Positions 1-37,602 of a DNA stretch of 37,602 bases are shown in pieces (position 1 is the first letter of the stretch; each line of letters begins with the position of its first letter). The stretch covers positions 1-37,602 of the forward strand of contig JAJQAN010000047.1 of assembly GCA_021203765.1 (NCBI GenBank). Direction: 5' to 3'. The stretch comes from Coriobacteriaceae bacterium. Its GTDB lineage: Bacteria; Actinomycetota; Coriobacteriia; Coriobacteriales; QAMH01. The notes beneath the pieces were generated by a model. It made no database searches. It was not told where the DNA came from and saw nothing but the letters and a program-made list of their open reading frames with translations. Position numbers and translations under genes: made by a program.

Positions 1-172
1 CGAGATAAATGGTCGCCTTCAAAGACAGAACCCGGCTTACAGGCCCGCTTCGCGCCTCCCACAGTTCTCTGCGCGTGTTCTTTTCGTGGGAGACCTCTGC
101 GCATTTTCTTTCCCACGTCTCATTCCCTACACTGAAGATGTCGAGGAATGGTTTCTGTGCAAAAGAAAGGTG

Positions 173-1060
173 ATGATGCGCATGCATGTAACAGCAATTC
201 GTGATTCCAAGACGAAGTACCTTTTGATCGCGGCAGGCCTGCTCTGCCTGTTCGCGGTTGTTCTCCTGCTGCCTCAACAGGCGCAGGCGAAGGGCTTTTC
301 CATAAACAAGATTGCGATGGAGAAGACCGTCACCAAGTACGACGTCAACGGCAACGGCAACAACGACACGGTGGAGTTCACCAAGACAGGGAAATTCAAA
401 GCCAGCGGCGAGACCCTCTACAAGCAACTCATCGTCTCCATCAACGGGACGGAAACCCCCTTGTTCCAACAGACGCATGGGTTTGCGAGCGCCTCTGCCG
501 AACTTGTCACCTTGAAAAACGGTGCACGTTACATATGGCTCACCGGCGCGTATGGCTTGGGATCAGACGACGAGGACATGGATCCGTGGAACATCTTCTA
601 TAAGTGCAACAAGAAGGACAAACTTGTCATCGCCGTCAAATGTGATAAGTATGTTTTGAAGTTCGGTTCGTCCGAGCCAAACAATACGGTACTCGGTGGC
701 AAAGGCAACAAGGTCACCGTGACGGAAAATCTGTCCCTCCCCTTTGATTCCACCCGAGTCCAATTCACCTACAAATACAAGGGCGGCAAGCTCAAGCTCG
801 CTTCCAAGGCAGGCAAGGTGGTCGGATCGGGTACCAGTAAAAAACCCAACAAGGGTAATTTGGTGAAGGCACAGAAGCTGTATGCAAAGCCGATGGCAAA
901 GAAGTCTTCTACGACCTTGGCGAAAAACACCAAGGTCACTTATAAGAAGGTCTATATCTCAAAGAAGGCGCTCCGCGTTCAGGTCAAAAGCTCAACAGGA
1001 AAGACCGGATGGATTCGTTGTGCTAAGAACTCAGAAGAGCCGCTTCTCAGCTACGTGTGA
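173..1060 (+). CDS. secreted Lys-rich protein with signal peptide and C-terminal SH3-like segment
   Basis: ORF 86..1060; ATG at 173 follows gaaagg and places a signal peptide (KTKYLLIAAGLLCLFAVVLLLPQQAQAKG) at the N-terminus; C-terminus 'LYAKPMAKKSSTTLAKNTKVTYKKV..LRVQVKSSTGKTGWI' resembles bacterial SH3. Confidence 0.7.
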   Translation: MMRMHVTAIRDSKTKYLLIAAGLLCLFAVVLLLPQQAQAKGFSINKIAMEKTVTKYDVNGNGNNDTVEFTKTGKFKASGETLYKQLIVSINGTETPLFQQTHGFASASAELVTLKNGARYIWLTGAYGLGSDDEDMDPWNIFYKCNKKDKLVIAVKCDKYVLKFGSSEPNNTVLGGKGNKVTVTENLSLPFDSTRVQFTYKYKGGKLKLASKAGKVVGSGTSKKPNKGNLVKAQKLYAKPMAKKSSTTLAKNTKVTYKKVYISKKALRVQVKSSTGKTGWIRCAKNSEEPLLSYV

Positions 1061-1107
1061 TTTCTCGCTTTTCGCATAGATGCTCCCACCGATTTTATGT
1101 GGGGTAT

Positions 1108-1147
1108 AAAAAAGGCCGCCGGCCATGTGCCGGCGGCCTTTTTTTAT
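1108..1147. terminator. bidirectional rho-independent terminator between convergent genes
   Basis: aaaaaa GGCCGCCGGC catgt GCCGGCGGCC ttttttt: perfect 10 bp stem flanked by A- and T-tracts. Confidence 0.93.
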
Positions 1148-1168
1148 GATGCGATGTGTCTCGTCCCT

Positions 1169-2191
1169 TTAGGCGGTCAGCACCTCGACGTTGCCGTCTT
1201 TGCAGGCGAACACATTGCTCACGCTGAAGTCGACCGCATCTCCGGCCGTCAGGTCGCAGGATGTGTCATGCAAAAAGCTGATCAGCTCCTGATCCCCGTA
1301 ACGTAGCTTGAGTTGGATCGAGTTGCCGCGGAAGGAGACATCGGTCACCTCGCCGCTGAAGACGGGATCGTTCGGGTGCGCCGGCTCGCTGCCCACATAG
1401 ACCGCTTCGGGTCGCACGAGCACCTCGTCGGTTCCCTGCGGCACGGAAAAAGCCTTCAGCAGATCGGCGTTTTCGACCGAGATGTTCTCACCGATGAACT
1501 TGGCGACGAACGGGGTCTCGGGGTGCAGGTAGATCTCCTGCGGTGTGCCGACCTGGTCGACGTGTCCCGAGTTCGTGACGATGATCTCGTCGGCGACCTC
1601 GATCGCCTCGTCTTGGTCATGGGTGACGAAGATGGAGGTGATGCCGACGCGGGCGATCATGTCCTTGAGCCAGCCGCGCAGCTCGGCACGCACCTTGGCA
1701 TCGATGGCGGCGAACGGCTCGTCGAGCAGCAGGATCTTCGGATCGGAGGCTAAGGCGCGGGCGAAGGCGACACGCTGGCGCTGCCCACCGGAAAGCTGGT
1801 TGGGGTAACGCTTCTCGGTGCCGCTCAGGCCGACCAGTTCGATCATGTCCATGACTGTTTTCTTGATCTCCGCCTTCGGGCGCTTCTTCACCTTCAGGCC
1901 GAAGGCGACATTGTCGTAGACCGTCATATAGCGGAACAGGGCGTAGTTTTGGAAGACGAAGCCGATGTTGCGCTTTCCGGCGGGGACGCCGTCGACGCAT
2001 TCCCCGTCGATGTAGATGCTGCCTTCGTCCTGGGTCTCCAGTCCGGCGAGCACCCGCAGGATGGTGGTTTTGCCGCTGCCGCTCGGACCGAGCAGGGCGG
2101 TGAGTTTGCCCTCCTGGATGCCGACCGAGACGTCTTCGATGGCGGCGAACAGGCCGAAACGCTTGGTGATGTTTTCCAGTTCTATATACAT
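1169..2191 (-). CDS. cysA: sulfate/thiosulfate ABC transporter ATP-binding protein
   Basis: Walker A GPSGSGKTT, signature LSGGQRQRVAFARAL, Walker B ILLLDEPFAAID; adjacent to two permeases and a sulfate-binding protein. Confidence 0.93.
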   Translation of the reverse strand: MYIELENITKRFGLFAAIEDVSVGIQEGKLTALLGPSGSGKTTILRVLAGLETQDEGSIYIDGECVDGVPAGKRNIGFVFQNYALFRYMTVYDNVAFGLKVKKRPKAEIKKTVMDMIELVGLSGTEKRYPNQLSGGQRQRVAFARALASDPKILLLDEPFAAIDAKVRAELRGWLKDMIARVGITSIFVTHDQDEAIEVADEIIVTNSGHVDQVGTPQEIYLHPETPFVAKFIGENISVENADLLKAFSVPQGTDEVLVRPEAVYVGSEPAHPNDPVFSGEVTDVSFRGNSIQLKLRYGDQELISFLHDTSCDLTAGDAVDFSVSNVFACKDGNVEVLTA

Positions 2192-2198
2192 GGTCCCG

Positions 2199-3233
2199 TT
2201 ACTCCTTCGCAGTCGTGGCGCTTGCCGTTGCCGGTGTGCTCGTCGGAGGAGGCGAATCCTCGGCTGCCACCGTCTGAGGCTCCTGGCGCTCCTTCTTCCG
2301 CCTGCCCCGCCGCTTTTTCGTTATCTCCGCGTTCTGGTCGTTTTCCGTCTCCTTGCCGCCCCGGTATTCCACGTAGGAGCGGATGAAGAGGATGATGATA
2401 GCAAAGACGACCAGCAATGAGGAGACGGCGAAGGCTGCCGAATACTGATACTCGTTATAGAGAGTTTCGATATAGAGCGGCATGGTCAGGGTGATGCCGC
2501 GCAGGTTCCCGGAGACGACCGAGACGGCGCCGAATTCACCGAGTGCACGAGCCGCGCACAGGACGATGCCGTAGAGCAGGGCCCACTTGATGTGGGGGAG
2601 GGTGACCCGGCGGAAGATGGTGAAGAACTTCGCACCCATCAAGGCGGCAGCCTCTTCCTCGTCGGTGCCCTGACCGAGCATGACGGGGATGAGTTCGCGG
2701 CTCACGAAGGGGAAGGTCACAAAGACGGTGACGAGTATGATGGCTGGCACGGCGAAGATGATCTGGATGCCGAGCGCCTGCTCCACCCCGTAGATCGGGC
2801 TGGTACGCCCGTAGGTCAGGATGTAGATGAGGCCGACGATGACGGGGGAGACGGACATCGGCAGGTCGATGAGGGTCATCAGAACCCGTCGCCCGTGGAA
2901 CTTGAACTTGGTGATGCACCAGGCGGCGAACAGGCCGAAGATCGTGTTGAGGAGCACGGATACGAGGCCGGCGAGAAGCGTCAGCCGGATGGCGTCGAGC
3001 GCGTACGGCTCGGTGATGGCGGCGGTGAAGGCGGAGATGCCCTGTCCGAAAGCCTGCACCAACACGTAGATGAGCGGCAGGACGAGCAGGAGCGCCACAT
3101 AGACGATGCCGAGGACGATCAGGACGACCTTGATGGGGTCACGCTGCTTCTTGCGCTTGGCCTTGGCGATGTCCTCGCTGCTGGTGATCTCCACTTCGGG
3201 GTTTGTCTTGCGTATATCTTGGGCTGCTGACAT
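2199..3233 (-). CDS. cysW: sulfate ABC transporter permease with basic/Pro-rich C-terminal extension
   Basis: Binding-protein-dependent permease; EEAAALMGAKFFTIFRRVTLPHIKWALLYG loop; 'LGEFGAVSVVSGNLRG' typical of CysW. Confidence 0.9.
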   Translation of the reverse strand: MSAAQDIRKTNPEVEITSSEDIAKAKRKKQRDPIKVVLIVLGIVYVALLLVLPLIYVLVQAFGQGISAFTAAITEPYALDAIRLTLLAGLVSVLLNTIFGLFAAWCITKFKFHGRRVLMTLIDLPMSVSPVIVGLIYILTYGRTSPIYGVEQALGIQIIFAVPAIILVTVFVTFPFVSRELIPVMLGQGTDEEEAAALMGAKFFTIFRRVTLPHIKWALLYGIVLCAARALGEFGAVSVVSGNLRGITLTMPLYIETLYNEYQYSAAFAVSSLLVVFAIIILFIRSYVEYRGGKETENDQNAEITKKRRGRRKKERQEPQTVAAEDSPPPTSTPATASATTAKE

Positions 3234-3239
3234 GGCCGA

Positions 3240-4106
3240 TCACCCCTGTGTCTTTCTGGATGCGCGCGTCTGCACGGCGTTCATCGCAAAGAGCACGACG
3301 AAGGAAACGATAAGCAGGACCAGTGCAAGCGCGGTCGCTTCGGCGTAGTCGTATTCCTGCAGCTGCGACATGATGAGCAGGGGAGTGATCTCCGTTTGGA
3401 AGGGCGTGTTGCCTGCGATGAAGATGACACTGCCGTATTCGCCGAGGCAGCGGGCGAACGACAGGCCGGCGCCTGCGAGCAGGGCCGGACGTATTTCGGG
3501 GAGGAGCAGGGAGAAGAAGGTGCGGATACGGCCCGCGCCGAGCATCTCCGATGCCTCTTCGGTCTGATAGTCGATCTTTTCGAGCACCGGCTGCACCGAG
3601 CGGACGACGAAGGGGAAGCCGACGAAGGTCAACGCGATGATGATGCCGATGCGGGTGTAGGCGATGTCGATGCCCCAGTTGGCGAATATCGAGCCGACCC
3701 AGCCGGTGTCGACGGTCAGGGCCGTCAGAGACAGACCTGCGATGGCCGTCGGCAGTGCGAACGGCAGCTCGATGAGGCCGTCGAGGATGCGCTTCCCGGG
3801 AAACGAGTAGCGCACGAGCACCCAGGCGAGGACCGTTCCCATCACGGCGTTGATAAGCGTTGCGATCAAGGCACAGCTGAGGGATACCGCATAGCTTGCC
3901 AGGGCACGTGACGAGGTGATGGTTTTGATGAAGTCCTCGAAGGTGAGGTTGAGGGTGCTCCATATCAGGAATCCGAGTGGGATGAGCACGATGATGCAGA
4001 GCAGCGTCACGGTGATGCCGAATGATATACCGAAGCCGGGGATGACCCGGTTTGCCCGCGCGTGCGAACGCGTGCTCGCCTTCTGATTACTCATTGATGC
4101 CCCCAT
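3240..4106 (-). CDS. cysT: sulfate ABC transporter permease
   Basis: CysT/CysU-like: 'LPFALPTAIAGLSLTAL', 'CLGEYGSVIFIAGNTPFQTEITPLLI'. ATG at 4094 is an alternative start preceded by GGGGG. Confidence 0.9.
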   Translation of the reverse strand: MGASMSNQKASTRSHARANRVIPGFGISFGITVTLLCIIVLIPLGFLIWSTLNLTFEDFIKTITSSRALASYAVSLSCALIATLINAVMGTVLAWVLVRYSFPGKRILDGLIELPFALPTAIAGLSLTALTVDTGWVGSIFANWGIDIAYTRIGIIIALTFVGFPFVVRSVQPVLEKIDYQTEEASEMLGAGRIRTFFSLLLPEIRPALLAGAGLSFARCLGEYGSVIFIAGNTPFQTEITPLLIMSQLQEYDYAEATALALVLLIVSFVVLFAMNAVQTRASRKTQG

Positions 4107-4115
4107 ATATCATCG

Positions 4116-4150
4116 AAAAGGCGTGCCGATCTGAAATCGACACGCCTTTA
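4116..4150 (-). promoter_or_regulatory. intra-operon hairpin between sbp and cysT (possible attenuator or processing/stability element)
   Basis: Minus-strand read: AAAGGCGTG-T-CGAT-ttcag-ATCG-G-CACGCCTTTT; a 14 bp stem if the T/G pair is counted as U-G wobble; sits just upstream of cysT. Confidence 0.7.
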
Positions 4151-4234
4151 CATGTACGGAACGCACCGACGATATCGGCACGCCCCGCCTTACCTACGTA
4201 CAAAAACTGCGGTCTTGCCTAAACGGCCCTGCTG

Positions 4235-5311
4235 TTAGCTGAGGTCGCCTTCGTAGATCTGGTCGAACTGGCCACCGTCGTCGAAGTAGTACTCCTGCGC
4301 TTCCTTCCAGCCACCGAAGTCGTCGATGGTGACGAGCTTGATGCTCAGATCGAAGGTGTCGGAGAACTTCTGGAGGATCTCCTCGTTGGAAGGACGGTAG
4401 TAATACTCGCCGCCGAGTTCCTGTCCCTCATCGGAGTAGAGGTAGTTGATGTACTCCTCGGCTACCGAACGGGTGCCGCGCTTGTCGACGACCTCGTCGA
4501 CGACGGCCGCTGAGGGCAGGCATTTGATCGAAACGCTCGGGATGACGATGTCGTACTCGTCCGGGTACTCGTCACAGGACTGGAAGGCCTCGTTCTCCCA
4601 CGCGACGAGGACGTCGCCCTGGCCGTTTTCGACGAACGTGGTTGTGGAACCGCGTGCGCCGGAGTCGAGTGCGACGACGTTGGCGAACATGTCATGCAAA
4701 AACTGCAGGCATTGATCCTCGTCGTTGTTGTATTGTTCCTGGGCCCAGGCCAGTGCTGCCAGATAGTTCCAGCGGGCACCTCCGGAGGTCTTGGGATTCG
4801 GTGTTACGACGCCGACGCCCTCGTTTGCCAGGTCTCCCCAGTCTTGGATGTTCTTGGGATTGCCCTTGCGGACCAAAAAGACGATCGTGGAGGTGTACGG
4901 GGAGGAACTGTTCGGGAACTTGTCGATCCAGCCCTCCTTGATGACGCCGGCGTCCACGATCGAGTTGACGTCTGCCTCGAGCGCGAGCGTGACGACGTCT
5001 GCCTCGAGTCCCTGTGCGACCGCAAGCGCTTGGGAGCCCGATCCGCCGTGGGACTGCGTGACCGAGACATCCTGTCCCGACTGTTCCTTCCAGTGGGGGA
5101 TGAAGATCTCGTTGTAGGCTTCGTAGAGTTCGCGGGTCGGATCGTAGGAGACGTTCGTGATTTCGGAGCTTTCGGTCATGCTGGCGTCGCCGCCGGCGGC
5201 CTCCTCCTCAGTCGTCTCATCCTCTCCGCAGCCGCTCATTCCGAGCATCGCCCCTGCTGAGAGGGCCGCGCCCATGCCGACTACCTGTCTGCGAGAAAAA
5301 GACTTGCTCAT
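4235..5311 (-). CDS. sbp: sulfate-binding lipoprotein (periplasmic binding protein)
   Basis: ORF 4235..5437; ATG at 5311 preceded by gaaagaaggt; N-terminus MSKSFSRRQVVGMGAALSAGAMLGMSGCG with lipobox-like Cys; body matches sulfate-binding proteins ('VVTPNPKTSGGARWNYLAALAWA'). Confidence 0.92.
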   Translation of the reverse strand: MSKSFSRRQVVGMGAALSAGAMLGMSGCGEDETTEEEAAGGDASMTESSEITNVSYDPTRELYEAYNEIFIPHWKEQSGQDVSVTQSHGGSGSQALAVAQGLEADVVTLALEADVNSIVDAGVIKEGWIDKFPNSSSPYTSTIVFLVRKGNPKNIQDWGDLANEGVGVVTPNPKTSGGARWNYLAALAWAQEQYNNDEDQCLQFLHDMFANVVALDSGARGSTTTFVENGQGDVLVAWENEAFQSCDEYPDEYDIVIPSVSIKCLPSAAVVDEVVDKRGTRSVAEEYINYLYSDEGQELGGEYYYRPSNEEILQKFSDTFDLSIKLVTIDDFGGWKEAQEYYFDDGGQFDQIYEGDLS

Positions 5312-5436
5312 GACATACCTTCTTTCATCGGTGTTGCCGTCCTGCCCCGGACGGATTCGCCAGATGGCGGGGACAGCCCGTCCGAAGTGCTGTGGGTATT
5401 CTAGAAAAGGGTATGCACGAATGCGAGCATTTTTCA

Positions 5437-5450
5437 TGAAAACGATTGCA
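5437..5450. promoter_or_regulatory. LacI-type operator, proximal to sbp
   Basis: tgaaaacgattgca, one core change from tgaaaacgtttaca; abuts a minus-strand -10-like TATTAT (5455..5450). Confidence 0.6.
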
Positions 5451-5472
5451 TAATAAGGGCGTGGAAGAGGAA

Positions 5473-5505
5473 GTACTCAGGTGAATGAGTGGCGGTGATG
5501 AGTAC
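5473..5505. promoter_or_regulatory. inverted repeat GTACTCA / TGAGTAC between the two LacI operators
   Basis: 7 bp arms at 5473-5479 and 5499-5505. Confidence 0.4.
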
Positions 5506-5551
5506 CAATCCATAGTATGTTCACAAATCAGCCTTCTTCGTCTACAATCGA

Positions 5552-5565
5552 TGAAAACGTTTACA
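5552..5565. promoter_or_regulatory. LacI-family operator, proximal to regulator gene
   Basis: tgaaaacgtttaca, matching the AAACGTTT-centred LacI/GalR-type operator; 71 nt upstream of the regulator start. Confidence 0.75.
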
Positions 5566-5635
5566 AAACCGACGTGTTTGGGACTGGTCGGCAAACACGC
5601 CACAAAGCAGGCGTTTTGAGGAGGTAGAGACATAT

Positions 5636-6706
5636 ATGTCGATGAAGGAGATCGCAGATCGGGTCGGCGTGTCGGTGGCGACGGTCTCGCGCGTGCTGAA
5701 CGACCCCGATCACCGCTGTGCGTACCGGGACGAGATCCTGCAGGTGGCGCAGGATCTGAACTATGCGCCCAACGCCGCCGCCCGCAATCTCAAGTTGGGT
5801 GTGCGCGACGAGGAGGACACGAAGTTCCTCGCGATACTGATGACCCGGGCCGATGCCGCCGGCGTCGATCCGTTCTTCACCGAGCTCATCCGGTGCGTCG
5901 AATCCGAGATACACCGGACGGCGTGCATCCTCACGAAGGTGGTCTACCGCTCGATCTTTTCCGACGACCGCACCTGCGATGCCTCCGACGTGCAGGCTTT
6001 GGTCGACGAGGTCACCTCCGCCGACGGCCACAAGCCGGACGGCATCATCATCGTCGGAAAATGCGCTCCGCTGGCGCTCGAACAGCTCTCCCAGCACATC
6101 GCCGGCATCGTCTCCATCAACCGTAACTCGGCCAACTACCTGGTCGACGAGGTACACTGCGACGGGCGCAGAATTGCGGAGCTTGCCTGCGAGTACCTGA
6201 TCGGTCTCGGGCACACGCAGATCGGATATGTCGGGGCAGTCCATTCGGAGACACGCTACGAGGGTTTTGAGACGACGATCAGAGCCCATGGCTTGCAGAT
6301 CGATGAGGATAACGTCTGCGAGGTGGGGCTTTCGGAGGCGGAAGGCTTCGAGGCGATGGAGAAGATCAAATCATCTCCGAATCCGCCCACCGGCATCTAC
6401 TGTGCAAACGACATCATCGCGGTCGGACTGCTGAAGTATCTCTGGCAGCATCGCAACCAGGGTTACAATCCGTCCGTCATCGCAAGTGATGACATAGAGG
6501 AAAGTCAGAACACCAAACCGATGCTGACGACCGTACATCTCCCTCGTGAGGAGATGGCGCGCTTTGCGCTGCGTCTGCTCGTCGACCGCATCGACGGCGG
6601 ACATCAGTCGGTGGTCAAGCTGCAGGTGGAAGGCTCGCTCATGGAACGTTGCTCGTGTGCCGCCCCGGAGGAGACGGGGGAGCGGCTGCATGTAACACGT
6701 CCATAA
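5636..6706 (+). CDS. LacI-family transcriptional regulator
   Basis: N-terminal HTH MKEIADRVGVSVATVSRVLNDPDHR..YRDEILQVAQDLNYAPNAAARNLK and periplasmic-binding-like domain; preceded by gaggag. Confidence 0.95.
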   Translation: MSMKEIADRVGVSVATVSRVLNDPDHRCAYRDEILQVAQDLNYAPNAAARNLKLGVRDEEDTKFLAILMTRADAAGVDPFFTELIRCVESEIHRTACILTKVVYRSIFSDDRTCDASDVQALVDEVTSADGHKPDGIIIVGKCAPLALEQLSQHIAGIVSINRNSANYLVDEVHCDGRRIAELACEYLIGLGHTQIGYVGAVHSETRYEGFETTIRAHGLQIDEDNVCEVGLSEAEGFEAMEKIKSSPNPPTGIYCANDIIAVGLLKYLWQHRNQGYNPSVIASDDIEESQNTKPMLTTVHLPREEMARFALRLLVDRIDGGHQSVVKLQVEGSLMERCSCAAPEETGERLHVTRP

Positions 6707-6708
6707 AT

Positions 6709-6742
6709 GCAAACAGGCGACCCATACGGGCCGCCTGTTTGC
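6709..6742. terminator. hairpin between convergent lacI-family and hsp20 genes, probable terminator
   Basis: GCAAACAGGCG (6709-6719) ... CGCCTGTTTGC (6732-6742), perfect 11 bp arms; no long T-tract. Confidence 0.6.
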
Positions 6743-6814
6743 GAAAGGTGGGAGGGAAATGGGTCGAGTCGCTGTTCTTACGTTCTATCTTCCTCCGTTA
6801 CGCATGATGAGCGC

Positions 6815-7240
6815 TTAGCTGATGCTGATGCTCTTCTTCTCTTCGGGCTGCGGTTGCTCGATCTTCGGAATATCGAGCTTGAGGATCCCGTCTTCGAATT
6901 TCGCCTCGATGGCGTCCTCCTCGATTTCGTCCCCGACGTAGAAGCTGCGGCTGCATTTGCCTTCGAAGCGCTCCTTGCGCAGGTAGGTTCCCTTCTCATC
7001 GCTGTCCTCGTTGGACGAGGAGGTCTCGGCGCTGACCGTCAGATAGCCGTCGGCGATCTCCGCCTTGATGTCTTCCTTCTTGAAGCCCGGAAGCTCGATG
7101 TCCAGTTCGAACTTGCTGTCGCTTTCCTTGATGTTCGTCTTCATGAGCGAGCTGGTGCTCTTGGTGCTCTCCATGGGGAAGAGCGAGAAGTCGAACGGAT
7201 CGAGGAACCTCCGTGTATTCCGCGGTGCTAATGTTGGCAT
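6815..7240 (-). CDS. Hsp20/alpha-crystallin small heat shock protein
   Basis: FELDIELPGFKKEDIKAEIADGYLTVSAE...YLRKERFEGKCSRSFYVGDEIEEDAIEAKFEDGILKLDIPK; ATG at 7240 is 9 nt from aaggag (ORF track start 7249). Confidence 0.95.
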   Translation of the reverse strand: MPTLAPRNTRRFLDPFDFSLFPMESTKSTSSLMKTNIKESDSKFELDIELPGFKKEDIKAEIADGYLTVSAETSSSNEDSDEKGTYLRKERFEGKCSRSFYVGDEIEEDAIEAKFEDGILKLDIPKIEQPQPEEKKSISIS

Positions 7241-7348
7241 ACGAATCATCTCCTTTTTTCTATCGCTCGGACGCTGCCTGTTGCAGGTCCTTGTTCTGTA
7301 TGTCTGGTATACGTTTTACGCTCGTGAAGGCGGTCGGTCAATATGAAA

Positions 7349-7394
7349 TCTATAATGGTTGCCTTCCTGTAATCTAAGTCGATATGACTTAGAT
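7349..7394 (-). promoter_or_regulatory. putative hsp20 promoter overlapping a 9 bp perfect inverted repeat
   Basis: ATCTAAGTC gatat GACTTAGAT (7372-7394); on the minus strand TTAGAT (-35-like) - 17 nt - TATAGA (-10-like, 7354..7349). Confidence 0.5.
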
Positions 7395-7438
7395 ATTATG
7401 CGATTCATAGACATAGAACCGCTTGCAATCTAGGATGA

Positions 7439-7493
7439 GTATTACGAATTCCTGTTTCTTCATACCGTTTGCCGAAAACTGGTATTACGAATT
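7439..7493. repeat. 12 bp direct repeat gtattacgaatt x2
   Basis: Identical copies at 7439-7450 and 7482-7493. Confidence 0.75.
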
Positions 7494-7564
7494 TACAGAA
7501 AGTATTATCATCAGCGCAGCGGCACCGGCTGACGTGGTGCAACAGGCAAGAGAAAGGTGTAGGT

Positions 7565-7978
7565 ATGGCTTGCTTTTTGGTGAGCGGGGCGGAAGGCGTC
7601 GCGGTTACGGCGGTCCGTTCTGCGGTAAAGAAGCACGAAATCGAAGAGGGTGTCGTCGACGAACACGGAAAGCAGATCACCGATCCCGCCGAGGACGGTT
7701 TCTGCTGGACGCGTAAGCTCTCCTGGCTCATGAACATGCTCTGGGGCGGTGCGCTGCTGCTGCTCATCGAGCACATCTGGCATGGGGAGGTCGTTCCCTG
7801 GTTCCCGTTCTTGACGGCGATGTCGACGCCGTCGGAGATACCGGCCATGCTCTTCGAGATGGCAACGGTCGGGGTCGCCATGGCGGTTCTTGTCACAGCC
7901 GTCTGGGGCTGCGTGACGCTGGTGGCCGATTTCGCCGTCAAGCATTCTAAGCGTCGCGTCGGAATCGAGGAAGCCTAA
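7565..7978 (+). CDS. conserved hypothetical membrane protein (first of a pair)
   Basis: ATG at 7565 after agaaaggtgt; MACFLVSGAEGVAVTAV..., central 'LSWLMNMLWGGALLLLIEHIWHGEVVPWFPFLTA'. Confidence 0.8.
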   Translation: MACFLVSGAEGVAVTAVRSAVKKHEIEEGVVDEHGKQITDPAEDGFCWTRKLSWLMNMLWGGALLLLIEHIWHGEVVPWFPFLTAMSTPSEIPAMLFEMATVGVAMAVLVTAVWGCVTLVADFAVKHSKRRVGIEEA

Positions 7979-7980
7979 AG

Positions 7981-8283
7981 GTGACGCTCATCATCACGGC
8001 GGCGGCTGCCGTCGTCGCGACCGTTGTTTGGTTCGTTTTACTGCCAAACAACAAGTTCCGCATCGGGGTGCTGGCCCTCATCTACTGGGCCGCATCCCTG
8101 ATGTGGTGTGTCGACGGTTTTGCCAATCTGTTTGCCGGCGAGCCGTTCATCGAGCTGCACGATTCAGCTGTCATGTCCGACGATGCCCTCCTCGGAGGGA
8201 TCGTCGTCCTTATCGGCCTGATTGTCTGGGTGGTCTACCTGATCGTCCGTGGTCTCAGGCACACAAGTCCGAAAACTCCATAA
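7981..8283 (+). CDS. hypothetical small membrane protein (second of a pair)
   Basis: GTG start immediately after the upstream stop; about three hydrophobic segments; 3' end overlaps the convergent thioesterase gene. Confidence 0.75.
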   Translation: MTLIITAAAAVVATVVWFVLLPNNKFRIGVLALIYWAASLMWCVDGFANLFAGEPFIELHDSAVMSDDALLGGIVVLIGLIVWVVYLIVRGLRHTSPKTP

Positions 8284-8974
8284 CGGTATACGGCTTACCC
8301 TCGGTATTGACGAGCTGTACGATCGCCAGATCCTCCTGTGAGGTATCGACGAGCGGGATGATCTCGTCTCCTTGACGGGCGGGGTTGCGGTACTCGACCC
8401 GCAGTCTGTGCGCATGCATCGTCTCGGGGACGAGATCGCAAGCCATGCGGATGTAGTTGGCGTTGTTGACGTGACGGTTGAAGTCGATGTCGGAGGGCTG
8501 GGCGATCAGGTGCCCGCATTCGCGCAGAGCTTCCTTCGAGGGCGCGATCTTGTTCGTGGGACAGTCCACTTCGACTTCCGGATCGAAGGTCACGGTCGCG
8601 ACGACGTCTTCATCGAGACGTATGGGACTGCCGGTGTCCATGCTGACGAAGGCCCCGACCGCACGGCTTGCGGCGCAGAGCTCGCCCTGCTCGTCACGGA
8701 TGGTCGTGTTGCGGTAACCGAGCTTGCTTTTGAAGTCGAAGATCCGTGTGGTGATCTCGAGGTTCTCGCCGTATGTCGGGAAGCGCATCACCTGCAGCTG
8801 ACGGGAGATGACCATCATGACTGCGTTGTTTTCGGCAAGGTAGTTTTCGAACGCGGGTTCCGATTCCATCCACATCTGTGAGCAATCCTGCATCATGCGC
8901 ACGACGGATGCGAGTGTGAGCACACCGTCTTCCCCCGTGTTGCTGATGGCGACTCTGACGGGCAGTGTGTACAT
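8255..8974 (-). CDS. acyl-ACP thioesterase
   Basis: Double hot-dog fold sequence with DIDFNRHVNNANYIRMA and 'GYRNTTIRDEQGELCAASRAVGAFVSMDT'. Confidence 0.88.
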   Translation of the reverse strand: MYTLPVRVAISNTGEDGVLTLASVVRMMQDCSQMWMESEPAFENYLAENNAVMMVISRQLQVMRFPTYGENLEITTRIFDFKSKLGYRNTTIRDEQGELCAASRAVGAFVSMDTGSPIRLDEDVVATVTFDPEVEVDCPTNKIAPSKEALRECGHLIAQPSDIDFNRHVNNANYIRMACDLVPETMHAHRLRVEYRNPARQGDEIIPLVDTSQEDLAIVQLVNTEGKPYTVMEFSDLCA

Positions 8975-9182
8975 GGACTTCCTTTCTCTGTTCGGCAGAC
9001 AGCGATTGTACTCTCGCTCAAAAGCTTCAGGGGCGATGATGTTGTCTTTTCACATTTCTGCTGTTCTGTGCGCCGCCGCCCGTCCGCTTCTTCTATAATC
9101 CGATAACCGACGGCTGCGGACGGCATACCGCAGATTTGTTCCCTCCTACATCGCTCACGCGTGCGCCAAGAGGTGTTGCTGG

Positions 9183-10169
9183 GTGCCTTGCCCTGATTTC
9201 ATATGTATGGGATTTCAAAAGTGCGGGACGACGACGCTCTTCGAGATTCTGAACGAACACCCCCAAATCGCCCTCTGTCGCGATGTCAAGGAACCGATGT
9301 ACTACCGCGTTCCGGCCGCGACCATCTTCGGCGGTGGCAAGCGCTTTTACGATTGGCGCTATTTTTCCCACATCCCGGAAGATGACACGCGCCTGAAAGG
9401 CGAGGTGAACGCCGGCCTGACGATGTCGGGTTGTGCGAAGAAGGTCAGCCGTTACCACGACCCGAGCACGAAGATGATCTTCATGATGCGCAATCCCGTC
9501 GACCGTAGTTACTCCGCATACCGCTACTTCCTCGCCCGAGGGTTCTTCTCCGCTTCGGACATCCGCTCCGATCAAGAACACGGCCATGCCCAGGCCTTCG
9601 ATGCCTATGTGCATCGGATCATCGACGATCCGCACCGACGCTCGCAGGTGATGAAGAAACGGCTCTATTATCTCGTCTTGTCGCAGAGCAACTACAACAC
9701 CTGCATACGCGAATATCTGGATACCTTCGATCTTCAGAACATGAAGTTCATCATCTTCGAGGAATTCATCGAAGATCAGGCGGCGGTCTGTAAGGGCCTC
9801 TTCGATTTCCTCGGTGTCGACAACCCACCAGGTCTCGTAACGGGGCTCCGTGCCAATGAGGGAAGCGAGCGGTCGGTCTCGCCACTCGGATCCGAGTGGC
9901 TGATGATCACCAAGGGGGCTCGCTACTTCTTCCATGATTTTTGCTGCATGACACATTGGGCGCCGGGGCTCTATGACCGTTACAACCGCTACTACCATCA
10001 CGTGCGTGAACGCAACCTGGCGCCGGATACCGACACGAGCAGGGTTCTGCCGCAGACACGTGCGTATCTCATGGACTACTTCGCCGACGAGATCGACGGC
10101 GTCTCGGAGCTCTGCGGAAGGGACCTGCGGACCGTCTGGGATCCATCCGGTCTCCAAGCTTCTGCATAG
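9183..10169 (+). CDS. PAPS-dependent sulfotransferase family protein
   Basis: 5'-phosphosulfate loop CMGFQKCGTTTLFEILNEHP at the N-terminus; 3'-phosphate motif MMRNPVDRSYSAYRYFLARG; GTG start after agaggtg. Confidence 0.88.
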   Translation: MPCPDFICMGFQKCGTTTLFEILNEHPQIALCRDVKEPMYYRVPAATIFGGGKRFYDWRYFSHIPEDDTRLKGEVNAGLTMSGCAKKVSRYHDPSTKMIFMMRNPVDRSYSAYRYFLARGFFSASDIRSDQEHGHAQAFDAYVHRIIDDPHRRSQVMKKRLYYLVLSQSNYNTCIREYLDTFDLQNMKFIIFEEFIEDQAAVCKGLFDFLGVDNPPGLVTGLRANEGSERSVSPLGSEWLMITKGARYFFHDFCCMTHWAPGLYDRYNRYYHHVRERNLAPDTDTSRVLPQTRAYLMDYFADEIDGVSELCGRDLRTVWDPSGLQASA

Positions 10170-10332
10170 CGCCGCGGTGCCTCCGACAGGGCGCTGCCGC
10201 AAAGAACCCTCACCGAAAAAAGATCGACCTGGCGCATAAAAAAACCTTGCCTCGGGGGCGGAGCCGTCTGCTTTCTATATAGTGGAGGCATCGAAGTTGG
10301 GAGTTCATTCAGGTGGGTAAGGAGTGGTGTCG

Positions 10333-12027
10333 GTGAAGTCTGATCTCGAAATCGCGCGTGAGGCGAAAATCGTCCCGATCAAGGAGGTCGCCGCCAAGGC
10401 GGGGGTCCTCGAAGACGAACTCGAACTGTACGGCAACTACAAGGCCAAGGTCTCGCTCGACATCCTCGAGCGTCTCAAGGACCGTCCCGACGGCAAGCTC
10501 ATCGATGTGACGGCCATTACGCCGACCCCGCTCGGCGAAGGCAAGACGGTCGCCACCGTCGGGCTCGGCCAGGCCTTCGGCAAGCTCGGCGTGAGTTCGG
10601 TCACCTGCATACGCCAGCCGTCCTTGGGCCCGGTCTTCGGCATCAAGGGCGGAGCTGCCGGTGGCGGATACTCGCAGGTCATCCCGATGGAGGACTTCAA
10701 CCTCCATCTGACGGGGGATTTCCATGCCGTCTCGGCCGCGCACAATCTGTGCTCGGCCTTCCTGGACAATCACATCTTCAAAGGCAACGAGCTCGGAATC
10801 GACCCCGACAGCGTCACCTGGCGCCGGTCGGTCGATGTCTCCGACCGATCCCTGCGCGAAGCCGAAGTCGGCCTGGGAGGGGAGAAGAACGGCATCCCGC
10901 ATCACACCGGCTGGGATATCACCTCGGCATCGGAGCTAATGGCGATCCTCGCCTTGGCCGAGGACCTGCCCGACCTACGCCGGCGCATCGGGGGCATCGT
11001 GGTCGCAAGCACCTACGACGGCAAACCCGTCACCGCCGAGGACATCCACGTCGCCGGGTCCATGACGGTGCTCCTCAAGGATGCCATCCGGCCGACGCTG
11101 CTTCAAAACCTCGAAAACGAGGCGGTCCTGGTACACGCCGGGCCGTTTGCGAACATCGCGCACGGCAACTCCTCGATCATCGCAGACCGCATCGCCTTGA
11201 AGATGGGCGACTACGTCATCACGGAGAGCGGCTTCGGTGCCGACCTCGGCTGCGAGAAGTTCGTCGACATCAAATGCCGCTACAGCGGCATGAAGCCCGA
11301 CTGCATCGTCATCGTGGCGACCGTCCGGGCCTTGAAGGCCCACAGCGGCAAGTACAAGGTCGTCGCCGGAGAGGATCTGCCCGAAGGACTGGTCAACGAG
11401 GATCTTGAGGCACTTTCAGAAGGCATCTGCAACCTGACCCGGCACGTTGAGAACTGCCGCAAGTTCGGTGTGCCGGTCGTCGTGGTCGCCAACGCATTTC
11501 CGACCGACACCGATGCGGAGCATCAGATGATCTGTGAGGCGGCCCTTGCAGCAGGTGCGAGTGAAGCCGTCGTCCATCACCTCCACGCCCAAGGTGCCGA
11601 AGGAGGTATCGACCTGGCAGAAGCCGTTATGCGGGCCTGCGACGAGCCGGCCGAGTTCAAGATGCTCTACCCTGACGACATGAGCGTCACCGACAAGATC
11701 GAACGCATCGCTACCGAAATCTACCGCGCCGACGGGGTCGACTTCAGCGAGCAGGCACGCGCCTCCATCCAAAAGTTCACCGATTGGGGCTACGGTGACC
11801 TGCCGGTCTGCATCGCCAAGACGCAGTATTCGATCAGCGACGATCCCAGCCTGCTCGGAGCCCCTGACGGTTGGCGTCTCAAGGTGAGCGACGTGCGTCT
11901 GTCGGCCGGCGCCGGCTTCCTCTACGCGCTCTGTGGCAACATGATGACGATGCCGGGGCTGCCGAAGGTCCCGGCCGGCAATGCCATCGACATAGACGAG
12001 GACGGAAACATCGTCGGCCTGTTCTGA
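10333..12027 (+). CDS. fhs: formate-tetrahydrofolate ligase
   Basis: ITPTPLGEGKTVATVGLGQAFGKLG, RQPSLGPVFGIKGGAAGGGYSQVIPMEDFNLHLTGDFHA; GTG at 10333 is 8 nt from aaggag (ORF track start 10324). Confidence 0.97.
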   Translation: MKSDLEIAREAKIVPIKEVAAKAGVLEDELELYGNYKAKVSLDILERLKDRPDGKLIDVTAITPTPLGEGKTVATVGLGQAFGKLGVSSVTCIRQPSLGPVFGIKGGAAGGGYSQVIPMEDFNLHLTGDFHAVSAAHNLCSAFLDNHIFKGNELGIDPDSVTWRRSVDVSDRSLREAEVGLGGEKNGIPHHTGWDITSASELMAILALAEDLPDLRRRIGGIVVASTYDGKPVTAEDIHVAGSMTVLLKDAIRPTLLQNLENEAVLVHAGPFANIAHGNSSIIADRIALKMGDYVITESGFGADLGCEKFVDIKCRYSGMKPDCIVIVATVRALKAHSGKYKVVAGEDLPEGLVNEDLEALSEGICNLTRHVENCRKFGVPVVVVANAFPTDTDAEHQMICEAALAAGASEAVVHHLHAQGAEGGIDLAEAVMRACDEPAEFKMLYPDDMSVTDKIERIATEIYRADGVDFSEQARASIQKFTDWGYGDLPVCIAKTQYSISDDPSLLGAPDGWRLKVSDVRLSAGAGFLYALCGNMMTMPGLPKVPAGNAIDIDEDGNIVGLF

Positions 12028-12057
12028 GGGTCCGTGGGCAGGTAGGGGAGGTCCGAG

Positions 12058-12924
12058 ATGGAAGAATCCGACGAGACGCTGATCATCGACGGTGCCGCGA
12101 CGGCCGAAAAGGTGCGCGGCGAGGCATCGGAGATGCTTAAGGCTGCACGGGAAAACGGTGTCGAGGCAGGCCTGGCGGTGATACTCGTCGGAGAGGATCC
12201 CGCTTCCCAGACCTACGTCCGCCTGAAGACCAAAGACGCCGCGGAATGCGGCATCCGCACCTTCGACCATCGTCTGCCGGTACAGACCACGCAAGCACAG
12301 CTCGAGGCTCTCATCGACGAGTGCAACGCCGATCCGGACGTTCACGGCATCCTCGTGCAGCTTCCGATTCCCGACCAGCTCGACCCGGAAGCTGCCATCG
12401 CCCGTATCTCGCCCGAAAAGGATGTCGACGGTTTCTCACCGGACAGTCTCGGCCGTCTGGTGCGTGGCCTGGACGGTATGCGGAGCTGTACCCCGGCCGG
12501 CATCATGCGCCTTCTGGAGGAATACGACATCGACGTGTCGGGGCAGCATGTCGTCATCGTCGGGCGCTCAACGATCGTCGGAAAACCGCTTGCCCTGCTC
12601 ATGCTCAACGCCGATGCGACCGTCACCGTCTGCCACAGCAAGACGTCCGGTCTGGCGGACATCTGCCGCGAGGCCGACATACTCGTCGCAGCGGTCGGCC
12701 GTCCCTGCTTCATCACAGGCGACATGGTCCGCGAGGGCGCCGTCGTCATCGACGTCGGCATCAACCGTACGGAACGGGGAACGTTCGGAGATGTCGATTT
12801 CGATAGCGTCGCGCCGCGGTGCAGCGCCATAACGCCCGTCCCCGGCGGCGTCGGGCCGATGACGCGTGCGATGCTCATGCTCAACACCGCACATGCGGCC
12901 TCGGCCGTCTCCGCACAGCTATGA
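12058..12924 (+). CDS. folD: bifunctional methylenetetrahydrofolate dehydrogenase/cyclohydrolase
   Basis: VILVGEDPASQTYVRLKTKDAAECGI, HGILVQLPIPDQLD, PEKDVDGFSPDSLGRL, VIVGRSTIVGKPLALLML. Confidence 0.97.
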   Translation: MEESDETLIIDGAATAEKVRGEASEMLKAARENGVEAGLAVILVGEDPASQTYVRLKTKDAAECGIRTFDHRLPVQTTQAQLEALIDECNADPDVHGILVQLPIPDQLDPEAAIARISPEKDVDGFSPDSLGRLVRGLDGMRSCTPAGIMRLLEEYDIDVSGQHVVIVGRSTIVGKPLALLMLNADATVTVCHSKTSGLADICREADILVAAVGRPCFITGDMVREGAVVIDVGINRTERGTFGDVDFDSVAPRCSAITPVPGGVGPMTRAMLMLNTAHAASAVSAQL

Positions 12925-12947
12925 GGTCCATGCTCGTTCGTAGAGGG

Positions 12948-13002
12948 GCCTGCAAATGGAAAATGATTGAAGATAACGGCATCTTCTCTGTTCGTTGCAG
13001 GC
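12948..13002. other. nested inverted repeat downstream of folD
   Basis: Outer GCCTGCAA (12948-12955)/TTGCAGGC (12995-13002); inner GAAGAT (12969-12974)/ATCTTC (12981-12986). Confidence 0.55.
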
Positions 13003-13023
13003 ATCTTTGCTAGACTGAGCGCC

Positions 13024-13106
13024 GTGCGGAAACGCCGCACAAACAGGTAAAGCGGTTTGGAGGTTTGGTCGCCTCCGGGTCGCGTTGGGGTTGTCTGGCA
13101 ACAGAC
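13024..13106 (+). promoter_or_regulatory. structured 5' leader of csp with three successive hairpins
   Basis: GTGCGG-aaacg-CCGCAC (13024-13040); GGAGG-tttggtcg-CCTCC (13059-13076); GTCTG-GCAA-CAGAC (13093-13106, GNRA loop). Confidence 0.5.
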
Positions 13107-13126
13107 GCAAGGAAAGGCGTTAGAGA

Positions 13127-13330
13127 ATGGCTCAAGGTACTGTTAAGTGGTTCAATCCGGACAAGGGCTACGGCTTCATCTCTCGCGAAGACGGCGACGA
13201 TCTGTTCGTGCACTTCTCAGAGATCCAGTGTGATGGCTTCAAAACCCTCGACGAAGGCGACATCGTCGAGTTCGAGGTCACCACAGGCCAAAACGGTAAG
13301 ATGCAAGCGAGCAACGTCGTCAAGCAGTAG
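13127..13330 (+). CDS. csp: cold shock protein (CspA family)
   Basis: [34 protein letters not shown]; 67 aa. Confidence 0.98.
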
Positions 13331-13355
13331 TTCTTCGCTTACACGCAGTTACCAG

Positions 13356-13388
13356 AAAAGACCGCACCATCCGGTGCGGTCTTTTTTT
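13356..13388 (+). terminator. rho-independent terminator of csp
   Basis: aaaagACCGCACC atcc GGTGCGGTcttttttt. Confidence 0.93.
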
Positions 13389-13584
13389 GTGCCCGTCCTT
13401 ATGGCAAGTCCGCCCGTGCTGTTTTCATCCGATACGGCGTTCGTCGGACATTCTCAGCTCCGCTGCAGGTATCTTCTGGTACTTTATATCGCGGTATTTC
13501 GAGCAGGCCGACCGTCCCACGTTCCCCGACAACGCTTGCATGTGACGGACAGGACGGCTTGTATGCTGCTTCGGGAAGGAGTCG

Positions 13585-14151
13585 ATGGTGGACGGCGCGA
13601 TCCTGCTTGCGCTTCAGGCGATCCGCATCGACGGGCTCAACCAGATCATGGTTTTGATATCGGCCCTCGGCAACCAGGGCCTCATCTGGATCGTCATCGC
13701 CATCATCCTCGCGATCTTTCCGGCAAAGCGTGCCTGCGGGATCCTCAATCTCATCTCGCTGGCCTTGGTCATCATCATCGTCGGGGTCATCCTCGATCCC
13801 ATCATCGCCCGCCCGCATCCCTCAGATCTCCTCAACGGCGTCGACGGTCTGTCGGCACTCACGGGGGTCAGCGCGAGCGGCTACAGCTTCCCCAGTCTCT
13901 GCACGGCCGCCGCTGTCGCCTCTTCGACGGTCATGGCGTTTCTGCTGAGCCGGAGGACGGCGACGATTGCCTTCATCTTCTCCTTCTTGATAGCCCTTGC
14001 CCGACTCTACGAGGGCATACAGTATCCATCGGATGTCTTGGTCGGTGCCCTCGTCGGGTTTATAATCGCAGTTCTTGTGGTGCAGATCTACAACCACTTC
14101 TTCCTCAACCTACTTGACCGGGGAACCCAGGGAAGGCACTCCTTGTATTGA
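13585..14151 (+). CDS. PAP2-fold membrane protein with degenerate catalytic motifs
   Basis: Multi-TM protein; LDPIIARPHPSD, SGYSFPSLCTAAA and ARLYEGIQYPSDVLVG align with PAP2 motifs 1-3 but lack the key residues. Confidence 0.75.
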   Translation: MVDGAILLALQAIRIDGLNQIMVLISALGNQGLIWIVIAIILAIFPAKRACGILNLISLALVIIIVGVILDPIIARPHPSDLLNGVDGLSALTGVSASGYSFPSLCTAAAVASSTVMAFLLSRRTATIAFIFSFLIALARLYEGIQYPSDVLVGALVGFIIAVLVVQIYNHFFLNLLDRGTQGRHSLY

Positions 14152-14220
14152 TAGAAAAGCAGGCTTCGAACAAAACGGATCCTGTTGTTTGGCGCCTTAG
14201 GGAAAGAAAGGACATGGCAG

Positions 14221-14499
14221 ATGGCTGATAGGGATGAATCCCAAAAGAAGATTGAGGAGTATCGCGCGTGCATCGACTCGCTTGACGAGCAGATCGTGGA
14301 TCTGCTGAACAAGCGTGCCGAACAATCCTTGGCAATCCGCGAACTCAAACCTTCGGCGCAGATGGGGCTCTACGACCCGCGCCGCGAGGAGGAGATCCTC
14401 GAACGCCTCGACACCCTCAACGACGGACCGATGTATGGTGACGACCTGCGTGAGATCTACCGTACCATTCTGAAGGTCATGAAGGAGATACGCGCATGA
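14221..14499 (+). CDS. chorismate mutase (AroQ class)
   Basis: IEEYRACIDSLDEQIVDLLNKRAEQSLAIRELK...YDPRREEEILERL; ATG at 14221 within ORF 14185..14499. Confidence 0.92.
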   Translation: MADRDESQKKIEEYRACIDSLDEQIVDLLNKRAEQSLAIRELKPSAQMGLYDPRREEEILERLDTLNDGPMYGDDLREIYRTILKVMKEIRA

Positions 14500-15281
14500 G
14501 CGAACCCTACGTCCCGTATCACAAGCCAGGTACCATCACGATGCTGGCGGGCCCTTGCTCCATCGAGAGCGAGGAACAGTTCGATGCCGTCGCCGCCTGT
14601 CTGGAGGGGCTCGGTCTGTCCTGGATCCGCGGCGGTGCCTTCAAGCCGAGGACCTCGCCGTATTCCTTCCAGGGTCTGGGGGAGGAGGGCGTGCGGATCA
14701 TGCGTACGGCCGCCGATGCCCATCACCTCCAGTGCATCACGGAGGTCGTCGACACCGCGCATGTCCAATACGTGCACGACAACGTCGACGCCCTGCAGAT
14801 CGGCACGCGCAACATGGCGAATTTCGAGCTTCTCAAGAAGGTCGCGGACGTCACCGAAGAGTCCCACAAGCCGGTCCTTTTCAAGCGCGGCATGGCGGCG
14901 ACCATCGACGAGTGGCTTTCGGCCGTCGAATACCTGACGCAGAAGGGCAACCCGAACATGATGCTCTGCGAGCGCGGCATCCGCACCTTCGAGAATGCGA
15001 CGCGCTTCACGCTCGACATCTCGGCCGTGCCCGTCGTCCACCAACGCTCCATGTTCCCCATCTGTGTGGATGTGAGCCATCCGGCGGGGCAGACGGCGCT
15101 GATTCCTTCGCTTGCCAAGGCGGCCATCGCCGCCGGTGCCGATTCCCTGATGATCGAGGTACACCCCGATCCCAAGAATGCCAAATCGGATGCCGCCCAG
15201 CAGCTCACGCTTCCCCAGTTCGAGGAACTCATGGGTGAGCTGCGTGAAGTCGCACAGACCGTCGGCAAGACGATCGTGTGA
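14496..15281 (+). CDS. aroF: 3-deoxy-7-phosphoheptulonate synthase (DAHP synthase, KDO8P synthase-like type)
   Basis: MLAGPCSIES, GGAFKPRTSPYSFQGLGEEG, LFKRGMAATIDEWL, 'CERGIRTFENATRFTLDISAVPVV'; ATGA overlap with the chorismate mutase gene. Confidence 0.95.
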   Translation: MSEPYVPYHKPGTITMLAGPCSIESEEQFDAVAACLEGLGLSWIRGGAFKPRTSPYSFQGLGEEGVRIMRTAADAHHLQCITEVVDTAHVQYVHDNVDALQIGTRNMANFELLKKVADVTEESHKPVLFKRGMAATIDEWLSAVEYLTQKGNPNMMLCERGIRTFENATRFTLDISAVPVVHQRSMFPICVDVSHPAGQTALIPSLAKAAIAAGADSLMIEVHPDPKNAKSDAAQQLTLPQFEELMGELREVAQTVGKTIV

Positions 15282-17557
15282 TGCCGGATCTCGATTCCTT
15301 AAATGAACCCCAACGGGAGGCGGTCCTTGCTACGGAAGGACCGCTTTTGGTGTTGGCCGGGGCGGGCAGCGGCAAGACGCGTGTCCTGACCTATCGCATC
15401 GCACATCTGGTCGAGGACCTCGATGTGCCGCCGTGGAACATTCTGGCCGTCACCTTCACGAACAAGGCCGCCCACGAGATGCGTGACCGGCTTGAACGCC
15501 TGGTAAACGGCGGTATCCGCGGCATGTGGATATATACCTTCCACAGCATGTGCGTCCGCATGCTGCGGGCCAACGCCGATGTCTTGGGCTATACCTCATC
15601 CTTTAGCATCTACGACGCCGACGACAGCAAGCGTCTGGTCAAAGACGTGATGGCCCAGCTGAACTACGACACGAAGTTCTTCCCCGACGGCATGGTCAGA
15701 AACCGCATATCCGCGGCGAAGAACGAGCTGATCGGGCCGGACGAATACTCCGAAAGCGCCCGGGAGCCGCAGGAAAAGTGTGTCGCCGCTGTCTACCACG
15801 CGATGCAGGAGCGCCTGAAACGTGCCAACGCCATGGACTTCGACGACCTGCTCTTCAACGCCTATGTCCTCTTGCGGGACAACGAGGATGTCCGCACGTC
15901 GTATGCGACTTCGTTTCGATACATCATGGTCGACGAATACCAGGACACGAACAAAGCCCAGTACGTCATCACCAAACTGCTGGCATCGGTGAACCGCAAC
16001 CTCATGGTCGTCGGGGATGACGACCAGTCCATCTATTCCTGGCGCGGTGCCGACATACGCAACATTCTGGACTTCGAGCGCGATTGGCCCGATGCGAAAA
16101 CCGTCAAGCTCGAGCAGAACTACCGCTCGACGGCGACCATCCTCGATGCCGCGAACGCGGTCATCTCGATGAATGAATCGCGCAAGCCCAAGAAGCTTTT
16201 CACCGACGGCGCGAAAGGGGAGAAGATCTCGCTCTATCTGGCCGCCGATGAGCGCGACGAAGGCCGCTGGATCGCCGCGGAGATCGACAAGCTCCATGAG
16301 CAGGGGACGGACTACCACGATATCGCTGTCTTCTACCGTACCAACGCCCAGTCCCGCATGCTCGAGGACATGTTCCTGCGCGCGGGGGTGCCGTATCAGA
16401 TCGTCGGGGGTACCCGCTTCTTCGACCGCGAGGAGATCCGTGACTGCATGGCGTATCTGAAGCTGGCGGTCAATCCCGCCGACGACATGAGCGCCCAACG
16501 TGTCATCAACAAGCCTCGGCGCGGCATCGGTAAGACGACGGTCGACCGCATCACCCATACGGCAAACACACTCGGGATCTCCTTCTTCGAAGCGGCGCGC
16601 GCCGAGGCCGACGAGCCCGAGACCCGTTCCTCGGTCGCAAAATCCCTGAACACGTTCATCGAACTTATCGACGAGGCCCGAAACTTCGAGGGAAACCTCG
16701 AGGACATCGTCCGCCTGATCGTCGATCGTAGCGGGCTGGTCGACGCCCTTCAGGCCCAGCGCACCGAGGAAGCGAGTTCCCGCGTCGAAAACATTCAGGA
16801 GTTCTTCGGGGTCGTCGCCGACTATGTGGAGACCCATGCCGACGATGCCGAAGCTCAGACGGACGAAGACGATGCGGAAGCCCCCGATGTAGTCGACCCT
16901 TTGAGCTTGGCGGGCTTTTTGGAGTGGCTGTCCCTGCGCACCGACCTCGACGCCCTGGGAGAAGGGGACGACGCCGTCACGATGATGACGATCCACAGTG
17001 CCAAGGGGCTGGAGTTCGACGATGTCTTCTGCGCGGGTATGGAGGAGAGCATCTTCCCCCATCAGAATTCGATCGCCGAGCAGGGGATAGAAGAGGAACG
17101 ACGGCTCGCCTATGTTGCTATCACCCGCGCCCGCAAACGGCTCTATCTCACCCACGCGCAGACCCGACACCTCTTCGGTAGCATGCAGTCGAATGTACGC
17201 TCACGCTTCGTTTCGGAAATCCCGAGCGAGCTGATCGATCACGTCGGCGTCGGTTCCCGGGGTCTTTCGGGCACCGGTTGGGAAAAACGCGGCGACCGGC
17301 ATGGGACCTTCGGGTCGGGGCAGGGCGAGGAGATGTACGGCGGTCGCGTCTTCGGGAAAGGCGCGGCCAAGGCAGAGGGCGCAACGGCGAAGGGGAAGGG
17401 AAACGTGTTCGCGGTCGGGGACACGGTCGATCACAAGGTCTTCGGGCGGGGCTGTGTCGAAAAGATCGAAGGAGACAAACTGTTCGTCACCTTCGAAAAG
17501 ACGGGACAGACCAAGCAACTTCTCAAAGACTTCGCACCCATGGTAAAGATCGGCTGA
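15281..17557 (+). CDS. pcrA: UvrD/PcrA-family ATP-dependent DNA helicase
   Basis: LNEPQREAVLATEGPLLVLAGAGSGKTRVLTYRIAHL, VDEYQDTN, GDDDQSIYSWRGAD, 'MTIHSAKGLEFDDVF', VAITRARKRLYL. GTG at 15278 is an alternative start. Confidence 0.97.
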   Translation: MPDLDSLNEPQREAVLATEGPLLVLAGAGSGKTRVLTYRIAHLVEDLDVPPWNILAVTFTNKAAHEMRDRLERLVNGGIRGMWIYTFHSMCVRMLRANADVLGYTSSFSIYDADDSKRLVKDVMAQLNYDTKFFPDGMVRNRISAAKNELIGPDEYSESAREPQEKCVAAVYHAMQERLKRANAMDFDDLLFNAYVLLRDNEDVRTSYATSFRYIMVDEYQDTNKAQYVITKLLASVNRNLMVVGDDDQSIYSWRGADIRNILDFERDWPDAKTVKLEQNYRSTATILDAANAVISMNESRKPKKLFTDGAKGEKISLYLAADERDEGRWIAAEIDKLHEQGTDYHDIAVFYRTNAQSRMLEDMFLRAGVPYQIVGGTRFFDREEIRDCMAYLKLAVNPADDMSAQRVINKPRRGIGKTTVDRITHTANTLGISFFEAARAEADEPETRSSVAKSLNTFIELIDEARNFEGNLEDIVRLIVDRSGLVDALQAQRTEEASSRVENIQEFFGVVADYVETHADDAEAQTDEDDAEAPDVVDPLSLAGFLEWLSLRTDLDALGEGDDAVTMMTIHSAKGLEFDDVFCAGMEESIFPHQNSIAEQGIEEERRLAYVAITRARKRLYLTHAQTRHLFGSMQSNVRSRFVSEIPSELIDHVGVGSRGLSGTGWEKRGDRHGTFGSGQGEEMYGGRVFGKGAAKAEGATAKGKGNVFAVGDTVDHKVFGRGCVEKIEGDKLFVTFEKTGQTKQLLKDFAPMVKIG

Positions 17558-17668
17558 GAACCCCGGTGTGCCTGCCCGCCTGCGTCATGGATAGGTAACC
17601 GACTTGTCGAATTCAGGGGAGGGGAACTGTCCTATAATCGTTGAATCATCCACGAAACGGGAGGAATC

Positions 17669-18601
17669 ATGTCACAGATCTATGTCGTCGGTCATCGCAA
17701 CCCAGACAACGACACCATCATGGCTGCGTACACCTATGCGCACCTGAAGAACCTGCTCGATCCCGACAACGAATATGTTCCTGCCCGGCTTGGACCGTTG
17801 CCGGCGGAAAGTGAGATGCTCTTCCAAAGCTACAGTCTGGACGGGATACCGGAGCTGATTGAGTCACTGGGCGCCGACGACAAGGTCATCCTCGTCGATC
17901 ATAATGAGACGGCCCAGGCGGTCGAAGGCTACGACGAGGCGGAGATCGTCGAGATCATCGACCACCATCGCATCGCCGACATCTCGACGGCCGGCCCCAT
18001 CTTCTTTTTGAACATGCCGCTCGGCTCCACCGCCTCCATCATCACCAAACTATATGAGGCAGAGGGCATCGAGCTCGAGCAGGGCATCGCCGCCTGCCTG
18101 CTTTCCGCCGTCCTGACCGATACCGTCATCCTGAAGTCACCGACCACGACCGACGAGGACAAGGAGATCGTCGATAGGCTTTCCAAGCACATCGGGGTTG
18201 ACCCCGTCGAGTTCGGCATGCGCATCTTCAAATCCCGTGGGGGAGATGACGAGGTTTCCACGAGCGACATCTGCCTGCGCGATTCCAAGGAGTTCAACTT
18301 CGGCGGCCGTAAGGTCTGGATCGCCCAGTACGAGACGGTCGACCTGGAAGGCATGAAGTCCCGCATCCCTGAGATCTCGGCCGAGGTCGCATCCATCCAA
18401 ACCGACAAGGGCTACGATGCCGCGCTCCTGCTCTTGACCGACATCATCGTCGAAGGCTCCCAGTTCATCGCTGCCGGCGACCTGTCCATCATCGAAGACG
18501 CCTTCGATATCACCTTCGACGGCGACGAGGGCGTTTGGATGCCCGGCATCCTGAGCCGTAAGAAGCAGGTGGCTGCCCGCCTCATCGAATGCGCGGGTTA
18601 G
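17669..18601 (+). CDS. ppaC: manganese-dependent (family II) inorganic pyrophosphatase
   Basis: GHRNPDNDTI, VDHNE, EIIDHHRI, ILSRKKQV; DHH family, 310 aa. Confidence 0.94.
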   Translation: MSQIYVVGHRNPDNDTIMAAYTYAHLKNLLDPDNEYVPARLGPLPAESEMLFQSYSLDGIPELIESLGADDKVILVDHNETAQAVEGYDEAEIVEIIDHHRIADISTAGPIFFLNMPLGSTASIITKLYEAEGIELEQGIAACLLSAVLTDTVILKSPTTTDEDKEIVDRLSKHIGVDPVEFGMRIFKSRGGDDEVSTSDICLRDSKEFNFGGRKVWIAQYETVDLEGMKSRIPEISAEVASIQTDKGYDAALLLLTDIIVEGSQFIAAGDLSIIEDAFDITFDGDEGVWMPGILSRKKQVAARLIECAG

Positions 18602-18657
18602 CCTGCGTGTCGCATCCTCTGGGCATGACCACGTCTCCTTCTCAGTAAAAGGAAACC

Positions 18658-20289
18658 ATGGCGGACGAGCAGACAGATAATCTTTATCTTCACAACCCTG
18701 AGCGTCGTGCAAGGCGGCGGAGTCTCTCCCGTACCCTGCTCGCCTCTTCGACTTTCGGCGCGATCATCATGCTTGCCTGTGCGGTCATCGCCCTGGTCAT
18801 CGCGAACTCCGGTGCCTTTCCCGCCTATGAGGAGATTCTGAACTTCGAGGTCGGCTTCAGCTTCACCGGTTTCGGCCTCGAGGATTTCTTCGTCGGGCTG
18901 ACCGTCGAGGAGTGGATCAACGACGTCTTCATGACCATCTTCTTCTTCTGCGTCGGTCTCGAGATCAAGCATGAGATATTCGTCGGGGAACTCCGCAATA
19001 TCCGCAAGGCGCTCCTCCCCATCCTAGCTGCCTGCGGCGGCGTCCTCGTGCCCATCATCATCTATTCCTGCTTCAACCTCGGATCGGAGTATGCAAGCGG
19101 TTTCGGCATCCCCATGGCCACCGACATCGCCTTCGCCATCGGAGTCCTGTCCTTGGTGGGTAGAGGGGTCCCCAAGGGCCTCACGGTCTTCCTGCAGACC
19201 CTTGCCATCGCCGACGACATCATGGCCATCCTCGTCATCGCCATCTTCTACGGCCAATCACCTAACCTGTTCTGGCTCCTCGGCGCCCTGGTCGTCGCGC
19301 TCATACTGCTTCTCTTGAACCGTCTGCATGTCTATGCGCTCTTCCCGTATATCGTCGGCGGCATCGTCTTGTGGGTCTGTGTGTTCTACGGCGGCATCGA
19401 GGCGACCATCGCTGGTGTCATCCTGGCTTTCACCATCCCCATGAAGTCACAGATCAATCCGCGTGTCTTCGGCAGATGGACGATCGCCAAGGTACTTGAG
19501 GCGCGCGATCGTTACACGCCGGACAAACCGGTCGTCGCCCAAGAGGAGTACACGGAGACGGTCCGTGGCATCAGCGTCGTCTCACGCCATGTCCAGCCGA
19601 CCCTGTCGCGCATGCTGCACGCCTTCGACCCCTGGTCGACGTTCCTCATACTGCCGCTTTTCGCCTTCTTCAACGCCGGCGTACGTATCGTCGACACCGA
19701 CTTCCTTTCGGTCGTTACCAGCCCGGTCACCCTCGGCGTGTTCTTCGGACTCTTCTGCGGCAAGCCGATCGGCATTACGCTTGCCTCATTGATTTGCATC
19801 AAAACAAAGCTTTCTCCGATGCCCACCGGCTGTACCTGGAGACATATGATCGGCGCGGGATGCCTCGGCGGTGTCGGCTTCACCATGGCGATCTATGTCG
19901 CCAACCTTTCGTTTGCCGGTGCCGATGCGGATGTGATGACGAGCATGGCCAAGGTCGCCATCCTCGCTGCTTCGCTGGTGAGCGGCATTGTGGGCGTACT
20001 CATACTCAGATCCGCCATCAAGCGCGAAGGGGAGCACGAGTCGACCTTGTCGCAGACGCAACTCCAACACGACGAGGAGATCGAAGCGGACATCGAGGAG
20101 CTCTCCGGGATTTCCCAGTCCCCTGAAGCCGACGAGGTGGACGAGGAGGAAGAATATCTCACGTTGACCGGACACCTCGGAGCGGTCTCGGATGAGGATC
20201 TGGTGGAGGCCTTTATGAATGCTGCCAAGGATCCTGACGCCGCCTATCGCAGTACGGATGACGAAGAAGATGCGCCTCCTGAAGGCTGA
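18658..20289 (+). CDS. nhaA: Na+/H+ antiporter NhaA with acidic C-terminal tail
   Basis: FFFCVGLEIKHE, GIPMATDIAFAIGVLSLVGRGVP, LAIADDIMAILVIAIFY; acidic C-terminus 'DEEIEADIEELSG..DEEDAPPEG'. Confidence 0.95.
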   Translation: MADEQTDNLYLHNPERRARRRSLSRTLLASSTFGAIIMLACAVIALVIANSGAFPAYEEILNFEVGFSFTGFGLEDFFVGLTVEEWINDVFMTIFFFCVGLEIKHEIFVGELRNIRKALLPILAACGGVLVPIIIYSCFNLGSEYASGFGIPMATDIAFAIGVLSLVGRGVPKGLTVFLQTLAIADDIMAILVIAIFYGQSPNLFWLLGALVVALILLLLNRLHVYALFPYIVGGIVLWVCVFYGGIEATIAGVILAFTIPMKSQINPRVFGRWTIAKVLEARDRYTPDKPVVAQEEYTETVRGISVVSRHVQPTLSRMLHAFDPWSTFLILPLFAFFNAGVRIVDTDFLSVVTSPVTLGVFFGLFCGKPIGITLASLICIKTKLSPMPTGCTWRHMIGAGCLGGVGFTMAIYVANLSFAGADADVMTSMAKVAILAASLVSGIVGVLILRSAIKREGEHESTLSQTQLQHDEEIEADIEELSGISQSPEADEVDEEEEYLTLTGHLGAVSDEDLVEAFMNAAKDPDAAYRSTDDEEDAPPEG

Positions 20290-20313
20290 AACCCGATTCC
20301 AGGAGGATAACCG

Positions 20314-21240
20314 GTGCTGATCGAGGCCTTAAAATCCCTGATCATCGGTATTGTCGAGGGCATCACCGAATGGCTCCCCATCTCTTCGACCGGTCATATG
20401 ATCCTGGTCGATGAGTTCATCCATTTGGATGTCTCCGAGGAGTTTTTGGATCTCTTCCTGGTTGTCATTCAGATCGGGGCGATCCTTGCCGTCATCATCC
20501 TGTACTTCCGCAAGCTCAACCCCTTTTCCTTCCACAAGACGCGTGAGGAGAAGCGCGGAACCTGGCGTCTGTGGGGTCTGGTCGTCATCGGTTGCATCCC
20601 GGCGCTCATCTTCGGCGTCCTCCTCGACGACTGGATGGAGGAGCATTTCTACAACGCCTACGTGGTGGCCGCTGCCCTTATCGTCTACGGCATCGTCTTC
20701 ATCCTGATCGAGCACCGCAATCGTAAGCGCTTCAAGCAGTTCAAGGCCGCGGCTGCCAAGCCCGGCAAGCATTCCCTACCGTCTGCCGACGGTTCGCTCG
20801 AGGTGAGCCCCGACGAGATGTTCAAAATCCGTACCGTCGACGATATCGACTGGAAGACGGCCCTTAAGATCGGCTGCTTCCAGGTACTCGCCATCATCCC
20901 GGGCACCTCGCGGTCCGGCTCGACGATCATCGGTGGCATGCTGGTCGGTTGCTCGCGCACGGCCGCCGCCGAGTTCACCTTCTTCCTCGCCATCCCGGTC
21001 ATGCTTGGGTGGGGCCTGTTGCGCGCCATTCGCTACGTGGCGCAGATCGGCCTGACGATGACCAGCACCGAGGTCGTCGTCCTCGTCGTCGGCATTGTCT
21101 CCGCCTTCATCGTCGCCGTCTTCGCCATCCGCTTCTTGATGGGCTACATCAAGAAAAACGACTTCACCGCCTTCGGCGTCTACCGCATCATCGTCGGTGT
21201 CGTCGTCTTGGTCTACTTCGGCATCCGCGCCCTCCTCTAA
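20314..21240 (+). CDS. uppP: undecaprenyl-diphosphatase
   Basis: GIVEGITEWLPISSTGHMILV and IIPGTSRSGSTIIGGML motifs; GTG start. Confidence 0.96.
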   Translation: MLIEALKSLIIGIVEGITEWLPISSTGHMILVDEFIHLDVSEEFLDLFLVVIQIGAILAVIILYFRKLNPFSFHKTREEKRGTWRLWGLVVIGCIPALIFGVLLDDWMEEHFYNAYVVAAALIVYGIVFILIEHRNRKRFKQFKAAAAKPGKHSLPSADGSLEVSPDEMFKIRTVDDIDWKTALKIGCFQVLAIIPGTSRSGSTIIGGMLVGCSRTAAAEFTFFLAIPVMLGWGLLRAIRYVAQIGLTMTSTEVVVLVVGIVSAFIVAVFAIRFLMGYIKKNDFTAFGVYRIIVGVVVLVYFGIRALL

Positions 21241-21243
21241 TCC

Positions 21244-21267
21244 GTGCATCGCCATCCGGCGATGCAC
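21244..21267. terminator. perfect hairpin immediately after uppP, possible terminator
   Basis: GTGCATCGCC atcc GGCGATGCAC; no clear T-tract. Confidence 0.5.
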
Positions 21268-21354
21268 GCACACGTTCCCTTTCCCCCTCACTTAAGCCAA
21301 TACCTTGCGATGCAGGCCTGCGCGCCTGCGAACACCTTCCGCTGCTAGTACGAC

Positions 21355-21627
21355 AACGATTCCAGAGGCGCGGATGTGTCTTTGAAAGCTTTGAAAAGAC
21401 ACTCCACAACATCCCGCCTAAGGCGTGCAGATATCTAAGGAGGCGGGAGTGTGCCTGCGAAAGCTTGCAGCAGGTACCTCCCGGCTCCGTTAAATCTGCA
21501 GGTGTTTAGGAGGTGTGGATGTGTCCTTGAAAACTTGGAAAGGGCACTCCACACCTCTCTCAGTAACGATTCCAGAGGCGCGGGTGTGCCTGTGAAAACT
21601 TGGAAAAGGCACTCCGCGCCTCTTTTA
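21355..21627. repeat. array of four tandem imperfect 65-75 bp hairpin repeats
   Basis: Units with an aligned bulged T at 21375, 21450, 21520 and 21585; each has a 6-8 bp apical stem, bulged T, basal stem (9-11 bp in units B-D) and a GAAARCTT-containing loop; 19 bp identity aacgattccagaggcgcgg at 21355-21373 and 21565-21583. Confidence 0.88.
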
Positions 21628-21728
21628 ATAGAGCCCCAAGCACTTCGGGGCATTGTGTGGAAGGTGTTCGCAGGTCGGTGCACGCGCGTACAATGGGATT
21701 ATTGCAGGCTGTGTACAAGGAGTGAGAC

Positions 21729-22226
21729 GTGCATCGCAAGGTATTGGTGCCCGGCACCTTTGACCCCATGACCCTCGGGCACATCGACATCGTGGAGCGT
21801 TCGAGCAAGCTCTTCGACGAAGTCGTCGTCGGAGTGGCCGCTTCGCAGAACAAGGGATCGGGGCCGCTCTTTTCTCTCGATGAGCGGGTCGACCTTGCAT
21901 CTGCCGCCACGGAACATCTTGCGAACGTCACCGTGGAACCGTTCAGCATCATGTTGGTGGACTTCGCCGCCTCCATCGGTGCAGACGCCATTGTCAAGGG
22001 TCTGCGTGTCACCACCGATTTCGAGGACGAGTTCCAGATGGCGGCGTTGAACTATCGTCTCAAGCCCGAACTGGAAACCTTGTTCATCATGTCCGATCCC
22101 GAGCACATGTATGTCTCCTCCTCGATCGCCAAGGAAATCGCCTCCTTTGGCGGTCCCTTGACCGGTCTGGTGCCTACGGCGGTTGAGCAGGCGCTGCGTA
22201 AGAAGTATCCGGCCGCAACGGCTTAA
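21729..22226 (+). CDS. coaD: phosphopantetheine adenylyltransferase
   Basis: KVLVPGTFDPMTLGHIDIVERSSKLFDEVVVGVA, KGLRVTTDFEDEFQMAALNYRL, 'YVSSSIAKEIASFGG'; GTG start. Confidence 0.97.
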   Translation: MHRKVLVPGTFDPMTLGHIDIVERSSKLFDEVVVGVAASQNKGSGPLFSLDERVDLASAATEHLANVTVEPFSIMLVDFAASIGADAIVKGLRVTTDFEDEFQMAALNYRLKPELETLFIMSDPEHMYVSSSIAKEIASFGGPLTGLVPTAVEQALRKKYPAATA

Positions 22227-22265
22227 ACCGTCCCGTATCGTCACGGACATCAGCCGAAGGAAGAA

Positions 22266-23564
22266 TTGTTGTCGATGAATAGGACTTTTGAACATATCCA
22301 TGGCTGTGCCCTGATACGTCGGGGTGCCCTTGTCCTGCTCCTCGGCTGCCTCCTCTTCGCGTGTTCCTGCCTGATCGGGGCTCTTTTACCTTCCGGCTCT
22401 TCGTTCGTGGAGCCGGCATTCGCCGCGAAGAATATCGCCAAAGCGAAGGTCACGATAGCGGAGAAGCGCTCGTACACGGGCAAGCCCCTCAAGAGCAATC
22501 CGACCGTCACCTACAAGAACAAACGCTTGACCAAGAATGTCGACTACACGCTGTCTTACAAGAACAACAAGAAGGTCGGCACGGCCAAGGTCATCATCAA
22601 GGGGATTGGACGCTACCGCGGAAGCAAAACCGTCACGTTCCGAATCTGCCGTTCGCTGAAGTTGCACGGCAAGCTTAAACTCCTCCGTTCGTCCATGCCC
22701 TACACCGGCTCGAAACGCAAGCCGGCCGTGGTGGTCAAGTACAAGAAGAAGAGGTTGACGGAGGGTCGGGACTACTCGCTCAAATACAAGCACTGCAGGA
22801 AGGTTGGAACGGCGCAGGTGGTCGTCACCGGCAAGGGTGACTACGGATTCAAGCTCGTGAAGGACTACAAGATAACCAGAGATGGCGGTAAGATCATCGA
22901 CCTTTCGGAATGGGACACCGTCACCAACTGGACCAAGGTCTCACATCGTGTGGATGACGTCATACTGCGTTCCTGGGTCGAATACAGCGACCAGTCCACA
23001 CAGCGTAAGGATTATAACTACAACTCCTTCGCGAACGGCTGTGAACGGGTCGGCCAGAAATACGGGGCCTACGGTTATTTCAACTACACCACCAAGAAAC
23101 AGGCGGCCAAACAGGCGAAGCAGTTCTGGAACGCGAGTTTCAGCAACGGGCATAGGCCCTATTATCTCGTCCTCGATATAGAAGCCTCCATGATGACCAA
23201 GAAGGGGACCAAGATCGCCACGTTCACGCAGGAGGCAGTCGCCACGCTGAGAGCCTGTGCGAAGGAAGCGGGACTGAAGCGTATCAAGATAGGCCTGTAT
23301 ATCTCTAACAACCACTACAACACCTTCGGCTTTTCCACGGCGACGGGCAGGCAGGTCATATCCTCAGTCGGTTTCGTGTGGATTCCGACCTATGGCAAGA
23401 ACACCGGCAAGGTGCCGAGCGGATACGCCCCGAGCCATAGCTGGGATATGTGGCAGTACACAAGTGTCGGTAGTATCGACGGCATCAGCTCCAAGGTCGA
23501 CATCAGCAGAATCAGGACGACGGGACCCCACGGGCACGGTATGCGCTGGTACCTAAAGCGCTGA
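22266..23564 (+). CDS. secreted GH25 lysozyme-like muramidase with two N-terminal Ig-like repeats
   Basis: N-terminal hydrophobic segment; two tandem 'YTGK..P.V.YK.KRLT...DY.L.YK...KVGTA.V...G.G.Y' repeats; GH25-like 'KIIDLSEWDTVTNW', 'YYLVLDIEASM', 'SWDMWQYTSVGSIDGISSKVDISRI'. Start uncertain (TTG 22266/22269 or ATG 22275). Confidence 0.85.
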   Translation: MLSMNRTFEHIHGCALIRRGALVLLLGCLLFACSCLIGALLPSGSSFVEPAFAAKNIAKAKVTIAEKRSYTGKPLKSNPTVTYKNKRLTKNVDYTLSYKNNKKVGTAKVIIKGIGRYRGSKTVTFRICRSLKLHGKLKLLRSSMPYTGSKRKPAVVVKYKKKRLTEGRDYSLKYKHCRKVGTAQVVVTGKGDYGFKLVKDYKITRDGGKIIDLSEWDTVTNWTKVSHRVDDVILRSWVEYSDQSTQRKDYNYNSFANGCERVGQKYGAYGYFNYTTKKQAAKQAKQFWNASFSNGHRPYYLVLDIEASMMTKKGTKIATFTQEAVATLRACAKEAGLKRIKIGLYISNNHYNTFGFSTATGRQVISSVGFVWIPTYGKNTGKVPSGYAPSHSWDMWQYTSVGSIDGISSKVDISRIRTTGPHGHGMRWYLKR

Positions 23565-23702
23565 AGGAAACAAGGGGACAGGTCACCGACTTGTAACGTA
23601 GATCGGACACGGTGCCTGCGCTTTTCATATATAATTGAGAGTCCAGCGTATCCGGACACCAAAAAGCACTTTCACATCTACTGGGAGAAGGTGAGGCCCT
23701 CC

Positions 23703-25586
23703 ATGAAGCCCTTATACATCATGGACACGACCTTGCGCGACGCGCATCAGTCTCTGTGGGCGACGCGTATGGAAATAGGGGACATGCTGCCCATACTTCC
23801 CAAGATAGATAAAGTCGGCTACTGGGCGGTCGAATGCTGGGGTGGTGCGACCTTCGATACCTGTCTCCGTTTTCTGGACGAGAATCCCTGGCAGCGTCTT
23901 CGCAGCATCAAACAGCTCTGCCCCAACACGCCGCTTTCCATGCTGACGCGTGGACAGAACCTCGTCGGCTACCATCACTATTCCGCTGACATCATCGATC
24001 ACTTCATCAAGGCTTCGCATCGTAACGGGGTCGACGTCTTCCGCGTCTTCGATGCCCTCAACGACATCCGCAACGTGGAGGACACGGCACGGAGCCTGAA
24101 GGAATGCGGCGCGCATTTCGAAGGCGCCCTGTCCTACACCATGAGCCCCGTCCACACCCTCGACAGCTATCTCGAGTATGCCCAACAGCTCAAGGACATC
24201 GGTGCCGACTCCATCGCCATCAAGGACATGGCCGGCATGCTGACGCCCTATCGCACGGAGCGCCTCGTCAAGGCCCTGCGCGACGAGATCGGCCTTCCCA
24301 TCCACGTCCACTGCCACTATGTCGGCGGCATGGCTCCCGCAAACTACATCAAAGCCGCCGAAGCAGGGGCCGACATCGTCGATACCGCCTCGGCACCCCT
24401 TGCCTTCGGCAACTCCCAGCCGGCGGTGGAGATGGTCGTCGCCGCCCTCAAGGAATCCGGCTACGACACTGGCCTCGACCTCGACCTGCTCTTCGAGATT
24501 TCAGATTACTGGGAACAGGTCCGGATACGTGGCAAGTGGAAGCGCGGCGTCTCCTCGCTGATGCACATGCAGGTCTACAGCCATCAGGTTCCCGGCGGCA
24601 TGATGTCGAACCTCGTGAGCCAGCTAGAAGAGCAAAACGCGAGCGATCGTCTGGGCGATGTTTTGGAGGAGATCCCCCGGGTACGTGCCGAGGTGGGTTA
24701 TCCGCCGCTCGTCACGCCCATGTCCCAGATCGTCGGTACGCAGGCGGTCTTCAACGTGCTGACCGGCAAGCGCTGGTCGGTCGTCTCCACGGAGATGAAG
24801 GACTACATCGCCGGCTACTACGGCAAGGCGCCCGGTCCCATCGACGAGGAGATCTCCAAGAAGGTCCTCGGCGACACCAAACCGCTGCCGCCCGATGTCG
24901 CCCCCGGCTCGCTGGTCACGACGACCTATGACGAGGTGGCCGAAGAGGTCGGCGACCTCGCACAGAGCGAAGAGGACGTCTTGATGTATGCCCTGTTCCC
25001 GAACGAGGCGCGCGCCTTTCTTGAAAAGCACAACGAGGAGGCGGAGACCCCGTTCCTTGAAGATACCATCAGTTCGAGCAAGGAGGACGATTACGTGGAT
25101 ATCGCTCAGATTCGAGAACTCGCCAATCTGGTCGAGGAAACCGGCGTCGGTGAGATCGCCGTCGAGGAGGCCGGCACGAAAGTGGTCGTCCGCAACCCCG
25201 AAGCCGTTGGCGAGGCGGAGTTAGCTGAATCCTCTCAGCCTGCGGAGGCACCCGCGGCCCCGGCTGCCGCTGCCGAAGCGGCACCTGTTCCTGACGACAA
25301 GGAACGCCCGGCGACCTGGTTGCCCATCACTTCACCCATGGTCGGGACCTTCTATGCCGCGCCCTCTCCCGACGACGACCCGTACGTCGCGGTAGGAGAC
25401 ACGGTTGCTGCGGGTCAGACCGTGTGCATCGTCGAAGCTATGAAGCTCATGAACGAAATCGCCGCCGAGCAGATCTGCACCGTCCAGGAAGTCTGCGTGG
25501 AGAATGCGCAGCCGGTCGAGTATGGAACGGTCTTGTTCTACGTCGAGCCGGTCGCAGAACACGCCGAAGACGCTACTGCGGAGTAG
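23703..25586 (+). CDS. pycB: carboxyltransferase (pyruvate carboxylase subunit B / oxaloacetate decarboxylase alpha type) fused to an AccB-like biotin carboxyl carrier
   Basis: [44 protein letters not shown]-terminus [33 protein letters not shown] + [45 protein letters not shown] at 23703 (ORF track start 23691). Confidence 0.9.
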
Positions 25587-25590
25587 CTGC

Positions 25591-26946
25591 ATGTTTGACA
25601 AGATCCTGATAGCAAACCGCGGCGAGGTCGCGGTGCGGGTGATTCGTGCGGCCCGTGAGTTGGGCATCTCCACGGTGGCCGTCTTTTCGGAGGCCGACCG
25701 TGATTCGTTGCCGGTGCAACTTGCCGATGAGTCGGTCTGCATCGGTCCCGCGCCTTCCACGCAATCGTATCTGGCGATCCCTAACATCATCGCGGCCGCC
25801 GCTACGACAGGCGCGGAGGCGATTCATCCCGGCTACGGTTTTTTGGCCGAAAACGCGGACTTCGCCCGCGCCTGCGCCGACAACGACATCGTCTTCATCG
25901 GACCGTCTCCCGAGTCCATAGACTGCATGGGCGATAAGTCCGCCGCCCGCGAGACCATGGCGGCTGCCGGGGTTCCGACGGTTCCGGGTTCCGATGGGGC
26001 TGTCTCGGATGCCGTCGAGGCTGCACGCATCGCGGACGAGGTCGGCTATCCGGTCCTGATCAAGGCATCCGGCGGTGGGGGAGGCAAAGGCATGCGTATC
26101 GCCGAAACCCCCGCGGATTTCGAACCTTGCTATACCGCCGCCAGAAACGAGGCCGCCGCCGCATTCGGCAATGATGCGCTCTATATCGAAAAGCTCATAG
26201 AACGCCCCCGTCATGTCGAGATACAGGTTCTTGCCGATGACTGCGGTAATGCGATCCATCTCTGCGAGCGGGACTGCACCATCCAACGTCGCCACCAAAA
26301 GCTCATCGAAGAGGCACCGAGCCCGGCCATCGACGAGGAGACCCGCCAGCGGATGGGGGAGATCGCCATACAGGCGGTCAAAAAGGTCGGCTACCGCAAC
26401 GCCGGCACCATCGAATTCCTCCTCGACACCGACGGGAGCTTCTACTTCATGGAGATGAACACCCGGGTCCAGGTCGAACACCCGGTGACCGAGCAGATCA
26501 CCGGCACCGACATCATCAAGGAGCAGATCCGGATAGCGGCAGGCTTGCCCATCTCCTGCGTGGATCGCGCCCCGTTCTCTCCTGCGGCCCATGCCATCGA
26601 GTTCCGCATCAACGCCGAGGACCCGTATACCAGCTTCCGTCCCTGTCCTGGTCAGATTACCCGTTTCGATCTGCCGGGCGGTCCGGGCGTCCGTGTCGAC
26701 ACGCATATGAGGGCCGGTTCGGTCGTCCCACCGACCTACGATTCGCTGATCGCCAAACTGATCGTCTGGGGCGAAACACGGGACGAGGCTCTGGCACGTG
26801 GACGCCGTGCCCTCGACGAGTTCGTGATCGAGGGTGTCGCTACGACGATTCCGTTCCACCAACAGGTTCTCGCCAACGAGGCATTCAAGTCTGGTACTGT
26901 GTATACCGATTTCCTAGAGGTCGAGATGAACGGAGGAGCCCTATGA
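25591..26946 (+). CDS. accC: biotin carboxylase
   Basis: [70 protein letters not shown], '[15 protein letters not shown]'; ATG at 25591 (ORF track start 25504). Confidence 0.96.
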
Positions 26947-27326
26947 GAGAGAAGACGGACGAACAAGGTTTCGTGATAGACGACACGAGCATCGCTCCCG
27001 GTGTCGTCGAGACGATCATCTCTTTGGCTGCTGCCGAGGTTCCCGGCGTCGCCGGCATCGGCGCTGCCGGTCCTCTCTCCTCGATCCTGTCGAATTTCAG
27101 CGCCGGTAAGGCTCTGCCCACCGCGGGCATCAAACTCAACATCGGAGAAGATCAGCGCGCCGCCGTCGAGGTCACCATCCAGGTGTATTACGGTTACCGT
27201 CTTGCCGAGGTCGCCGACAATGTCCGTCGCGCCATCGCCGAGGCCGTGTCCGCGCAGATCGGCCCGGAGGTCTCTTCCGTCGACATCTACGTCGACGAAC
27301 TCAAGTTCGAGGGGCATGACTTGTGA
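26943..27326 (+). CDS. Asp23/Gls24 family envelope stress response protein
   Basis: [24 protein letters not shown]...[42 protein letters not shown]. Confidence 0.9.
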
Positions 27327-27859
27327 CCCATTCGCAAAAGCGTAGCCGCGCCCGTCGTCAGGTCATCCAGGTCATGTACCAAAGCGAGGTGACCGAAAGG
27401 GACCTGCGTGATCTGGTCAAAGACCAACGCGACGATGAGTACCTGCTGATTTCGAAGTCTCCGCAGGGCATCCCCGACGGAGACCTGATCGGTGAACCGC
27501 TCGACGATTACGCACGGACCTTGCTCGAAGGCATCGTTTCACGCCTGGATATCATCGATGCGTGGATCGAGGAAGCCGCAGAAAACTGGACTATCGAACG
27601 TATGCCCATCGTCGATCGCAGCATCATCCGCCTTGCTTCCTACGAAATCGCCTTCTGCGATGCCATCCCCGTCGGGGTCGCCATCAACGAGGCGGTCGAG
27701 ATTGCCAAGGAGTTCGGCGGCGACGATTCACCGAGTTTCGTCAACGGGGTCCTCGGCAAGATCGCAGACCGGGTGTCAGCGGATGTGGATCAGGATGCCG
27801 CCCCGTCTGAAAGCGTCGGGCAGGTTCCGGAAACGCTCGAAACTTCGAGTAGGCCATGA
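27323..27859 (+). CDS. nusB: transcription antitermination factor NusB
   Basis: RRQVIQVMYQSEVT, 'NWTIERMPIVDRSIIRLASYEIAFCDAIPVGVAINEAVEIAKEFGGDDSPSFVNGVLGKIAD'. Confidence 0.95.
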   Translation: MTHSQKRSRARRQVIQVMYQSEVTERDLRDLVKDQRDDEYLLISKSPQGIPDGDLIGEPLDDYARTLLEGIVSRLDIIDAWIEEAAENWTIERMPIVDRSIIRLASYEIAFCDAIPVGVAINEAVEIAKEFGGDDSPSFVNGVLGKIADRVSADVDQDAAPSESVGQVPETLETSSRP

Positions 27860-27877
27860 GAGGAAAGGACGCAGGAC

Positions 27878-28246
27878 ATGAATGCGAATGAATGCACGAC
27901 CTTTTCCGAGGCCCGTGCGCGTCTAGACGAGATAGCCTCGGAAGTCCGCAAAAAGGATCTTTCCCTCGAAAAAAGCCTTGACCTGTACGAAGAGGCGATA
28001 CAGCTCGGCAATCGCTGCGCCGAACTCGTCGACAAGCCGGATTTCACCCCCGAGGAAGCGGAAGCCGCGGCCGAAGCTCTCGAGGAAGAGACACCGGACG
28101 CCTCGCTTACCGGCGAGGCGGAATCGCAGGAGGCGACCGTCTCGGATGAGGAGGAAGCCTTAGCCGCAGAGGCTGAAGAGGAAGGCTCCACGCCTCAAGA
28201 CGAGGCAGCCGAAGAAACCGACGACTCGGATGCCGCCGAGGACTGA
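27878..28246 (+). CDS. xseB: exodeoxyribonuclease VII small subunit with acidic C-terminal extension
   Basis: TFSEARARLDEIASEVRKKDLSLEKSLDLYEEAIQLGNRCAELVD, then about 65 aa Glu/Asp/Ala-rich tail. Confidence 0.88.
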   Translation: MNANECTTFSEARARLDEIASEVRKKDLSLEKSLDLYEEAIQLGNRCAELVDKPDFTPEEAEAAAEALEEETPDASLTGEAESQEATVSDEEEALAAEAEEEGSTPQDEAAEETDDSDAAED

Positions 28247-28264
28247 GATCGAGGCGCCGACGCC

Positions 28265-30145
28265 ATGCCCTCTCGTATTCTTGACAAGATAGATTCCCCC
28301 GCCGACCTGCGCAAGCTGAGCGCATCCGAGCTCGACCAACTCGCATTCGAGCTGCGCACCGAGCTCGTGGCCGCCACCTCCATCCACGGCGGTCATCTGG
28401 CCTCTTCACTCGGTGCGGTCGAAATCATACTGGCCCTGCATCGGGTCTTGGACTGTCCGAAGGACAAGATCGTCTACGACGTCGGACATCAGGCCTATGC
28501 CCACAAGTTCCTGACCGGCCGCAAGGGGATGGATGCCACCTTACGCACCAAGGGCGGCATCTCCGGCTTTCCCAAGATCGACGAAAGCGAATATGACGCC
28601 CACGACGCCGGGCATGCCTCCGATGCGCTTTCCACGGCGCTCGGGTATGCACTCGCGCGCGACATGGACGATTCAAACGCTACCATCGCCGTCGTCGTCG
28701 GTGATGCTTCCTTTGCCGGCGGCCTCTCCTTCGAGGCTTTGAACCAGATCGGCAACAGCCAGACGCGCCTGATCATCATCCTGAACGACAATGGCATGTC
28801 CATCTCGCACTCCGTTGGGGCTTTTTCCAGCTATCTCGGCAAGGTCCGTCTCTCGCACAAATACCTCACCCTGCGGGACTCGGTCGAGGAGGCGTTTTCC
28901 TCCGGTGGCCGCATCGGTCAGTCCCTCATGCAGTTCGGTAACGCGGCCAAGGATTCCGTCAAGCAGTTCATCATCCCGGAAAGCTCCTTTTTCGAAAGCT
29001 TCGGCGTCACCTACATCGGTCCGGTCGACGGGCATGACCGGGCGACGCTGGAAGGGATGCTCCGACGGGCGAAACGGGCGGACGGCCCGGTCCTCATCCA
29101 TGCTGTCACCACGAAGGGCAAAGGGTACAAGCCGGCCGAAGAGCACCCCGATCTCTTCCACGGCGTCGGGCCGTTCAACGTCTCCGATGGCAAGCCCCTT
29201 GCCAGTGGCGATGTGCCCACGTGGACGTCGACCTTTGCGAACGAGCTGATTAAATGCGCCGCCGACGATGACCGTATCGTCGCCATCACGGCTGCCATGG
29301 CAGACGGCACCGGTCTCAAGGAGTTTTCGCAGCGTTTCCCCGAACGTTTCATCGACGTCGGCATCGCCGAGGAGCATGCCGTCACCCTGGCAAGCGGCCT
29401 GGCCCTTGCCGGAAAACTGCCGGTCGTGGCCATCTATTCGACCTTCTTACAGCGTGCCTACGACCAGATGATGATCAATGTCGCGCTGCAGAACCAGCAC
29501 GTCGTCTTCTGTCTCGATCGGGCAGGTCTGGTTGGCGAAGACGGCCCGACCCATCATGGTGCCTTCGACCTCTCGTACCTGCGTACGATTCCGAACATGA
29601 CCATCCTTGCTCCCTCCGACGACGAGGAATTGCGCACCGCCCTGCGCACCGCCCTGTCGCTTTCCGGGCCGGTCGCCATACGCTATCCCCGTGGGGCGGC
29701 ACGTCTGGCTCCGGCATCCTCGGAATTGCCTGCCAAGGAATGGGACTATGCGCGTGCGCGTCTGGTACGCGAGGGAAACGCGGCGAACCTGCTCGCCGTC
29801 GGCAGCATGGTCTCCGTCGCCCTGGATGCTGCAGAGCTCCTGCATGATCGCGGCATCGAAGTGGCGGTCTTCGACATGCGCTGGGTCAAGCCCCTCGATA
29901 TCGAGACGCTGCGTTGGATCGCCTGGGGCGCTCCGCTGTTCACCCTCGAGGAAAACTCGATCTCCGGCGGCTTCGGTTCCGCGGTGCTCGAGGCCCTCAC
30001 AGACGAGGGTCTTCCTGCACCTTTGCACCGCTTCGCCCTGCCGGACAGCTTCATTGAGCAGGGCCGGATAGACGAGTTACTGGCTGAAAACGGCCTCGAT
30101 GCCCCTTCGATCGCCAACCGCATCGCAGAAGCCATCGGACAATGA
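28265..30145 (+). CDS. dxs: 1-deoxy-D-xylulose-5-phosphate synthase
   Basis: GGHLASSLGAVEIILALHRVLDCPKDKIVYDVGHQAYAHKFLTGR, VVVGDASFAGGLSFEALN, DVGIAEEHAVTLASGLA, 'DRAGLVGEDGPTHHGAFDLSYLRTIPNM'. Confidence 0.98.
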   Translation: MPSRILDKIDSPADLRKLSASELDQLAFELRTELVAATSIHGGHLASSLGAVEIILALHRVLDCPKDKIVYDVGHQAYAHKFLTGRKGMDATLRTKGGISGFPKIDESEYDAHDAGHASDALSTALGYALARDMDDSNATIAVVVGDASFAGGLSFEALNQIGNSQTRLIIILNDNGMSISHSVGAFSSYLGKVRLSHKYLTLRDSVEEAFSSGGRIGQSLMQFGNAAKDSVKQFIIPESSFFESFGVTYIGPVDGHDRATLEGMLRRAKRADGPVLIHAVTTKGKGYKPAEEHPDLFHGVGPFNVSDGKPLASGDVPTWTSTFANELIKCAADDDRIVAITAAMADGTGLKEFSQRFPERFIDVGIAEEHAVTLASGLALAGKLPVVAIYSTFLQRAYDQMMINVALQNQHVVFCLDRAGLVGEDGPTHHGAFDLSYLRTIPNMTILAPSDDEELRTALRTALSLSGPVAIRYPRGAARLAPASSELPAKEWDYARARLVREGNAANLLAVGSMVSVALDAAELLHDRGIEVAVFDMRWVKPLDIETLRWIAWGAPLFTLEENSISGGFGSAVLEALTDEGLPAPLHRFALPDSFIEQGRIDELLAENGLDAPSIANRIAEAIGQ

Positions 30146-30966
30146 CGCAGCGTCCCCGCCTCGATGAGCTCCTGGTCCAGCGGGGCCTGTTTGAGGATAT
30201 CCATGAGGCGCAGGCCGCCGTCCTTGCCGGCCAGGTCGTCGTCGGGGAGCACTGCCAGACTTCGGCCGGGCTCCGCGTCGCAGAAGAAGTCCCCATCCGC
30301 ATAAAAAAGACCAGACGCTTCGTATCGCGTGGCGGTGAAAAACTCGCGGCTGCCCTGGATGCCTTCCATATCGATGTTGCAGGCCTGCGATGCGTGGACC
30401 TCGGCTGTTCTTCGGGCGGTTTCACCGATTGCCTGCTGCAAGCGGGAGCGGCTTCGGTCTGTGCCGTCGATGTCGGCTACGGGCAGTTCGACTGGTCTTT
30501 GCGCTGCGACGAACGGGTCAACCTCTTCGAACGCACGAACGTTCATGGTATCGATCCGGCAAAACTCGACGGTCCCTTCGACTGCGCCGTCGCAGACCTT
30601 TCCTTCATCTCGCTGACAAGCGTCCTCGACGACGTCTCCTCGTTGCTCGTGGATGGTGCGGACTTCATAGCCTTGGTAAAGCCGCAGTTCGAAGCTGGCA
30701 AGGACGAGATCGGGGAGGGCGGGGTCGTTTGTGACGCCGCAACCCACACGGAGGTTTTGGAACGTGTCTGTGCCGCTTGCGAAAAGGCGGCTTTTTTCTG
30801 TGTAGGACTGACCTATTCTCCGCTCATGGGCCCGCAAGGTAATATAGAATTTCTACTCTGGATGAAGACACGTCCCACCGACCGTTCAGGCGCAGGATCG
30901 ATTGGATCTGCGCAGATCGAACAGACGGTGCATGATGCCCATCGTTATTTCGGAGTGCTGTCATGA
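30142..30966 (+). CDS. tlyA: TlyA-family rRNA (cytidine-2'-O)-methyltransferase / hemolysin-like protein
   Basis: S4-like N-terminus RLDELLVQRGLFEDIHEAQAAVLAGQVVV; FVSRGGEKLAAALDAFHID; CVDLGCSSGGFTDCLLQAGA; ATGA overlap with dxs. Confidence 0.93.
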   Translation: MTQRPRLDELLVQRGLFEDIHEAQAAVLAGQVVVGEHCQTSAGLRVAEEVPIRIKKTRRFVSRGGEKLAAALDAFHIDVAGLRCVDLGCSSGGFTDCLLQAGAASVCAVDVGYGQFDWSLRCDERVNLFERTNVHGIDPAKLDGPFDCAVADLSFISLTSVLDDVSSLLVDGADFIALVKPQFEAGKDEIGEGGVVCDAATHTEVLERVCAACEKAAFFCVGLTYSPLMGPQGNIEFLLWMKTRPTDRSGAGSIGSAQIEQTVHDAHRYFGVLS

Positions 30967-31790
30967 AGGTATTGCTGGTTCCAAGCGATCTTGACGAGGT
31001 GCGAGAGGCAAGCAGTCTGCTCTGCTCACGTTTGAAGGCCGCCGGCGTCGATGCGGAGATACAACCTCCCGAAGACGCCGCACATCCCGTCGTCGATCCC
31101 GATCAGATCGCCCTCTTGGTTCCCATGGGCGGGGACGGCACGTTTTTGCACAGCGTCCACCTCGTGGATTTCGCCCAGATCCCCGTTCTCGGTCTCAACC
31201 ACGGGACCCTCGGGTTTTTAGGCGGCAGCTCCGAGCGTGACGAGGTCGACCTGATCACCGATGCCCTTGCGGGAGACCTGCATTTCGAGCATCGGGCGAC
31301 AATCGAGGCGACCATAGACTGCGATGACGGGTCATCCCATGAGGTCACCGCGCTCAACGAACTCGCCTATACCCGTGGCGCGAGCGGTCATATCGTGGAG
31401 TGCTCCTATGCAGTCAACGGCTTCCATATCGCCGATCTGCGGGCTGACGGTCTCATTGTCTCGACTGCCACCGGTTCCACCGGCTATGCGCTCTCGGCCG
31501 GCGGACCGATCCTTTCTCCCGCCTACGACGGCTTCGTCGTCCTGCCTCTCGCCCCGCATGCCCTCACCACCCGTGCCATGGTGCTCGCTCCCTCAGACGT
31601 CCTCGAAGCAGAGTTCTCCGGACGCCATATGCATGAGACCTCCTTCTTCGTGGACGGCAGCACGCTTGAATGTGCGGCTCCCGTCCATGCCCTCTACCGA
31701 CGGGGCTCCCACGAGGTCCTGACGGCATCCGACGGGGCGGATTTCTTCACCAACGTCTCCGGCGTCTTCTTCGGCGGTAAGGAAGACTGA
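30963..31790 (+). CDS. nadK: NAD kinase
   Basis: MGGDGTFLHSVHLVDFAQIPVLGLNHGTLGFL, ADGLIVSTATGSTGYALSAGGPILSP. Confidence 0.96.
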   Translation: MKVLLVPSDLDEVREASSLLCSRLKAAGVDAEIQPPEDAAHPVVDPDQIALLVPMGGDGTFLHSVHLVDFAQIPVLGLNHGTLGFLGGSSERDEVDLITDALAGDLHFEHRATIEATIDCDDGSSHEVTALNELAYTRGASGHIVECSYAVNGFHIADLRADGLIVSTATGSTGYALSAGGPILSPAYDGFVVLPLAPHALTTRAMVLAPSDVLEAEFSGRHMHETSFFVDGSTLECAAPVHALYRRGSHEVLTASDGADFFTNVSGVFFGGKED

Positions 31791-31794
31791 ATTC

Positions 31795-33429
31795 ATGCTC
31801 GACGAACTCCATGTCCGCGGCATCGCCTTGATAGATGAGGCAGGTCTCGAGTTCTCTCCTTCCATGACGGTCCTGACCGGCGAGACGGGGGCCGGCAAGA
31901 CTGCGCTGCTCGAGGCCCTCGGCCTCGTTTCCGGTGCACGGGCAACGGCAAAGGCCGTCCGCGACGATGCCGAGGAGGCCGAGGTACAGGCTCGGATCAT
32001 CTCCGCCGACGATGAGGAACACGTGCTCTGTCGTCGTCTGACGGCCCAGGGGCGTTCACGCTGCACCGTCGACGGTCAGATGGTTTCCGTCGGCGAGTTG
32101 GCCGCATTCACCGAAGATATCCGCATCCATGGTCAGCACGAGCAGGTCGCCTTGCTCCAGCCTGCCGTCCAGCTCGATTATCTCGACGCCTGGATCCAGC
32201 CTGATTACGGCCATCTGGAGGCATACCGGAGTGCACGGGAAGACTATCTCGCCTTGGCCGAGCGCCTGCAGAGGATGGAGGACGACTCCGCCGCCGCTGC
32301 CCGCGACCTCGAGTTCCTCAGATTTTCCGCAAGCGAGATCGACAAGGTCGATCCCCAGGAAGGTGAATACGAACAACTGCAGGCCGACCTTCCCCGGCTC
32401 CAGCATGCCGAGGAACTGACCTCGGCTTTGGAAACGGCCCTTTCCGACCTCGGTGACGACGATGCCGCCGCCGACCTTGTCTCACAGGCCGTCCTCTCCC
32501 TCCAGCGTCTCGAGGGCATCGACCCCGCGCTCGACGAACTGTGCGCACGCCTCTCCTCCCTGGAGACCGATCTGGCGGATTTCAACCGCGACCTGCGTGC
32601 ATATCGCGAGACGGTCGAATTTGACACGGATGCTTTGAGCAGGACGTTGACCCGCCTCGACGAGCTCTCGGGGCTCATGAAGCGCTTCGGTCCTTCGATG
32701 GAGCAGGTCTTCGAGCTGCGCGAACGGGCACGTCGGGTCCTCGAGGAAGCAGACGGTTCCGGCGAGGAGCTCTCGCAGGTTCGCGAAGAGGTCGAGTTGG
32801 CAAAGGAGAAGCTGCAGCAGGCAGGGGAGTCCTTGACGAAGGTCCGCCAGGAGGCGGGGGAGCGCTTCTGCTCCGAGTTGGCATCCTCGTTGGCCGATCT
32901 GGCGATGGAAGGCGCATCCTTCGAGTTTTCCTTCGAGGAGCTGCCGTTCGAACGCTGGACCGCCGACGGTCCGAACCGTGTGGAGCTGTTCTACCGGCCG
33001 GCACCGACGGCAAAGCTGCGTCCGCTTTCGCACATCGCCTCAGGCGGGGAGCTTTCCCGCATCCTGCTCGCGCTCGAATGCATGCACCTCTCCACGAGCA
33101 CCGACGCACAGAGCGAGACCCTGGTCTTCGACGAGGTCGACCAAGGAATCGGCGGCGCGACGGGGACGGCGGTCGCCGCCCGCCTCTCAGAGTTGGCAAA
33201 GGCGGCCCAGGTCATCGTCGTCACGCATCTTCCACAGGTCGCCGCTGCGGCCGACCGCCACTACGTCGTCATCAAGGAAGGAAGCGACGACTCGCTTCCC
33301 ATCACGGACGTCCACCGCGTCGAAGGCGAGGAGCGGGTCCATGAGATCGCCCGCATGCTCGCCGGTGACATCAACGACACGTCGTTGACGCATGCCCGCA
33401 ACCTGCTCACCGCCTCCGATGAGGCCTGA
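31795..33429 (+). CDS. recN: DNA repair protein RecN
   Basis: TGETGAGKTALLEALGLVSGARA, IHGQHEQVALLQPAVQLDYLD, SHIASGGELSRILLALE, VFDEVDQGIGGATGTAVAARLSELAKAAQVIVVTHLPQVAA. Confidence 0.95.
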   Translation: MLDELHVRGIALIDEAGLEFSPSMTVLTGETGAGKTALLEALGLVSGARATAKAVRDDAEEAEVQARIISADDEEHVLCRRLTAQGRSRCTVDGQMVSVGELAAFTEDIRIHGQHEQVALLQPAVQLDYLDAWIQPDYGHLEAYRSAREDYLALAERLQRMEDDSAAAARDLEFLRFSASEIDKVDPQEGEYEQLQADLPRLQHAEELTSALETALSDLGDDDAAADLVSQAVLSLQRLEGIDPALDELCARLSSLETDLADFNRDLRAYRETVEFDTDALSRTLTRLDELSGLMKRFGPSMEQVFELRERARRVLEEADGSGEELSQVREEVELAKEKLQQAGESLTKVRQEAGERFCSELASSLADLAMEGASFEFSFEELPFERWTADGPNRVELFYRPAPTAKLRPLSHIASGGELSRILLALECMHLSTSTDAQSETLVFDEVDQGIGGATGTAVAARLSELAKAAQVIVVTHLPQVAAAADRHYVVIKEGSDDSLPITDVHRVEGEERVHEIARMLAGDINDTSLTHARNLLTASDEA

Positions 33430-34115
33430 TGAGCGAATCTTCCGCATACGATGACGTCCTTCGAGCCCTTGCGGACGGGGACTGTGCCCTCGTCGGTACC
33501 GACACCGTCGTCGGCCTGGCCGCCAAGCCGGCCTCCGAGGGTGAGCGAGCCATCTTCCGCCTCAAGCAGCGTCCCGCATCCCAGCGCCTGCCCTGGCTGA
33601 TTTCCGACGCATCCTTGCTCAACGTGTTTGCCGACGATCCACACGGGTGGGGGAAGCGGCTTTCCTGCATGCTTTGGCCCGGCGCTCTGACGCTCGTGCT
33701 GCCCGCCACCGATGAAGCCCGCATGTTGGCCGCAGATTCGCGACAGACCGTGGCGCTGCGTGTACCGGATGACGAGACCTGCCGCAGGCTGCTCTCCGAT
33801 CTCGAGACGCCGCTTGCCACCACGAGTGCCAACCTGCATGGTCTTGCGCCGGCCACCTGTCTGGCGGATCTGCCCGAAAACATGCGCTCGCTTCCCGGTG
33901 CATCCCTGCTTGTCGATTCATCCGCCCGTCCCTCTCTGCCCTCGGCCATCGTCGACTGCTGCGGTCCCCAACCGCGCGTCTTGCGGGAGGGGGCGATTCC
34001 CGAGCAGCTGATCCTTACCGTCGCCGTCTATGGTGATACACTGGGTGCCCATCCGAGCGGAGACGAACCGCCACGCCGACCACGAGGGGATACGGGGATG
34101 ACATCATGCGCATAG
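33429..34115 (+). CDS. L-threonylcarbamoyladenylate synthase (Sua5/YrdC/TsaC-like)
   Basis: VGTDTVVGLAAKPASEGERAIFRLKQRPASQRLPWLI, WPGALTLVLPAT, 'VALRVPDDE', PLATTSANLHG. Confidence 0.87.
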   Translation: MSESSAYDDVLRALADGDCALVGTDTVVGLAAKPASEGERAIFRLKQRPASQRLPWLISDASLLNVFADDPHGWGKRLSCMLWPGALTLVLPATDEARMLAADSRQTVALRVPDDETCRRLLSDLETPLATTSANLHGLAPATCLADLPENMRSLPGASLLVDSSARPSLPSAIVDCCGPQPRVLREGAIPEQLILTVAVYGDTLGAHPSGDEPPRRPRGDTGMTSCA

Positions 34116-34540
34116 CTATCGCGAGCGATCACGGTGGATTCGAAACCAAGCAAAAGCTCCTTCTCGTCCTCGACGAGCTCGGCTGCACCTACCATGATTT
34201 CGGCTGCGACAGCGAAGAGAGCGTCGACTATCCCGACTATGCCGTTCTGGTCGCCGAAGCCGTCGTCGCCGACGAAGCGGATTTCGGCGTGCTGGTCTGC
34301 GGTACCGGCATCGGCATGGCGATCGCCGCAAACAAGGTTCACGGCATCCGTGCGGCGAATGTGACCAGCCCGGACTTCGCCCGCCTCGCACGTCAACACA
34401 ACAACGCGAACGTCCTGACCTTGTCGGGGCGTTTCGTCGATTTCGACACCAACCGACAGATCCTAGAGGTCTTTCTCAAGACGGAGTTCGAGGGAGGACG
34501 ACACAAACGGCGTGTCGACAAGATCCGTTCGCTCGAGTGA
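34106..34540 (+). CDS. rpiB: ribose 5-phosphate isomerase B
   Basis: IAIASDHGGFETKQKLL, GVLVCGTGIGMAIAANKVHGIRAANV, 'HNNANVLTLSGRFV'. Confidence 0.96.
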   Translation: MRIAIASDHGGFETKQKLLLVLDELGCTYHDFGCDSEESVDYPDYAVLVAEAVVADEADFGVLVCGTGIGMAIAANKVHGIRAANVTSPDFARLARQHNNANVLTLSGRFVDFDTNRQILEVFLKTEFEGGRHKRRVDKIRSLE

Positions 34541-34555
34541 TAAAGAGGGGGCATC

Positions 34556-35794
34556 ATGAAATTCGAATATCTGTCCGTCACCGATCCGGAGATGCATACC
34601 CTGCTCGCCGACGAGCTCGGCCAGCAGCGCGCGACCTTGGATCTGGTCCCCTCTGAGAACTATCCCTCTCCGTCCGTCCTCGACGCCCTGGGCTCACCGA
34701 TCGCCCTTTCTCAGGCGGAAGGGTGCATCGGTACACGTAACTGCAGCGGCACTGCAATCCTCGACAAGGTCGAGCAACTGGCGTGCGAACGTCTGCAGGC
34801 CCTCTTCGACACCCCCTACGTCAACGTACAGCCCCATTCGGAGGAGCAGGCCCTCTTCACCGCCTGCAACATCCTGCTGACCGATACATCTCAAAACGCC
34901 TTCATCTGTCTGTCTTCGTACTTTGAAGATGTCGCTTCCGATGAGACCGCTCAGATGCCCCCGTACGTCTTCGATGCGGGAGCGTTCACGATCGACTACG
35001 ACGCCTTCGAGCGCTACGTGCTCCTACGTCGTCCGCAGCTTATAGCCGTCAGCGCCTCAACGTACTTCCGTGCCATCGATTTCGAGCGCGTCGCCGACAT
35101 CGCCCACAAGGTGGATGCCGCCCTGCTTGCCGATCTTTCGACGATCAGCGGCTTGGTGGCCGCCGGCGTCTATCCATCCCCGCTCCCGTACGCCGACATC
35201 GTCATCGGTGCGACGCACGCGACCATGCGCGGACCGCGCGGCGCGTTCACGCTGTTCAAGGATTCAGACTTGCAGGCCACCTTCGACCAGGTGCTTTCCC
35301 CTGCCGTCCAGGGCTCCGTGCTCATGAACGCCGTCGCGGCAAAGGCGGTCGCCTTCGCCGAGGCTGACACCCCTGGTTTTCAAACGGCGGGTTCGAAGAG
35401 CATCGAGGCCGCCAACGTCATCGCGCAGGGTGCCGCCGAGGGTGGCTGCACGGTCTTTGCCGACGGCAAGACCGATACGCATCTATGTGCCATCGGTCTC
35501 GATGACGTCGATCTTGCACCACAGGCGGTCCTCGATCTGCTCGAGAGCGTCGGAATCAGCGCGTCGGTGAGCAACCTTCCTGTCGGAGGGGATCTCAAAC
35601 CGGTCCCGCACCTGCTGCTTTCGGCCGCCCCGCTGGTCACGCGTGGACTGGACACCTATGAGGCGCGTTTCGTCGGCGAGCTGCTCGCACGTCTGCTTTC
35701 CGCCCCCACAGACGAAGAGACCGTGGGGGACGTCCGCACGAAGATCGAAGGGATGCTCAAGGACCATCCGCTGTATCCCGGCTTGGAGGAATGA
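34556..35794 (+). CDS. serine hydroxymethyltransferase-like protein lacking the PLP lysine (probable pseudoenzyme)
   Basis: SHMT framework retained (PSENYPSPSVLDALGS, VNVQPHSEEQA, ISGLVAAGVYPSPLPYADIVIGATHATMRGPRGAFTLFK, VQGSVLMNAVAAKAVAFAEA) but THK->THA and other active-site changes. Confidence 0.9.
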   Translation: MKFEYLSVTDPEMHTLLADELGQQRATLDLVPSENYPSPSVLDALGSPIALSQAEGCIGTRNCSGTAILDKVEQLACERLQALFDTPYVNVQPHSEEQALFTACNILLTDTSQNAFICLSSYFEDVASDETAQMPPYVFDAGAFTIDYDAFERYVLLRRPQLIAVSASTYFRAIDFERVADIAHKVDAALLADLSTISGLVAAGVYPSPLPYADIVIGATHATMRGPRGAFTLFKDSDLQATFDQVLSPAVQGSVLMNAVAAKAVAFAEADTPGFQTAGSKSIEAANVIAQGAAEGGCTVFADGKTDTHLCAIGLDDVDLAPQAVLDLLESVGISASVSNLPVGGDLKPVPHLLLSAAPLVTRGLDTYEARFVGELLARLLSAPTDEETVGDVRTKIEGMLKDHPLYPGLEE

Positions 35795-35797
35795 GAG

Positions 35798-36274
35798 ATG
35801 GACGACGAACGCCCGACCTGGGACGAATACTTCATGGACCTGGCGGAGCACGTCGCCTCACGTTCGACCTGCTTGCGCCGTAAGGTCGGTGCGGTTTTGG
35901 TACGCGACAAGCGTATCGTCGCCACCGGCTACAACGGCGGCCCGACCGGCCTGGCCCACTGCCTGGAGGTCGGCTGTCTCCGCGAACAACTCAACATCCC
36001 GTCCGGCCAGCAGCATGAACTCTGCCGTGGCACCCATGCGGAGCAGAACGCCATCATCCAGGCTGCACGCTACGGACTGCCGATGGACGGCGCGGTCCTG
36101 TACTGCACGACCCAACCCTGCGTGCAATGCACCAAGATGCTCATCAACGCCGGCGTTTCCGAGATCGTCTTCGCGGAGGGCTACCCCGACGGACTTGCGA
36201 AGGATCTGCTCGACGAATCGGGCATCATCGTGCGCCGCTTTCCCCCGGTCGACCCCGCCTCAGAAGAGGCGTGA
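35798..36274 (+). CDS. dCMP deaminase (ComEB-like)
   Basis: [65 protein letters not shown]. Confidence 0.93.
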
Positions 36275-36455
36275 TTCCTCCCGTCCGAGCCGCTCTTCGA
36301 CAGGCATCGGATTCCCTTTTCGGCTCTTTGCTCGCCTCTGGCGAATTTATCGGACAAAGATGTTTAATCAGCGCCAAAGGGCTCTTATTTTTTGTTAGTA
36401 TAGGCAAGGTTTGTGAGCCAGACGCGAGTTCATTGCACGTCAAAGGGGGAAGGTC

Positions 36456-36755
36456 GTGGAGCTCGATGCCGCGTTTGTCGGCGCGATCGTCGCCGGTGTG
36501 GTCATCGGGCTGATCAGTTTCATCCCCCTGGTGTTTGCTCTGAGATCTGCAAGGCCCGGCTCGGAATGGACGATGCAGATTTCGATAGGCGCGATCGCCT
36601 TTTCTCTCGTATTCATGGTTCTCACGCTCTTGATCGTCAGAGCGACCAATCTATTCGATCTGGCTGCTTATGGCTTTGCGATGGTCGGCGCTTTTCTGGT
36701 CGCGGCAGTGATCAGCGTCGTTGTCGTCGTCGTTCGCCAGGTGAGGCGCAAGTAG
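36456..36755 (+). CDS. small membrane protein in AtpI-like position upstream of atpB
   Basis: 99 aa, GTG start, three or four hydrophobic helices; position suggests ATP synthase subunit I-like, sequence similarity not verified. Confidence 0.65.
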   Translation: MELDAAFVGAIVAGVVIGLISFIPLVFALRSARPGSEWTMQISIGAIAFSLVFMVLTLLIVRATNLFDLAAYGFAMVGAFLVAAVISVVVVVVRQVRRK

Positions 36756-36779
36756 GGTTTCGGTAAGAAGGAGCCACAC

Positions 36780-37592
36780 GTGGAAGTTCTCGCAGATCTT
36801 TCTGAACACATCGACGAGTTGAAGGCCGGCATCGACAGCGGCGACGTCTTCGGTCCCTTCTTCTCGATCGGTCCCTTCACGTTTTCCATCACCCAATACA
36901 CCATCTGGCTCGTTGTCGACCTCATCATCGTTCTCATCATTGTCTTCTATGCCAAAAGCCGCGTCTCCATGGTTCCACGAGGGTTCTTCCCACATGGTGT
37001 CGAATGGCTCGTCGACTTCACGCAGCGTGACATCGCCGAAGGCATCATCGGCAGGGGGTACCGCAAGCACCTCAACATGCTGCTCACCATCTTCATCTTC
37101 ATCCTCATATCCAACCTGATCGGTCTGATACCGGGTGCCAAGCCCTCGACCGGCACCATGGGAACGACCTGGGCTCTCTCCCTGATCGTCTTCGTCTATT
37201 TCAACTACTACGGTATCAAACGTGTCGGCTTTTTCCGCTACTGCAAAAACCTCGCCCCGAAGGGTGTCCCGGCGGCGCTCGTGTGGCTCATCTGGCTCAT
37301 CGAACTCGCCTCCCTCTTCCTGAGGCTCGTCACCCTGGCCGTCCGACTCTTCGCCAACATGTTCGCCGGTCACATGGTCCTGGGTACCTTCGCCGTGTTG
37401 ACCCAGCTCTTCGTCATGCCCCTCATCGCGCAGTTTACGATGGGCAATCTTGTAACGGCTCTACCGGCGATCATCTGGATCGCTTTCCTCATCGCCATGT
37501 ATGCGATGGAGGTCCTGGTCGCGTGCATCCAGGCCTACGTCTTCACTATGTTGACGGCGGTCTACATATCGTTGGCGACCAGTGAACATTGA
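36780..37592 (+). CDS. atpB: F0F1 ATP synthase subunit a
   Basis: ISNLIGLIPGAKPSTGTMGTTWALSLIVFVYFNYYGIK, 'SLFLRLVTLAVRLFANMFAGHMVLGTF' with conserved Arg, 'YVFTMLTAVYISLATSEH'; GTG start. Confidence 0.96.
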   Translation: MEVLADLSEHIDELKAGIDSGDVFGPFFSIGPFTFSITQYTIWLVVDLIIVLIIVFYAKSRVSMVPRGFFPHGVEWLVDFTQRDIAEGIIGRGYRKHLNMLLTIFIFILISNLIGLIPGAKPSTGTMGTTWALSLIVFVYFNYYGIKRVGFFRYCKNLAPKGVPAALVWLIWLIELASLFLRLVTLAVRLFANMFAGHMVLGTFAVLTQLFVMPLIAQFTMGNLVTALPAIIWIAFLIAMYAMEVLVACIQAYVFTMLTAVYISLATSEH

Positions 37593-37602
37593 CGTGGGAG
37601 AC

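Follow-up and report, generated by a model that had tools for sequence, protein, structure and literature searches.

The region between uppP and coaD in a Coriobacteriaceae genome contains four imperfect hairpins in tandem, and the question is what kind of element they represent. The original prediction, made from the sequence of one contig (JAJQAN010000047.1, 37,602 nucleotides, here called the window), had offered a REP/MITE-like repeat family, a tandem structured RNA or a protein-binding array, and had argued from paired substitutions that the fold itself is selected or copied. We studied the array, its copies in the host genome, their structure and context, and the distribution of the family in other genomes.

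The array between uppP and coaD

All four tandem units are present at 21364-21624 (Table 1) and the loops start at 21384, 21459, 21529 and 21594, which reproduces the predicted spacings of 75, 70 and 65 bp. Each unit folds better than 200 of 200 dinucleotide shuffles, with z-scores of -3.9 for A, -5.5 for B, -6.5 for C and -5.6 for D. The common architecture that had been described, a basal stem, an extrahelical T, an apical stem and a loop with GAAA(A/G)CTT, is found in units B, C and D; the basal stem of unit A is broken, as had also been noted, and the hairpin refolds. Pfam matches agree with the proposed location between uppP and coaD. Orthologues of coaD occur in five of the six family relatives. 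In a search for empty sites, the two genes were not adjacent in the nearest relatives and synteny is not kept, with a single genome representing the genus.

We rejected a coding repeat for three reasons. With spacings of 70 and 65 bp the units are out of phase; in the frame that the other units leave open, A, C and D carry a TGA in place of CGA; and the ORFs over the array have no Pfam match. Two further strong hairpins in the window (1108-1144 and 6709-6742) are unrelated to the repeat units; the first, with its runs of T and A, resembles an intrinsic terminator that works in both directions.

Table 1. Positions of the hairpin units, their neighbours and associated features. Units and flanking genes are given in window coordinates; C and L labels without a genome prefix refer to contigs and stretches of the host assembly.
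Feature	Position	Strand	Details	Covariance-model match
Hairpin unit A	21364-21414	+	51 nt, degenerate basal stem; loop GAAAGCTTTGA at 21384-21394	21358-21420, 53 bits, E 6.5e-10
Hairpin unit B	21439-21489	+	51 nt, bulged T; loop GAAAGCTTGCA at 21459-21469	21433-21495, 71.6 bits
Hairpin unit C	21509-21559	+	51 nt, bulged T; consensus loop GAAAACTTGGA at 21529-21539	21503-21565, 74.8 bits
Hairpin unit D	21574-21624	+	51 nt, bulged T; consensus loop GAAAACTTGGA at 21594-21604	21568-21630, 75.5 bits
uppP	20314-21240	+	Undecaprenyl-diphosphatase, BacA family; upstream neighbour of the array; PF02673, E 7e-87	
coaD	21729-22226	+	Phosphopantetheine adenylyltransferase-type cytidylyltransferase (CoaD-type nucleotidyltransferase); downstream neighbour; PF01467, E 9e-25	
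Multi-unit arrays	C57; C43; C7, C50, C36, C4		Four units; three units; two units each	
Contexts of the arrays		all sense	uppP; fol genes/DivIVA-like; 5' of ABC gene; before tRNA-Ser; 5' of pyrR; CCA-enzyme/IleRS	
Single units	C45, C14, C3, C22; C27; C1		One place each; two distant places; two places 2.3 kb apart	
Direct repeats on C1	L050:4357-4497, 6696-6835		141 bp	
AGGGGGC(TGC/GAA/TTC)GCCCCCT-like hairpin	L041:4348, L044:4493, L048:5073 and 5228			
100-N gaps	L041:5107-5206, L042:4731-4830, L043:7261-7360, L047:4211-4310, L048:5115-5214 and 8652-8751			
RAYT-like Y1 transposase, sister genomes	G005:C1:95039; G006:C2:63370		Flanked by AATGAGACAAA..TTTGTCTCATT palindromes	

Copies in the host genome

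The host assembly is a Coriobacteriia MAG of 1.2 Mb that is 90% complete. A BLAST search of the array against this genome returned matches on ten contigs besides the window's own. We aligned 15 units to construct a first covariance model, which detected 22 units at E <= 4e-6, distributed over 12 contigs. A second model constructed from all 22 units added a degenerate 23rd in the C43 array. The family therefore comprises about 23 copies (22-23) at 14 intergenic places on 12 contigs. The mean identity between copies is 64-66%. Recent tandem duplication was rejected as the source of the arrays, since the identity within a locus (66%) about equals that between loci (64%). Of about 13 loci, four are no more than 550 bp away from a contig end, where 0.7 would be expected, so that assembly gaps may hide further copies and possibly a transposase.

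Some further features were observed close to the units. On C1 two bulge-less variant units lie inside the 141-bp direct repeats, which are 80% identical and bracket a P-type ATPase-like gene and an ArsR regulator. A short perfect hairpin, possibly a second small repeat, occurs at most ~220 bp from units at three places. The 100-N gaps between identical 55-mers are assembler joins, and three of them lie within ~130 bp of a unit.

Structure and covariation of the repeat unit

Each unit spans 51 nt and consists of an 11-bp basal stem, one bulged base, an 8-bp apical stem and a loop that is 11 nt long in all units and near-invariant (consensus GAAAACTTGGA). The bulged base is T in 17 of the 22 units, A in two and absent in three. 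The average identity to the consensus was 96% for the loop, 79% for the apical stem and 73% for the basal stem and dropped to 47% in the flanks. Only a few bases beyond the foot of the hairpin the per-position information is down to background, which identifies the hairpin as the unit.

Standard pairs account for 93% of the pair cells, and 14 of the 19 pairs changed on both sides over the 22 units, which bears out the compensatory substitutions that had been reported from four units. As a small correction, some of the supposed T-A/C-G swaps in the apical stem are wobble replacements (T-G) and no full swaps. The covariation score was 0.525. Shuffles gave 0.294 +/- 0.018, with none of 500 reaching the observed score, and slid controls gave 0.11-0.22; the structure was suggested by the same sequences, and the seven of 22 units that were not used in drawing it were also found and aligned by the model. 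We conclude that the fold and the loop are conserved while the letters of the stems vary.

The mispairs also distinguish the two strands. On the loop strand G-T mispairs number 52 and A-C mispairs 17 over both stems; the apical stem alone accounts for 33 and five of them. Much of the excess comes from two columns, and without them the counts are 29 and 17 (p about 0.05). G-T pairs occur at columns 21-44 in 13 and at columns 22-43 in ten of the 22 units. Every G-T on the loop strand would be an A-C on the other one, so the excess of G-T shows that conservation acts on the fold of the GAAAACTTGGA strand.

Genomic context and orientation

Gene calls around the units were based on coding frames with the GC3 signature of the genome or with Pfam matches, and by these frames every unit is intergenic. 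The neighbours are unrelated and mostly housekeeping genes (uppP/coaD, pyrR, CCA-enzyme/IleRS, LeuRS, moeA, cyclophilin and aroC). A folate gene and a DivIVA-like gene, both named by eye from reading frames, and a tRNA-Ser, likewise named by eye, were further neighbours.

Adjacent units within arrays are arranged head to tail in nine of nine pairs (p 0.002 if orientation were random), and all six multi-unit arrays are sense to their neighbours. The eight singletons differ: five are antisense to both neighbours, two (one on C27 and one on C1) lie between convergent genes and the one on C22 has a single known neighbour, to which it is antisense. Where both neighbours agree in direction, four of four arrays and none of five singletons are sense (p 0.008), a contrast observed post hoc. 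In five singletons the distance from the end of the unit to a stop codon is 3-30 bp. When we checked for a lagging-strand bias, the GC skew followed gene orientation only and was uninformative on that bias.

Distribution beyond the host

The sampled family comprises seven genomes, with the host as the only one of its genus. Among 398 further genomes of the order and 396 further ones sampled from the phylum, the covariance model detected no copy, and the core pattern was absent from 399 other genomes of the class as well as from the GTDB and the viral contigs. No match was found by BLAST in plasmids or phages. For all of these collections the records nearest to the host may be missing. Weak matches in family genomes (E 0.08-4) were considered as possible homologues and taken as noise. 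Rfam gave no match in the window at the gathering threshold, and a relaxed search returned sub-threshold microRNA noise only. The scan for the family detected further copies in the host, where every copy is intergenic, and none in its relatives.

Comparison with known repeat systems

The end hairpin of IS608 has an extrahelical T, and in this respect the units resemble the end hairpins of the IS200/IS605 elements. However, no TnpA or TnpB gene was found and there is no element body between the units.

The units also resemble GTAG REPs and REPINs, which are mobilised by RAYT (TnpA-REP) transposases. They are dispersed, intergenic, multi-copy imperfect palindromes that form clusters and have a strand-specific folded form. 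They also have the long form of these REPs, a basal stem, a bulge of 1-3 nt and an apical stem, here 11 bp, 1 nt and 8 bp. TnpA-REP is known to use a bulge in the hairpin for recognition (PMC8266576), and RAYT-REP pairs exist in the sister genomes G005 and G006. GTAG REPs have GTAG/GTRG at their 5' foot, but in the units a GTAG/GTGG foot was found within 8 nt of the hairpin base in only one of 22 units on the loop strand and in none on the other strand, and the host assembly has no RAYT. The loop has 11 conserved nucleotides, whereas the prediction rule for REPs requires 2-5 nt (PMC6006769). Clusters of REPs are mainly head-to-head or tail-to-tail dimers and head-to-tail dimers are rare (PMC3733652), whereas the arrays of the host are exclusively head to tail. 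The copies are also few, old and diverged.

CGTC REPs are likewise palindromic repeats without a dedicated transposase. In contrast to these, the units form no head-to-head dimers and have a 19-bp stem with a bulge instead of 8-9 bp and a loop of 11 instead of 4-5 nt. At the 22 hairpins no CGTC tag was found on the opposite strand close to the 3' base, and the 5' side was inspected by eye only. By the definitions in PMC3733652, PMC6006769 and PMC8266576 the unit is REP-like in outline and is not a member. Of the three readings originally offered, that of a REP/MITE-like family fits best, with a structured ncRNA and a protein-binding array as possible but less favoured ones. With no tag, no assembled Y1 transposase and adjacent units arranged only head to tail, the family lies outside the defined GTAG and CGTC REP superfamilies.

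Origin of the family and alternative explanations

The most economical reading is that of a lineage-specific REP-like family, with RNA hairpin sites as its chief rival. We consider the chances about even that the array consists of four copies of such a dispersed palindromic repeat whose mobiliser was lost or is unassembled. The loop strand, when single-stranded, would fold, and a hairpin-binding protein would read the fold strand-specifically through the bulged T, the adjacent GTG/CAC pairs and the loop. The likeliest reader would be a Y1/HUH (RAYT-type) transposase, now lost or encoded in the unassembled part, by which the units would have been dispersed as non-autonomous elements. Old copies would then stay folded through residual selection or because the hairpins are still in use. 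The patchy range, with copies in the host only, is typical of fast-turnover repeats and was counted in favour of the REP-like reading. Against it stand the low identity among the copies, unlike that of young REP populations, the failure to find a target-site duplication or an empty site, and the 90%-complete host assembly, in which neither a Y1 transposase (PF01797) nor TnpB (PF07282) was detected. The association with a Y1/REP transposase that had been suggested was accordingly not observed in the host.

Y1 transposase genes were present in three of the six family relatives (G001, G005 and G006). In G005 and G006 the gene has copies of another palindrome, AATGAGACAAA..TTTGTCTCATT, on its flanks, and 300 kb of G005 yielded 16 copies of this palindrome. 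These repeats and the Y1 gene constitute a REP-RAYT system in Coriobacteriia, and such systems hence operate in the family with another repeat.

Alternatively, the units could act in transcripts as RNA hairpins whose loop and bulge are read by an RNA-binding protein or a small RNA, for example in 3'-end protection, processing or regulation. We regard this as possible but with a clearly smaller probability. The bias of G-T over A-C and the one-sided wobble toggling in the apical stem speak for RNA, as do the strictly conserved loop on variable stems and the six multi-unit arrays that are sense to their neighbours. However, a clear sense orientation is seen in none of the eight singletons, the neighbouring genes do not constitute a regulon, and the family is absent from all other genomes examined in the order and from Rfam. 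Folding alone fits RNA and single-stranded DNA equally. A more elaborate version is that of a genus-specific, genome-wide set of hairpins, conserved in structure and loop, which a dedicated trans-acting factor would read as RNA, with arrays kept sense-only and singletons antisense at gene ends; that a post-transcriptional system of this kind evolved from a repeat seems rather unlikely.

Inert old copies are less probable still. Quasi-palindrome correction is an established mutational process in which one arm is rewritten from the other, and such intrastrand template switching could generate paired stem changes without selection on the fold. It requires no function and agrees with the observation that units of one array are no more alike than units of different loci. 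Yet correction would erase the bulged base, which is kept as T or A in 19 of 22 units, and equally the recurrent G-T pairs at columns 21-44 and 22-43, and it does not explain why conservation is higher in the loop than in either stem. Some of the paired changes may be due to arm-to-arm correction; the kept bulge, the wobbles and the loop are unexplained by it.

Recombination sites of the integron attC type also fold as single strands with extrahelical bases. The units share with them a conserved fold on variable stems, an extrahelical base and a strand preference, and two units in direct orientation flank the P-type ATPase-like/ArsR module. The loops are the variable part of attC sites, whereas the loop is the conserved part of the units. 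Their ends, inspected by eye, are GGAGG/CCTCC-like and lack R/L core boxes (GTTRRRY/RYYYAAC). The units adjoin housekeeping genes and the arrays contain no cassettes. This origin is very improbable. Intrinsic terminators are just as improbable: the hairpins are GC-rich and often lie just 3' of genes, but no T run follows them, a scan of window positions 21200-21760 found no terminator-like site and ordinary terminators adjoin the units at C45, C27 and C50.

Implications for the family

The original interpretation is partly supported. Further copies and strong covariation across 22 units were found and no reading frame is conserved, in agreement with its central claim of a conserved fold. What emerges is a palindromic repeat family without tag or transposase, arranged head to tail, in which the fold and the loop are kept at only ~64% shared letters. 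The family raises the question of how such repeats persist, with site-by-site selection, ongoing copying and mutational correction as the candidates. As sister lineages still carry REP-RAYT systems, the gain and loss of a mobiliser can be compared directly within the family.

Follow-up and report, generated by a model that had tools for sequence, protein, structure and literature searches.

An SHMT-derived pseudoenzyme gene, probably a displaced resident glyA, in the glyA slot of a Coriobacteriaceae genome

The 37,602-nt stretch of Coriobacteriaceae DNA analyzed here, which we refer to throughout as the window, contains an intact open reading frame (34556..35794, + strand; 412 aa, no frameshift) that we annotate, based on the ORF itself, Pfam matches, synteny, alignment, and a structural model, as an SHMT-derived pseudoenzyme gene and probably the displaced resident glyA of its lineage. 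The surrounding genes are tightly spaced on the same strand: A tsaC-like gene (33429..34115, +; assigned from the ORF list and synteny) overlaps by 10 bases an rpiB-like gene (34106..34540, +), which borders the conserved glyA slot on its left and is separated from the window gene by a 15-base gap, and a dCMP deaminase gene (35798..36274, +) follows after only 3 bases and forms the right side of the slot. A possible ribosome-binding site, suggested by the sequence (AAGAGGGGG; 34543..34551, +), ends 4 bases before the ATG. We found no promoter-like sites around the window gene, a result that is uninformative either way; the gene is closely linked to, and probably cotranscribed with, that of the dCMP deaminase, an enzyme that supplies dUMP to thymidylate synthesis, one of the main processes consuming SHMT-derived methylene-THF. 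Additional, nonadjacent one-carbon context is provided by two genes that we take, from recognition of their sequences, to be fhs (formate–THF ligase; 10324..12027, +) and folD (12058..12924, +). The gene neighborhood outlined in an initial sequence-only reading of this DNA is real.

Elsewhere in the window we note an ABC transporter with an SBP_bac_11-type solute-binding protein, possibly sulfate-related (1169-5437), a LacI-type regulator (5636-6706), an acyl-ACP thioesterase-like protein with N- and C-terminal thioesterase domains (8255-8974, − strand; PF01643 and PF20791), and a sulfotransferase-domain protein (9183-10169; PF00685, 54.5 bits), as well as a 324-aa ORF (86-1060) without a Pfam match, in which a hydrophobic, signal-like segment lies close to the start.

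The same reading had described an intact, SHMT-derived ORF of 412 aa, and both the translation and the profile search agree: The window protein matches the Pfam SHMT family PF00464 over its whole length (220 bits across residues 7–375, with a cut-off of 27). With canonical SHMT it has in common the fold, the length, the PSENY, NVQPHS, and RGPRG motifs, and the SHMT core, and its best solved-structure homologues are bacterial SHMTs. Its score with the NCBIfam SHMT subfamily model NF000586 (267.7 bits) falls under the cut-off of 335, and it is 32%–41% identical to canonical SHMTs, with the divergence distributed over the whole protein. Chance or sequencing error as the source of the changes is ruled out by this protein-wide divergence and by the absence of a frameshift. 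Phage proteins match it at no more than about 34%, and these matches carry no annotation.

In an alignment of the window protein and 67 canonical SHMTs, drawn almost entirely from its own order and phylum, every substitution listed in the sequence-only reading is present. The PLP Schiff-base lysine, which is K in 67 of the 67 canonical sequences, is replaced by Ala222 (codon GCG, 35219..35221, +), such that the site reads acg cac GCG acc atg (T-H-A-T-M, as opposed to T-H-K-T). In residues 53–65 (34712..34750, +), a region that in canonical SHMT extends into the active site of the partner subunit, Tyr53 has become Gln and YYGG has become NCSG, eliminating both active-site tyrosines (YY to NC), while Glu55, Gly56, and Arg61 are kept. 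The folate/PLP flap (residues 120–128; 34913..34939, +) is rebuilt from GGHLTHGS to SSYFEDVAS with a 4-residue deletion, as seen in both the alignment and the structural model. In residues 193–199 (DLSTISG; 35132..35152, +), the change from DMAHIAGL to DLSTISGL keeps the Asp and turns the His into Thr196. Finally, across residues 337–356 (35564..35623, +) the folate-loop NKN becomes SVS, with loss of the folate Asn to Ser, and the substrate-carboxylate Arg becomes Leu354. The PLP-stacking His is indeed lost as originally proposed, but it had been located in the wrong motif: The stacking residue is the His of the HGGHLTHG flap, which aligns with Tyr122, and the DMAH His is a separate active-site contact.

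To place these losses against the background of overall divergence, we considered the 120 alignment columns that are at least 95% identical, of which the window protein retains 66, together with 21 textbook PLP, substrate, and folate contacts of the E. coli and Geobacillus structures, whose residue numbering we follow. The window protein keeps 8 of the 21 (Ser33, Glu55, Ser95, Ser168, Asp193, His221, Arg228, and Gly253) and has lost 13, whereas the full 21/21 are present in the intact GlyA encoded elsewhere in the genome (see below) and in the GlyAs of the same-family g5 genomes. Retention in the active site (8/21) compared with other conserved columns (59/100) indicates a weakly enriched loss (Fisher p = 0.09); because this is modestly above the loss at other conserved positions, the pattern by itself does not distinguish a role with a protein partner from a new ligand. 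Taken together, the substitutions strongly support the conclusions that the window protein is unable to make the PLP internal aldimine at the canonical position, and that it has lost most of the residues that bind substrate and folate.

Could the protein nonetheless still be a PLP enzyme, or even an SHMT, by way of a migrated lysine or noncovalently held PLP? Asp193, His221, and Ser95 are kept, and K226M and K226Q mutants of the B. stearothermophilus SHMT are represented in the PDB with serine or glycine (1yjy, 1yjs). However, no lysine that could obviously stand in lies between residues 186 and 234, the losses extend to the stacking and DMAH histidines, the substrate Arg, both tyrosines, and the folate Asn, and the presence of a canonical GlyA in the genome makes the window protein unnecessary as an SHMT. 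We regard continued PLP chemistry as extremely improbable, and it is very unlikely that the degenerate SHMT in the usual glyA position functions as an SHMT.

The predicted structure is consistent with a protein that has kept its architecture. An AlphaFold model of the window protein has a pLDDT of 87.6 and a pTM of 0.89, with 53 SHMT rows in an input alignment made up mostly of canonical SHMTs, meaning that the fold is partly assumed. The least confident parts are the flap (residues 124–131, the lowest) and the folate loop near residues 341–350. Foldseek searches with the model return best PDB matches that are all SHMTs, at a TM score of about 0.9. The modeling thus strongly supports an SHMT fold that has been kept and catalytic loops that have not.

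The sequence-only reading had called for a search for a second, intact glyA, and such a copy is present in the same genome (1.20 Mb in 62 contigs; 90.3% complete, 0.07% contamination). On contig C33 (G000:C33:13838-15094), immediately upstream of glnA, lies a canonical glyA whose 418-aa product carries THKTLRGPRGG and matches PF00464 with 520.9 bits; the window protein is about 37% identical to it. The possibility of a genome lacking an active-looking GlyA is rejected on this basis, and with it goes the earlier suggestion that, if no other glyA existed, C1 units might come from formate. Our search of the genome for a glycine cleavage P protein came up empty, so the C33 GlyA is probably the main link between serine, glycine, and C1 units besides Fhs. 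The CAI of this gene, at 0.80, is the highest among the genes compared.

The origin of the C33 copy appears to differ from that of its contig. ObgE, encoded on C33, is 74%–75% identical to its counterparts in same-family genomes and at most 68% elsewhere, over full-length matches, and GlnA shows 71%–80% compared with at most 63%; since both proteins are closest to those of same-family genomes, C33 is a native contig. The C33 GlyA, in contrast, is 76% identical to that of another family (f2) and 61% to that of the same-family g5 genomes. In the tree it falls inside f2 (support 96/94), within a clade of f2 and f10 (98/99), and the AU test rejects a tree that unites it with f1 (the g5 sequences; p = 6e-5). 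The simplest reading of these relationships is that the C33 glyA is a xenolog, probably transferred into the lineage of the window genome.

An obvious concern with any such pair of genes is that one copy entered through assembly or binning from a different organism. The assembly is a draft in 62 contigs, and only 62 bases lie between the start of the intact glyA and the contig end upstream of it. Arguing against an artifact are the low contamination estimate, the same-family character of both the rest of C33 and the neighbors of the window gene (the window's dCMP deaminase is 78%–83% identical to those of same-family g3 and g5 genomes), and the codon usage of both glyA copies, which fits; we consider the chance of an artifact very small.

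Comparison of the slot across the family suggests which of the two copies is the resident. Three genomes of the family (G004, G005, and G006) share the order tlyA-nadK-recN-tsaC-rpiB-glyA-dCMP deaminase-atpB, with a canonical, THK-bearing glyA in the slot. No glyA lies upstream of glnA in G005 and G004 (L096, L097), nor in the smaller L098 and L099 as far as they extend. The window genome has the reverse arrangement, with the degenerate gene in the slot and a glyA beside glnA. Two other genomes, from two sister genera, have empty slots: In G002, the dCMP deaminase gene begins about 70 bases after rpiB, and no SHMT was found anywhere in that genome (83% complete), and in G001 the rpiB–dCMP deaminase gap is 136 bases, with a GlyA of yet another clade encoded elsewhere. 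Within the family, the slot glyA appears to have been lost or displaced on more than one occasion, and the window's genome is the one known case in which the old slot gene persists beside a new glyA. Phylogeny is less help for the window protein, whose branch is so extremely long (about 2.3 substitutions/site, 2.28 under LG+G4, and at least 10 under a mixture model) that the protein is unplaceable in the tree, and the AU test narrowly rejects grouping it with the f1 resident glyA clade (p = 0.04); the identity of the resident therefore rests on synteny and position. The earlier proposal of a degenerate paralog holding the glyA position is accordingly confirmed with respect to the slot, with the refinement that the degenerate copy is probably the resident and the intact copy the newcomer.

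Two side observations concern glyA in the wider order. Three genomes from three families (L037 in G001, L055 in G009, and L056 in G013) have GlyAs that form a clade of their own (THKTLRGPRGA) and cluster with outgroup members of the phylum and not with the rest of the order, an apparent further glyA transfer. In addition, near-complete genomes of family f5 (G010, G032, G036, G040, G048, G052, G060, and others) give no SHMT match with the window protein as query, and G010 gives none with a canonical GlyA query either, pointing to repeated glyA loss and a possible dependence on glycine or serine.

A resident gene freed of its task might simply be decaying: Under this alternative, the gene has drifted since the second glyA came, with its reading frame open by luck or kept for the translation or transcription of the dCMP deaminase. 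Several observations are in line with decay, including the restriction of the gene to one genome, the absence of a resident gene from two sister genera (where it must be dispensable), the very long branch, and the tight gene spacing, which makes a polar effect plausible. The coding sequence itself argues otherwise. In neutral simulations carried from an intact gene to 38% protein identity, 0 of 300 runs remained stop-free (mean of 7 stops), and the first stop appeared at a median identity of 94% and at the lowest at 63%, well before the divergence of the window gene. Its codon usage is unchanged (GC3 0.76 and CAI 0.69, within the range of neighboring genes). Furthermore, the protein is hydrophobic at 91% of 118 SHMT columns that are nearly always hydrophobic, far above the maxima of 73%–75% reached in neutral runs in which only stops were forbidden. 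These comparisons strongly support the view that selection acted on the window protein over most of its divergence, and they make a decaying remnant improbable. The simulations show this selection over most of the divergence taken as one, with no orthologue available by which to date it relative to the loss of the lysine.

Our searches for an orthologue covered several scales. None was found among the seven family genomes, in which the genus is represented by the window genome alone, nor in 399 genomes of the order at E ≤ 1e-84 (where canonical GlyAs form a background at E of about 1e-82); a 300-genome search was likewise negative. When 85,488 species were scanned with a peptide pattern, an approach sensitive to close relatives only, the sole hit was a canonical Rhizobium SHMT. 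A DNA pattern for an SHMT site with a non-lysine codon, which misses residues with A-starting codons and sites that also lack RGPRG, matched 53 places in 399 phylum genomes, approximately the control rate, and among the 20 that we inspected, the one in the window alone lies in an SHMT gene. Conservation of the THA motif had been raised as a check, with THK in close relatives as the observation that would speak against a pseudoenzyme. Within our searches the motif is private to this genome and relatives do have THK; at the same time, a branch of this length is not the product of one recent point mutation. With regard to the usual marks of a pseudoenzyme, lost catalytic residues and, by sequence, a canonical homologue in the same genome are both found here, and conservation in related species is not. 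We found no bacterial SHMT pseudoenzyme in the literature, in which subscription papers were only partly covered.

Considering all of these lines of evidence, we hold with considerable confidence that the window gene is a displaced, selected pseudoenzyme. The most likely origin of this bacterial SHMT pseudoenzyme, known from a single genome, is xenologous displacement. The following sequence of events would account for it: The lineage's own glyA stays in its ancestral slot; a second glyA, originating in a different family within the order, is acquired next to glnA, freeing the resident from its enzymatic job; and the resident copy turns into a pseudoenzyme rather than being deleted. We infer that its product may be an SHMT-fold subunit that lacks PLP and operates via protein contacts, either as a homodimer or paired with GlyA, and that it could modulate or scaffold one-carbon enzymes of serine and thymidylate metabolism. 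On balance we lean toward this overall explanation, that of a displaced resident glyA that is now a noncatalytic SHMT-fold subunit, and hold more tentatively the component in which the subunit acts via specific protein partners. Substitution of the residues that would be lent to a partner site (Tyr53, Tyr63, and Gly254) speaks against a heterodimer with GlyA in which both sites work; an inhibitory or purely structural role would fit better than a catalytic heterodimer.

Alternatively, the emptied SHMT pocket may have been neofunctionalized to bind another ligand (an amino acid, phosphate, or nucleotide) or to perform PLP-free catalysis, making the protein a sensor or new enzyme instead of a GlyA partner. 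The persistence of the eight contact-list residues named above, some of them at the cofactor site, and a flap and folate loop that are rebuilt and not merely mutated are compatible with such a change; however, the persisting residues are no commoner than conserved residues elsewhere, we identified no substrate or new motif, and there are no orthologues to reveal newly conserved residues. We therefore view neofunctionalization as conceivable but rather unlikely. A regulatory, scaffold, or ligand-binding role for the window protein, as the sequence-only reading had suggested, is possible.

The closest precedent, in our comparison, is the Plasmodium falciparum SHMTm (PF14_0534), an apparently inactive protein that lacks 16 of the 21 active-site residues considered there, shares 18% identity with the active SHMTc, and was proposed by its authors to form a heteromer with it (PMC3014972). 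Like SHMTm, the window protein is an SHMT paralogue that occurs beside an active-looking SHMT and has lost most active-site residues (13/21 here, on a different list). Unlike SHMTm, which is eukaryotic and organelle-targeted, it is bacterial, occupies the ancestral glyA operon slot, and is about 37% identical to a copy that was probably acquired by transfer. Relative to canonical bacterial SHMT (GlyA, PF00464), it is distinguished by the absence of the PLP lysine, stacking His, substrate Arg, and folate Asn and by its rebuilt flap. In other PLP-enzyme families, the hLCB1 (LCB1/SPTLC1) subunit of serine palmitoyltransferase is a Lys-less member of a heterodimer (PMC3794620); LCB1 resembles the window protein in being a PLP-enzyme homologue retained as a protein without the PLP lysine, but it is an established heterodimer subunit. 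The TSB-like pseudoenzyme of eudicots, which activates TSA (PMC12727527), is similar as a type, that is, as a noncatalytic paralogue of a PLP enzyme, in that case kept for a protein–protein role; it likewise belongs to a different family, and its function has been shown biochemically. Mammalian SHMT1, for its part, is a scaffold in dTMP synthesis (PMC4260740). The boldest version of our preferred explanation is speculative: Replacement of a core metabolic enzyme by horizontal transfer would have split its catalytic function from a concealed structural or regulatory one, with the foreign GlyA performing the reaction and the resident retained alongside dCMP deaminase, in one operon, as a PLP-free subunit that regulates or scaffolds one-carbon and thymidylate metabolism, making it a bacterial counterpart of SHMTm.

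Duplication is the origin usually given for pseudoenzymes, whereas here an origin by displacement is most likely: A transferred gene would have taken over the reaction, the old copy would have disappeared from sister genera, and a single lineage would have retained it as a PLP-free SHMT. If the window protein is functional, SHMT in bacteria would have a selectable, catalysis-independent role of the kind so far raised for Plasmodium SHMTm and mammalian SHMTs. We note in passing that the genome also carries two long-type glnA genes (about 700 aa; G000:C13:1542-3635 and G000:C33:11578-13665), which are 51% identical to each other.
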